42,684 bases of DNA, from positions 1 to 42,684 of the IMG/VR virus record IMGVR_UViG_3300008012_000050, one strand, 5' to 3'. Below the pieces are notes generated by a model. The model was given only the letters and a program-made list of their open reading frames with translations, searched no databases and was not told the origin of the DNA. This document shows positions 1 to 42,684 of the stretch, piece by piece (position 1 is the first letter of the stretch; the number at the start of each line of letters is the position of its first letter). Origin of the DNA: a virus. A program made the position numbers and the translations under genes.

Positions 1-1464
1 AAAGTATCCCAAGACAAAGATGTTAAGGATAAAGATGGTACTCAACCTGCAAAATACTATGCAGGAGATATGTCTAAGTCTACAAAAGATAAAAGAGATG
101 CACACTTCAAAGCAAAAAAGAGTGGCCCTGCACCTGGCGATGCATCTGCAGAGACTAAAAAATCTAAACACACTATGAAATTTGATAGAATGTTTAATGA
201 AGATAAAGGACTCGATGCAAAAGCAAAGAAATCGGGTATCTCTAAATCTATCTTAAAGAAAGTTTACGATAGAGGATTGGCTGCATATAAGACTGGTCAT
301 AGACCTGGCGCAACTGCACCTCAATGGGCAATGGCAAGAGTTAATTCATTTATCACTAAAGGTAAAGGAACATGGGGTGGTGCAGATAAAGACCTTGCAA
401 AACAAGTTAGTGAATGGAACGAGATGGAAGAGGCATGTTGGGCAGGATACAAACAAGTAGGAATGAAGAAGAAGGGGAACAAAGAAGTTCCAAATTGTGT
501 TCCTGAAGAAACAGTCAATGAAAATGTTGCAGTTAAACAAGCAGAATTGAAAGCAAAACAAGTCGAAGAGATGGAAGCACTTAAAGAGAAACAAGAGAAA
601 GAACTTGAAGCACTTAAGTTGAGACATGAAAGAGATAACGAAAAACTTTCAAAAGAAAAGGAAGGAGAGTCAGAACGAGACAGACTTTCCAACGAATCAG
701 TAGAAGAGGGTAAATATGTATCCAACTACAGAGATGTTGTAGATGTTATTTTTAAGAAAATTAAAAGTAAAATTGAAAAAGATTTTGAAAGGAATCAAGA
801 AAAAGGAGTTGCAATCATAAATACACTGGGTGCAATGGTTGGACATAAAGTCACCGACAAAGGACAAGAGAAACATAAACTCTTCCTTAAGTTTGGTGAA
901 GAGTTAGAAGAAGGGGTTGACGTTAAAAAAGCACTAAAGAGTGTTAAAGGTATCTCTAAAAAACAAACAGAGATGTTAATGGCATTACCTTCATCTGTTT
1001 TAATGAACCTTGTTCAACAGTTATCATCTATAGTAATGGGTGAAGAACTGGAAGAACGACATTCAGATGTAATGAGAAAGAGAAACCAGTCTCAACAAAA
1101 GGCACATCAAAAAGCAATGATGAAGTCTGCAAGAAAGTCTATCAAAGACTATGATGCAAAGAATAAGAATAAGAACGAAGAGTCTGAAGTAGAAGAAGAC
1201 AGAGACTACAAAAAGGAGTATGAGAACTACCACTCAGACCCCGAACAAATTAAAAGACGTGCAAAGAGAAATGAAGCACGAAGAAGTTTAAAGAATAGTA
1301 AGAAACTTACTGCAGATAAAGATGTACATCATAAGGATAACAATCCTATGAATAACGACAAATCTAATCTAAGTATTGTTTCCCAAAATTACAACAGAAA
1401 AGAACCTCGAATGAGGGACAAACTAAAGGAAAAGGGGTGTTTACCAAATGGCAAAAGGAAATAA
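1..1464 (+). CDS. DUF5824-like domain protein with C-terminal HNH-like motif (5' end outside window)
   Basis: The frame is open from base 1 through the first ATG at 70, and the residues before it (ending KYYAGD) run smoothly into MSKSTKDKRDAHF, so the gene probably begins upstream and at least 487 residues are visible. Bases ~175-410 encode a segment typical of marine T4-like phage proteins (YDRGLAAYKTGHRPGA, then QWAMARVNSF), which I match to the family Pfam calls DUF5824. A charged, coiled-coil-like Glu/Lys stretch follows (~530-680). Bases ~1310-1410 encode VHHKDNNPMNNDKSNL, an HNH-type His-His-Asp-Asn pattern. Function unknown; the following genes suggest a head-associated or DNA-processing protein. 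The next gene overlaps by 17 bases. Gene is sure; domain names are from memory. Confidence 0.8.
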   Translation, partial: KVSQDKDVKDKDGTQPAKYYAGDMSKSTKDKRDAHFKAKKSGPAPGDASAETKKSKHTMKFDRMFNEDKGLDAKAKKSGISKSILKKVYDRGLAAYKTGHRPGATAPQWAMARVNSFITKGKGTWGGADKDLAKQVSEWNEMEEACWAGYKQVGMKKKGNKEVPNCVPEETVNENVAVKQAELKAKQVEEMEALKEKQEKELEALKLRHERDNEKLSKEKEGESERDRLSNESVEEGKYVSNYRDVVDVIFKKIKSKIEKDFERNQEKGVAIINTLGAMVGHKVTDKGQEKHKLFLKFGEELEEGVDVKKALKSVKGISKKQTEMLMALPSSVLMNLVQQLSSIVMGEELEERHSDVMRKRNQSQQKAHQKAMMKSARKSIKDYDAKNKNKNEESEVEEDRDYKKEYENYHSDPEQIKRRAKRNEARRSLKNSKKLTADKDVHHKDNNPMNNDKSNLSIVSQNYNRKEPRMRDKLKEKGCLPNGKRK

Positions 1465-3463
1465 ATTTAACAACGGAGTATGGGAACAGGGAACACCTGA
1501 AATTGTACTCGCATATCAACATGACACGCCTGGCCAGAAGGTAGAAGAATATGTGGAAGGTCTTCGACTTCAGAATGAGAAGAAGAAAGAAGAGAAGAAG
1601 AAACACTTCACACAAGTATTCGACAATCCTCTAAAAGGGTTTCCTTACAACGAAGAGTTTGAAGTGACGGAAATCAAAGAAGAGAATCTATCAGAAATTA
1701 AACAACAAGAAGTTGATGCATTAAAGAAACTATCTAAAGAAATGCAGGCAGTTCTAAAAGGTTATCAGAAGATTGCACGTATGGGTGACAAAGAACTTAC
1801 GAACACAAAATACAATAAAGATTACGAAGCAGTTCTTAAATCAAGAGACACTATCTTACAACTTATTGGTAAAGTAAACACTCAAAAGATTCTCAATAAA
1901 GAAGAAGTCATAGCAGAGTTAGAGGAAGATTACAAAAAAGTAATCAAAATGTTCCCAAGAGATAAGGAATGGAAAAAACTTATCACAAAACATAGACGTG
2001 CAATTGATGCTTTGAGAAACAACAATGCAGAATTACCTAAAAGAGTAGAAGACGAATTATTAACATGGGCGTCACAAACAGGTGAAGTATCTCATAAAGA
2101 TGATGCAGAAGACTTCATAATGGATATTATTGACGAAGACTTAGATGAAGTATCTCAGTCTGCAATGATTCAAAAAGCGATAGATATTGCAACCTCAATG
2201 GGTGGTAATATGACAGGTGCTGTTAAAAGAATCGAAAAAATTAAAAGAGGGTTATCAAAAAATAAGAATGTTGCAAATGCATTAAGATTAGCAAACGAAA
2301 GTCATTTCACTAAAATCAATGTTGCATTCAAAGAAGACCTAGACGAAAACTACAGAATTGCCGCAAGACATGGAATGGGAACTGAAGGTAAGAAAGAGGC
2401 AAGAGTAGGTTTAGAATTGGACTATTACGATAAAACTGGTACAAAGTACATGGGTAAAATCGTAAAGAAAGACTCAAAAGGTTATACAGTCAAAGATGAC
2501 AAGACTGGTAAGATGCATACTTTTGTTTACCATGACAGAGTCAAAGCAAAAAAATTCTTACAAAAAATGGGTGACAACGTACAAGAAAGTGCAGAAATGG
2601 TAATCCATACTGATGATGCAGTTCAATCAAATCTTGTCGTCAAGATGGCAGGTAAACACGGACTAAAATCAAAGAAAACTAAAATTTCTTGGTCAGGTAA
2701 AGACGGAGTTGTTGTTTCAGGTGATTCAAATAAACTTAAGAAGTTTATGTCTGCAGTTGAAAAAATATCAGAAGGAACTGTATCAGAAAAATTTAAACCT
2801 TACCTACCAAAAGGTAGTGAAAGAGTAATAGACATGTATATCCAATTCAGAGGAAATGGAGAAGAGAAAGACTTTGAAAAGGCAAAGAAAATGGTCATGG
2901 ATTATTCTAAGAAACATAAATTAGATATCAAAGACCACCCAAGAAACAAAGTATTTGGAACACCTCAAGAAGGTTCAAGTGCATATAAACTAAGTATCTA
3001 TGCAAAGTTTACTAAAGACCCAAATCATGACCTTGCACCATTATACAAACAGTTATCAACACTAAAGACTGCAGAAGACCATGGTGGTGGTTATGCAGAA
3101 CCAATCAAAGAAGAAACTGTATCAGAAGCAGAATCAAGAGCTCAACAAGCTGCAATTGCAATCTCTAAGAAACAGAAAGAAAAGAACGAATCTGTTATGA
3201 ACACATATAGAAATGTATGGGAAGAGAACTTGCAAGAAGAGACGATTGTTTATAAAGTTAAAGGTATACAAAAACCTGAAATGGATAAATTCAATACATC
3301 TGCAAAGATGATGAAGTTAAAAGTATCATTTAAAAAACAGGGTAGTGATACTCATGTAACTATGACTGGTACTAAGAAACAATTGAGAGATTTTGATTCA
3401 GTTGCAAGAGGTAAATCCTCATACGGAGACCCTTCAACAATCAAACACTTTGACGAGAAGTAA
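1448..3463 (+). CDS. Large lysine/glutamate-rich phage protein, unknown function, probably virion-associated
   Basis: The 671-residue product has no domain I recognise with confidence. It is highly charged, with helical stretches in the first 300 residues. Residues ~305-375 look like a small beta domain (GLELDYYDKTGTKYMGKIV). Two segments resemble each other (SWSGKDGVVVSGDSNKLKKF and a C-terminal VTMTGTKKQLRDF), suggesting a repeated small alpha/beta domain. The start at 1448 overlaps the upstream gene and is preceded by the purine run AAAGGAAAAGGGG, a good ribosome site. Many LxE/IxE tripeptides occur, which could be prohead-protease sites; that is inference. Position among short structural-looking genes suggests a head core or internal protein. 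Confidence 0.7.
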   Translation: MAKGNKFNNGVWEQGTPEIVLAYQHDTPGQKVEEYVEGLRLQNEKKKEEKKKHFTQVFDNPLKGFPYNEEFEVTEIKEENLSEIKQQEVDALKKLSKEMQAVLKGYQKIARMGDKELTNTKYNKDYEAVLKSRDTILQLIGKVNTQKILNKEEVIAELEEDYKKVIKMFPRDKEWKKLITKHRRAIDALRNNNAELPKRVEDELLTWASQTGEVSHKDDAEDFIMDIIDEDLDEVSQSAMIQKAIDIATSMGGNMTGAVKRIEKIKRGLSKNKNVANALRLANESHFTKINVAFKEDLDENYRIAARHGMGTEGKKEARVGLELDYYDKTGTKYMGKIVKKDSKGYTVKDDKTGKMHTFVYHDRVKAKKFLQKMGDNVQESAEMVIHTDDAVQSNLVVKMAGKHGLKSKKTKISWSGKDGVVVSGDSNKLKKFMSAVEKISEGTVSEKFKPYLPKGSERVIDMYIQFRGNGEEKDFEKAKKMVMDYSKKHKLDIKDHPRNKVFGTPQEGSSAYKLSIYAKFTKDPNHDLAPLYKQLSTLKTAEDHGGGYAEPIKEETVSEAESRAQQAAIAISKKQKEKNESVMNTYRNVWEENLQEETIVYKVKGIQKPEMDKFNTSAKMMKLKVSFKKQGSDTHVTMTGTKKQLRDFDSVARGKSSYGDPSTIKHFDEK

Positions 3464-3464
3464 T

Positions 3465-3806
3465 ATGTCATATAAAAGTTTAGTACAAGTAATCAAAGAA
3501 CATAATGCAGGCAAAGACTTGGACGAAGGTCTAATACCTATGTACAAGAAAACTAAGTTTGAAGGTAAAGAGTTCGACAGAAAGAAAGAAATCAAAAGTT
3601 GTAAGGATATGATTAAAGCAATTCATAAAGTTGCAAAGATGCAAGATAATATGCAATACACTGCTGAAACAGGTGGTGGAACTACAGGTGGAAACCCAAA
3701 TAAAGTTTGGGAAAATCTAAGAGATGCAGAAAGAGAATTATATAATTACATGGGTGGTATCGAAAGAGGTCATTACGATGGTGTCATAGACATGGACAGA
3801 GATTAG
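3465..3806 (+). CDS. Small phage protein, unknown function
   Basis: A 113-residue protein starting MSYKSLVQVIKEH. I chose ATG 3465 because it lies one base after the upstream stop and gives an N-terminus like those of neighbouring genes (another begins MSYKSENWQQ). An in-frame ATG at 3393 would overlap the upstream gene by 71 bases. The middle is a basic helix (KKEIKSCKDMIKAIHKVAK), then a glycine/threonine-rich linker and an acidic tail ending DMDRD. No domain recognised. IKE near residue 11 fits a T4-type prohead protease site only loosely, because it is followed by His. Confidence 0.7.
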   Translation: MSYKSLVQVIKEHNAGKDLDEGLIPMYKKTKFEGKEFDRKKEIKSCKDMIKAIHKVAKMQDNMQYTAETGGGTTGGNPNKVWENLRDAERELYNYMGGIERGHYDGVIDMDRD

Positions 3807-3809
3807 TGA

Positions 3810-4346
3810 ATGAAAACATTTCATGAACTCGCAATCAACGAGACACTTGATACACTACAAGAGAATGGAACTAACCTAACCGACAATCCGTTTAGATTAG
3901 GTTCTATGATGTATTTCAAAGTCATAGAAGAAGCACGTAAAAGACTAAGTGAAGACAGGTACACACTCACAGAAGTTGACAAACAAATCATAGAAACAGA
4001 CTTAGGTCAATTCGAAGTATACGAGGGCAATCTAGTCCCTCTCGATTGTCCGATGATAGAAGAAGAAAAGGAAGAAAAACAACCCGAACTCAACAAACCA
4101 AAAGTAGGTGGTAGTAAAAAATACTATGTCTATGTTAAAGACGGGGATAAAATCAAAAAGGTATCATGGGGAGACACAACAGGTCTCAAAGTCAAGTTAG
4201 ACAACCCTGAAGCACGAAAATCATTTGTTGCAAGACATCAGTGTGATACTAAAAATGACAAAACAAAAGCAGGGTATTGGGCATGTAGATTACCATATTA
4301 TGCAAAACAACTCGGATTGAGTGGTGGTGGGTCGTTTTTTTGGTAG
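3810..4346 (+). CDS. Marine-phage conserved protein with DUF5872-like C-terminus; capsid-targeting-like N-terminus
   Basis: 178 residues. The N-terminus MKTFHELAINE resembles the T4 internal-protein leader MKTYQEFIAE, with a potential I-N-E cleavage site. A helix and an acidic linker (EEEKEEKQPE) follow. The C-terminal ~80 residues contain a beta segment (KYYVYVKDGDKIKKVSWGD) and the pattern NPEARKSFVARHQCD...AGYWACRLP, recurrent in marine phage proteins; I believe it is DUF5872, but this is from memory. The two conserved Cys may bind metal. It starts three bases after the upstream stop. Function unknown; head packaging is inferred from the leader and neighbours. Confidence 0.7.
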   Translation: MKTFHELAINETLDTLQENGTNLTDNPFRLGSMMYFKVIEEARKRLSEDRYTLTEVDKQIIETDLGQFEVYEGNLVPLDCPMIEEEKEEKQPELNKPKVGGSKKYYVYVKDGDKIKKVSWGDTTGLKVKLDNPEARKSFVARHQCDTKNDKTKAGYWACRLPYYAKQLGLSGGGSFFW

Positions 4347-4347
4347 A

Positions 4348-4354
4348 CTAAATA
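4348..4354 (+). promoter_or_regulatory. Late-promoter-like box CTAAATA
   Basis: CTAAATA resembles the T4 late box TATAAATA. It lies 20 bases before ATG 4375 in the short gap after the 178-residue gene. T4-type late promoters consist mainly of this -10 element. Confidence 0.5.
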
Positions 4355-4374
4355 CTTGTATTGGAGATTATATT

Positions 4375-4635
4375 ATGAAAGAATTATATCACACTTATGC
4401 AAAAGATGGTAAGTATGCAGAGGTTTTTAAGACCGAACAGGGATGGGAAGTAGACCTATTCACTGGTGACAAATTAATAGAGACTAGAGCAGTACATAAT
4501 CACTCAGAATCATATGCAGAAGATGTTGCAGATAACTGGGTTCAGGGCATATTTGACATAAAACCCGAACCTAAAGAAGGTAGTTTTTATGGATACCGAC
4601 AGAGGTCAGATAACTACTATGAAGGTGATGACTAA
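4375..4635 (+). CDS. Small acidic phage protein, unknown function
   Basis: 86 residues (MKELYHTYAKDGKYAEVF...). The start is set by ATG 4375, with GGAG ten bases upstream and a late-type box before it; an in-frame ATG at 4321 lies inside the upstream gene and lacks these signals. Compact, acidic, Tyr/Trp-containing, no transmembrane segment. No domain recognised. Its 3' end overlaps the next start by eight bases. Confidence 0.7.
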   Translation: MKELYHTYAKDGKYAEVFKTEQGWEVDLFTGDKLIETRAVHNHSESYAEDVADNWVQGIFDIKPEPKEGSFYGYRQRSDNYYEGDD

Positions 4636-4909
4636 ACCATACGAAGAAATTATAGAACAACACGGAACAGGAACAAAGTTTGTTATAAGAACTTTTGACG
4701 AGTCCGTAGGTAGTGATGAACTAGTTTGGCATAGGGATAGAGAATCCCGTCAAGTTCATGTATTATCAGGAAGGGGTTGGAAGTTGCAACATGATGATGA
4801 ACTTCCTTTAGAATTAAATATTGGAGAAGACCATTACATCCCCAAAATGACCTACCATAGGTTAATAAAGGGTGAAGATAAGTTAGTGGTTAGGATACAA
4901 ATTACATAA
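4628..4909 (+). CDS. Cupin-like small protein
   Basis: 93 residues from ATG 4628, which follows the ribosome site GAAGGTG and overlaps the upstream stop; in-frame ATGs at 4589 and 4619 are less well placed. The pattern WHRDRESRQVHVLSGRGWKL, then LNIGEDHYIPKMTYHRLIKG, looks like the two conserved motifs of a small cupin barrel (first His near RD, second His in YHRL). Similar small cupin-like proteins occur in T4-like marine phages. Substrate unknown; the fold assignment rests on pattern only. Confidence 0.55.
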   Translation: MTKPYEEIIEQHGTGTKFVIRTFDESVGSDELVWHRDRESRQVHVLSGRGWKLQHDDELPLELNIGEDHYIPKMTYHRLIKGEDKLVVRIQIT

Positions 4910-4912
4910 ATA
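4906..4912 (+). promoter_or_regulatory. Late-promoter-like box ATAAATA
   Basis: ATAAATA matches seven of the eight bases of T4 TATAAATA (preceded by C). Five bases separate it from ATG 4918, so a transcript starting there would be leaderless or nearly so. Confidence 0.5.
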
Positions 4913-4917
4913 ATAAC

Positions 4918-5490
4918 ATGAGTTACAAATCAGAAAATTGGCAACAGAAACTTGCAGAAGTTCGTGGACACATTCCAAGAAAAGAAGGGTCTTTAGAAAA
5001 AACTGCAGACGAAATTATCAACGAGGAAATTGAGTCAGAACTTCGTCTTCTTGAAACTACAGAAGAAGTAGTTGAAGAGGGAGTAATTCTAGAAGCATCT
5101 GCTGGTGGAATGATTGACCAATTATTCAACCTAAAAGGTGATAAAGATGCAGGTTATGGTGTTGCAAAAATGTTAAACATGACTGGTGTTAAAGTAGTTC
5201 AAGCAATGCAGAAACAAAATCCTGATGGGTTTATGAAAACTGTAAAGGCACTAGGTAAAGACTCAAAAATTAAACTTGCAACAAACAATGCATTAATGAA
5301 AATGTTTAAAGATGCAGGTGTTAAACCTCTTGAAGATGAAGTTAAAGAGGAAAAACTTTCAGTAGAAAAATCTATTGAGAAACTTACAGAAAAAAATATG
5401 TTAGGTAGACTTGCAAAGTCTATGGAACTAAACGAAGATAACAAAGAAAAATTATTTGATTATTTCGATAAAGGAGAATTACAACAATGA
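4918..5490 (+). CDS. Conserved phage protein, unknown function, probably head-associated
   Basis: 190 residues. It starts MSYKSENWQQKLAEVRG and is rich in Glu and Lys. The middle (GGMIDQLFNLKGDKDAGYGV) is less charged and helical. The C-terminus is acidic. No catalytic motif or membrane segment. The start lies five bases after an ATAAATA box. The stop overlaps the next start as ATGA, indicating coupled translation. Paired with the following gene it resembles head-region genes of marine T4-like phages; the role is inferred from context. Confidence 0.7.
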   Translation: MSYKSENWQQKLAEVRGHIPRKEGSLEKTADEIINEEIESELRLLETTEEVVEEGVILEASAGGMIDQLFNLKGDKDAGYGVAKMLNMTGVKVVQAMQKQNPDGFMKTVKALGKDSKIKLATNNALMKMFKDAGVKPLEDEVKEEKLSVEKSIEKLTEKNMLGRLAKSMELNEDNKEKLFDYFDKGELQQ

Positions 5491-5840
5491 GTTTTACAGG
5501 ACATAAATTAGGTTTAACAGATTCTTTATTAGAAGCATCTAGAAAAGTTGTAGAGAACTCTGCAGAATATAAAAAGTTCTTTGACAGTGCATTAAAGAAG
5601 TTTGGTGTCACATCACCAGCAGAACTTGATGATGCAAAGAAGAAAGAGTTTTTTGATTACATAGATAAAAATTACAATTCATCAGATGAGAAAGGTGAAG
5701 ATGGTAAGAAAGAATCTGTGAAAGAAGGAGAACTTCCACCTGCATTGAAAAAAGCAATAGACAAAAAGAAAGAGAAGGAAGACGATAAAGAAGTTGACGA
5801 AGGTGCAACTCCATCTAAAAAGTTTGTTAAAATTAAGTAA
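5487..5840 (+). CDS. Conserved small phage protein, unknown function
   Basis: 117 residues, ATGA-coupled to the upstream gene. The N-terminal half has the signature KKFGVTSPAELDDAKKKEFF, then DYIDKNY, which I have seen in many marine T4-like phage proteins of unknown role. The C-terminal half is a highly charged, low-complexity Lys/Glu tail, probably disordered. No enzyme motif. Confidence 0.7.
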   Translation: MSFTGHKLGLTDSLLEASRKVVENSAEYKKFFDSALKKFGVTSPAELDDAKKKEFFDYIDKNYNSSDEKGEDGKKESVKEGELPPALKKAIDKKKEKEDDKEVDEGATPSKKFVKIK

Positions 5841-5845
5841 TTAAC

Positions 5846-6235
5846 ATGAGAAACTTAATAGAATCAGTCAGACAAAATCTACTTGGAGAATCAAGTAGAG
5901 ATTACTACAAACAAGTAGATGCTCTTACTGCTAAACATGGTGAAATGAAACCATTCAGATACAAGTCACCTATGCAAAACAAAATAATGGCAGACATTAA
6001 AGGATTAATGTTAGATGAAAAGGCATTTAAAGAGTCTCAAAAAACTGGTACTGCTATCATGAAGAATATGAAAGCAGGTTTTGAGTTTATGTCATATGAA
6101 GAAAATATTGTTATGACAGATAGACAACAAAAATCTCTTGCTAAAGACTTTCAAGGTGATACTGCATTCAGAGAAGACCTTGCAGCAATATTGATGCAAG
6201 ATGAGATTATGTCATACGCAATATTTGGAGAGTAA
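5846..6235 (+). CDS. Small phage protein with possible prohead-protease site
   Basis: 129 residues. The N-terminus MRNLIESVRQNLLGESSRDY contains L-G-E followed by Ser, which fits the T4 gp21 protease rule (L/I-x-E before A/S/G), about where T4 internal proteins are cut. The rest is helical and methionine-rich, with no recognised domain. It begins five bases after the preceding stop in a run of short genes of like composition. Head packaging is inferred. Confidence 0.65.
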   Translation: MRNLIESVRQNLLGESSRDYYKQVDALTAKHGEMKPFRYKSPMQNKIMADIKGLMLDEKAFKESQKTGTAIMKNMKAGFEFMSYEENIVMTDRQQKSLAKDFQGDTAFREDLAAILMQDEIMSYAIFGE

Positions 6236-6240
6236 TAGGC

Positions 6241-6786
6241 ATGGACAGAATGGATGCCAGACTTAAAATTTTTAGAGAAAAGATAAAAAAACTAGGATAC
6301 TCTAAAACTGCTGCAAAAGAGATTAACAAAATCATGGAGAAAATCGGTGATTTTGGAATGATGTCAGATGCAGGTAATAAGAAGATTGCACGTGCAGTCC
6401 AACAGTCAAAGAATGAAAAAGACCTTCGTGCAAAGTTAGAGAAAATCTCTACTATGGCAGGTGGTAAGTATTCAGAAGCATCAGAAGACGAAGTGATGCA
6501 GAATGCATTAAATGCTCTAGAGATGAAGGGTGCAAGTGGTACTCAATCATGGGCAGATAAGAACATATTAGTTCAGTTAGGAAACTTTAGAGATTTAACT
6601 AAAGATGGTGAAGTCTCAACAGACGACAACAAGAAGAGTAAAGTTAAAGCAGATGACGCTGCAAAAGTTTATAACACATTAATGAAGGTTAAACCAGCAT
6701 TAAGAACTAAATACATACAGTTATTACAAAAAGACACTAAGTCTTTTAAAAAGACTTTTGATACAATATTAAGAGTTTCTAAATAG
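6241..6786 (+). CDS. Helical phage protein, unknown function
   Basis: 181 residues, starting MDRMDARLKIFREKIKKLGY, mostly basic helices, with the tail QLLQKDTKSFKKTFDTILRV. ATG 6241 is the first in frame and lies five bases after the upstream stop. A later in-frame ATG, 6253, would change little. No domain recognised; likely part of the same virion or head block. Confidence 0.65.
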   Translation: MDRMDARLKIFREKIKKLGYSKTAAKEINKIMEKIGDFGMMSDAGNKKIARAVQQSKNEKDLRAKLEKISTMAGGKYSEASEDEVMQNALNALEMKGASGTQSWADKNILVQLGNFRDLTKDGEVSTDDNKKSKVKADDAAKVYNTLMKVKPALRTKYIQLLQKDTKSFKKTFDTILRVSK

Positions 6787-6796
6787 GAGAAGAAAA

Positions 6797-7336
6797 ATGG
6801 CATTATGGGGAATTACAGACGGAACAGAGTCAAAACCAAAATACCTAAAACAGGAAGATAAGAACAACACTGTTGCAAAGGCAGAAGGTTGGGTACTAAA
6901 GAAAACTGTTGGTTCAAGAAACTTGGAAGAGATTCTTGTTGCAGTAGGTTCTGCTACTAACCTTGCAACTGCAATTGCAGAGGCAACAATCACTGGAGTA
7001 TGGTTCAAGGCTGCATCATATAACCAAGGTGACACTGCAACTGTTGTTGTTAACTGGAATGAAAATGTAGATATCACTAACGGTGCAACATTAGTTGTCA
7101 CTGGTTCAGTCACTGGTTCAATCACTGCAACTGCAGCTGCACAAACTGGTGTTAACAATGGTGAGTTCACATTTACAGTCCCATCTCAAGCAGAAGATTT
7201 ATCAATCGGTGCTGGTTCTATAACAGGAACTATCGTTGATAATGGAACTTCTACTGTATCAGATAAGGCATTTGCCACTGGTGACAGATTGGGTGCTACT
7301 GGAACAGGTACATATGCAAACATTACTATTAGTTAA
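6797..7336 (+). CDS. Probable virion surface or decoration protein with Ig-like beta region
   Basis: 179 residues. It begins MALWGITDGTESKPKYLK, a start I associate with structural proteins of T4-like marine phages. From residue ~60 it is rich in Thr, Val, Gly and Ala, with alternating patterns (TVVVNWNENVDITNGATLVV; TGSVTGSITATAA), typical of a beta-sandwich of Ig or Big type. GGAGAAG lies just before the ATG. Its bias to small residues differs sharply from the charged proteins upstream. No signal peptide, so a virion surface role is likelier than export. Family name uncertain. Confidence 0.7.
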   Translation: MALWGITDGTESKPKYLKQEDKNNTVAKAEGWVLKKTVGSRNLEEILVAVGSATNLATAIAEATITGVWFKAASYNQGDTATVVVNWNENVDITNGATLVVTGSVTGSITATAAAQTGVNNGEFTFTVPSQAEDLSIGAGSITGTIVDNGTSTVSDKAFATGDRLGATGTGTYANITIS

Positions 7337-7359
7337 TGTTGCAATAATAGGATAATACT

Positions 7360-7749
7360 ATGAAAACATTTAAAAACTTCCTGAATGAAAACTCAGGATT
7401 ATCATCTGAACATGCACCGTATGACCTTTCTGATGAATCAGTAAAAGCAAAGATTAATGCAATCTTAGGACATACTGCATCATCAGAATACATGACTGTA
7501 GAAGCTGCAGTCAATCAAATGGATGCAAAACTTAATCAGTTAGGTCTGTTCAAAGAAACTATGGATGAAGATGTCGACTTTACTACAAGTGGTAATCATT
7601 CTGTTTCTTACAAAAGAATGGATGCTTTCGGTAAGTCAGTTGATACACCATTTGATGAGTTTGAGACAAATGCAGAAGGTTATACACTTTCATTAAAAGT
7701 AGAGAAATTAGAAACAGGTAGTTTCAAAGTTTACGGTTCTTTAGTTTAA
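7360..7749 (+). CDS. Small acidic phage protein with capsid-targeting-like N-terminus
   Basis: 129 residues. The first ten, MKTFKNFLNE, closely resemble the T4 capsid-targeting leader (MKTYQEFIAE), with L-N-E as the potential cleavage point. The remainder is acidic, ending in beta-like strands (YTLSLKVEKLETGSFKVYGS). No enzyme motif. It follows the beta-rich structural protein after a 23-base gap containing an AGGA ribosome site. Packaging in the head is a hypothesis. Confidence 0.65.
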   Translation: MKTFKNFLNENSGLSSEHAPYDLSDESVKAKINAILGHTASSEYMTVEAAVNQMDAKLNQLGLFKETMDEDVDFTTSGNHSVSYKRMDAFGKSVDTPFDEFETNAEGYTLSLKVEKLETGSFKVYGSLV

Positions 7750-7759
7750 AACCTTTCCG

Positions 7760-7789
7760 TTGAGTCCACTAAATATATGGTGGACTTAA
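7760..7789. other. Hairpin with CTAAATA at its loop
   Basis: TTGAGTCCAC and GTGGACTTAA form a 10-bp stem with one G-T pair around a 10-base loop that begins TAAATA. No T-run follows, so it is not a typical intrinsic terminator. It may be an RNA-processing site or a weak terminator overlapping a late box. Confidence 0.45.
7769..7775 (+). promoter_or_regulatory. Late-promoter-like box CTAAATA in a hairpin
   Basis: CTAAATA, 31 bases before ATG 7807, sits at the top of the 7760-7789 inverted repeat. Confidence 0.4.
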
Positions 7790-7806
7790 CAACATCTTAA
7801 TACATT

Positions 7807-8178
7807 ATGGGCTTATTTGATAAAATCACAGCAAAAAATTTCAATGCATATGCATTGCATCATTATGATGACCCTCAATGTGAAAGTGTTGAGGACTTCC
7901 AAGAAGACCTTCGTAGATTCCGATACTTAAAACGATTACTTCATAGATACCATGAGAGTGGAGAAATGAGAGAACGTCTTATGTTAAATCACACCATCAC
8001 CATATTCAATGTATTCGGATACGATGCATCTATGAGAATGTTGAGATTTAAGATTAAAGACGATAAATATTGGGCATCAATAAAGACTATGTTGTTATAC
8101 TTAGGATATGTTGAGGAGAATTTTGAAATAGAGATTCCCGTTGATGATGCACTTGCAAGGAGACTAAGAGAATTATAA
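7807..8178 (+). CDS. Conserved T4-like phage protein, unknown function
   Basis: 123 residues, MGLFDKITAKNFNAYALHHY, then NPQCES-like DPQCESVEDFQEDL and an RRFRYLKRLLHRY segment. I recognise this pattern as a widely conserved small protein of marine T4-like phages without a settled function; some databases may list it as a DUF. It is helical, basic in the middle, with no metal or nucleotide motif. It is the last gene before the tRNA cluster and ends four bases before the first tRNA. Confidence 0.7.
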   Translation: MGLFDKITAKNFNAYALHHYDDPQCESVEDFQEDLRRFRYLKRLLHRYHESGEMRERLMLNHTITIFNVFGYDASMRMLRFKIKDDKYWASIKTMLLYLGYVEENFEIEIPVDDALARRLREL

Positions 8179-8181
8179 AAA

Positions 8182-8257
8182 GCTGGTTTAGCTCAGTAGG
8201 TAGAGCAACTGATTTGTAATCAGTAGGTCGTCAGTTCGATTCCGACAATCAGCACCA
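8182..8257 (+). tRNA. tRNA-Thr (anticodon UGU)
   Basis: A full 76-nt cloverleaf. Acceptor GCTGGTT pairs with AATCAGC (one G-T). The anticodon loop TTTGTAA carries TGT. The T-loop GTTCGATTC is present, and the 3' CCA is encoded at 8255-8257. Confidence 0.95.
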
Positions 8258-8267
8258 TTTTAACCGT

Positions 8268-8343
8268 GGGGTTATAGCTCAGTAGGGAGAGCGACTGGTT
8301 TGCAATCAGTAGGTCGTGGGTTCGATTCCCTCTAACTCCACCA
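8268..8343 (+). tRNA. tRNA-Ala (anticodon UGC)
   Basis: A full 76-nt cloverleaf. Acceptor GGGGTTA pairs with TAACTCC (one G-T). The anticodon loop TTTGCAA carries TGC. CCA is encoded at 8341-8343. Alanine is written overwhelmingly as GCA in the surrounding genes, the codon this tRNA reads. Confidence 0.95.
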
Positions 8344-8350
8344 CGTTTTC

Positions 8351-8440
8351 GGAAGATTGGCAGAGTGGTTGAATGCACTGGTCTTGAAAACCAGCATACC
8401 TTTATCGGTATCGAAGGTTCGAATCCTTCATCTTCCGCCA
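8351..8440 (+). tRNA. tRNA-Ser (anticodon UGA)
   Basis: A 90-nt class II tRNA with a long variable arm. Acceptor GGAAGAT pairs with ATCTTCC. The anticodon loop CTTGAAA carries TGA. Discriminator G and encoded CCA at 8438-8440. It reads the TCA codons common in this window. Confidence 0.95.
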
Positions 8441-8458
8441 GATTAGTTTTTAAAACAC

Positions 8459-8465
8459 CTAAATA
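8459..8465 (+). promoter_or_regulatory. Late-promoter-like box CTAAATA
   Basis: CTAAATA ends five bases before ATG 8471, in the gap after tRNA-Ser. The spacing repeats that at 4918, 32220, 34403 and 42525. Confidence 0.5.
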
Positions 8466-8470
8466 GTTGT

Positions 8471-9034
8471 ATGCCAAGAATAGTAGACACATTAATAGTT
8501 TTTAGAATCCTTAAACTCCTTACTACAAAGTGGGAAAACTTCAAAGCATTTAAACTCGGAATCATTGATAGGAATGGAAATCGTATCAAAGACAAATCAG
8601 TTGAAACTGCAGAAGAGAAAGATTCATTTGATTTACTTCATAGGTTAGTCTTTAATCTTAAAAGAATCATTAACAAAATTCCATTCGGTAAAACTGCATT
8701 TGCATCATATGCTGTTGCACTTCTTTTACTCAAAGAACACACTCAATTAAAAGAAAATCAAATGGAAGAACTATGTGAGAAGTTCTACCATCACTTAAAA
8801 AATGAAGACTTACTAATAACAGAGATGTTAACAGAAGCAATGGAAGTGGGAGATATTGAAGTCAATCATACCTATCGTTTGAAAAGACAATTAAAAGAAC
8901 AGAATGACACTATCTATCCCGAAAAAACACAAGTGTCTATCTTACAAGAACATAGTAAGGTGTTTGGAATAACATGTTATATTGGGTTCATTGGAGAAGA
9001 CAGAGTATTGGTGACTGCAGATGATGTTTATTGA
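8471..9034 (+). CDS. Conserved phage protein, unknown function
   Basis: 187 residues, starting MPRIVDTLIVFRILKLLTTK, with a conserved-looking core KLGIIDRNGNRIKDK...LHRLVFNLKRIINKIPFGK. I have seen this core in many marine T4-like phages next to structural genes, without a known role. It is mainly helical, with a short beta C-terminus. There is no signal peptide or catalytic motif. The ATG lies five bases after a late-type box, so late expression is likely. Its end overlaps the phosphatase gene. Confidence 0.7.
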   Translation: MPRIVDTLIVFRILKLLTTKWENFKAFKLGIIDRNGNRIKDKSVETAEEKDSFDLLHRLVFNLKRIINKIPFGKTAFASYAVALLLLKEHTQLKENQMEELCEKFYHHLKNEDLLITEMLTEAMEVGDIEVNHTYRLKRQLKEQNDTIYPEKTQVSILQEHSKVFGITCYIGFIGEDRVLVTADDVY

Positions 9035-9779
9035 AGCAGTACTTAATGTCGATTCTTTGATATACTCAAAGACTCCACCTAAACAATTTAATAAGAAGGC
9101 TTCTGAAAAACTTTTTGATGACGGATGGATGGACATGGAAGTCCCTTTACCACCTAAGAATAGTTCAAGACAATCTGTATCAGAACTTAACGAGATAATT
9201 GATAGACGAGAGATGTTATCAGATTTCGACAAAAGGGTTTATATAAACACTAATGAATCCACCACATATTACATCAAAGAATTTTTGGATGGACAGGACT
9301 TAGAGTATGATGTAAAAGACATAGAAAAGATTACAGATGCTGCTAAACATATTGGTAGGTATTATAAAAACAAATTTAATAGACCTAGACCACATCAACT
9401 TGCAGAAGCACTGGGGATGGATAAGTATACTTATGAGAAGTATGAGACAACGGGTTCTCCTTCATATCCATCTAACCATGCCCTACAAGCACGAATGGTT
9501 GCACATTATTACGGAGAGAAGTATCCTGCACAAAAGAAACACCTTCTCAAAGCAGCTGACATGAGTGCAGAGGGACGAATAAATGCAGGAGTACATTATC
9601 CTTCAGATAAGTTTGTTGCATATGAGATTGCAGATAAACTTGTAGAGTTTTTTAAGACAGATAAATTAACTGAAGATGCACCTATGAATGCAACAGGTGT
9701 ATCAACTGCAACAGATACTTCAGTTGGACATATAAGAAAAAAGAAAAAAAAGAATGACCCGTTATTAAAACGATTTTAA
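9021..9779 (+). CDS. PAP2-superfamily (acid phosphatase-like) protein
   Basis: 252 residues. All three PAP2/vanadium-haloperoxidase motifs are visible: K-x6-R-P at K116-P124 (KNKFNRPRP), the central motif YPSNHA at ~149-154, and R-x5-H-x3-D from R186 to D196 (RINAGVHYPSD). These residues form the phosphate site and the His nucleophile in class A acid phosphatases. Neither a signal peptide nor the membrane spans of lipid phosphatases are present, so it acts in the cytoplasm or the virion. A basic tail (RKKKKKK) could bind nucleic acid. The start overlaps the previous gene; ATG 9021 or 9024 is possible. Substrate unknown. Confidence 0.85.
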   Translation: MMFIEAVLNVDSLIYSKTPPKQFNKKASEKLFDDGWMDMEVPLPPKNSSRQSVSELNEIIDRREMLSDFDKRVYINTNESTTYYIKEFLDGQDLEYDVKDIEKITDAAKHIGRYYKNKFNRPRPHQLAEALGMDKYTYEKYETTGSPSYPSNHALQARMVAHYYGEKYPAQKKHLLKAADMSAEGRINAGVHYPSDKFVAYEIADKLVEFFKTDKLTEDAPMNATGVSTATDTSVGHIRKKKKKNDPLLKRF

Positions 9780-9783
9780 CATT

Positions 9784-10971
9784 ATGAAATATTTGAATTA
9801 CTTGGCATTAGTTACGTCTATAGGAATCGCATCGATTGCTGCATACTTTTCTGTATTAGGACTTGCAACTATATTTGCAGGTGCATTTATGGGTATCGTT
9901 ATCATGGCAGGTGCATTAGAGTTCGGTAAGATTGTCAGTGCAGCCTATCTACATTTGTTTTGGGAGAGACTTAACTACTTTAAGTACTACCTAGTGTTTA
10001 GTGTTATAGTGTTAATGTTGATTACCTCGTTAGGCATTTTCGGTTACTTATCCAAAGCACATTCAGAACAAACAGGTGATACTGCACAAGCACAATCGGT
10101 AGTGACTCGTATTGATAATCAGATAGTCAGAGAACAGAATAAGATATCAACCTATGAGAGTAGGATTGAATCACTGGGTGGTTCTAAGATAGATGTCAGT
10201 GCATCTATAGAACAACAGGAAGAGATAAGAGATGGTGCATGGGATAGGGTACAAGGGGACATAGACTATGCAAAGGGTCAGATAGAGAGTCTTAGAGGTC
10301 AACTTACAACACTTGACACTGCAGTCAACGAACTAAGGAACAAGGGAGTCGAGGTCATCACTACTGATGAGGGTGGAGTGTTTCAAGGTGCAGAGACAGA
10401 AACCATAGACTATGTTGCACAAGCAAATACACTATTTGAACAACAAAAGAGTCAGAGAGAACAGATAAGAGATGACATTGCAGAACAACAGAGTAACATA
10501 GACAAGTATAGACAAAATGCACAAGACACTATTGACACTGCAAACAACGAAATTAAGAGTTTACAACAGTCATCAACTGGGGATGTAGATGACTTGATTA
10601 AAAAAACTGATGAATTTAACTTGTTGATTGACCAATCTTATGATACAATAGATGTATTGAAGTTAGAAAAGTTTGATTCAGAACAGGTCATACTTAACTT
10701 AGAACGAGAAGTTGGCCCAATCAAGTATATTGCAGAGATAATATACGGACAAGAGGACAGTGTCAAGTACCTTGACAACGCAGTTAGATGGGTCATTTTC
10801 ATGTTAATCTTTGTGTTTGACCCACTTGCAGTGTTATTACTAGTGTCATCACTTGCAATGATGACAAAGCAGAAAGAGATTATTGAGGAGAAAAAACCAC
10901 CAGTAATCGAACAAAGATATGTTCTACAAGTACCAAAAAAGAGAGTACAAACAATTAAAACAGATAAATAA
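9784..10971 (+). CDS. Phage inner-membrane protein with long coiled coil
   Basis: 395 residues. Three hydrophobic spans (~5-27, 29-48, 66-88) are followed by ~240 residues of coiled coil rich in Gln, Asp and Glu (~95-325), then a C-terminal span around FMLIFVFDPLAVLLLVSSLA and a basic tail. I recognise this layout, and the FDPLAVLL motif, from T4-like marine phages, where the function is unknown. The coiled coil between membrane anchors suggests a periplasmic or cytoplasmic stalk, possibly used for superinfection control or lysis timing; this is speculation. Confidence 0.75.
   Translation: MKYLNYLALVTSIGIASIAAYFSVLGLATIFAGAFMGIVIMAGALEFGKIVSAAYLHLFWERLNYFKYYLVFSVIVLMLITSLGIFGYLSKAHSEQTGDTAQAQSVVTRIDNQIVREQNKISTYESRIESLGGSKIDVSASIEQQEEIRDGAWDRVQGDIDYAKGQIESLRGQLTTLDTAVNELRNKGVEVITTDEGGVFQGAETETIDYVAQANTLFEQQKSQREQIRDDIAEQQSNIDKYRQNAQDTIDTANNEIKSLQQSSTGDVDDLIKKTDEFNLLIDQSYDTIDVLKLEKFDSEQVILNLEREVGPIKYIAEIIYGQEDSVKYLDNAVRWVIFMLIFVFDPLAVLLLVSSLAMMTKQKEIIEEKKPPVIEQRYVLQVPKKRVQTIKTDK
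10964..10970 (+). promoter_or_regulatory. Late-promoter-like box ATAAATA
   Basis: ATAAATA overlaps the end of the coiled-coil gene, 36 bases before ATG 11007, which also has AGGAG. Confidence 0.4.
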
Positions 10972-11006
10972 ATGGTTAACACCAAATCTAAATTTAGGAG
11001 AATAAA

Positions 11007-11204
11007 ATGTCAGGAGAAGAACTAACAAGTACTTTAACACCAGCAGAAATTAAACAACATCTAACCGATAATCCACCAACTAGACCTGATGATTATGATA
11101 CCCTTGCAGACGACCACGGTGCAAAGGTTAATTATGATGCATCAATGGTAGACCATCAAAATGCATTAGATGCTGTTCAAGCAATAATTGACTCACAAGT
11201 ATAA
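11007..11204 (+). CDS. Small acidic protein, unknown function
   Basis: 65 residues (MSGEELTSTLTPAEIKQHL...), with AGGAG seven bases upstream and an ATAAATA box before that. Acidic, soluble, probably helical at both ends. No domain recognised. It is followed by the primase promoter, so it may close a late transcription unit. Confidence 0.65.
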   Translation: MSGEELTSTLTPAEIKQHLTDNPPTRPDDYDTLADDHGAKVNYDASMVDHQNALDAVQAIIDSQV

Positions 11205-11216
11205 GTAAAAAACACC

Positions 11217-11245
11217 TTGTAAATAACATTAGTATCATGTATAAT
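11217..11245 (+). promoter_or_regulatory. Sigma70-type promoter of the primase operon
   Basis: TTGTAA, 17-base spacer, TATAAT (11240-11245). The -10 lies in the loop of a 16-bp inverted repeat. Expected start is ~11252, at or beside ATG 11253. Confidence 0.65.
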
Positions 11246-11259
11246 GGTACTAATGTTAT
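11223..11259. promoter_or_regulatory. 16-bp inverted repeat spanning the primase -10 element
   Basis: ATAACATTAGTATCAT (11223-11238) and ATGGTACTAATGTTAT (11244-11259) pair along all 16 positions with one T-G, leaving loop GTATA. The repeat covers the -10 and the likely start codon, so it could be an operator or a cruciform. Confidence 0.6.
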
Positions 11260-12299
11260 GGTTAGAACGAAAATACTTGAGTATGGTCGTATCCTCGTTG
11301 GATATGGCAAAATGGAAGGGAGATACCACCCTTAATCACCGTTGTCTCTATTGTGGAGACTCATCAAAAAACACTTATAAAGCACGTGGATACCACTTTG
11401 CAGTCGAGCAGAGTTATATCTACAAATGTCATAATTGTGGTAAATCTACATCATCAGTAAACTTTATCAAAGACCACTTTCCAGTTATTCATAAAGAGTA
11501 CGTAAAAGAGTGGTTGAAGGAAAGTGGTCGTAAACCTAAGAATCATGCAAGTGGACATAAGATGCCATCTGCAAACACCTTCAAATTTATACCCAAAACA
11601 GAGATAAATACAAAAGATATTATGACTGTTGAAAACCTAAAATTTCTAATGAAACCGTGCAACGAAGTTGCAGTTGCAAAGAAATATCTAGAAGATAGAA
11701 TGATTCCCGAAGTACATTTCAAAGATTTATGGTATACAGAACACCCACAATCTTTAAGCATGTTATCTTCTAAATACAAAGACCGAGTTCTTGGAAACGA
11801 CCCAAGAATCATATTACCATTCTTCAGTGAGGATGGTGAACTCATAGGAATCAGTGGAAGAGCAATCAATGACTCACCACTTAGATACTTAACTATGAGA
11901 TTCAGAGATGATTTGCCACTCATCTTTAATTTTAATAAAGTGGATAGAACTAAAACAATTTATGTGACTGAAGGGCCCATAGATAGTTTATTCCTACCCA
12001 ACTCAATTGCAGTTGCAGGTAGTGATTTCAAAAAAATTGATGAGTCAATAAAAGATAAAGCAGTACTCATATTTGATAATGAACCAAGAAACAAAGAAAT
12101 ACTAAAAAAGATAGACGAGGTAATTGACCTTGGGTATTCAGTATGTGTATGGAACGATAGAAGAGTTGATGCTTACAAAGATATCAATGAAATGGTTCTT
12201 AATGGATTGACAGAAGAGGAAATAAAAAGTATAATAGATGAATGCACGTTCACGGGTCTTAGTGCAAAGTTAAAGCTACAGGAATATAAAAAGATATGA
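11253..12299 (+). CDS. 61: DNA primase, T4 gp61-like
   Basis: About 348 residues. The N-terminus carries a zinc ribbon (CLYCGD ... YKCHNCGK) like that of T4 gp61 and DnaG. The C-terminal half has TOPRIM motifs: VTEGPID (catalytic Glu), then LIFDNEPRN (acidic pair) and DAYKDINEMV. It should make RNA primers at the fork with a gp41-type helicase. T4 gp61 is 342 residues, so the length fits. The ATG at 11244 is unlikely because it lies inside the -10; 11253 sits at the expected transcript start, and 11283 (MVVSSLDMAKWK) is the other candidate. The stop overlaps nrdA as ATGA. Confidence 0.85.
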   Translation: MLWLERKYLSMVVSSLDMAKWKGDTTLNHRCLYCGDSSKNTYKARGYHFAVEQSYIYKCHNCGKSTSSVNFIKDHFPVIHKEYVKEWLKESGRKPKNHASGHKMPSANTFKFIPKTEINTKDIMTVENLKFLMKPCNEVAVAKKYLEDRMIPEVHFKDLWYTEHPQSLSMLSSKYKDRVLGNDPRIILPFFSEDGELIGISGRAINDSPLRYLTMRFRDDLPLIFNFNKVDRTKTIYVTEGPIDSLFLPNSIAVAGSDFKKIDESIKDKAVLIFDNEPRNKEILKKIDEVIDLGYSVCVWNDRRVDAYKDINEMVLNGLTEEEIKSIIDECTFTGLSAKLKLQEYKKI

Positions 12300-14611
12300 G
12301 TCAAACAACAATACAAGTAATTAAATCAGACGGTTCTAAAGTAGAGATAAACTTAGATAAGATTCATAGAATGGTAGAGAAAGCATGTAAAGGTATTACA
12401 GGTGTATCTGAATCATTAGTAGAGATGAATAGTGGATTACAATTCTATGATGGTATTACTACAATAGATATCCAAAAGATTCTAGTCAAATCTGCAAGTG
12501 ATTTGATATCATTAGAAAATCCTAATTATCAATTCGTTGCAGCAAGACTATTATTGTTTGGAATACAGAAACAAGTGTTCAACACTAAATGGAAAGACTC
12601 GACTATCTATCCACCACTTTATGATATCATAGAAAAAAATATTGATAGAAATGTTTATGATTCTAGTATTCTAACCATCTATAGTAAAGATGAGATAGAG
12701 CAATGCAACAGATATATTAGACATAACAGAGACTTAGACTTTACATATGCAGGTCTACAACAAATCGTAGATAAGTATTTGGTTCAAGATAGAAGTAATG
12801 GAGAGGTGTTTGAGACACCACAATTTATGTATATGTTAATTGCAATGACTCTATTCAGAAACTATGATAAAGATAATCGATTAGACTATGTTAAAAGATA
12901 TTATGATGCTATCTCTACATTCAAAATCAATATCCCAACACCAATCATGGCAGGAGTCAGAACACCATTAAGACAATTTGCATCATGTGTTCTTGTCGAT
13001 TCAAATGATTCTTTAGATTCTATTTTTAGTTCAGACATGGCAATCGGAAGATATGTTGCTCAAAGAGCAGGTATTGGAATCAATGCAGGACGTATTAGAG
13101 GACTAGGTTCTAAGATTAGAGGAGGAGAAGTTCAACACACTGGTGTTATCCCATTCCTTAAAAAGTTTGAGACCACTGTTAGGTGTTGTACTCAAAACGG
13201 AGTAAGGGGAGGAAGTGCAACAGTTCATTTCCCTATCTGGCATCAAGAGATAGAAGACATTATAGTTCTGAAGAACAACAAAGGAACAGAAGACAATAGA
13301 GTTAGAAAATTGGATTATTCTATTCAGTTATCTGAACTATTCTATAAGAGATTTCTTGCAAACGAAGAGATTACATTGTTCAGTCCACATGATGTTAAAG
13401 GATTATATGAAGCATTTGGAACACCCGAGTTTGATGAACTCTATGAGAAATATGAACGTGCAACTTCTATACCTAAGACTAAAGTAAGTGCAAGAGAATT
13501 GTTCACTGATATTCTAAAGGAAAGAGCAGAGACAGGAAGAATCTATATTATGAATATAGACCACTCTAACAGTCATAGTTCATTCTTAGATAAGGTCAAC
13601 ATGAGTAATCTGTGTCAAGAGATAACATTACCAACAGACCCAATTGACCATATTGATGGAGAAGGGGAGATTGCATTGTGTATTCTATCTGCAATCAATA
13701 TAGGTATTATTAAGATGGAAGAGTTGAGTAATCTATGTGACCTTGCAGTCAGAGGATTAGAGGAACTAATTGATTTTCAAGAGTATCCAGTAGAAGCAGC
13801 AAAGAGGTCAACACTTGCACGTAGGTCATTGGGAATAGGATACATTGGTCTTGCACATTTCCTTGCAAAGAACAAGGTTAAGTATAATGACCCCGAAGCA
13901 CATAAACTGGTACACGACCTAACAGAAAAGTTTCAGTATGAGTTATTAAAATCATCTAATCAAATTGCATCAGAAAAAGGTGCATGTGATTACTTTAATA
14001 GAACTAAGTACTCACAAGGCATCTTACCTATTGATACTTATAAGAAGGATGTTGATACAATTGTTCCAAATGAATTAAAATGTGACTGGGATAAACTAAG
14101 AACATGTATCCAAGTGCATGGTCTAAGACACTCTACATTGACTGCACAAATGCCGTCAGAGAGCTCCTCAGTCGTCTCTAATGCAACAAATGGAATAGAA
14201 CCACCAAGAGACTACCTTAGTGTTAAGAAGAGTAAAAAAGGAACACTTAAACAGGTAGTTCCACAATATTCTATATTAAAAAACTCTTATACATTACTAT
14301 GGGACATGGAAGACAATGATGGATATATCAAAATTGTTGCAGTGATGCAGAAGTTCTTTGACCAAGCAATCAGTGGAAACTGGTCATACAATCCCGAGAA
14401 CTATGATAACGGAGAAGTTCCAGTATCAATCATGGCAAAAGACTTATTGAACACTTACAAATATGGTTGGAAGACAAGTTATTACCAAAACACTATGGAT
14501 GGTAAAACAGAAGATGTTGTTAAAGATGAAAACTCTGCAATGAATGATTATGTTCCACCAATGATGGATTCACCAAATGATGAGGAGGATTGTGATGCCT
14601 GTGCCATTTAA
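12296..14611 (+). CDS. nrdA: Ribonucleoside-diphosphate reductase class I, alpha subunit
   Basis: 771 residues, close to E. coli NrdA (761). Residues ~1-90 form an ATP-cone with the typical start IQVIKSDGSKVEINLDKI. Active-site residues align with E. coli: Cys231 in FASCVLVD, and Asn438, Cys440 and Glu442 in NLCQEITLP. The motif PSESSSVVSNATNGIEPPR is diagnostic. The C-terminal tail ends CDACAI, the Cys pair that re-reduces the active site; glutaredoxin encoded at 17436 is its likely electron donor. It makes dNDPs from NDPs. It is coupled to the primase upstream, and its last bases overlap the oxygenase gene. Confidence 0.97.
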   Translation: MSQTTIQVIKSDGSKVEINLDKIHRMVEKACKGITGVSESLVEMNSGLQFYDGITTIDIQKILVKSASDLISLENPNYQFVAARLLLFGIQKQVFNTKWKDSTIYPPLYDIIEKNIDRNVYDSSILTIYSKDEIEQCNRYIRHNRDLDFTYAGLQQIVDKYLVQDRSNGEVFETPQFMYMLIAMTLFRNYDKDNRLDYVKRYYDAISTFKINIPTPIMAGVRTPLRQFASCVLVDSNDSLDSIFSSDMAIGRYVAQRAGIGINAGRIRGLGSKIRGGEVQHTGVIPFLKKFETTVRCCTQNGVRGGSATVHFPIWHQEIEDIIVLKNNKGTEDNRVRKLDYSIQLSELFYKRFLANEEITLFSPHDVKGLYEAFGTPEFDELYEKYERATSIPKTKVSARELFTDILKERAETGRIYIMNIDHSNSHSSFLDKVNMSNLCQEITLPTDPIDHIDGEGEIALCILSAINIGIIKMEELSNLCDLAVRGLEELIDFQEYPVEAAKRSTLARRSLGIGYIGLAHFLAKNKVKYNDPEAHKLVHDLTEKFQYELLKSSNQIASEKGACDYFNRTKYSQGILPIDTYKKDVDTIVPNELKCDWDKLRTCIQVHGLRHSTLTAQMPSESSSVVSNATNGIEPPRDYLSVKKSKKGTLKQVVPQYSILKNSYTLLWDMEDNDGYIKIVAVMQKFFDQAISGNWSYNPENYDNGEVPVSIMAKDLLNTYKYGWKTSYYQNTMDGKTEDVVKDENSAMNDYVPPMMDSPNDEEDCDACAI

Positions 14612-15551
14612 AGATAGAACTGAAAAAATTCAGTATGAAGATGAGATGGAAAAGATGTCAGGCAAGATATCACCTATTACAATGAAGTTTCTAGAAGATG
14701 GGTATGTGGTATTGAGGAACTTTATCCCTAAAGATATTATTAACATGACACTGGATGCATGGAAAGTATCAGAAAGAGACCCAAGTCACAATGAACATTT
14801 CTTTTATAGAGAAGACGACATCATTCATGATTCACCCGCAGAAACTTTAAATAAATCAGTTGGTGCATATAACTTTCCACCTGCAGTTGCTCTGCATAGG
14901 TGGATGAGAGATAATTTAGATAATGTTTTTGATATCAAATTAGTTGATACATATTCATACACTAGAAAATATGACAGAGGTGCATATCTAAAAGCACATA
15001 CTGATAGACCATCATGTGAAATATCTTGCACTGTATGTTTAGACTATGCATCTGATGATGGTACTCCATGGAAGATATGGGTGCAGAAGGATAGAAACTA
15101 TGTTGATATAGGTGCAGATATAGAATACTTAGGAAGTATCTCACAACAATTACCACATAGAGAAAGGGTTGGAACTGCAATTTCATTAGAGGTAGGAGAT
15201 GTTTTACTTTATCAAGGGCCAAATGCAATTCACTGGAGAGACAAATTTTTAGGTGAATATAGTTATCATATGTTTTTACATTTTATAAATCCTGCAGGAT
15301 ATATTACTGCATTTCCCGACTCGTCAATAGGATATCTAGGAAGAGGTGCAGACGAAAGAGATGCAACTGTATTTGCATATGATGGAAGACCAAATAGATA
15401 TGCACCCGAAAGTGAAAAAAGTGAACAGTTTCAGAAAGCAATGAATCGTTGGGATGGATGGGATGAGTCAGATGGGAAGTATGGAAAGAAATCAGATTAT
15501 CTAAATAACTATTCCTATTTAACCAAGACAGAAATTAAGAAGAATAAATGA
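14595..15551 (+). CDS. 2-oxoglutarate/Fe(II)-dependent oxygenase between nrdA and nrdB
   Basis: 318 residues from ATG 14595, chosen because GAGGAGG lies six bases upstream; an in-frame ATG at 14577 has no such site. The iron motif is visible: YLKAHTDRP gives His-x-Asp, and GPNAIHWRD supplies the distal His, followed by a Tyr/His-rich strand (YSYHMFLHF). This is the jelly-roll pattern of prolyl-hydroxylase-like dioxygenases. It overlaps both nrdA and nrdB (ATGA), so it is co-translated with ribonucleotide reductase, yet nothing shows that its substrate is a nucleotide. The C-terminal ~70 residues are extra, rich in Asp, Gly, Trp and Tyr. Confidence 0.8.
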   Translation: MPVPFKDRTEKIQYEDEMEKMSGKISPITMKFLEDGYVVLRNFIPKDIINMTLDAWKVSERDPSHNEHFFYREDDIIHDSPAETLNKSVGAYNFPPAVALHRWMRDNLDNVFDIKLVDTYSYTRKYDRGAYLKAHTDRPSCEISCTVCLDYASDDGTPWKIWVQKDRNYVDIGADIEYLGSISQQLPHRERVGTAISLEVGDVLLYQGPNAIHWRDKFLGEYSYHMFLHFINPAGYITAFPDSSIGYLGRGADERDATVFAYDGRPNRYAPESEKSEQFQKAMNRWDGWDESDGKYGKKSDYLNNYSYLTKTEIKKNK

Positions 15552-16645
15552 CAGTATTTAATAAGAACAAAGTTGACTTCACAAAGAATAAGATATTCTT
15601 TGGAGAGGAGTTAAACACACAAAGATTTGATGAGTTCAAGTATCCGATATTTGATAAACTCACCCAAACGCAATTAGGATTCTTTTGGAGACCCGAAGAG
15701 GTATCTCTACAGAAAGATAGAGCAGATTATCAGAATCTTAATGATGCACAAAAACACATATTTACCTCTAATTTGAGGTATCAAACTTTACTAGACTCGG
15801 TTCAAGGTCGTGCTCCATCCATAGCATTTTTACCGTTTGTGACACTTCCCGAACTCGAGTCTTGTATTATTACTTGGGATTTTATGGAGACAATCCATAG
15901 TAGAAGTTATACACATATCATTAAGAATATCTATGCAGACCCTAGTGATATCTTTGACACTATACTTGACGAAGAAGCAATTGTAAAACGTGCAGAAATG
16001 GTCACTGAAAAGTATGACGAGTTTATTGCACTTGGTCGTAGAAGATTACTTGGTCTTAAAGTAGATGATTACGATTTATATAAGGCACTATACCTTGCAT
16101 TGATATCAGTTAACATCTTAGAAGGAATCAGATTCTTTGTATCCTTTGCATGTTCATTCGGATTCGGAGAACTTAAGATGATGGAAGGAAGTGCAAAGAT
16201 TATATCTCTTATTGCAAGAGACGAATCACAACATCTTGCAATATCACAACACATACTAAAGTGCTATAAGAACCAAGAGAACGATAAGTTAATGAATCAA
16301 GTAATGAAAGATTGTGAAAAGGAAGTATATGAGTTATACGAAGATGCAGTTAAACAAGAGAAAGATTGGGCAGACTTCCTATTCCAACACGGGTCAATGA
16401 TTGGATTATCAACACAACTACTAGGAAACTATGTTGAGTTTATTGCAAACAAAAGACTTCGTGCTATAGGACTCAATCCTATCTATGACATTTCTTCAAC
16501 AAACAACCCTTTACCATGGACACAACATTGGTTCAACAGTAGAGGACTTCAGAATGCACCACAAGAGACAGAGATAGAGTCTTATGTCATTGGTGGTATC
16601 AAACAAGATGTAGATGATTCTACCTTTGAGGACTTTAAATTGTAG
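15548..16645 (+). CDS. nrdB: Ribonucleoside-diphosphate reductase class I, beta subunit
   Basis: 365 residues. The signature RPEEVSLQKDRADY supplies metal ligand Asp57. METIHSRSYTHI gives Glu114, His117 and the radical Tyr121, equal to E. coli Glu115, His118 and Tyr122, so it should be a class Ia di-iron tyrosyl-radical subunit. The second ligand set is seen in FVSFACSFGFGELKMMEG and ARDESQHLAI. The C-terminus ends acidic and hydrophobic (DSTFEDFKL), as needed to dock on NrdA. It is ATGA-coupled to the oxygenase, and the next gene starts right after its stop. Confidence 0.97.
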   Translation: MTVFNKNKVDFTKNKIFFGEELNTQRFDEFKYPIFDKLTQTQLGFFWRPEEVSLQKDRADYQNLNDAQKHIFTSNLRYQTLLDSVQGRAPSIAFLPFVTLPELESCIITWDFMETIHSRSYTHIIKNIYADPSDIFDTILDEEAIVKRAEMVTEKYDEFIALGRRRLLGLKVDDYDLYKALYLALISVNILEGIRFFVSFACSFGFGELKMMEGSAKIISLIARDESQHLAISQHILKCYKNQENDKLMNQVMKDCEKEVYELYEDAVKQEKDWADFLFQHGSMIGLSTQLLGNYVEFIANKRLRAIGLNPIYDISSTNNPLPWTQHWFNSRGLQNAPQETEIESYVIGGIKQDVDDSTFEDFKL

Positions 16646-17272
16646 ATGGAAAGTATTGTTATGTTTAGTGGTGGAGTAGAATCTGTCGCATTGTTGAATT
16701 GGTTAAAGGAAAGAAACGAGAATGTAGTTGCATTGCATAGTATTTTTCCCAATCCCCAATCACAAGCAAAAAAGTTAAGACATAATGTAGTAGAGATATG
16801 TGATATGTTAAAGACCCCCCTTATCATACATGAACATCCAGTCTATTCACCTAATCCATATTTTGGTGAATCAGAGGATTACTTTCATTCATCTAAACAT
16901 TGGATACTTGCATGTTGCACTGCTGCACTTAAGTATCCACAAGTTAAAAAATTCTACTGGGGAGTTAACAGTGGAATACTAGAATATGGTGATGGAGGTG
17001 ATTACCACTTCCTACCAAGGGCATGGGAATTTCAAATTGCATTTGAGTTCTTTGGAAGAATAATGAATGGACTTGACCATGACCAAAAAATGTATCCACC
17101 ATTGAGTGGATGGACTAAGAAAAAGATGTGGGAAAGTATTCCCGACAATATTAAACCACTTGTGGTAAGTTGTAGTTATCCAACAGATGATTTACAACCA
17201 TGTAATGAGTGTTATAAGTGTAAAGAATACCAATCCATGTCTCATAAACACTTATACGTAGAGGGACTATAA
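16646..17272 (+). CDS. QueC-like PP-loop protein (7-cyano-7-deazaguanine synthase family)
   Basis: 208 residues. The N-terminal MFSGGVESVALLNWL is a PP-loop (usually SGGxDS; here Glu replaces Asp). The C-terminal CNECYKCKEYQ is a Cys-x2-Cys-x2-Cys zinc site, as in QueC. QueC makes preQ0 from CDG for queuosine tRNA or for 7-deazaguanine phage DNA. No other preQ0 gene (queD, queE, folE) or transglycosylase is in this window, so the pathway role is unproven; a related N-type ATP-pyrophosphatase is the alternative. It starts directly after the nrdB stop and shares TAATG with the next small gene. Confidence 0.7.
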   Translation: MESIVMFSGGVESVALLNWLKERNENVVALHSIFPNPQSQAKKLRHNVVEICDMLKTPLIIHEHPVYSPNPYFGESEDYFHSSKHWILACCTAALKYPQVKKFYWGVNSGILEYGDGGDYHFLPRAWEFQIAFEFFGRIMNGLDHDQKMYPPLSGWTKKKMWESIPDNIKPLVVSCSYPTDDLQPCNECYKCKEYQSMSHKHLYVEGL

Positions 17273-17439
17273 TGGACGCAGTATTATTAATAGCAATTAT
17301 TTGGTTGGCACTAGTGTCATTGATAACCTTTTTCTTCTTTGACGAAGGAACTAAAGGTGTTGAGAAAGACCCATATTATGGTCGTAAGACTGGAACAATA
17401 TATACTGCAAAGAAAGAAAGGAGTGATTACTTATTATGA
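17272..17439 (+). CDS. Small membrane protein, 55 residues
   Basis: It starts inside the TAATG junction with the previous gene and ends in ATGA overlapping the glutaredoxin start. Residues ~4-23 are one hydrophobic span (AVLLIAIIWLALVSLITFFF), followed by a short basic/acidic tail with DPYYGRKTG. Coupled overlaps at both ends strongly support a real gene. Function unknown. Confidence 0.65.
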   Translation: MDAVLLIAIIWLALVSLITFFFFDEGTKGVEKDPYYGRKTGTIYTAKKERSDYLL

Positions 17440-17675
17440 TTGAAATATTTGGAAAAACACAATGTCCATTTTGTGATAAAGCAAAGTCTTTATGTGAAAA
17501 GGAAGGACTAGAATACACTTATAAACAGTTGGATACTGATTTCACTAGAGAAGAACTCTTTGAGGAATTTCCAACTGCACGAACATTTCCACAAATCAGA
17601 GTGGATGGAAATGCTATTGGTGGATACGACCAACTTGCAGAGTTCGTAAAACACGGAAATGTTTGGGAAGACTAA
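17436..17675 (+). CDS. nrdC: Glutaredoxin
   Basis: 79 residues with the active-site motif CPFC (TQCPFCDKAK), the cis-Pro segment RTFPQIRVDG and the glutathione-site pattern GGYDQL. All are typical of phage and bacterial glutaredoxins; NrdH-type proteins use C[VM]QC instead. It most likely reduces the NrdA tail made by the same operon. GAAAGGAG lies ten bases before ATG. The nrdC symbol follows the T4 functional counterpart; grx would do equally well. Confidence 0.92.
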   Translation: MIEIFGKTQCPFCDKAKSLCEKEGLEYTYKQLDTDFTREELFEEFPTARTFPQIRVDGNAIGGYDQLAEFVKHGNVWED

Positions 17676-17920
17676 TGAGAGAGTTTGTTGCATATCTATT
17701 ACCCGAAGACCAACAAGGGGCTCAAGACTGGAGAATCATAACCATGTTAGAAACACTGGACATAATTGAAAATAGTGTTAGATATAAAATACAAGGGGTG
17801 GACTTTGCAAAGGCAGACGTTGACCGTAAAGTCCCGTTTGTTGAACTGAATGGAAAAGCAAAATCATTTGACAATCTTTGGAAAGAAGTTGTCGGGGAGA
17901 AAGAACTAGATGAGAGTTAA
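17675..17920 (+). CDS. Small protein, unknown function
   Basis: 81 residues starting MREFVAYLLPEDQQGAQDW. ATG 17675 overlaps the glutaredoxin stop by one base; an in-frame upstream ATG (17663) lies inside glutaredoxin. A mixed alpha/beta pattern is seen, with FVELNGKAKSFDNLWKEV at the end. No cysteine pair, metal site or membrane span. Its position suggests a nucleotide-metabolism operon passenger. Confidence 0.65.
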   Translation: MREFVAYLLPEDQQGAQDWRIITMLETLDIIENSVRYKIQGVDFAKADVDRKVPFVELNGKAKSFDNLWKEVVGEKELDES

Positions 17921-18062
17921 ATTATATTGTGATGCATGTAAGAGTCAATCTGATGTAGAACATGAGATGGATTCATATCAGTATAATGTGGAGTATTGTC
18001 CATTATGTGGTGCTGAAGTGGATGAGGATAACATTGAAGAACTAGAGGACTTTGATGATTAG
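17910..18062 (+). CDS. Zinc-ribbon mini-protein, 50 residues
   Basis: The reading frame overlaps the upstream stop by 11 bases and encodes MRVKLYCDACKSQSD ... EYCPLCGAEVDED and an acidic tail (EELEDFDD). CDAC and CPLC form a classical four-Cys zinc knuckle about 20 residues apart. Such small zinc ribbons in phages often bind nucleic acid or RNA polymerase; the acidic tail argues for protein binding. Role inferred only. Confidence 0.65.
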   Translation: MRVKLYCDACKSQSDVEHEMDSYQYNVEYCPLCGAEVDEDNIEELEDFDD

Positions 18063-18069
18063 ATAGACT

Positions 18070-18378
18070 ATGAATATATTATGCAATAATGTGAAATTGA
18101 GAGACAAAGCAATAGACTTTGCAAATCAACTAGGAATATCAAATTCCAAAGTCACACTGAATATATTCAGACTACCACATCCCGATAAACGACAAGGATT
18201 CATAGATTACCCACATAATGCAAGGGTAAACATGTATATGGAGATGTTTGTTAAGTACGATGAGGAGAGATACATAACACTTGCACATGAGATGGTGCAT
18301 GTGAGACAGGTTATAAACAACGAATCCATAGATGAGAATGAAGCAGAAACACTTGCATATAGAATGAATAATGAGTAA
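18070..18378 (+). CDS. Small zincin-like metalloprotease
   Basis: 102 residues. LAHEMVHVRQ is an HExxH zinc motif, followed by a downstream Glu-rich helix (NEAETLAYRM) that may supply the third ligand. This is the SprT/minigluzincin arrangement in a single small domain. No signal peptide, so cytoplasmic. Target unknown. ATG 18070 lies seven bases after the previous stop; the gene overlaps the methyltransferase start by eight bases. Confidence 0.65.
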   Translation: MNILCNNVKLRDKAIDFANQLGISNSKVTLNIFRLPHPDKRQGFIDYPHNARVNMYMEMFVKYDEERYITLAHEMVHVRQVINNESIDENEAETLAYRMNNE

Positions 18379-19195
18379 AACCGAAACTATAGGAAATACA
18401 ACCTTACATTGTGGTGATTCCACTACAATAATTAATGAACTAAAAGACCAATCTGTTGACATTGTTGTTAGTAGTCCACCTTATAATATAGGTAGAAATT
18501 ATGGGTTATATCAAGATAAAAAAATAGATTACCTTGACTGGCAAACATCTTTTTGGAATATGGTATTCACTAAGATGAAAGATGATGGCCATGTGTTCTT
18601 AAACATACAACCTTCAAGAAAGAATCCTCTTTGGTGTTATCAACTTGTATCACAATTAGATTGGAAGGTGCAAAACACTATTATTTGGAATAAAAGAATA
18701 GAAATAGATGGGTATGTCAGAGGACAGGGAACTACATCACAAAGTAAAAAATATGTATGTAATGGATGGGAATATGTGTTTCATCTAACAAAAAAAGGTG
18801 AGACTGAAATATCACAAAAAGACAGTGGTGTTGGTTATCATCCACAATGGGCAGAAGAAAATGCCAAAAGATTTGGCAAAACATGGAGACCCACTGTAAA
18901 CTCTTGGCACATACCTTATGAAACAGTTGGTCATGGGTCAATCAGTAAAGACTCAATGAAAGGTAAACACCCTGCGATATTTCCCAAAAAACTAGTTGAA
19001 AAATGCATTAAAGTAAGTGGATTAAAAAGTGGTGTATTGTTAGAACCATACTTAGGAACTGGAACAACTTGTATTGTTGCAGAAGAACTGGGATTTGAAT
19101 CAATTGGTATTGATATAGACTCTAGTTATGTTGAATTTGCAGGTAATAAACTTAAAGAGACACTTGACAATGCTACCACAAAAAAGGTATACTAA
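18371..19195 (+). CDS. DNA methyltransferase, beta class (N4-cytosine or N6-adenine)
   Basis: 274 residues. Catalytic motif IV is SSPPYNIG at ~34-41. The SAM-binding motif comes after it, near the C-terminus: LLEPYLGTGTTCIVAEELGF, then IGIDID. This order is that of beta-class enzymes such as CcrM. SPPY rather than DPPY is commoner in N4-cytosine enzymes, but does not settle the base. The region between (~90-190) would be the target-recognition part. No restriction endonuclease is next to it, so it is an orphan enzyme, likely protecting phage DNA or changing expression. An early-type promoter for the next gene overlaps its end. Confidence 0.88.
   Translation: MSKTETIGNTTLHCGDSTTIINELKDQSVDIVVSSPPYNIGRNYGLYQDKKIDYLDWQTSFWNMVFTKMKDDGHVFLNIQPSRKNPLWCYQLVSQLDWKVQNTIIWNKRIEIDGYVRGQGTTSQSKKYVCNGWEYVFHLTKKGETEISQKDSGVGYHPQWAEENAKRFGKTWRPTVNSWHIPYETVGHGSISKDSMKGKHPAIFPKKLVEKCIKVSGLKSGVLLEPYLGTGTTCIVAEELGFESIGIDIDSSYVEFAGNKLKETLDNATTKKVY
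19164..19193 (+). promoter_or_regulatory. Early-type promoter TTGACA-18-TATACT
   Basis: CTTGACAATGCTACC with 18 bases between TTGACA and TATACT; the downstream bases AACAGT also occur at 19593. It drives the gene at 19223, leaving a leader of ~24 bases with a ribosome site. Confidence 0.75.
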
Positions 19196-19222
19196 CAGTA
19201 TAAAAAATTGAAAAGGAAAATT

Positions 19223-19555
19223 ATGAATATATGTGACTACCAATCCCCAACCTATGAATCATCTTGTTTTAAAGGAATACCTATTATCTATAGATATCAT
19301 CCTAAGATAAGGAAGATAATGAAATCAAGGTTATTCTCTGTAAAGTACAGAGGCAAATCTAAAGCAGGTTATGTTAGACCACAAGAACATTGTCATAAAC
19401 ATGGTGCAGATACTTTTGCAATCTATCCTTATTCATCTTATCCCGAATACAGTGAATTGAGAAAGTCTTTCCACCATGACCCATATGGTGATTATAGGAC
19501 TTATATAAACAATTTAAGATGTGAAATGGAACAACAACTCATTAAACTTCTATGA
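19223..19555 (+). CDS. Small protein, unknown function, early
   Basis: 110 residues. ATG 19223 is chosen because AAAAGGAAAA lies just upstream; the in-frame ATG at 19208 lacks a site. The sequence is rich in Tyr, His and Ser (HPKIRKIMKSRLFSVKYRG; EHCHKHGADTF). Cys/His residues could bind metal, but no known pattern is complete. It is read from an early promoter, so it may be a host-takeover protein. No family recognised. Confidence 0.65.
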   Translation: MNICDYQSPTYESSCFKGIPIIYRYHPKIRKIMKSRLFSVKYRGKSKAGYVRPQEHCHKHGADTFAIYPYSSYPEYSELRKSFHHDPYGDYRTYINNLRCEMEQQLIKLL

Positions 19556-19562
19556 AAAACAC

Positions 19563-19592
19563 TTGACAATGCCATGCAAAAAAGAGTATACT
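19563..19592 (+). promoter_or_regulatory. Early-type promoter TTGACA-18-TATACT
   Basis: CTTGACAATGC followed by an 18-base spacer and TATACT. Only six bases separate the -10 from ATG 19599, so the mRNA is probably leaderless. Confidence 0.75.
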
Positions 19593-19598
19593 AACAGT

Positions 19599-20096
19599 AT
19601 GGAAAATAAAGAAATAAAAAGAATCTTCGTTGATATGGACGGAGTATTGGCAGATTTCAACACTGGTGTTGAAACTTTAACAGGGAGAGAGTTCCCTAAT
19701 ACCGACCAAGGTCATAACGACTATGACGAAAGGAAGGAAGAATTAACTAACAAGAGACTGTTCAGAAACCTACCACCTATGCCAGACATGTATGACTTAG
19801 TTGCATATATAAGACATACAGGACTTCCTTGGGAAATCCTAACTGCTGCAGGTGTTATCAACAGAGAGTTGGTAGTGTTCGACAAGAACGAATGGATAAG
19901 AGAACACGTGAGTCCTTCAGTGGTAGTCACTTGTACTATGACTGGTAGTCAAAAAGGTATGTTTGCAATCAAGGGGAGTGTCCTCATTGACGACAGACAG
20001 AAGAACCTTGATGCTTGGGAAGAACACGGTGGAATTGGTATCTTACACACTAGTGCAGAAGACACCATTAACCAACTAAAGGAGTTAAGAAAGTAA
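19599..20096 (+). CDS. 5'(3')-deoxyribonucleotidase, HAD superfamily
   Basis: 165 residues from ATG 19599. Motif I is FVDMDGVLADF (Asp12 nucleophile, Asp14). Motif II lies in EILTAAG, and motif III/IV in VLIDDRQKNLDAWEEHGG. This pattern and length match the NT5C/YorS-like deoxyribonucleotidases, which remove phosphate from dNMPs and are frequent in phages. It may adjust pool balance beside NrdAB. There is no ribosome site before the ATG and the promoter -10 ends six bases upstream. Earlier in-frame ATGs (19521 and 19569) lie upstream of the expected transcript start. Confidence 0.85.
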   Translation: MENKEIKRIFVDMDGVLADFNTGVETLTGREFPNTDQGHNDYDERKEELTNKRLFRNLPPMPDMYDLVAYIRHTGLPWEILTAAGVINRELVVFDKNEWIREHVSPSVVVTCTMTGSQKGMFAIKGSVLIDDRQKNLDAWEEHGGIGILHTSAEDTINQLKELRK

Positions 20097-20102
20097 ACTA
20101 AC

Positions 20103-20705
20103 ATGAAATTCGAAAATAGGGGAGACCATATCGGTGTCTTTCATGATGCAATATCTGATAGAATCTGCAATTATATTCTTGATAATTACAAATATTATGA
20201 AGAGGGTGGATGGACTACACATAGAAGAGAATATGATGGTGGTCTTGCAATTGATAAATCTGATAGAGCTGCAACCTTTGGTGCAATTTCACAAAGACCC
20301 CAATACAATAGATTAAGAGCAGAAAGAGAAGGATTCTTCTTTGACATTCTTAACAATGACCTTTTCCCTGCATATAAACATGCATATAGTTTAAGAGAGG
20401 ATGTTGATGTCTTTAGTTTTGATGGAAAGATACAGAAGACCGAAAAATCTGAGGGGTTTCATCAATGGCATTATGAGGCAGATGGCCCACGGACAAGACA
20501 TAGAGTTCTTGCATGGATGTTATATCTAAATGACATCGAAGAAGGTGGAGAAACAGAATTTCTATATCAGAGTTGTAGATTTAAACCAAGAAAGGGAACT
20601 GTTTTGATATGGCCTGGGCAATTCACACATATGCATCGTGGAAACCCACCTTTGAATGAGACTAAATACATATGTACAGGATGGGGAGAATATTACAATG
20701 AATAA
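20103..20705 (+). CDS. 2-oxoglutarate/Fe(II) oxygenase, prolyl-4-hydroxylase type
   Basis: 200 residues with a clear P4H-like core: FHQWHYEADGP (His-x-Glu, replacing the usual His-x-Asp), MLYLNDIEEGGETEF, KPRKGTVLIWPGQFTHMHRG (distal His) and a Lys/Tyr strand (TKYICTGWG) for 2-oxoglutarate. The spacing is intact, so it is probably active. Substrate unknown: a protein side chain or a sugar are likely choices. It ends eight bases into the next gene. Confidence 0.85.
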   Translation: MKFENRGDHIGVFHDAISDRICNYILDNYKYYEEGGWTTHRREYDGGLAIDKSDRAATFGAISQRPQYNRLRAEREGFFFDILNNDLFPAYKHAYSLREDVDVFSFDGKIQKTEKSEGFHQWHYEADGPRTRHRVLAWMLYLNDIEEGGETEFLYQSCRFKPRKGTVLIWPGQFTHMHRGNPPLNETKYICTGWGEYYNE

Positions 20706-20934
20706 ATTGAAAGAACAATTAATACTTTTTTGGAGATGGATATTTTCAGAAGAGTATGAGATAACCGTTTACCGTCAACAAGGGTTGCAGGGAAACATGT
20801 ATAAGTCAGTTTATACAGCAAAGAAACTTCTAATTCAGAAGGAAAAACACTTAAAGTTCAGAGATTGGGATACCAAGAAGATGGTAGAGATTCGTTCATC
20901 CAGTGGACTGGACTACAAGATTGAGGAGAAATAA
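20698..20934 (+). CDS. Small conserved phage protein, unknown function
   Basis: 78 residues from ATG 20698, overlapping the oxygenase end; the in-frame ATG at 20656 lies deeper in that gene. N-terminus MNKLKEQLILFWRWIFSEEYEITVYR, then TAKKLLIQKEKHLKFRD. It looks like a small beta-rich protein seen in T4-like cyanophages. It is followed by the spanin genes with a one-base stop/start overlap (TAATG). Confidence 0.65.
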   Translation: MNKLKEQLILFWRWIFSEEYEITVYRQQGLQGNMYKSVYTAKKLLIQKEKHLKFRDWDTKKMVEIRSSSGLDYKIEEK

Positions 20935-21317
20935 TGAATCAATTTTTTATAGCAATTATACTGGTACTTGGATTAAGTTCTTGGTATCTGTTTAATGAAA
21001 ATCAAACACTCACTGCAAACAATATGAAACTTGAAGGTGCAGTAGAAGAACAGAAAAGAACAATGGTTGCAATGAAGGAGTCATTTGAGAAACAGGGTCA
21101 ATCCTTGTTAAACATGACTCGTAAAGCAGCTCAAGCAGAAACAGAGAAAGCAGAATATCTTGCAATTTTCTCTAGACATAATTTAGACTTACTTGCACTG
21201 AAGAAGCCAGGCATGATTGAATTGAGGTTCAACAATGCAAGTGAATTAGTAATGGAGGGATTGGAAAATGATACAGAAGAACTTTATAAGCTTACTGTGC
21301 CTGACACTACTGATTAG
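20934..21317 (+). CDS. Inner-membrane spanin subunit (i-spanin)
   Basis: 127 residues. One N-terminal membrane span (FFIAIILVLGLSSWYLF, ~4-20) is followed by a long periplasmic coiled coil (KLEGAVEEQKRTMVAMKESF ... NMTRKAAQAETEKAEYL). This is the Rz-type layout. The next gene, which starts inside its 3' end, encodes a lipoprotein, and embedded or overlapping i-/o-spanin pairs are well known. Together they would fuse inner and outer membranes at the end of lysis. No holin or endolysin is next to it. Confidence 0.75.
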   Translation: MNQFFIAIILVLGLSSWYLFNENQTLTANNMKLEGAVEEQKRTMVAMKESFEKQGQSLLNMTRKAAQAETEKAEYLAIFSRHNLDLLALKKPGMIELRFNNASELVMEGLENDTEELYKLTVPDTTD

Positions 21318-21795
21318 TAGTTGTTCACTTATACCTACAAGAGGTATTGAAATTAACAGCACACCAGTTAAGATAGACATCTTACAACCCGACTTACCTC
21401 GACCAGTAGAATTGACTGCACCAAAATGGTTTGTAGTATCAGAAGCAAAGATTGTTAATCCTTGTAGAAAGACAATCAAGTTTGACCCACCAAAGTTTAA
21501 TGACGAAGGTGTAGAACAACTCAAAAGACCTAAGACATGTGAGTTATCGGAAAGAGAGAATCCCGAGTGGCCAGAAGGTTATACATATCTTGATAGATTC
21601 TTGGATGAAATGAAAACACAAAACAATGGTGATGTGTTATTTGTTGCAACAACTGTTGGTGATTATAAAGTCATGGCAGAAGACATGCAAGAGTTAAAAA
21701 GATACATCAAACAAATTGGTGAGGTTGTAATCTATTATCGTAATGTGACCATCAATGATGAAGATGCAGTCGGTGTTAAAGTCAAAAAGAAGTGA
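21268..21795 (+). CDS. Outer-membrane spanin lipoprotein (o-spanin-like)
   Basis: 175 residues. The lipoprotein signal LLCLTLLISSC places the acylated Cys at residue 19, followed by SLIPTRG. The mature part has PDLPRPVELTAPKWFVV, common in marine phage spanin partners, and DVLFVATTVGDYKVMAEDMQ. The gene starts within the i-spanin gene (50-base overlap in another frame), the classical spanin arrangement. It is longer than lambda Rz1. The stop overlaps the next gene as GTGA. Confidence 0.75.
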   Translation: MIQKNFISLLCLTLLISSCSLIPTRGIEINSTPVKIDILQPDLPRPVELTAPKWFVVSEAKIVNPCRKTIKFDPPKFNDEGVEQLKRPKTCELSERENPEWPEGYTYLDRFLDEMKTQNNGDVLFVATTVGDYKVMAEDMQELKRYIKQIGEVVIYYRNVTINDEDAVGVKVKKK

Positions 21796-22559
21796 AACCA
21801 ATAACTGATATCAACAGGGCAAAATGGTCTCCTGCACCCACAGCAGAGTTGTTGGAACTATTCCCAACTACAATGTTAAAAGGTGAGTTTGACTTACCAC
21901 ATGGTGTTATTGCAGAGGACTGTCGTAGATTAGTTGCAGAAGTTAGGAGAAGATATCCTAATGACTCTGCAAGGAACTACACCACTTACTTTGACGAAGA
22001 CCTAAGAGAAGAGACACATCAATTGCCATGGTTTACTGATTTTAGTAATACTGCAAAAGATACTTACATTGCATACATAGAATCACAATACAACATAGAA
22101 GTCAGAAACATATGCAGAAATGATATACACTTATTTGCATGGATAAGTGTTTATAATTCACCACATCATCATCCAACACATAATCATGAACATTGTCATG
22201 TCAGTGGAACTTACTATGTTCAATGTGAGAGAAACCAACAACCAATTAAATTTTTGAATCCAAGTCTCCTTGCAACTGCAAATTTACGAGCAGTATCGAA
22301 TCCCCAAGAACAAGTGAGACCCGACATGACAGTCATTGGGTCAGATGGACATCAACAAGAAGTACACTTTCATAATCAGACAGGTGAATTTTTGCTATGG
22401 CCCTCCTATCTACAACATGAAGTTCCAGCACATACTAATGGAGATGTTGATACCTATGAGAGAATTGCAATATCATTTAATTTCAAATACAATGAACCCA
22501 TTACAGATAACATGACTGGAACAAACCTACATTACGGAGAGGTGCTAACAGGTGAATAA
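21792..22559 (+). CDS. 2-oxoglutarate/Fe(II) oxygenase, TIGR02466-like
   Basis: 255 residues from GTG 21792, coupled as GTGA to the spanin gene. Core: WISVYNSPHHHPTHNHEHC, SGTYYVQC, and GEFLLWPSYLQHEVPAHTNG with the distal His, then an Arg strand (ERIAISFNFKYN). This fits the family of small phage and bacterial oxygenases described by TIGR02466 (W...N...H.H...SG.YY). The metal triad is a His within HHHPTHNHEH, an acidic partner, and His in LQH. Substrate unknown. Confidence 0.8.
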   Translation: MKPITDINRAKWSPAPTAELLELFPTTMLKGEFDLPHGVIAEDCRRLVAEVRRRYPNDSARNYTTYFDEDLREETHQLPWFTDFSNTAKDTYIAYIESQYNIEVRNICRNDIHLFAWISVYNSPHHHPTHNHEHCHVSGTYYVQCERNQQPIKFLNPSLLATANLRAVSNPQEQVRPDMTVIGSDGHQQEVHFHNQTGEFLLWPSYLQHEVPAHTNGDVDTYERIAISFNFKYNEPITDNMTGTNLHYGEVLTGE

Positions 22560-23232
22560 GACATTTATATACGATGAGTTGTTTGCAGTCAACCCAAAAC
22601 TAGAACATGAGTTTGATGGACTAACAATTACTATTCGTAATTTCTATGAGAACCCACAAGATATACATGACTTCGTAATGAATCGTCAGTTCCCTATGTG
22701 GAAATATAGCACTGAAAGACAATCAAAGAATGGTATTGAATACAATGACTGTAGAATTGTAGATAAGATAGGACATCCTACAAGAAAGTATTTTGCAGAC
22801 TTCGATAGAATACAAAACATATGCAGACAATACTATTGGAAAGGAAATTATGACTGGACAAAGTTGCATGAGTTCAACTGTTTCCAAACCATAACAGAGT
22901 TTGATGCCAAGATGCAACACTATCCACATATAGATTCTACCTTTGACACCCCCGACCACTTATCAACACTTAACATGCTTGTATATTTGGATAAACATCA
23001 GAGTGGTGGAACTGCAGTTTATAGAGGTGAGTGGATAACCAACGAAGAACACTTAGGTGTTCTGTATCCAGTAGAAGAAACCTTTGAGGTAGAACGAATC
23101 ATCCCTGCAGAGTTTAACACTTGTGTTATATTTCCAGGCAATAGATTGCACGGTGCATGGATTGACGACTACACTAAATATTCAGAAGAAAACTGGAGAA
23201 TATCACAAGTCCAGTTTCTAAAACCAGCATAG
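22552..23232 (+). CDS. 2OG-oxygenase-fold protein (DUF6445-like)
   Basis: 226 residues from GTG 22552, with GGAGAGG eight bases upstream. MQHYPHIDSTFD gives His-x-Asp; LNMLVYLDKHQSGGTAVYRG is the following strand pair. FPGNRLHGAWIDD has the distal His, and ENWRISQVQF the Arg. This is the pattern I associate with DUF6445, a 2OG-oxygenase relative of phages and bacteria. All metal residues seem to be present. It overlaps the previous gene by eight bases. Confidence 0.75.
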   Translation: MNKTFIYDELFAVNPKLEHEFDGLTITIRNFYENPQDIHDFVMNRQFPMWKYSTERQSKNGIEYNDCRIVDKIGHPTRKYFADFDRIQNICRQYYWKGNYDWTKLHEFNCFQTITEFDAKMQHYPHIDSTFDTPDHLSTLNMLVYLDKHQSGGTAVYRGEWITNEEHLGVLYPVEETFEVERIIPAEFNTCVIFPGNRLHGAWIDDYTKYSEENWRISQVQFLKPA

Positions 23233-23240
23233 GAAAAATT

Positions 23241-23852
23241 ATGAATCCATTTGAAATACACATAACAAGAGACGTTATAGACCCTTCAACAATTGAGGGC
23301 ATTCTTGACATATTTGATAAAGAAGAGGTTGAACAGGTCACACATACTGATAAGGGAGTATTCCCAGTAGTAATAGGTAAATCCAATTCAATTCTAAAAT
23401 ATCATGATGGAGATAGAGAAATTTTGCTATGTCAGTCAAGTGATGATTCGGGTGTATTCCTAAAGGTCGTTGATTGGGTCAGAGAATTTGTCCATCCGAC
23501 ACAAGATTTTGACAAGGTTGATGAGTGGAGAATAATATCATATCCACAAGGGTCAACACAAAACTGGTCAAAGGAAGATGATGATTCTGTATTCACGGGA
23601 ATAGCAATCATCGAGTTATGCAATGATTACAAGGGTGGAAACCTAATCGTTGACAATAACGTAATTGTAATGGAAGAGGGAGATGTTATTCAATTCAATA
23701 ACCCCTCTCAAAGAAATTACGGAATGCCACCAATAATGGATGGTGAAAGGTTAGTCTTAGAGTTATGGTATAGTCCATTTGAAGATAAACCCGAAGAAGA
23801 AATACAGGAATCTAGTGGTAAATCATACCAAAAGGTTCAAATTAAAAGTTAG
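23241..23852 (+). CDS. Degenerate 2OG-oxygenase-like protein, probably inactive
   Basis: 203 residues. The P4H-type scaffold is visible (WRIISYPQGS, AIIELCNDYKGGNLIVDNN, EEGDVIQFNNPSQRNYGMPP, DGERLVLELWYSP). Where His-x-Asp should follow the YPQG strand, the sequence is QNWSKEDDD with no His. The distal His before the PP segment is replaced by Tyr (RNYGMPP), while the 2OG-binding Arg in GERLVLELW remains. It may be a pseudo-enzyme with a binding or regulatory role beside its active neighbours. AGGAAAA precedes the ATG. Confidence 0.65.
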   Translation: MNPFEIHITRDVIDPSTIEGILDIFDKEEVEQVTHTDKGVFPVVIGKSNSILKYHDGDREILLCQSSDDSGVFLKVVDWVREFVHPTQDFDKVDEWRIISYPQGSTQNWSKEDDDSVFTGIAIIELCNDYKGGNLIVDNNVIVMEEGDVIQFNNPSQRNYGMPPIMDGERLVLELWYSPFEDKPEEEIQESSGKSYQKVQIKS

Positions 23853-23855
23853 TTT

Positions 23856-24017
23856 ATGGAACTCTTTACACTAAGGTGTTCTGTTTGTAATGAGAAGGTG
23901 ATTATCCAAGAGGTCAAATACCACTCTGCTGACAAACAATACATTTTCTGTGGTGTAGAATGCAGTCATAAACATTATATGGAAAAAAGAAATGAGAAAA
24001 CAAATAACAATACTTAA
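23856..24017 (+). CDS. Zinc-finger mini-protein, 53 residues
   Basis: MELFTLRCSVCNEKV ... YIFCGVECSHKHYMEKR. Cys-x2-Cys and Cys-x3-Cys about 23 residues apart give a TRASH/MYM-like zinc knuckle. The tail is basic and Asn-rich. It starts four bases after the upstream stop and overlaps the next tiny gene by 26 bases. Function unknown; a protein or nucleic-acid adaptor is likely. Confidence 0.6.
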   Translation: MELFTLRCSVCNEKVIIQEVKYHSADKQYIFCGVECSHKHYMEKRNEKTNNNT

Positions 24018-24078
24018 AATATTAACATCACTAACTGCAGGTATTCTGTTTTTAGAACTAGTGCAGGTGTTTGTATAA
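23992..24078 (+). CDS. Possible 28-residue membrane peptide
   Basis: MRKQITILKILTSLTAGILF followed by LELVQVFV: two basic residues, then one hydrophobic span. The stop TAA shares its last base with the next ATG (TAATG), a coupling used elsewhere in this window. That junction, and its filling the gap exactly, argue for a real gene; its length leaves doubt. Confidence 0.45.
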   Translation: MRKQITILKILTSLTAGILFLELVQVFV

Positions 24079-24308
24079 TGCCTATCAAATATGCAAAAAC
24101 CCAAGTCACTGTTGAAAGAGGAACAGGTAGGAAAACGACAAAGAACTTCTACATGCATATGGAGAAGATAGAAGACCTTATTGCAGAATACAATAAGACA
24201 CAAGGTGTCAAAGGTAAAGGTAAACTAAGACAAAAGGTTAAAAACGAACTTGTCAGAAGAGGTGGAGTGGTATTTGTGGAGAAAGAGAATGAAACCTCTC
24301 TCATCTAA
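24078..24308 (+). CDS. Small basic conserved phage protein
   Basis: 76 residues, MPIKYAKTQVTVERGTGRKT ... NFYMHMEKIEDLIAEYN, then a basic segment (KGKGKLRQKVKNELVRRGGV). I recall similar small proteins in T4-like cyanophages, function unknown. The basic C-terminus suggests nucleic-acid or ribosome contact. Its start is coupled to the 28-residue peptide, and its end overlaps the oxygenase gene by 20 bases. Confidence 0.65.
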   Translation: MPIKYAKTQVTVERGTGRKTTKNFYMHMEKIEDLIAEYNKTQGVKGKGKLRQKVKNELVRRGGVVFVEKENETSLI

Positions 24309-24987
24309 AAAGATACAACACTTTCCCGATTGGGAATCACAACCAATAAATGGTGAAACATTTTCACCATTCGGGCCAACTGTATATCTCGGAAAAGTAC
24401 ATGACGAATTTATAGATGAGTTGAATACACATATCACAAACCTAAATGCATCGGATGATGCAACAGATGTAAAAGGTCAACTTGCAGGTAGAGTTGAGAA
24501 ACAACTCTTTCTACAGGACTTGATATCTGATAAGTTAGAAGGACATATAAGACAACATATCGTAAACTTCACTAACCAACAGAACATGGGAATGGAAGAA
24601 CAGCATATAGTATCTGAAGCAGTTTGGTGCAATTGTGCATCAGCAAGAGATTTCAATCCAAGACACCAACATACAGGTAATTTCTCTTATGTTATCTACA
24701 CCAAAAACACTGTAGACCCTACAGATGTTGTCAACAACCCGTATGATAATGCACATGGTGACGACCCTAGTATTGCAGGTAATATAGAGCTACACTATGG
24801 TGAATCAATGTTTATGAATCAATCAAGATTTATGCATACACCAGTAGAAGGAGACATCCTAGTCTTCCCTGCATGGTTACAACATTCAGTATATCCATTC
24901 TATTGTGATGGAGAAAGATGGAGTGTTGCAGGAAACTATAGGTTTGCCACTTGGGAGGAACTTAACCCACCACAAGAAACAGACTAG
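24289..24987 (+). CDS. 2-oxoglutarate/Fe(II) oxygenase, TIGR02466-like
   Basis: 232 residues from ATG 24289, preceded by GAGAAAGAG; a TTG at 24250 in the same frame is unlikely. Core: VWCNCASARDFNPRHQHTGN, FSYVIYTKN, GDILVFPAWLQHSVYPFY with the distal His, and WSVAGNYRF. RHQH carries the metal His. It resembles the protein encoded at 21792 in layout, so the two may be old duplicates. The stop overlaps the GTG that could begin the next gene. Confidence 0.78.
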   Translation: MKPLSSKKIQHFPDWESQPINGETFSPFGPTVYLGKVHDEFIDELNTHITNLNASDDATDVKGQLAGRVEKQLFLQDLISDKLEGHIRQHIVNFTNQQNMGMEEQHIVSEAVWCNCASARDFNPRHQHTGNFSYVIYTKNTVDPTDVVNNPYDNAHGDDPSIAGNIELHYGESMFMNQSRFMHTPVEGDILVFPAWLQHSVYPFYCDGERWSVAGNYRFATWEELNPPQETD

Positions 24988-25004
24988 TGTACGGGATTAA
25001 GAAC

Positions 25005-25685
25005 ATGAAGACCGATGAATGGGTCGGTCTTTACATGCATATACCTAAGACTGGTGGAAGTCGACTGAGAAATTCCATATACGAACAATTGGATACAGGT
25101 GATTACGACTGTTTCTGTACTCAAATGTCTAAGGTATTACCTATCAATCAGAGAACCCTCGACTCACTCAATGTCGATGGACTAGCACATCTAACCTTAG
25201 ACCAAGCATTTCAAGTATTCCCAACACTGGATGATTGGATAACAGAGAACAACATAGATGTCTTCACCATTACTCGTAATCCCTATGAGAGATTTGTATC
25301 GTGCCTTAGGTTTCTACCTACTATGATGCAACATGGAATAGACAAGGGAGATAAGATACCAAGATATGGTGGAAGTATGACACCCAGTGAATTTCATGCA
25401 ATTGTAACTACGAGTTTGTTTCGTCAGCAAAGTGATTGGATAAACAGAGATGGTACACCTTACACTAGAGTGTTACATTTAGATGAAATTACGGGTAAGT
25501 CAAATGTTCACATCACAGAAAACCTATACTGTGATTTCAGTAAAACGGATGGGTCAACGGAACAAGTTGCAGAACATATTCATAAGAGTTCCTATGTCAT
25601 TCCTAAATTCACACTGGATGAAGAGACAAAGAAATTCGTGCAATGGTTATGGGCTGACGACATCAAAAACCCTCTAGTCAGATAG
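25005..25685 (+). CDS. Sulfotransferase-like protein
   Basis: 226 residues from ATG 25005; GTG 24987 in frame is the other possible start. MHIPKTGGSRLRNSIY is the 5'-phosphosulfate loop of PAPS-dependent sulfotransferases, and FTITRNPYERFVSCL is the 3'-phosphate motif (Arg and Ser present). It would move sulfate from PAPS to a sugar or protein hydroxyl. Next to a run of hydroxylases, it could act on groups those enzymes make; that is inference. PAPS must come from the host. Confidence 0.78.
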   Translation: MKTDEWVGLYMHIPKTGGSRLRNSIYEQLDTGDYDCFCTQMSKVLPINQRTLDSLNVDGLAHLTLDQAFQVFPTLDDWITENNIDVFTITRNPYERFVSCLRFLPTMMQHGIDKGDKIPRYGGSMTPSEFHAIVTTSLFRQQSDWINRDGTPYTRVLHLDEITGKSNVHITENLYCDFSKTDGSTEQVAEHIHKSSYVIPKFTLDEETKKFVQWLWADDIKNPLVR

Positions 25686-25703
25686 ACTCATTTGTTGTAT
25701 AAT
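25675..25703 (+). promoter_or_regulatory. Possible promoter of the porin gene
   Basis: TATAAT at 25698-25703 with a weak -35 TAGTCA 17 bases upstream. It lies 20 bases before ATG 25724. The -10 is perfect and the -35 poor, and it does not have the CTTGACAATGC signature. Confidence 0.4.
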
Positions 25704-25723
25704 ATATGGTTAGGAGGTATATT

Positions 25724-26326
25724 ATGAAAAATATACTATTAGGACTATTTGTCCTATCAACGTCTGCATTTGCAGATATAAATGGAAGCATTGGTTATTC
25801 AAGTGACTATATGTGGAGAGGTGTCAGTCAATCGGCAGGTGCATCATCATTAAACGCAGGTATCGAATTGGATTCTAACGGATTCTTTGTTGGTGCATGG
25901 GTAGGTGAGGTGGACTTCGGTGACGAAGCAACTCAAGAGAGAGACCTATATCTAGGATATAACTTAGATGTCATGGACAATTTAGACGTTCAGTTGGGTC
26001 TCATTCAGTATCGTTATGACAAAGGTGATTACGATACAGTAGAAGAGGGATTTGTAAAGGTAGGATATAACAATCTAACCCTTTCATATTTCTTAGATAC
26101 GGATACTGAAAACGACTATGCACATATATCATATGATTTATGGTTTGTGAATAGTGTTGATGCTAGTATTGGATATGGATATCATGGTGAGGACGATGAC
26201 TTCTCTACATTGACTATATCTAAAGATATCAATAACTTTACACTAAGTGCAATGGTTATGTTAGACGAAGCATTTGAGAATCAAACAACTGATTCAGTAT
26301 CATTCGGATTATCTTATAATTTCTAA
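25724..26326 (+). CDS. TorF/Gcw_chp-type outer-membrane beta-barrel protein
   Basis: 200 residues from ATG 25724, with TAGGAGG seven bases upstream; the in-frame start at 25706 would bury the signal peptide. Residues 1-17 are a Sec signal (MKNILLGLFVLSTSAFA) with cleavage before Asp. The mature part begins with NGSIGYSSDYMWRGVSQS, diagnostic of the TorF putative porin family of proteobacteria. Alternating beta strands follow, ending in Phe (SFGLSYNF), the BAM recognition signal. It should sit in the host outer membrane during infection. Likely acquired from a bacterium. Roles could be blocking superinfection or aiding uptake; not shown. Confidence 0.85.
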   Translation: MKNILLGLFVLSTSAFADINGSIGYSSDYMWRGVSQSAGASSLNAGIELDSNGFFVGAWVGEVDFGDEATQERDLYLGYNLDVMDNLDVQLGLIQYRYDKGDYDTVEEGFVKVGYNNLTLSYFLDTDTENDYAHISYDLWFVNSVDASIGYGYHGEDDDFSTLTISKDINNFTLSAMVMLDEAFENQTTDSVSFGLSYNF

Positions 26327-26349
26327 GATAACCACGATATAATAAAGAC

Positions 26350-26375
26350 AGGGGTCGGTTGACCCCTTCTTTTTG
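26350..26375 (+). terminator. Intrinsic terminator after the porin gene
   Basis: AGGGGTC and GACCCCT pair (7 bp, GC-rich), loop GGTT, followed by TCTTTTTG. It is the clearest rho-independent terminator in the window. Confidence 0.88.
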
Positions 26376-26376
26376 T

Positions 26377-26383
26377 CTAAATA
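26377..26383 (+). promoter_or_regulatory. Late-promoter-like box CTAAATA
   Basis: CTAAATA directly follows the terminator T-run and faces the small gene at 26495. Confidence 0.4.
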
Positions 26384-26387
26384 CTAT

Positions 26388-26407
26388 TGTGACACACAGT
26401 TGTCACA
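26388..26407. promoter_or_regulatory. TGTGAC/GTCACA inverted repeat
   Basis: TGTGAC and GTCACA, 8 bases apart, form a perfect 6-bp inverted repeat; a further TGTCAC lies near 26422. It resembles a CRP half-site pair but with a 10-base rather than 6-base spacer between TGTGA and TCACA. It could be an operator in the 168-base gap. Confidence 0.35.
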
Positions 26408-26494
26408 TAACCGAAACAATTATGTCACGAAGACTAAGTAGGTAAAATACCGAAGTGCAGTTGACGGATAGTTTCAACATAACAGGAGATAACA

Positions 26495-26608
26495 ATGCTT
26501 AAATATGCATCATTGTCTGCCGAGTATCTTAAATCCTTCGCAGACAAAACACATTCATTAATGAAAACCAGTCGCATACAAAATGTATGGAGATTATTGG
26601 AAAAATAA
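26495..26608 (+). CDS. Possible 37-residue protein
   Basis: MLKYASLSAEYLKSFADKTH and a basic end (SRIQNVWRLLEK). AGGAGA lies six bases before the ATG, the best ribosome site in this gap. It follows a late-type box and inverted repeat, and precedes an early promoter. Amphipathic helix likely. No homolog recognised. Confidence 0.5.
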   Translation: MLKYASLSAEYLKSFADKTHSLMKTSRIQNVWRLLEK

Positions 26609-26609
26609 C

Positions 26610-26639
26610 TTGACAAGACTCATGTGTTCATAGTATAAT
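26610..26639 (+). promoter_or_regulatory. Early-type promoter TTGACA-18-TATAAT
   Basis: CTTGACAAG, 18-base spacer, TATAAT. Six bases separate it from ATG 26646, as at 19599. Confidence 0.75.
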
Positions 26640-26645
26640 GGACAC

Positions 26646-26972
26646 ATGGGTATGATTAATTTAGGGTCATCATTACGATATGGGCCCCATGGTAAACGAA
26701 GGAAAACGAAAGCATTTTCAAAACCTTCTAAATACAAACAAATGATAAACGTCCAACAGAAACTGTTTGACCAAGTCATGAAAGAAATAAAGGAAGAATA
26801 TCCATCATACGAGGGAACGAGTATGGGTGCTATCACACCTAAACAAGAACCCATGCAATACACTGGTGAACGAAAGTTAATCGGTATTGCAACGATGCAT
26901 AAATCCAATGCAGTTCCTATCTTTGAAGACGATAAGGAACATGCAATCGATATAGCACGTATGAGAAGATAA
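26646..26972 (+). CDS. Small basic conserved phage protein, early
   Basis: 108 residues. A basic N-terminus (SSLRYGPHGKRRKTKAFSKP) and a C-terminal signature IGIATMHKSNAVPIFEDDKE ... IARMRR, which I recall from T4-like marine phages. Function unknown. ATG 26646 lies at the predicted transcript start of a strong promoter; ATG 26652 would shorten it by two residues. The early promoter suggests a role soon after infection. Confidence 0.7.
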   Translation: MGMINLGSSLRYGPHGKRRKTKAFSKPSKYKQMINVQQKLFDQVMKEIKEEYPSYEGTSMGAITPKQEPMQYTGERKLIGIATMHKSNAVPIFEDDKEHAIDIARMRR

Positions 26973-26979
26973 CTAAATA
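26973..26979 (+). promoter_or_regulatory. Late-promoter-like box CTAAATA
   Basis: CTAAATA lies 40 bases before ATG 27020, whose own GGAGA ribosome site is at 27009. Confidence 0.4.
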
Positions 26980-27019
26980 TAACAAACGCACAACACATTT
27001 ATATTATGGAGATTATATA

Positions 27020-27940
27020 ATGGCAACAGAAATCGTACTGATAAAAAACGGCAACACCACTGCAGAAGAAGTTAACTCTGCATACATTAGACTCAAAAAC
27101 TTACGAGTCGATATTATTTACCCTAAAGACCACAACACCGTCACCTTTCATTGTTATACCAATACAGGAACAGATGGACTCTTAGACGAAATCAATCCAA
27201 TCGAATTTGAGTCGTTAGCAGGAGTCAACCCCGAATCACCATGGAATAAGATACTACTCATGAACAGAGGAGTCGGTGGATTCAAAGACAGAGAGAATCA
27301 GAACATTAAACTGCTTATTATGGACACCAAACTCTTTCCAAGGAATACCTGTCAGAACACCATATTATCGTTTATCAATGCAAAAGGTAAAACCATGGAT
27401 GTCCATGAGATACTCGAACCCGACACCATACAAACGATTAAAGACCAAGAACTACCTTATATGGTGATGCCGACTAAGTGGTGGACAGACGAAGACACCA
27501 CGACACAAACGGAATATGCACACTTCTTCACTGCATTCAACTACAGAGATTTACATGAGATATACGAAACATTCAAAGCAAACCCAGTCGAACTGATTAA
27601 CACCTACGGAGACACCAAACAAGGAGTCCAAAAGTACATCGAAGACACTTTCAGAGGAGTGGTATTACCTACAGGATGTGGAGAGTTCGGAATATACTAC
27701 ATCAACAACGAAGAATCCAACCAAAGACTCATACAAGAATGGGAAGACAATGTGAAGTGCTATTTCCCTGCAGAATGGTCAATCCCCAATGAGGAAGACA
27801 TGGATGCAGACTATATCTCCTACGGACACGAATGGAGAGATATATCAGAACAATCCAAGTTCGTCTATGCACAAACCCAAGACGAAGATACTCACACAAC
27901 AGCTGACCTCTACTTCAGAACATGGATACACAAAGAGTAA
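27020..27940 (+). CDS. Phage protein of unknown function, 306 residues
   Basis: MATEIVLIKNGNTTAEEVNS opens an alpha/beta protein with many Asp, Glu, Thr and Trp. No motif is recognised (no Walker, metal or SAM pattern). The segment WWTDEDTTTQTEYAHFFTAF and the late GCGEFGIYYINNEES are the most distinctive. Codon use looks more C-ending (GACACC, CCCGAC) than in genes either side, hinting at separate acquisition along with the next gene. It overlaps the downstream oxygenase by 19 bases. Preceded by a late box. Confidence 0.65.
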   Translation: MATEIVLIKNGNTTAEEVNSAYIRLKNLRVDIIYPKDHNTVTFHCYTNTGTDGLLDEINPIEFESLAGVNPESPWNKILLMNRGVGGFKDRENQNIKLLIMDTKLFPRNTCQNTILSFINAKGKTMDVHEILEPDTIQTIKDQELPYMVMPTKWWTDEDTTTQTEYAHFFTAFNYRDLHEIYETFKANPVELINTYGDTKQGVQKYIEDTFRGVVLPTGCGEFGIYYINNEESNQRLIQEWEDNVKCYFPAEWSIPNEEDMDADYISYGHEWRDISEQSKFVYAQTQDEDTHTTADLYFRTWIHKE

Positions 27941-28548
27941 TCGACCACTATTCTCATGTAAGCTATCCAAACTTCTTTACAGAGGACGAATGCAAACACA
28001 TAGGGTACATACTCACACGGGACGAGCATAAGATATTAGAGATAAAGAACACCTCTAAGTCCGTATATAAGGGACTCACCAAACAACACCAAGTCTACAA
28101 TTGGCTACAACACCCCGACATCAGACCACTGAATATACCCAAACGTATCTTCCAACTACCCGAATTCCAAGACGAAGACGAACTAAGAATCCAATGCTGG
28201 GGGAACATACTACGACACGGAGAAGACCTATTAACTCACAATCACGGTCATGATATAGAAGACGAAGAAAAACAAGCAGGAATGCAACACTTCTATGCAA
28301 TGAACACCTTTATAGACGGTCAAGACCCCTCGTATACACACTATGATGATACAGGTAAGACTGAGAATGTAAGGGGAGAACTCCATGTGATTGGATGCTT
28401 ACTTATGCATGGTGTAAGAAGGAATATGTATAAGAAACCACGAATAAGTCTTGCAATGGACGTACATCTCAAAGAAGCATTCGATACCATACCCAATGAG
28501 TATCTAAAATATCGTATATTACCCTTTAAAAGGAGTGAAGTAGGATGA
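27922..28548 (+). CDS. Putative 2OG-oxygenase-like protein
   Basis: 208 residues. YPNFFTEDECKHIGYIL at the N-terminus is typical of phage P4H-like proteins. IQCWGNILRHGEDLLTHNHG carries candidate metal His residues. RGELHVIGCLLMHGVRRNMY and RISLAMDV could be the distal His and the Arg strand. The pattern is less clean than in other family members here, so activity is uncertain. It shares the C-ending codon bias of the upstream gene and ends in ATGA with a tiny basic reading frame. Confidence 0.6.
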   Translation: MDTQRVIDHYSHVSYPNFFTEDECKHIGYILTRDEHKILEIKNTSKSVYKGLTKQHQVYNWLQHPDIRPLNIPKRIFQLPEFQDEDELRIQCWGNILRHGEDLLTHNHGHDIEDEEKQAGMQHFYAMNTFIDGQDPSYTHYDDTGKTENVRGELHVIGCLLMHGVRRNMYKKPRISLAMDVHLKEAFDTIPNEYLKYRILPFKRSEVG

Positions 28549-28631
28549 TTTACAATAGACTTGCATCAGCATCCTATGGAGAAGGACGAAAGTACTTTAG
28601 ATGGTGGTTGAGAGTGTGGTGTAGACGTTGA
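28545..28631 (+). CDS. Possible 28-residue Arg/Trp-rich peptide
   Basis: MIYNRLASASYGEGRKYFRW followed by WLRVWCRR. It overlaps the upstream stop as ATGA, with AAAAGGAG ten bases before. Its high Arg/Trp/Tyr content resembles membrane-active or nucleic-acid-binding peptides. Small size leaves it unproven. Confidence 0.4.
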   Translation: MIYNRLASASYGEGRKYFRWWLRVWCRR

Positions 28632-28717
28632 TTCTAAAGGGGATTTAATATAATTTCTCGGAGTCCAATCAGCGTATGAATATAATGTGTGTGGAAGTGT
28701 GCAGAAGTGTGTAATTA

Positions 28718-28739
28718 TATTGGTATTCTATCGGTATTC
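28718..28739. repeat. Tandem 11-bp repeat
   Basis: TATTGGTATTC is immediately followed by TATCGGTATTC (10 of 11 identical). Iteron-like, in a non-coding region. Confidence 0.6.
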
Positions 28740-28830
28740 GGATGTATGTGAATTTCTTTGATTTGCTGCTGTTGTTCGGAGACCCTAACCACCTATTTTA
28801 TTCGGAGTCAACCCCTCTGAAACCCCTACG

Positions 28831-28843
28831 GCTACAACGTTTC
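28831..28843. repeat. 13-bp direct repeat, copy 1
   Basis: GCTACAACGTTTC, identical to 28908-28920, 77 bases apart. Confidence 0.7.
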
Positions 28844-28861
28844 CGAGACCCCTCTGAGAAC

Positions 28862-28881
28862 CTCTAAGGTACTCTAAGAAC
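28862..28881. repeat. 20-bp inverted repeat, left arm
   Basis: CTCTAAGGTACTCTAAGAAC. Its reverse complement occurs at 29807-29826 with one mismatch; 14 bases are exact. Confidence 0.75.
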
Positions 28882-28907
28882 TGGAGAGACCCTCCGAGAA
28901 CCCCGCA

Positions 28908-28920
28908 GCTACAACGTTTC
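28908..28920. repeat. 13-bp direct repeat, copy 2
   Basis: GCTACAACGTTTC, ending eight bases before the TTGACA of the 28928 promoter, so a factor bound here would touch RNA polymerase. Confidence 0.7.
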
Positions 28921-28927
28921 TAGACAC

Positions 28928-28957
28928 TTGACAATGCCCCCCACTTTTTGTTATAGT
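28928..28957 (+). promoter_or_regulatory. Early-type promoter TTGACA-18-TATAGT
   Basis: CTTGACAATGC, 18-base spacer, TATAGT. The only ATG at the expected start (28964) opens just three codons (ATG ATG AAT TAA), so the product is probably RNA. Confidence 0.7.
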
Positions 28958-28963
28958 ACTACC

Positions 28964-29131
28964 ATGATGAATTAATAAAGTAACAGCAGAACTCCCCTAA
29001 TTGGCTGTGACTATGGGGTGGAGAGAGGAGACAAGAGAGGCGTCTTAGTTATTGTTCTTCCCTTCATTACTACTAGAGTAAGACTAAGAACACAAGAATC
29101 CGAGAATGAAACATAAGAACCCTCTCGGATT
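28964..29131 (+). ncRNA. Candidate small RNA
   Basis: About 168 bases run from the predicted start of the 28928 promoter to the end of a 9-bp hairpin, with no open frame of note. Weaker pairings exist inside (TCTTAGT near 29043 with ACTAAGA near 29083). No T-run marks the 3' end, so that boundary is a guess. Confidence 0.35.
29097..29131. other. 9-bp perfect hairpin
   Basis: AATCCGAGA and TCTCGGATT, loop of 17 bases, just upstream of the 29147 promoter. No T-tract follows. Confidence 0.5.
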
Positions 29132-29146
29132 AGTTGTATATGGGCC

Positions 29147-29176
29147 TTGACAATGCTACCGATAAAAGGTTATACT
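29147..29176 (+). promoter_or_regulatory. Early-type promoter TTGACA-18-TATACT
   Basis: CTTGACAATGCTACC, identical for 15 bases to the promoter at 19164; 18-base spacer, TATACT. It reads into the small genes from 29186. Confidence 0.78.
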
Positions 29177-29185
29177 ATGTACATA

Positions 29186-29302
29186 ATGACAAATATAGGA
29201 GACATTATGAAAACACTTAAAGACTTAGGACTATTGGATGCTGACTTCTTACAGGGGTTAACACCATTCGTATTAGCATTGGTTATCGGAGTGGTATCAT
29301 AA
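29186..29302 (+). CDS. Tiny membrane-type protein (38 or 31 residues)
   Basis: Two in-frame starts are plausible. ATG 29186 lies nine bases after the -10 (near-leaderless); ATG 29207 has TAGGAGA upstream. The product is MKTLKDLGLLDADFLQGLTP plus a hydrophobic end (FVLALVIGVVS), a single short span. The stop shares TAATG with the next gene. Function unknown. Confidence 0.55.
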   Translation: MTNIGDIMKTLKDLGLLDADFLQGLTPFVLALVIGVVS

Positions 29303-29424
29303 TGTATGTATTAACGATTGGTAGTATTGTTTACCTCTATGACAATGAGAAAGATGCTCGTAAAGCCTTTCATCAGTCTGTTGCAAAGAATGGTATCAAT
29401 AACGTAAAGGTGACCTATGTATGA
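29302..29424 (+). CDS. Small protein, 40 residues
   Basis: MYVLTIGSIVYLYDNEKDAR and KAFHQSVAKNGINNVKVTYV. It looks like a complete small alpha/beta unit (strand-helix-strand). It is coupled at both ends (TAATG upstream; 8-base overlap with the next gene), within an early transcript. Function unknown. Confidence 0.55.
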   Translation: MYVLTIGSIVYLYDNEKDARKAFHQSVAKNGINNVKVTYV

Positions 29425-29653
29425 TTTAAGTGATAAGAATATGCTGAGTGGTGTACACTTATCCACAGGTTATCCCATTGACATACAGTTGACTAACCAA
29501 GAGATGGTATTAGCGACCCTTAAGCAGGGTGATATCAACTCTGCATGGGAGAGTATGTGTGCTTTGGTGCTTAGAAGGACGGGTATAGAGATTATCGGAC
29601 AGATTGAGATAGATTCTATAGTGGTTAATGGAAATAAAAGGAAATTCCACTAG
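29417..29653 (+). CDS. Small protein, 78 residues, unknown function
   Basis: MYDLSDKNMLSGVHLSTGYP ... QEMVLATLKQGDINSAWESM ... RRTGIEIIGQIEIDSIVV. Mixed alpha/beta, soluble. The start is preceded by AAAGGTG and overlaps the 40-residue gene. It closes the early mini-operon from the 29147 promoter. Confidence 0.6.
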   Translation: MYDLSDKNMLSGVHLSTGYPIDIQLTNQEMVLATLKQGDINSAWESMCALVLRRTGIEIIGQIEIDSIVVNGNKRKFH

Positions 29654-29679
29654 ACAGAGACCCTCCTCTATAGTATAAT
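29651..29679 (+). promoter_or_regulatory. Promoter TAGACA-17-TATAAT
   Basis: TAGACA, 17-base spacer, TATAAT, overlapping the end of the 78-residue gene. It reads into a 395-base non-coding stretch, so an RNA product is likely. Confidence 0.55.
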
Positions 29680-29685
29680 AGATGT

Positions 29686-29890
29686 ATAAGTCCGACTAGG
29701 GAAGGACATTCGGTATGAATCAAGTGAGTCCCTAGAGTTATCTACTGAGAAGGTCGTGTGGGCATGAGAGAGACCCACCCAGTTTGAGAGAGAGCGCCTC
29801 TGAGACGTTCTGAGAGTACCTTAGAGTATTCTTGGTGTGTTGACAGGGGGTCGTTCTCTGAGTGCCTTAGAACAGTACTGAGGGACTCCT
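29686..29890 (+). ncRNA. Candidate structured RNA
   Basis: Downstream of the 29651 promoter, stems can form: CTAGGGA/TCCCTAG (29696/29729) enclosing ATTC-GGTAT-GAAT; GTGGG/CCCAC (29758/29774); and an 11-bp imperfect stem GAGTGCCTTAG/CTGAGGGACTC (29860-29888). No reading frame of note. The 3' end is uncertain. Confidence 0.35.
29807..29826. repeat. 20-bp inverted repeat, right arm
   Basis: GTTCTGAGAGTACCTTAGAG; reverse complement of 28862-28881 with one mismatch. The two arms enclose the tiny early genes. Confidence 0.75.
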
Positions 29891-29977
29891 AGGAATATTT
29901 GGATGGCGACTAAACCCCCACCCTAAATGTTTCTCAAAGGAATATAAGTACCCATCGAAATTTTTTTTTGGGGTATT

Positions 29978-29997
29978 AAAAAGGGTATACCTTTTTT
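29978..29997. terminator. Weak terminator-like hairpin
   Basis: AAAAAGG, loop GTATA, CCTTTTTT. It has a U-tract but only two G-C pairs, so it would be weak. It lies just before the promoter of the ATPase-nuclease gene. Confidence 0.35.
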
Positions 29998-30008
29998 CCA
30001 AGAAATAT

Positions 30009-30016
30009 GATATAAT
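30009..30016 (+). promoter_or_regulatory. Extended -10 promoter of the ATPase-nuclease gene
   Basis: TGATATAAT-type extended -10 (TG at 30008-30009, TATAAT 30011-30016), no good -35. The transcript leader would be ~25 bases and contains TAGGAGA before ATG 30049. Confidence 0.55.
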
Positions 30017-30048
30017 ATAATTGTACGATAAAATAGGAGACTAATACA

Positions 30049-31737
30049 ATGCCAAAAGAATTAAAATTAATAAACACCACTCTGATACCTAAGAGTGAAT
30101 TTCTGTTCTATAAGAACTTTCGAAACTCTTTTTCTACTCCTCCATTCGCTGTCTTAGATGAGTGGTACGATAACGTAGAGAAAGCAAACCAAGTATTCTT
30201 TGATTTAACCCCAGCCACTATAACCGTCAGTGATGATGGACTGGGTATGGAATACGATACTTTTATTAATGACTTTTTGAGAATGAAAGACACTCAAGGT
30301 GTATCCCCTAACTCCACTGGTATCTTTGGTGTGGGTGGTTCTAAGGGTGTTCCCTATCTCATTGGTCGTCCATTGTCCATTGCATTCACCAGTAGAGACG
30401 GTAAGTCCTATTACAAAGGTGTATGGGAATATGATGGCCCTGTAAGTGAGGGTTTGTTCCCACTTGCAAAGATAAACTCCGCTAGTGTCAAGGTGTATAC
30501 TATGACGGAGTCTGAATATCGATTGGAGTTTACTCGTGAGTGTGGGTATATTCCGTCCTTTGTGTTCATGTGTGAGAGGTTAGGTAAGTATGCAGGGGAT
30601 TATGATGGTACTAAATCATTAATATTGAGTGCAATTAAGAGAAATTTGTCTGTTAAGATGATGGAAGGTAAGTCTTTGGCTGATATTACCGTCACCGACA
30701 CCAATAGTAAGGGCAAACGCACTTCTGAAGACTTAATTCCTGCATATCACCCCTTTGTCAAAGTCATTGATGGGAAAACCATTATTGCACCTAATACTTT
30801 GGAACAACTTCCGTTTGAGAAGAAGAAATTTATTATTGGAGACAGTGCAGTTCTAAAACTTAAGTGTTATAAGAAATCTAATATCACCACCGAAGGAGAT
30901 AGAATAAACGAGAATATTATTAATAATGCACGAAGTGGTGAGGTTGCATTGATAGGTGCTACGAATGCAGGTCGAGAAGCTGCACCTAACAAACCTATTG
31001 TGATGATATGCAATAAAAATGGTAGAATATTGCACCGTTATATTATAGACGACACCATTCGTAGTTCGAATCCCGAACTCATGAACTTTATGGTGTTTGT
31101 TTTTTATATGGAGACGTGGGACGAAGCAGTTCCCTTTAATTTAATTAAACCAGCTCCTATGACGGGTGATGTGTATACTGATTTTAATCAGAAGATACTT
31201 GATTGGATGCAGAAACCTGCTCAAAAAGAAAGATTCACTCACGGTGAAACTAAAGATGAAGACAGAGAAACCGAAACCATTAGAGATTCTATTGTTTACG
31301 GTACCGAGTCTGTCGACAATATTACAAGAGGTGTGATTGCAGACTTGATGGATTGTCGACCAAGTCACTTTACAGACCCTAACATCGTAAGGTGTCAAGC
31401 ATCTAAAGGTGAAGTCCGTGATATCGATTTAAAAATTGAAGGGGAGACTCCTCTTATCATAGAAAATAAAATAGGTAGGATTGGAGTCGGTCAATTAGAC
31501 CAAGCCATCGGTATGTCCTACATGTTAGACTATACCCACCACATGGTTTTATTGTGTGATGAGATTTCTGCACATTTAAGAGACAATGCATGTCAAGTGA
31601 TGAAAAAAAGAATGCAGACAGACACTTTAGGTAGTGCAGTCTCTTTTACTATTATGACGAAGACTGCACTACAGACAGGAACAAAAGGTGATACCGACTT
31701 TATTGAGTTGTACCGACATGAGGATTATATTGTATGA
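30049..31737 (+). CDS. GHKL-type ATPase fused to a PD-(D/E)XK-like nuclease domain
   Basis: 562 residues. The N-terminal third has the GHKL (Hsp90/MutL/MORC/histidine-kinase) ATP site: N-box LDEWYDNVEKAN (Glu38, Asn42), G1 DDGLGM (Asp63, Gly66) and G2 GIFGVGGSKG (91-100). A middle region (~150-400) has no family I know. The C-terminus contains DIDLKIEGETPLIIENK, giving Asp460 and Glu472-x-Lys474, followed by GQLDQA (Gln482), the motif order of PD-(D/E)XK nucleases. There is no histidine-kinase phospho-acceptor domain. Such an architecture recalls ATP-gated DNA-cleaving defence or MutL-like proteins. ATGA couples it to a membrane gene. Domain calls are from motifs only. Confidence 0.8.
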   Translation: MPKELKLINTTLIPKSEFLFYKNFRNSFSTPPFAVLDEWYDNVEKANQVFFDLTPATITVSDDGLGMEYDTFINDFLRMKDTQGVSPNSTGIFGVGGSKGVPYLIGRPLSIAFTSRDGKSYYKGVWEYDGPVSEGLFPLAKINSASVKVYTMTESEYRLEFTRECGYIPSFVFMCERLGKYAGDYDGTKSLILSAIKRNLSVKMMEGKSLADITVTDTNSKGKRTSEDLIPAYHPFVKVIDGKTIIAPNTLEQLPFEKKKFIIGDSAVLKLKCYKKSNITTEGDRINENIINNARSGEVALIGATNAGREAAPNKPIVMICNKNGRILHRYIIDDTIRSSNPELMNFMVFVFYMETWDEAVPFNLIKPAPMTGDVYTDFNQKILDWMQKPAQKERFTHGETKDEDRETETIRDSIVYGTESVDNITRGVIADLMDCRPSHFTDPNIVRCQASKGEVRDIDLKIEGETPLIIENKIGRIGVGQLDQAIGMSYMLDYTHHMVLLCDEISAHLRDNACQVMKKRMQTDTLGSAVSFTIMTKTALQTGTKGDTDFIELYRHEDYIV

Positions 31738-31739
31738 GT
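31720..31739. repeat. 20-bp exact direct repeat, copy 1
   Basis: GAGGATTATATTGTATGAGT spans the end of the ATPase-nuclease gene (last residues EDYIV) and the next start. Identical to 32388-32407. Confidence 0.85.
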
Positions 31740-31952
31740 CCTAAGTCAAGAGCAATCCATAAAGAAACTGCAACCACCGTTGGTACAGGATTATTAATTA
31801 ATTACCCACTGAATCTATTTGGATTGTATATCTGTATGGATGTATTAGATATGAGTAGTTCAGTAGCAATAGGAACCTCTATAACGGTCGCTATGACCTT
31901 CGTTGCATATACTAGGGTCTATACCATAAGAAGGTGGTTTAATGACAGATAA
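31734..31952 (+). CDS. Small membrane protein, two spans, ending YTIRRWF
   Basis: 72 residues, ATGA-coupled to the ATPase-nuclease. Two hydrophobic segments (~17-37 and ~44-62) flank MDVLDMSSS; the end YTRVYTIRRWFNDR matches the style of small phage membrane proteins with a terminal RRxF (DUF7220-like, from memory). It could anchor or regulate the upstream enzyme, or be an independent phage protein. It overlaps the next gene by 11 bases. Confidence 0.65.
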   Translation: MSPKSRAIHKETATTVGTGLLINYPLNLFGLYICMDVLDMSSSVAIGTSITVAMTFVAYTRVYTIRRWFNDR

Positions 31953-32211
31953 AGACGAGAACCGATATGAGATAACCAGTGAGACTCCTCTGTATACCAA
32001 AGACTGGTATATCAAATGGGTTGCATCTGTTTTTGTCTTGTCCTCTATGTCCCTAAGAGGTGTAGAGGGATACCAAGACTGGGACTTAGGTCTTTCCTTT
32101 GTAGGTGTAGCACTTTGGTTAATCGTGTCTCTCATGTGGAATGACAGAGCTCTCATCCTCTTAAACGGTGTGGGTCTATTATTTTTATTACGGACTTTAA
32201 TTACAGGATAA
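31942..32211 (+). CDS. Small membrane protein, three spans
   Basis: 89 residues. After a charged start (MTDKDENRYEITSETPLYTK) come three hydrophobic segments: VASVFVLSSMSLRG, LSFVGVALWLIVSLMW and ALILLNGVGLLFLLRTL. No family recognised. The start overlaps the upstream stop. Confidence 0.65.
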   Translation: MTDKDENRYEITSETPLYTKDWYIKWVASVFVLSSMSLRGVEGYQDWDLGLSFVGVALWLIVSLMWNDRALILLNGVGLLFLLRTLITG

Positions 32212-32214
32212 ATA
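32208..32214 (+). promoter_or_regulatory. Late-promoter-like box ATAAATA
   Basis: ATAAATA overlaps the preceding stop and ends five bases before ATG 32220. Confidence 0.5.
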
Positions 32215-32219
32215 GAAGT

Positions 32220-32405
32220 ATGTTAGAATTAATTTTATTACCTTGGACACTATTTAAATACCTTTTCTCGTTAGGTCTATGGAGTGTTTTCTTTATTACA
32301 CTACATTACCTATGGAAGAAGCACGACTGCAGTGAGTGGACTCTCAATGCACTGAGAAGCAATAAAAAGAAGGTTGAAGAAAAACCCGAGGATTATATTG
32401 TATGA
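32220..32405 (+). CDS. Small membrane protein ending EDYIV
   Basis: 61 residues. A hydrophobic half (LILLPWTLFKYLFSLGLWSV plus FFITLHYLW) is followed by a basic tail (RSNKKKVEEKPEDYIV). The last five residues match those of the 562-residue protein at 30049, because the DNA there is a 20-base exact repeat. The stop overlaps the next start as ATGA. Confidence 0.65.
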   Translation: MLELILLPWTLFKYLFSLGLWSVFFITLHYLWKKHDCSEWTLNALRSNKKKVEEKPEDYIV

Positions 32406-32407
32406 GT
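32388..32407. repeat. 20-bp exact direct repeat, copy 2
   Basis: Second copy of GAGGATTATATTGTATGAGT, again at an ATGA gene junction. The copies bracket 31740-32387, three membrane genes. Confidence 0.85.
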
Positions 32408-32584
32408 ACTGAATTAATATTAATACACGTTGGATTTATATTTGCACTGGTCGTATCTGTATGGTACAGTGGGTTCAAAGCAGGTCGTAAATCCATGGTG
32501 GAACAATTTATGGATGATGAGTTATTTACTCCACGGGAATTATTGACCCATTACAAACAAATAAATAAAGATATAAACAAATAA
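32402..32584 (+). CDS. Small single-span membrane protein
   Basis: 60 residues. One N-terminal span (LILIHVGFIFALVVSVWYSG) followed by a soluble tail with FKAGRKSMVEQFMDDELFTP. N-out/C-in orientation is likely from the basic KAGRK after the span. Coupled to the upstream gene by ATGA. Unknown function. Confidence 0.6.
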   Translation: MSTELILIHVGFIFALVVSVWYSGFKAGRKSMVEQFMDDELFTPRELLTHYKQINKDINK

Positions 32585-32599
32585 TAATAGGAATATATT

Positions 32600-33805
32600 A
32601 TGAGAATAATTGGAGTGAATATTTCACACGACACTTCCGTGTCAGAATTAGTAGATGGTAAAATACTCAATCTCTATGAAGAAGAAAGATGTGTCAGAGA
32701 AAAGTACTATGACCCCAACAAAGCAATACTAGAAAAATATCGTGGTCTCCTTACAATGGAGAGATATAACTTAGGGAGTGATGAATTAATCGACTCGGTT
32801 GCATTTGCATCCTATGACCGTAGAGAGATTGCCTATCATTTATCTGACGACACAGATAATATGTGGAAGAGTGAATGGGTAGAAAGATTTCTCAAAGACA
32901 TCAAAGCAACAACTCTTACCATCGATAGACTTAACGAACTTGCAGAGAAGTATGAGGAGTTCAGTTATAATATTCCTAAGACGAATTTAGATGATGATAT
33001 CATTAATCTTTTAATGAACTCACATTATTCAAACAATCAACCCTATCACTTTGATACGAACCTTCATCATGAATATCATGCTTGGAGTGCAGGATACTTT
33101 GCATACGAACAAGACCAAGTAGAAGATGCAATGTGTGTAGTGTGGGATGGTGGTGGAGCTCAGTCATATTTTGATACACATCCTGGCTACCAAGAAATCG
33201 AGTCCATCTATAAAATAGAAAAAGGTGTCCCTACTCTTAAACATCAAGTCATGTCAAACTATAGAGTCATTGACGACCTTAACTATGCACTACCCAATCA
33301 ACTAAGTGATTGTTGTCAGACAGAGGTAGAGACCACTGAAGACATCGATGGTGCAGAGGTAGTCTTTACATCAAGACCGTCCAGTGGAATGATGTTCTCG
33401 AATATGAGTCAGGCACTAGGTACAGACGACCATGGTCGAGCAGCAGGTAAAGTTATGGGGATGGCATCTTATGGTAGAGGTGAGAGTAAAGAATTTAATA
33501 AGTTTACTATTTCACAAAAACTTGAACTTGAAACATTTGAAAATTCATGTAAAACAATTCAGAGGGCATTAGACTTAGACCCTACCAATAAAAATATTAT
33601 TCTGAGTGGTGGGTATAGTTTAAACTGTACTAACAACTACAAGTACTTACAGAGATTTCCCGATGTTAATTTTTATGTAGAACCCTGTTGTCATGACGGT
33701 GGTACTGCAATAGGTGTAGCACTAAGTGCAATGTATATAATACAACAGGACGAAGACTATGTGAGTCCTTCATCTAATTATGTTAAAAGGAGTGTGTGGA
33801 CATGA
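32600..33805 (+). CDS. Carbamoyltransferase (NodU/CmcH/TobZ family), N-terminal Kae1-like domain
   Basis: 401 residues covering the first domain: GVNISHDTSVSELVDG (ATP site start), NLHHEYHAWSAGYFA (metal His residues), MCVVWDGGGAQSYFD, MSQALGTDDHGRAAGKVMGM and NIILSGGYSLNCTNN. Family members are normally one ~550-600-residue chain; here the chain stops and the second domain is encoded by the next gene in another frame. Together they would move a carbamoyl group from carbamoyl phosphate to a hydroxyl or amine of a sugar or other small molecule. AATAGGAATA lies before the ATG. Confidence 0.88.
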   Translation: MRIIGVNISHDTSVSELVDGKILNLYEEERCVREKYYDPNKAILEKYRGLLTMERYNLGSDELIDSVAFASYDRREIAYHLSDDTDNMWKSEWVERFLKDIKATTLTIDRLNELAEKYEEFSYNIPKTNLDDDIINLLMNSHYSNNQPYHFDTNLHHEYHAWSAGYFAYEQDQVEDAMCVVWDGGGAQSYFDTHPGYQEIESIYKIEKGVPTLKHQVMSNYRVIDDLNYALPNQLSDCCQTEVETTEDIDGAEVVFTSRPSSGMMFSNMSQALGTDDHGRAAGKVMGMASYGRGESKEFNKFTISQKLELETFENSCKTIQRALDLDPTNKNIILSGGYSLNCTNNYKYLQRFPDVNFYVEPCCHDGGTAIGVALSAMYIIQQDEDYVSPSSNYVKRSVWT

Positions 33806-34398
33806 AATTAACCGAAATCATTAGAGACATGGATGAGTGTGTCAGACTATTAATCGAAGAGAAACAGATAGTTGCAATCTTCCAAGGTAAAGGAGAATGG
33901 GGCCCACGTGCATTAGGTAATCGTTCCATACTCTTTGACCCAACTAATCTTCGTGCAAAACAAATTGTTAACGAGGTAAAGAAAAGAGAAGAGTATAGAC
34001 CTTTTGCAGGTAGTGTTATGTTAGAACATGCACATGAGTATTTTGAAATGCTACAGTTAAAGGAATCCCCATGGATGTCTTTTGCAATACAAGGTAAACC
34101 TCTTGCATATGAAAAGATTCCAAGTATCGTTCATGCAGATGGAACATGTAGAATCCAAACGGTGACTGAAGAACAAAACAAGAACTATTATAATCTAATT
34201 AAAAAGATGTATGAGACTAACGGTGTTCCTGTTGTCTTTAACACATCATTCAATTTAGGTGGTGAGGCATTAGTCGAAACTATCTATGATGCAATCGACA
34301 CTTGCAATCGTTCAGACATAAACTTTCTTTATGTCCCCGAAGACCAAGACATTCATATTCCATATGATGCAATTAAATTGAAAGAAATAACTAAATAG
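33802..34398 (+). CDS. Carbamoyltransferase C-terminal domain, separate gene
   Basis: 198 residues from ATG 33802 (ATGA overlap with the upstream stop; AGGAG nine bases before). It begins where the family's second domain begins: VAIFQGKGEWGPRALGNRSI is the YrdC-like carbamoyl-site signature. KKREEYRPFAGSVM, VPVVFNTSFNLGGE and the final DAIKLKEI are all conserved. With its own ribosome site it looks like a stable split protein, not decay. It should assemble with the 401-residue subunit. Confidence 0.88.
   Translation: MKLTEIIRDMDECVRLLIEEKQIVAIFQGKGEWGPRALGNRSILFDPTNLRAKQIVNEVKKREEYRPFAGSVMLEHAHEYFEMLQLKESPWMSFAIQGKPLAYEKIPSIVHADGTCRIQTVTEEQNKNYYNLIKKMYETNGVPVVFNTSFNLGGEALVETIYDAIDTCNRSDINFLYVPEDQDIHIPYDAIKLKEITK
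34391..34397 (+). promoter_or_regulatory. Late-promoter-like box CTAAATA
   Basis: CTAAATA overlaps the preceding stop and ends five bases before ATG 34403. Confidence 0.5.
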
Positions 34399-34402
34399 TT
34401 AT

Positions 34403-34735
34403 ATGGTAGAAGTCACTGATTCAGCAATACAACAACTCATTAAAAAGAATGTGTCTTTTATTAGACTCGGAGTTAAAGGTGGTGGTTGTGCTGGGTATGA
34501 ATATTTTATAGAAGACACTTCAGACTTTATTAACATATCAGATAAACTTGTAAGTTTTGGAAAGTTTACTGTAGTGTTAGATAAAGAGTCTGTACCCTAC
34601 TTGAGTGGTTCTACTTTAGACTGGGTACAAGAAGGTCTCAATGAGTTTTTTAAAATAATAAATCCGAAGGAAGAATCTTCTTGTGGATGTGGAGTGAGTA
34701 TACAGTTTAATGAAGACCTCGTCAGCAAAAGCTAA
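34403..34735 (+). CDS. A-type iron-sulfur carrier (IscA/HesB-like)
   Basis: 110 residues with the three conserved Cys of the family: one in VKGGGCAGYEY and two in SCGCGVSIQF near the C-terminus. IscA proteins carry or deliver Fe-S clusters. Possible clients in this window are the radical SAM enzyme at 40492 and host clusters damaged in infection; the many 2OG enzymes use mononuclear iron. T4-like cyanophages carry similar genes. Its end overlaps the nuclease gene by 26 bases. Confidence 0.88.
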   Translation: MVEVTDSAIQQLIKKNVSFIRLGVKGGGCAGYEYFIEDTSDFINISDKLVSFGKFTVVLDKESVPYLSGSTLDWVQEGLNEFFKIINPKEESSCGCGVSIQFNEDLVSKS

Positions 34736-35093
34736 AGGAAGAAAACTTCAACAATGGTTTGCAAAGTTAATGGTGGATACACTAGACCTTCATGAAGAAG
34801 ATATAGAGTCGAGACCTATGGGTTCACAAGGTGAAGACATTATAATGGGAAGAGAGTCACGAGAGAAGTTCCCATACAGTGTTGAGTGCAAGAATCAAGA
34901 AGCAGTGAACGTATGGAAAGCATATGAACAAGCAGAAAGTAATTGTGGTAAGTACGAACCCTTAGTTGTGATTAAGAGAAATAGAAGTAAACCATTAGTG
35001 GTGATTGATGCTGAACACTTCGTTGCACTACATAAGAAACAGTTGACTCCACTAGAGATACAACAAATAGCAATTGGAAAAGATATCAGATGA
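34710..35093 (+). CDS. Small PD-(D/E)XK nuclease (Holliday-resolvase-like)
   Basis: 127 residues. KAKGRKLQQWFAKLM, then SQGEDIIMG with the metal Asp, and YSVECKNQEAVNVWKAYEQA carrying Glu-x-Lys. This is the fold of archaeal Hjc and small phage nucleases. T4-like phages need a resolvase (gp49 in T4 is of another fold) and recombination nucleases; which job this one does is unknown. It overlaps the genes on both sides. Confidence 0.8.
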   Translation: MKTSSAKAKGRKLQQWFAKLMVDTLDLHEEDIESRPMGSQGEDIIMGRESREKFPYSVECKNQEAVNVWKAYEQAESNCGKYEPLVVIKRNRSKPLVVIDAEHFVALHKKQLTPLEIQQIAIGKDIR

Positions 35094-36490
35094 AATCGTT
35101 TAACGAAATAACAGAAGCAAGAAAGGAACAGAAACCAATACGGTTATTGATTGTGTCTGCAAAGAACGATAGTAAGATAAAGAAACCGTTTATCACTGCA
35201 GGAAGATTGCAAGAAGAGTGTAAGAAGAAAGGACTGGACTCTTACATTGCTCATATTGAAGAAGCAGTTATCAATAAACAAAAAGATATCACTACCATTA
35301 GTAATCACAGTTCAGATGTAGATTGGGTCTTAGATGAAAATGTAATTGCAATCATTCGTGGTTCTGCTGCAAGTAAAGATTCATACATGGATTTAGTTTC
35401 TCAATTAGAGAAGATGAATGTCCCATGTGTCAACAACCGTGAAACGGTTATGATGTGTGCAGACAAATACTGGAGTTCAATTAAACTTAGAGAAGTTGGG
35501 GTGACCCAACCTAGAAGTGCATTGGTACGTTCTAAGGAGACTCTACAGGAGTCTATTGAAAGTATTGACCTTGAGTACCCTTTCATATTAAAAACTCTTA
35601 GAGGGTCTAAGGGTGTCGGTGTGATGTTTATAGAATCAGAAAGGTCACTCAAAGCATTGGTTTCAATGTTGTATAAGTTAGACCCCGATGTTGAGTTTAT
35701 CGTCCAACAGTTCATTGAGTCAGATGGTGATGTTCGTGTTCAAGTTCTCGGTGGTGAAATTATCGGTGCAATGAAACGAATGCAAATCAAGGGAGACTTC
35801 CGTTCCAATATATCACAAGGTGCAGAAGGTAAACCTTATAAGTTAAGTAAAGAAGAAATCAAACTAAGTATAGATGCACATAAGTCAGTCAACGGTGACT
35901 GGACTGCAGTAGATTTTATTTTAGACAAAGATGGAACACCCTATTGTTTAGAAGTAAACAGTTCGCCTGGCACGGATGGATTCGAAGAAGCAACAGGTAT
36001 CAATGTTGCAAAGACAGTTATAGAATATTATGAAGACCGTGCAAACTGGAGAAGGACTCCAACACAAATTGGTAAGTTCGAACAGATATACATTGAAGGT
36101 GTTGGAAGAGTTGTTGCAAACTTTGATACAGGTAATAGTGCTAAGTGTTCTTTACACGCAGAGAAGTTTGAAGTCAAAGGAAAGAAAGTTCACTGGGAAG
36201 AGAACGGACATAAATTTGTACACGACCTAGTTAAGATGGTTAAGTTTGAGAGAGGAGCAGTTAATGCTAAGGTCTTTGAGAGACCTATGATACACTTCAG
36301 AGTTTCGTTTAATGGTAATGACTATGAGGATGCAGAGTTCATCTTAGATGATAGAACTCATAAGACCACTAAGTGTTTAATGAATCAGAGATTTATGAAG
36401 AGAGCAAATGTAATGGTCAACCCATCAAGGAATTTTGTGGTCACTGATTTCATTGAAACAAAAGAATTACACGACTTCGAGAAAAAATAA
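35090..36490 (+). CDS. RimK-type ATP-grasp ligase fused to ATP-dependent zinc-protease-like domain
   Basis: 466 residues. Residues 1-10 (MKSFNEITEA) resemble the T4 capsid-targeting leader, with I-T-E before Ala as an ideal prohead-protease site. Residues ~15-315 are a RimK-like ATP-grasp: FILKTLRGSKGVGV (165-178), FIVQQFIES (203-211) and the Mg site CLEVNSSPG (286-294). Residues ~330-460 resemble the retropepsin-like zinc-protease family often paired with RimK: DTG at 346-348, DRTHKT at 421-426, NPSRNF at 444-449. RimK adds Glu to ribosomal S6. ATGA-coupled upstream; an early promoter follows. Confidence 0.85.
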   Translation: MKSFNEITEARKEQKPIRLLIVSAKNDSKIKKPFITAGRLQEECKKKGLDSYIAHIEEAVINKQKDITTISNHSSDVDWVLDENVIAIIRGSAASKDSYMDLVSQLEKMNVPCVNNRETVMMCADKYWSSIKLREVGVTQPRSALVRSKETLQESIESIDLEYPFILKTLRGSKGVGVMFIESERSLKALVSMLYKLDPDVEFIVQQFIESDGDVRVQVLGGEIIGAMKRMQIKGDFRSNISQGAEGKPYKLSKEEIKLSIDAHKSVNGDWTAVDFILDKDGTPYCLEVNSSPGTDGFEEATGINVAKTVIEYYEDRANWRRTPTQIGKFEQIYIEGVGRVVANFDTGNSAKCSLHAEKFEVKGKKVHWEENGHKFVHDLVKMVKFERGAVNAKVFERPMIHFRVSFNGNDYEDAEFILDDRTHKTTKCLMNQRFMKRANVMVNPSRNFVVTDFIETKELHDFEKK

Positions 36491-36491
36491 C

Positions 36492-36521
36492 TTGACAATG
36501 CCTATCACTTAATAGTATACT
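36492..36521 (+). promoter_or_regulatory. Early-type promoter TTGACA-18-TATACT
   Basis: CTTGACAATGC, 18-base spacer, TATACT. Seven bases separate it from ATG 36529. Confidence 0.78.
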
Positions 36522-36528
36522 CTTTATT

Positions 36529-37242
36529 ATGACACAAACAAATAAAATATCTATACGAGACAGAATGCAGAATAAGGCTTTATCTGCATTTGGAGAAATT
36601 GAATATGAAATTGATGCATGGTTAGACATGCCTTATGGTTCAGACTTCAACATGTTGAAACATTTAAAACGACTTGACTATTCACCAAAGGTTATTGCCT
36701 TTATGAAAGGACAGGTAGACGACATCATCTTTGAGGTTAGAAACGAAGAAGGTTGTGAACAGTTAGAAGAAGCATATGACTTCCTATCTAAAACCAACAA
36801 GAAAAAGTTTTTAAAGTTCTTAGAAAGTATCGACAAAGGAATTGAGGAATACATTGCCACTACAGTGGTAGTTCGTAAACCCAAAATCAAAACACCCAAA
36901 CAGTTAGTGAAGACACTTCCGTTTTTAAAACAACACGGTAAGTACCGTTCCATTGACCCCGAAGAAATTATTCGTGCAAAGACACTGTTCACTTATAACA
37001 TTGCTTCACAGAAGTTTACTAAGTTTGAAACTTATGGTGGTCTATCAGTTAAGGGGTCTCGTATTATAGATTATGACGTATGTGAAGAAAAGACCTTGAC
37101 AGATATCAAACTACTTGATAGAATATACAAAGGTGGTAATATAATTGCAAGAGGATTTCTAGATGAGATTCCTCGTTCCAAGTTAAAGGATGGAAATGAT
37201 TTGCTTACCAAAAATACATTATTAATAAAAGTGATTAGATGA
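36529..37242 (+). CDS. Conserved phage protein upstream of RNase H, unknown function
   Basis: 237 residues. Helical first half (FGEIEYEIDAWLDMPYGSDF, LSKTNKKKFLKFLESIDKGI), beta-rich second half (FTKFETYGGLSVKGSRIIDY). No enzyme motif recognised. ATG 36529 is at the expected transcript start with no ribosome site before it. The stop overlaps the RNase H start. The early promoter and coupling suggest a replication-linked role. Confidence 0.7.
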   Translation: MTQTNKISIRDRMQNKALSAFGEIEYEIDAWLDMPYGSDFNMLKHLKRLDYSPKVIAFMKGQVDDIIFEVRNEEGCEQLEEAYDFLSKTNKKKFLKFLESIDKGIEEYIATTVVVRKPKIKTPKQLVKTLPFLKQHGKYRSIDPEEIIRAKTLFTYNIASQKFTKFETYGGLSVKGSRIIDYDVCEEKTLTDIKLLDRIYKGGNIIARGFLDEIPRSKLKDGNDLLTKNTLLIKVIR

Positions 37243-38075
37243 TACTTATAGATTTTACCCAAACCATAATTGCAGGTCTTATGATGCAATTGAAAATGAA
37301 CAAAGGAGAAGTATCAGAAGATATGCTAAGACACATGATACTCAACTCTGTTAGAATGTATCAAAAGAAATATGGGCCAGAGTATGGCCAGATAGTTCTT
37401 TGTACTGATGCATCACATACATGGAGGAAAGATTTCTATCCATTGTATAAAGCAAACAGAAAGAAAACAAGAGACGATTCAGATTTAGATTGGAGTAAGT
37501 TGTTTGAGACACTTCAAGTTGTTAAGGATGAGATTAGGGATAACTTCCCATACAAGTACATGTATGTCGAACAGTGTGAAGCAGATGATATCATTGCTAT
37601 CCTTGTTAAACATGCAACTGAACCAGTTATGATTGTGAGTGGAGATAAAGACTTTCAACAACTACACAAATATGACTATGTGAAACAGTGGAGTCCCAAT
37701 GTAAATAAACTTATACATTGTGAAGACCCCGACAGATTCCTTAAGGAACACATATTAACTGGAGATAAGTCAGACGGCATACCAAACATTCTATCTAATG
37801 ATGATTGTATATCAGAAGGTATTAGGCAGACTCCATTAAGGAAACCAGTCAAAGAATCATATCTCAGAATGACGATTCAAAAAGACGATAAATACTATAG
37901 GAACTATTTAAGAAACCAAACTTTAATTGACCTAGAGTTCATTCCTCAAAATATAGAGGATAACATCTTAGAAGAGTATTCAAAGGCAGAACCTGTAAGA
38001 GGTAAAGTGTTTGACTATCTAAGAGTTCATAGGTTAAACGAGTTATTAAATCATGTAGAGGATTTTACATTATGA
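37239..38075 (+). CDS. rnh: T4-type RNase H (FEN-1/5'-3' exonuclease family)
   Basis: 278 residues (T4 RNase H, 305). The N-terminus MILIDFTQTIIAGLM carries the first metal Asp. CTDASHTWRKDFYPLYKANR is the helical-arch region with Arg and Lys. QCEADDIIAILVK, VSGDKDFQQL and LTGDKSDGIPNIL hold the remaining acidic metal ligands of FEN nucleases. It removes RNA primers and adjoining DNA during lagging-strand synthesis, working with the primase encoded at 11253. It is coupled to genes on both sides by ATGA. Confidence 0.92.
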   Translation: MILIDFTQTIIAGLMMQLKMNKGEVSEDMLRHMILNSVRMYQKKYGPEYGQIVLCTDASHTWRKDFYPLYKANRKKTRDDSDLDWSKLFETLQVVKDEIRDNFPYKYMYVEQCEADDIIAILVKHATEPVMIVSGDKDFQQLHKYDYVKQWSPNVNKLIHCEDPDRFLKEHILTGDKSDGIPNILSNDDCISEGIRQTPLRKPVKESYLRMTIQKDDKYYRNYLRNQTLIDLEFIPQNIEDNILEEYSKAEPVRGKVFDYLRVHRLNELLNHVEDFTL

Positions 38076-38590
38076 CAGAAGAAAAGAAAAGAGGAAGAGG
38101 CAGACCAAAGGGAGCCCCTAACAAACCAGTAATGGAATTGATTACTGAAAGACAAAATTTAACATTGAATGCAGACGTATATGAAATACTATGTCAAGCA
38201 AACATTGTTGCAGAAGAGTCTGAAGACCTTGCAGTCCAAGGACTAAAAGTATACAACGGTAGAAACGGTGCAGTAAAACCAGTTCTTCAATGGATACATA
38301 GTGATGCAATACAATCAACACTACCCGAAGGTAAAACACCTTATGGAAGTAATGATGCACCTGCATCAGATTTAGCTGAAACAAGTTTAAAATTTGAATT
38401 TAAATTATTCAAATACTTTGTGACAGAACAAATCCCCATGGTCAAAAGAGAGAACATGTGGATTGGAATGCTTGAAGGCATCCCTACTAAGGAAGCAGAA
38501 CTGATTGACTTAGTAAAAGATGGAAAAAATCCTTTTAAAAACATTACTAAAGAAATTGTTAAAAAGGCATTTCCCGAGTTAAACATTTAG
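38072..38590 (+). CDS. AT-hook protein, unknown function
   Basis: 172 residues, ATGA-coupled to RNase H. The start KKRGRGRPKGAPNKP is an AT-hook for minor-groove binding to AT-rich DNA. The remainder is helical and conserved-looking (LKVYNGRNGAVKPVLQWIHS; FEFKLFKYFVTEQIPMVKRE; WIGMLEGIPTKEAELIDLV). In T4 the genes by rnh are dsbA and late-transcription factor 33; this protein is larger than either and I cannot align it. A DNA-binding replication or transcription role is inferred. Confidence 0.7.
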   Translation: MTEEKKRGRGRPKGAPNKPVMELITERQNLTLNADVYEILCQANIVAEESEDLAVQGLKVYNGRNGAVKPVLQWIHSDAIQSTLPEGKTPYGSNDAPASDLAETSLKFEFKLFKYFVTEQIPMVKRENMWIGMLEGIPTKEAELIDLVKDGKNPFKNITKEIVKKAFPELNI

Positions 38591-38597
38591 ATAAATA
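38591..38597 (+). promoter_or_regulatory. Late-promoter-like box ATAAATA
   Basis: ATAAATA begins one base after the AT-hook gene, in a 111-base gap before ATG 38702. The gap also has a small hairpin, GAAGTT/AACTTC (~38631-38649), and paired AGAGGT/ACCTCT (38603/38673), perhaps a structured leader. Confidence 0.5.
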
Positions 38598-38701
38598 TAA
38601 TTAGAGGTTTGAGACTATACATATTTTAAGGGAAGTTAATTTAAACTTCAGTAAACAACTTTCTAGTCGAACACCTCTCCATGGATTTATAGGAAAACAT
38701 T

Positions 38702-40090
38702 ATGGCAACAATTGAAACCCCCCCAACTTTTGAAACAGAGCAAGTTCAACCAACTGAACTAGAACGTCTCGTAGAGAGGATGAATAATTTTTCTGTTCCT
38801 CTTAAACCTGCAACTGCACAAGCAACACTAACTACAGTTCAACGTGGTCTTGAACAGGGTATGTTTAAGATAGACGAGTTAGATGCAGTTATCACTATTA
38901 GAGAAGAAGTCAATAAAGGTATTATTGAATACAATAGTCAGATGAAGCTGGCACAAGAAAGACTGCAAACACTTCAACAAGAGGCAATTGTTCAACAACA
39001 AGAAGACATTGCAAAGGCAATGGAAGCCGAAAGAACTAAGACTGCAGACGAAAGACAACTTCGTAAAGCAACTCAAGACAGACTGAAGGTAATGGAAGAA
39101 GCACTTGCAAAAGCAGGACTTTCAATTGACTTAGATGGAGACGGAGTTATCGGTTTACCAAGTGGAGAGTCTACAACACCTCTAACTGAAACAGAACAAC
39201 AGAGAGTTAACCAAATCATTGCAGACACACCTGCACCAACTCCTGCACCCAAAACATCCAAACCTACTAGTAGTGCATTTAAAATGGCAAGGATGCTGAA
39301 TCCTCAAACTTCTATTTCTACAGATGAAACATTCGTAGAGAAAGTAGAAGACACTAAGAAAGCATTCTCAGACTTTGTTGAAGAGGAAATAACTCAAACA
39401 ATAGAACTACCAGTAGAACCAGTTAACGAAGATGCAATCATTAGTGGTGAATCAACAGAAGCATTCTTAGATGAAGTAGAGAGAGTCAATGAAGTTGCTG
39501 ATGCAGACAAAATGGATTTAACAGATGAAGTTCCACCAACAGTAGTGAATGAAGTTGCACCAACACCACCACCTTTTGTGACTGGAGGTAATGCACCTAA
39601 CATTACAGGAATAGTAGGAAACACTCCTAACATTAAAGCAACAGTAGATGAAGTAGATGAACTAGACCAATTCGAACAAGATTTAATTGATGAAGAACAA
39701 TTCAACAAATCATTTGAAGAGGAAGAACCTACACTTGATGTTGGCTACGAACAACCAACACTTAATGAGAATGATGTTGTAATCAGACAAGACCAAATCA
39801 AAACCATTGAGAACTATGAAGACTTAGAAACAGAAGAAGAGTTTGAAGAAGTTGTAATTCCTAATCGTAGTGATTTAGAAAAAATGACTAAAGCACAAAT
39901 AGAGAACTCTGCAAAGAAACTAAGTTTTACAGTAAACACTTCTGATAACAAATCTGTAATGATTGATGCATATGAATCACAAGCAAATGAATTGATTGAG
40001 TCCTTAACTGAAGGAAATGAATTTGTAAGTTCAACCGAGGAAGACTTAGACAATGGTGACGAGGATAGGAGAGACGGCGGATACTTCTAA
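38702..40090 (+). CDS. Large acidic probable virion structural protein
   Basis: 462 residues. A helical N-terminal third (~60-140, coiled coil rich in Gln/Glu) leads to DLDGDGVIG (143-151), an EF-hand-like calcium loop. Then come Pro/Thr linkers, long acidic low-complexity stretches, and a C-terminal helix-extension-helix-like unit (MTKAQIENSAKKLSF ... MIDAYESQANELIESL). The latter resembles SAP/HeH-type modules. Its size, late promoter box and TAGGA site suggest an abundant late protein. Not assignable to a T4 counterpart. Confidence 0.65.
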   Translation: MATIETPPTFETEQVQPTELERLVERMNNFSVPLKPATAQATLTTVQRGLEQGMFKIDELDAVITIREEVNKGIIEYNSQMKLAQERLQTLQQEAIVQQQEDIAKAMEAERTKTADERQLRKATQDRLKVMEEALAKAGLSIDLDGDGVIGLPSGESTTPLTETEQQRVNQIIADTPAPTPAPKTSKPTSSAFKMARMLNPQTSISTDETFVEKVEDTKKAFSDFVEEEITQTIELPVEPVNEDAIISGESTEAFLDEVERVNEVADADKMDLTDEVPPTVVNEVAPTPPPFVTGGNAPNITGIVGNTPNIKATVDEVDELDQFEQDLIDEEQFNKSFEEEEPTLDVGYEQPTLNENDVVIRQDQIKTIENYEDLETEEEFEEVVIPNRSDLEKMTKAQIENSAKKLSFTVNTSDNKSVMIDAYESQANELIESLTEGNEFVSSTEEDLDNGDEDRRDGGYF

Positions 40091-40502
40091 GGAATCTATT
40101 GTTAGAGAACTTAGACTTGAAGAAGTCTCAACATTACATGAGGAAGAATTAAAAGACATCACTGAAGATGTCTTACGATTTGATTTTCCAGTTGAGTACT
40201 CAATCCGTTTAGGATTTCAGTATGACAATAATGAAATATATCTTTCAAAAGAAAGTCATACTCTTTTCTTTTCATGCCATGACATGGGACACGACCCAAC
40301 AGAAAGCATCATACTAAAGTCATACTTATATAAACCAAAAGGATTCCCTAAATCAAAAGAACTAGACATGCACAATGATAGTAGGTTTATTTGTATCCCA
40401 AAATACTTTGCAGAAAACTTTAAGGTTGGAGATAACATAACTTACTCTTTAGTTAAAGCAACAGAAGAAGTAGAACGTCATGTGGTTTGTAATGTCTCGT
40501 AA
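40053..40502 (+). CDS. Phage protein, unknown function
   Basis: 149 residues. It begins in the last 38 bases of the acidic protein gene, with GAGGAAG upstream. The middle is beta-rich (EYSIRLGFQYDNNEIYLSKE; HTLFFSCHDMGH), with Cys/His that may be chance. FICIPKYFAENFKVGDNITY resembles a small barrel. No family recognised. Overlaps the radical SAM gene by 11 bases. Confidence 0.65.
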   Translation: MVTRIGETADTSKESIVRELRLEEVSTLHEEELKDITEDVLRFDFPVEYSIRLGFQYDNNEIYLSKESHTLFFSCHDMGHDPTESIILKSYLYKPKGFPKSKELDMHNDSRFICIPKYFAENFKVGDNITYSLVKATEEVERHVVCNVS

Positions 40503-41415
40503 TATTCCTATTACAGCAGTTGACCAATACGACTTCCTTGAGCATCGTAGAGAACAAGAAAAGAAACATTGGGATACAGTCCAAGGTAAGTCACCTTTAG
40601 ATTCTATTCTTACTGTAGAGATTAACACTACAGAACTTTGTAATAGAACATGTGTGTTTTGTCCACGACATGACCCTAAAGTATTCCCTAACAGAAACTT
40701 ACACTTAACAGTTAAAGGTGCAACAACGATTGCTGAGGAACTTGCAGACAATGGATTCAGAGGTAAGATATCTTTTAGTGGGTTTGGTGAGAACTTACTT
40801 AACCCCGACTTTATAGAAATTGTAAGAGTGTTTAGATATAACTTGCCTTATGCAACACTAGAGTGTAATACTAACGGAGATAAGTTAGATATAGATTATA
40901 TCAATGGGTTGTACAAGAGTGGATTAGATTTATTGTATATAAATCTTTACGATGGTATACATCAGATGGAACACTTCGACACTATGATGGCAGATGCAAG
41001 AGTACATGAAGATAGATACAAATACAGAATGCATTGGGGTGATTTTGAGAAACACGGACTCATACTAAATAATAGAAGTGGTGTAGTAGATTGGGTTGGT
41101 GTTGAAGACGACACCGTAGAGAATCTAAAAGGCAAACCATGTCACTATCCATTCTATAAAATGTTTGTAGATTGGAATGGTGATGTATTGTTTTGTTCCA
41201 ATGATTGGGGCAGAGAACATGTTGTAGGTAATTTGTTATCCATGTCTTTACATGATGTGTGGTTCTCTAAACCTATGACAAAGATTAGAAAGAAACTTAT
41301 GAAGGGAGACAGAAGTATGTCCCCGTGTAATAAGTGTAGTGTAGATGGTTCACTATTTGGAAAACCATCGTTTAATATAATTAAGGAATATTATGAATCA
41401 TCAAAGAATAAATAA
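40492..41415 (+). CDS. Radical SAM enzyme with SPASM domain
   Basis: 307 residues from ATG 40492; an in-frame ATG at 40480 is possible. The cluster motif is CNRTCVFC (Cys-x3-Cys-x2-Cys). ISFSGFGENLLNPDF is the GGE-like SAM segment. The C-terminal Cys set (GKPCHYPFYKMFVDWNGDVL, FCSNDWGREHVVGNLLSMSL, SPCNKCSVDG) is a SPASM domain binding extra Fe-S clusters. Such enzymes modify peptides, proteins or sugars, e.g. in RiPP maturation. No obvious precursor peptide is adjacent. The IscA-like carrier encoded at 34403 could support it. Confidence 0.88.
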   Translation: MSRNIPITAVDQYDFLEHRREQEKKHWDTVQGKSPLDSILTVEINTTELCNRTCVFCPRHDPKVFPNRNLHLTVKGATTIAEELADNGFRGKISFSGFGENLLNPDFIEIVRVFRYNLPYATLECNTNGDKLDIDYINGLYKSGLDLLYINLYDGIHQMEHFDTMMADARVHEDRYKYRMHWGDFEKHGLILNNRSGVVDWVGVEDDTVENLKGKPCHYPFYKMFVDWNGDVLFCSNDWGREHVVGNLLSMSLHDVWFSKPMTKIRKKLMKGDRSMSPCNKCSVDGSLFGKPSFNIIKEYYESSKNK

Positions 41416-41935
41416 TTTTTTACCTAGGGATGTATTTTCCGACATACAGTCCTTCCTAATGGAAGGAGATATGTTGTGGTCGTATAGAAATGCATTGACC
41501 GATGGTGCAGATACATGTGGGTTTCATTTCAGTGGGGATGTGTTTCATGCTGAGAGAAAACAATGTGATGTTCCTTTACTAGAAAAGATAGGTGTTCCAA
41601 TTATAAGTAGACTGCCTATGTCTAAACTTATTCGTATTAAGATTAATTGTTATCCTAGACAAGTGAGAGTGGGTGAAGATAATTTCCCTAAGAGTAGTTA
41701 TCATATAGATTTAGATTATCCACATCATACAGCAATCCTAGGTATAAACACTAACAATGGATATACAGAATTTGATGATGGAACAAAACTTGAATCAATT
41801 GAAAACTCTTTAATTATGTTTGAAGGAAATCAGAGACATCGTGCTGTTGGTTGTACAGATGAAAACATTAGAGTGAACATTAATATTAACTGGATGGAAG
41901 ATTATCACATCGAAGATTCAAAAAGAACTTGGTAA
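41393..41935 (+). CDS. 2-oxoglutarate/Fe(II) oxygenase
   Basis: 180 residues. FPKSSYHIDLDYPHHTAILG has His-x-Asp; INTNNGYTEFDDG the following strands; NSLIMFEGNQRHRAVGCTDE the distal His; NIRVNININW the Arg. A complete and probably active set. It overlaps the radical SAM gene by 23 bases, so the two are probably translated together and may act on one substrate. Confidence 0.82.
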   Translation: MNHQRINNFLPRDVFSDIQSFLMEGDMLWSYRNALTDGADTCGFHFSGDVFHAERKQCDVPLLEKIGVPIISRLPMSKLIRIKINCYPRQVRVGEDNFPKSSYHIDLDYPHHTAILGINTNNGYTEFDDGTKLESIENSLIMFEGNQRHRAVGCTDENIRVNININWMEDYHIEDSKRTW

Positions 41936-41938
41936 ATT

Positions 41939-42520
41939 ATGAGAGTAGCAATAACAGGAAGTAGTGGTCTAGCAAAGATAATTAAAGACACACTAGAAGC
42001 AACACCACATATAGGGAACACCTTTAGAGTAGACCCAATTCGTTGTGAAGACATTACAATGAATGGAAGAAACTGTTGGGTATTCGGTGGTTATGAACCT
42101 GCTGATGTTCTAATCAATCTTGCACATGAAGACCAAGCAAAGATTCTATCAATTGCACATGAAGCGTGGGAAGGTGAGAAGACAAAATACATTATCAATA
42201 TCTCCAGTCGTGCAAGTCAACCAAACATATCAAAAGGTTATATGTATGCAAGTGAGAAAGCACAACTCAATCACCTTGCAAACAATCTACAATACAATTC
42301 TAAGAAGAGATATAAAATGACCACAATCAATTTAGGTCTTCTCAACGATGAGAATCTACCTAGTGTCAAACACCAAGACGTTGCTGGACTTATCTACAAA
42401 CTGATTACGTCCTATCCCGACTATGAGATTGCAGATGTGACACTACAAGCACATGCAAACTACCAAAGTGTTCAGAGTGATAAAGAAACACTCAGAGATA
42501 TGGAAAGGTTTACTAAATAA
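41939..42520 (+). CDS. SDR/epimerase-like NAD(P)-binding protein
   Basis: 193 residues. MRVAITGSSGLAKIIKDTLE is a Rossmann glycine motif, slightly altered (GSSGLA, not GGxGxxG). DVLINLAHED replaces the usual NNAA or HLAA segment; INISSRAS and YMYASEKAQL give the Ser and Tyr-x3-Lys catalytic residues. It is shorter than typical SDRs (~250). It could be a sugar-nucleotide reductase or epimerase; substrate unknown. It starts three bases after the oxygenase stop. Confidence 0.75.
   Translation: MRVAITGSSGLAKIIKDTLEATPHIGNTFRVDPIRCEDITMNGRNCWVFGGYEPADVLINLAHEDQAKILSIAHEAWEGEKTKYIINISSRASQPNISKGYMYASEKAQLNHLANNLQYNSKKRYKMTTINLGLLNDENLPSVKHQDVAGLIYKLITSYPDYEIADVTLQAHANYQSVQSDKETLRDMERFTK
42513..42519 (+). 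promoter_or_regulatory. Late-promoter-like box CTAAATA
   Basis: CTAAATA overlaps the preceding stop and ends five bases before ATG 42525. Confidence 0.5.
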
Positions 42521-42524
42521 TACT

Positions 42525-42684
42525 ATGAGTATAGAATACAACGACTTCGGATTTACTGCTATGGATGCAGATGAACTTGCATCCGTTGACACTAAGATAA
42601 TAGAAAAGACTACTTCTGCAACGGAAGTAGTCAATAAGATGGATAACTTTATCAGACCCTTATTAGAAAACCTAATGAAGGATT
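42525..42684 (+). CDS. Start of a phage gene cut by the window end
   Basis: 53 residues are visible, MSIEYNDFGFTAMDADELAS followed by a helical segment (VVNKMDNFIRPLLENLMKD). I recall similar openings in small T4-like marine phage proteins of unknown, possibly structural, role. The ATG sits five bases after a late-type box. Confidence 0.6.
   Translation, partial: MSIEYNDFGFTAMDADELASVDTKIIEKTTSATEVVNKMDNFIRPLLENLMKD

Follow-up and report, generated by a model that had tools for sequence, protein, structure and literature searches.

The locus studied here raises the question of what a protein that joins a GHKL ATPase to a predicted nuclease does in a marine phage, and whether its layout belongs to a system already described. 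The window, that is, the whole stretch of DNA analysed, is the 42,684-base virus record IMGVR_UViG_3300008012_000050, which is probably a fragment. Its gene content is that of a marine T4-like phage and includes ribonucleotide reductase, primase, an RNase H-type exonuclease, several 2OG-Fe(II) oxygenases and a carbamoyltransferase, the DNA matches of which are cyanophages, pelagiphages and other marine viruses. The carbamoyltransferase appears as two overlapping ORFs, 32600-33805 (401 aa) and 33796-34398 (200 aa); the pair has identical lengths in a related phage, referred to below as L001, and similar pairs occur in other relatives, e.g., L055. Elsewhere in the record, an N6/N4 DNA methylase is located at 18371-19195 (PF01555, E=3e-39), with no restriction enzyme noted adjoining it, and a QueC-like gene, which may have to do with 7-deazaguanine metabolism or with the modification of DNA, at 16646-17272 (PHROG 1550). 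A sulfotransferase-like gene (24987-25685, PHROG 3347) lies among numerous 2OG-Fe(II) oxygenase-like genes, and the 237-aa protein encoded at 36529-37242 gives a weak PADLOC match to PD-T4-10_B (E=0.0045), which is probably due to chance.

The gene under study is an ATG-initiated ORF of 562 codons at 30049..31737 on the forward strand, as are the other features of this region of the window. It was read as a GHKL ATPase with a probable PD-(D/E)XK nuclease, and it has one full-length homolog with 66% identity, in IMGVR_UViG_3300046170_000199 (locus L001). The residues quoted in the earlier note were all recovered from the chain, namely E38 and N42 of the N-box, DDGLGM at 62-67, GIFGVGGSKG at 91-100, D460, E472-N-K474 and Q482. 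A Shine-Dalgarno-like AGGAG (30035..30039) precedes the ATG by 9 nt and is kept in L001. The gene had also been credited with its own extended -10 promoter. A perfect site, TGATATAAT, is indeed present at 30008..30016, with no -35 seen, and is identical upstream of the L001 homolog; however, the count of promoter-like sites across the region does not exceed that of shuffled sequences (12 observed vs 14.5).

The N-terminal part of the protein is, on motif and profile grounds, a GHKL ATPase. The core comprises residues 36-130 (30154..30438), in which the N-box, the G1 box (DxGxG, here DDGLGM) and the G2 box follow each other in order, and membership of the GHKL superfamily rests on these motifs together with profile similarity. 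When residues 1-266 were compared as a two-sequence profile (hhalign), Hsp90 scored 49.9 (86%) and paraMORC3 48.7 (84%), while the scores of 73 further families, taken as decoys from the fetched loci, stayed at or below 24.6, or about 4%; none of 200 shuffles came near. The same profile singled out GHKL proteins among 1,457 ORFs, a set that earlier searches had enriched in such proteins. The match to HATPase_c_3 (E=0.006) falls below Pfam's own cut-off and constitutes a weak GHKL signal. The core is 87% identical to that of L001, with a dN/dS of 0.24. The region that follows, about residues 262-399 (30832..31245), may be an S5-like transducer, a reading made by eye only: the stretch 315-328 (KPIVMICNKNGRIL) bears a loose resemblance to the MORC S5 motif GhXhhpXXRhl, and hhalign of this region against paraMORC3 gave a background score, with 59 of 100 shuffles as good.

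The C-terminal part (residues 401-562, 31249..31734) is probably a PD-(D/E)XK nuclease. A D-x(8,14)-E-x-K pattern, into which the triad of the earlier note falls, arises in 65% of shuffled versions of the 562-aa protein; the triad alone is thus at chance level, and the real evidence for a nuclease is a profile match. In hhalign against PDDEXK_4 (PF14281) proteins fetched from genomes, D460 aligns with the catalytic Asp and E472-x-K474 with the catalytic E-x-K. The score of 31.6 was reached by none of 400 column shuffles (maximum 25.8) and exceeds the maximum of 23.1 among 75 decoy families. As in PDDEXK_4 proteins, the Asp and the E-x-K, which are in register, are followed shortly by a Gln. 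Because the match is short, spanning only 31 columns and lying below Pfam's detection, and because three nuclease sets were compared, this evidence is good and not conclusive. Searches of Pfam, PHROGs, NCBIfam, PADLOC and PDB sequences returned no nuclease match, and the AF2 models built from a two-row alignment were of low confidence (pLDDT 41.5 for the full length and 51.9 for residues 401-562) and gave no significant Foldseek match. From its catalytic register, above both shuffles and decoys, the PD-(D/E)XK-like C-terminus is probable, its fold being putative. The triad D460/E472/K474 is kept in the only homolog, whereas at Q482, proposed as a motif residue, L001 has Asp; it is Gln at Q485 that is conserved.

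The distribution and the rate of change of the gene bear on its role. Viral contigs searched with the protein, the N-box, the G2 box and the C-terminus yielded the L001 homolog alone. Phages and plasmids gave no tblastn match at E<=10, and genome contigs together with 399 genomes of one bacterial phylum yielded GHKL proteins of other kinds, none of them a full-length relative. A search through the entire length of 45 related records, many of which are fragmentary, found the gene in one. Comparison of the two phages gives a dN of 0.266 and a dN/dS of 0.61 for the GHKL protein, while the neighbouring genes are 86-99% identical, with dN of 0.004-0.108 and, for the most part, dN/dS of at most 0.22; the HesB neighbour, judged from a partial match, is also high (0.72). 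Amino-acid change in the GHKL protein is accordingly several-fold to tens of times faster than in its neighbours. Within the protein, dN/dS rises from 0.24 in the core to 0.90 in residues 131-260 and 0.73 in residues 401-562. Such fast change around a constrained ATPase core fits a gene engaged in conflict, although, from the only two sequences known, relaxed constraint might be mistaken for diversification. These data also bear on the possibility that the protein is an enzyme of phage DNA metabolism, used in the manner of MutL, topoisomerases or EndoMS for repair, recombination or host-DNA breakdown and not for conflict. MutL and topoisomerases do use GHKL-nuclease pairs, and genes for a RusA-like resolvase and the RNase H-type exonuclease lie nearby; however, a gene this rare and this fast-evolving is unlike core metabolism genes, and we regard such a role as quite unlikely.

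The combination of a conserved core with variable remaining parts is also known from the rIIA proteins of T4-like phages, the orthologs of which have been described as GHKL ATPases with a highly variable C-terminus (PMC7824862). For this reason, the protein was compared with an rIIA alignment built from eleven phages. The N-terminal 300 residues scored 28.7 (11%), against a shuffle maximum of 26.9, with an HMM E of about 1, and pairwise comparison gave no match. This profile match is marginal and far below those to Hsp90 and paraMORC3, and membership of the T4 rIIA family was rejected. To our knowledge, rIIA has no nuclease motif. The protein might still be a divergent rIIA-like factor of host takeover or counter-defence, with a GHKL head and a variable C-terminus devoid of a working nuclease. 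The shared variability would suit such a factor, but the annotated neighbours include no recognised rIIB, and the C-terminus here matches a nuclease motif in register. This explanation is unlikely in our judgement, and rIIA is best treated as an analogue in function and not as the family of this protein.

For the layout itself, the earlier note knew of no described system, and here the comparison with the literature leads to a different conclusion. ParaMORC3 proteins combine GHKL and S5 domains with a C-terminal nuclease of the restriction-endonuclease fold, carrying E-D-ExK (Iyer et al. 2008, PMC2292703). In 2025, VcSduA of Vibrio cholerae (Shedu type I-D) was reported to be a single-chain GHKL-PD-(D/E)XK protein that protects against phages; either of the substitutions E27A and K557A removes this activity, and growth data suggest direct restriction with survival of the host (PMC12137116). 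Moreover, the P2-like coliphage PhiR44_1 has a gene annotated ParaMORC3. The GHKL-nuclease layout has therefore been described and tested before, and a phage is already known to carry it. The protein studied here resembles VcSduA in being a single chain with an N-terminal GHKL ATPase and a C-terminal, here predicted, PD-(D/E)XK nuclease, yet VcSduA resides in a bacterial genome, while the present putative nuclease belongs to a T4-like phage.

Whether the protein is a true paraMORC3 or Shedu type I-D protein (GHKL, S5 and DUF4263) acquired by the phage was examined with seven aligned paraMORC3 proteins and a set of SduA_C proteins. The domain order is identical, the GHKL part matches paraMORC3, though no better than it matches Hsp90, and the coliphage annotation provides an example of such a gene in a phage. 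The nuclease of VcSduA, however, is of the DUF4263/SduA_C type, to which the present protein shows no link: hmmscan found no SduA_C match (DUF4263, PF14082) in the protein or anywhere in the record, and hhalign of the nuclease part gave background scores, 79 of 200 shuffles being as good against SduA_C proteins and 123 of 200 against the C-terminus of paraMORC3. The aligned paraMORC3 proteins are about 650-680 aa long and mostly adjoin a cytosine methylase, whereas the phage protein has 562 aa and no DNA cytosine methylase adjoins its gene. Such a methylase is present beside five of the six fetched plasmid paraMORC3-like genes and beside the coliphage ParaMORC3 gene; its absence is a weak test, because some paraMORC3 proteins stand alone, without a methylase neighbour (PMC2292703). 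Membership of either group was rejected, as the nuclease part is at background in both comparisons and the middle region in that with paraMORC3, and acquisition of a true member by the phage appears very improbable.

Another part of the original interpretation was that the GHKL gene is linked by an ATGA overlap to a run of tiny membrane proteins and that the nuclease is perhaps tethered to the membrane. The overlap exists, at 31734, but it is unstable: in L001, an 86-aa ORF of unknown family (4668-4928 of that locus) sits between the GHKL gene and the DUF7220 gene. Four small ORFs, of 72, 89, 61 and 60 aa, do extend downstream to 32584; hydrophobicity is clear in only two of them, the 89-aa DUF6552 protein and the 60-aa protein, and weak in those of 72 and 61 aa. 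The 72-aa protein (31734..31952) is DUF7220 (PF23858, E=5e-7), a family that in other phages is found elsewhere or without a GHKL gene and that lies on the opposite strand in several relatives. The 89-aa membrane protein (31942..32211) belongs to DUF6552 (PF20189, E=9e-19). This family was found in 80 fetched viral loci, and within the fetched DNA a GHKL homolog accompanies it in L001 alone, the other 79 being without one; 44 of the remaining DUF6552 records, searched whole, contained no GHKL homolog either. The 61- and 60-aa proteins (32220..32584) are ATGA-coupled to each other, and homologs of the 60-aa protein are encoded ahead of the carbamoyltransferase in several related phages.

A 20-bp sequence, GAGGATTATATTGTATGAGT, at 31720..31739 covers the end of the GHKL gene and the start of the next, and recurs as an exact copy at 32388-32407. 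The two copies form a direct repeat where none is expected, and an 18-bp version is also present twice in L001. In two unrelated genes, the repeat spans the last codons (EDYIV), the ATGA overlap and the next start. It may be a trace of the way in which the GHKL gene entered the cluster.

The overlap and the shared orientation in the window could be taken to mean that the GHKL-nuclease, DUF7220, DUF6552 and the two small membrane proteins act jointly as a membrane-tethered system. Against this stand the 79 viral loci with DUF6552 and no GHKL homolog, the intervening gene in L001, the reversed strand of DUF7220 in several relatives, and the identity of the small proteins between the two phages (88-97%, vs 66% for the GHKL protein). 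We consider a joint system scarcely credible. Because the membrane genes are common without the GHKL gene and the junction is not conserved, tethering is unsupported; DUF7220 and DUF6552 are each probably not part of a system with the nuclease, and the membrane genes are neighbours, not demonstrated partners.

What occupies the corresponding position in related phages bears on the role of the gene. In five of them (L047, L052, L054, L055 and L056), a 494-aa GmrSD_N-HNH protein is encoded between a 78-aa gene and DUF6552. In L055 (2780-4264), it matches GmrSD_N at E=6e-4, below Pfam's cut-off, HNH_4 at E=1e-4, just above it, and NsnA of PADLOC at E=9e-9. After the 494-aa GmrSD_N/DUF262-HNH gene come MazG-like and methyltransferase genes. 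Owing to their close similarity, the five loci may represent a single event. In L044, the slot holds an unassigned 391-aa protein, and in L058 it holds no large gene. GmrSD/DUF262-HNH proteins resemble the GHKL protein in being (predicted, in the present case) NTP-dependent nucleases that fill the same slot, but their NTPase and nuclease folds are unrelated to those considered here. We tentatively suggest, while regarding it as rather doubtful, that unrelated NTP-gated nucleases swap in the slot upstream of DUF6552 and the carbamoyltransferase as single-gene restriction against rivals, the GHKL-PDDEXK_4 protein having arrived at the paraMORC3 design separately.

The gene is accessory and changes fast, and its slot carries a different nuclease in relatives; its role is therefore most likely one in conflict, and the reading that we put forward, with about an even chance of being right, is that of a swappable, ATP-gated conflict nuclease of a marine T4-like phage. 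The GHKL head would bind ATP, with E38 as the general base and N42 serving Mg-ATP. ATP binding would probably drive dimer closure, which in turn would license the C-terminal PD-(D/E)XK domain (D460, E472, K474) to cut DNA. The working mode would be like that of VcSduA and paraMORC3, with a nuclease domain nearer the PDDEXK_4 type, in a chain probably assembled independently of both. The targets may be the DNA of rival phages, of plasmids or of the host, the phage's own DNA being spared, perhaps by its own modification; the N6/N4 DNA methylase and the QueC-like gene could provide such a mark. An ATP-gated nuclease directed against host or rival DNA, as the earlier note proposed, is a reasonable inference by analogy, VcSduA offering a close working precedent, and a role of the gene in breaking down host DNA or in the DNA metabolism of the phage would be just as possible.

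Taken together, the architecture and its probable use have been described before; what is new is the rarity of the gene, found in one other virus, its fast change and the slot that it shares with DUF262-HNH proteins. The predicted phage-borne GHKL-nuclease in this variable slot has probably come to the paraMORC3/VcSduA design independently. A GHKL-gated nuclease has lately been shown to act as phage defence in bacteria, and a like design is present here in a T4-like phage, apparently with another type of nuclease, which suggests convergent use of an ATP-gated cutter. The protein is thus a small candidate for phage-against-phage or phage-against-host conflict, and the slot in which DUF262-HNH proteins also occur may serve as a route to further genes of this kind.
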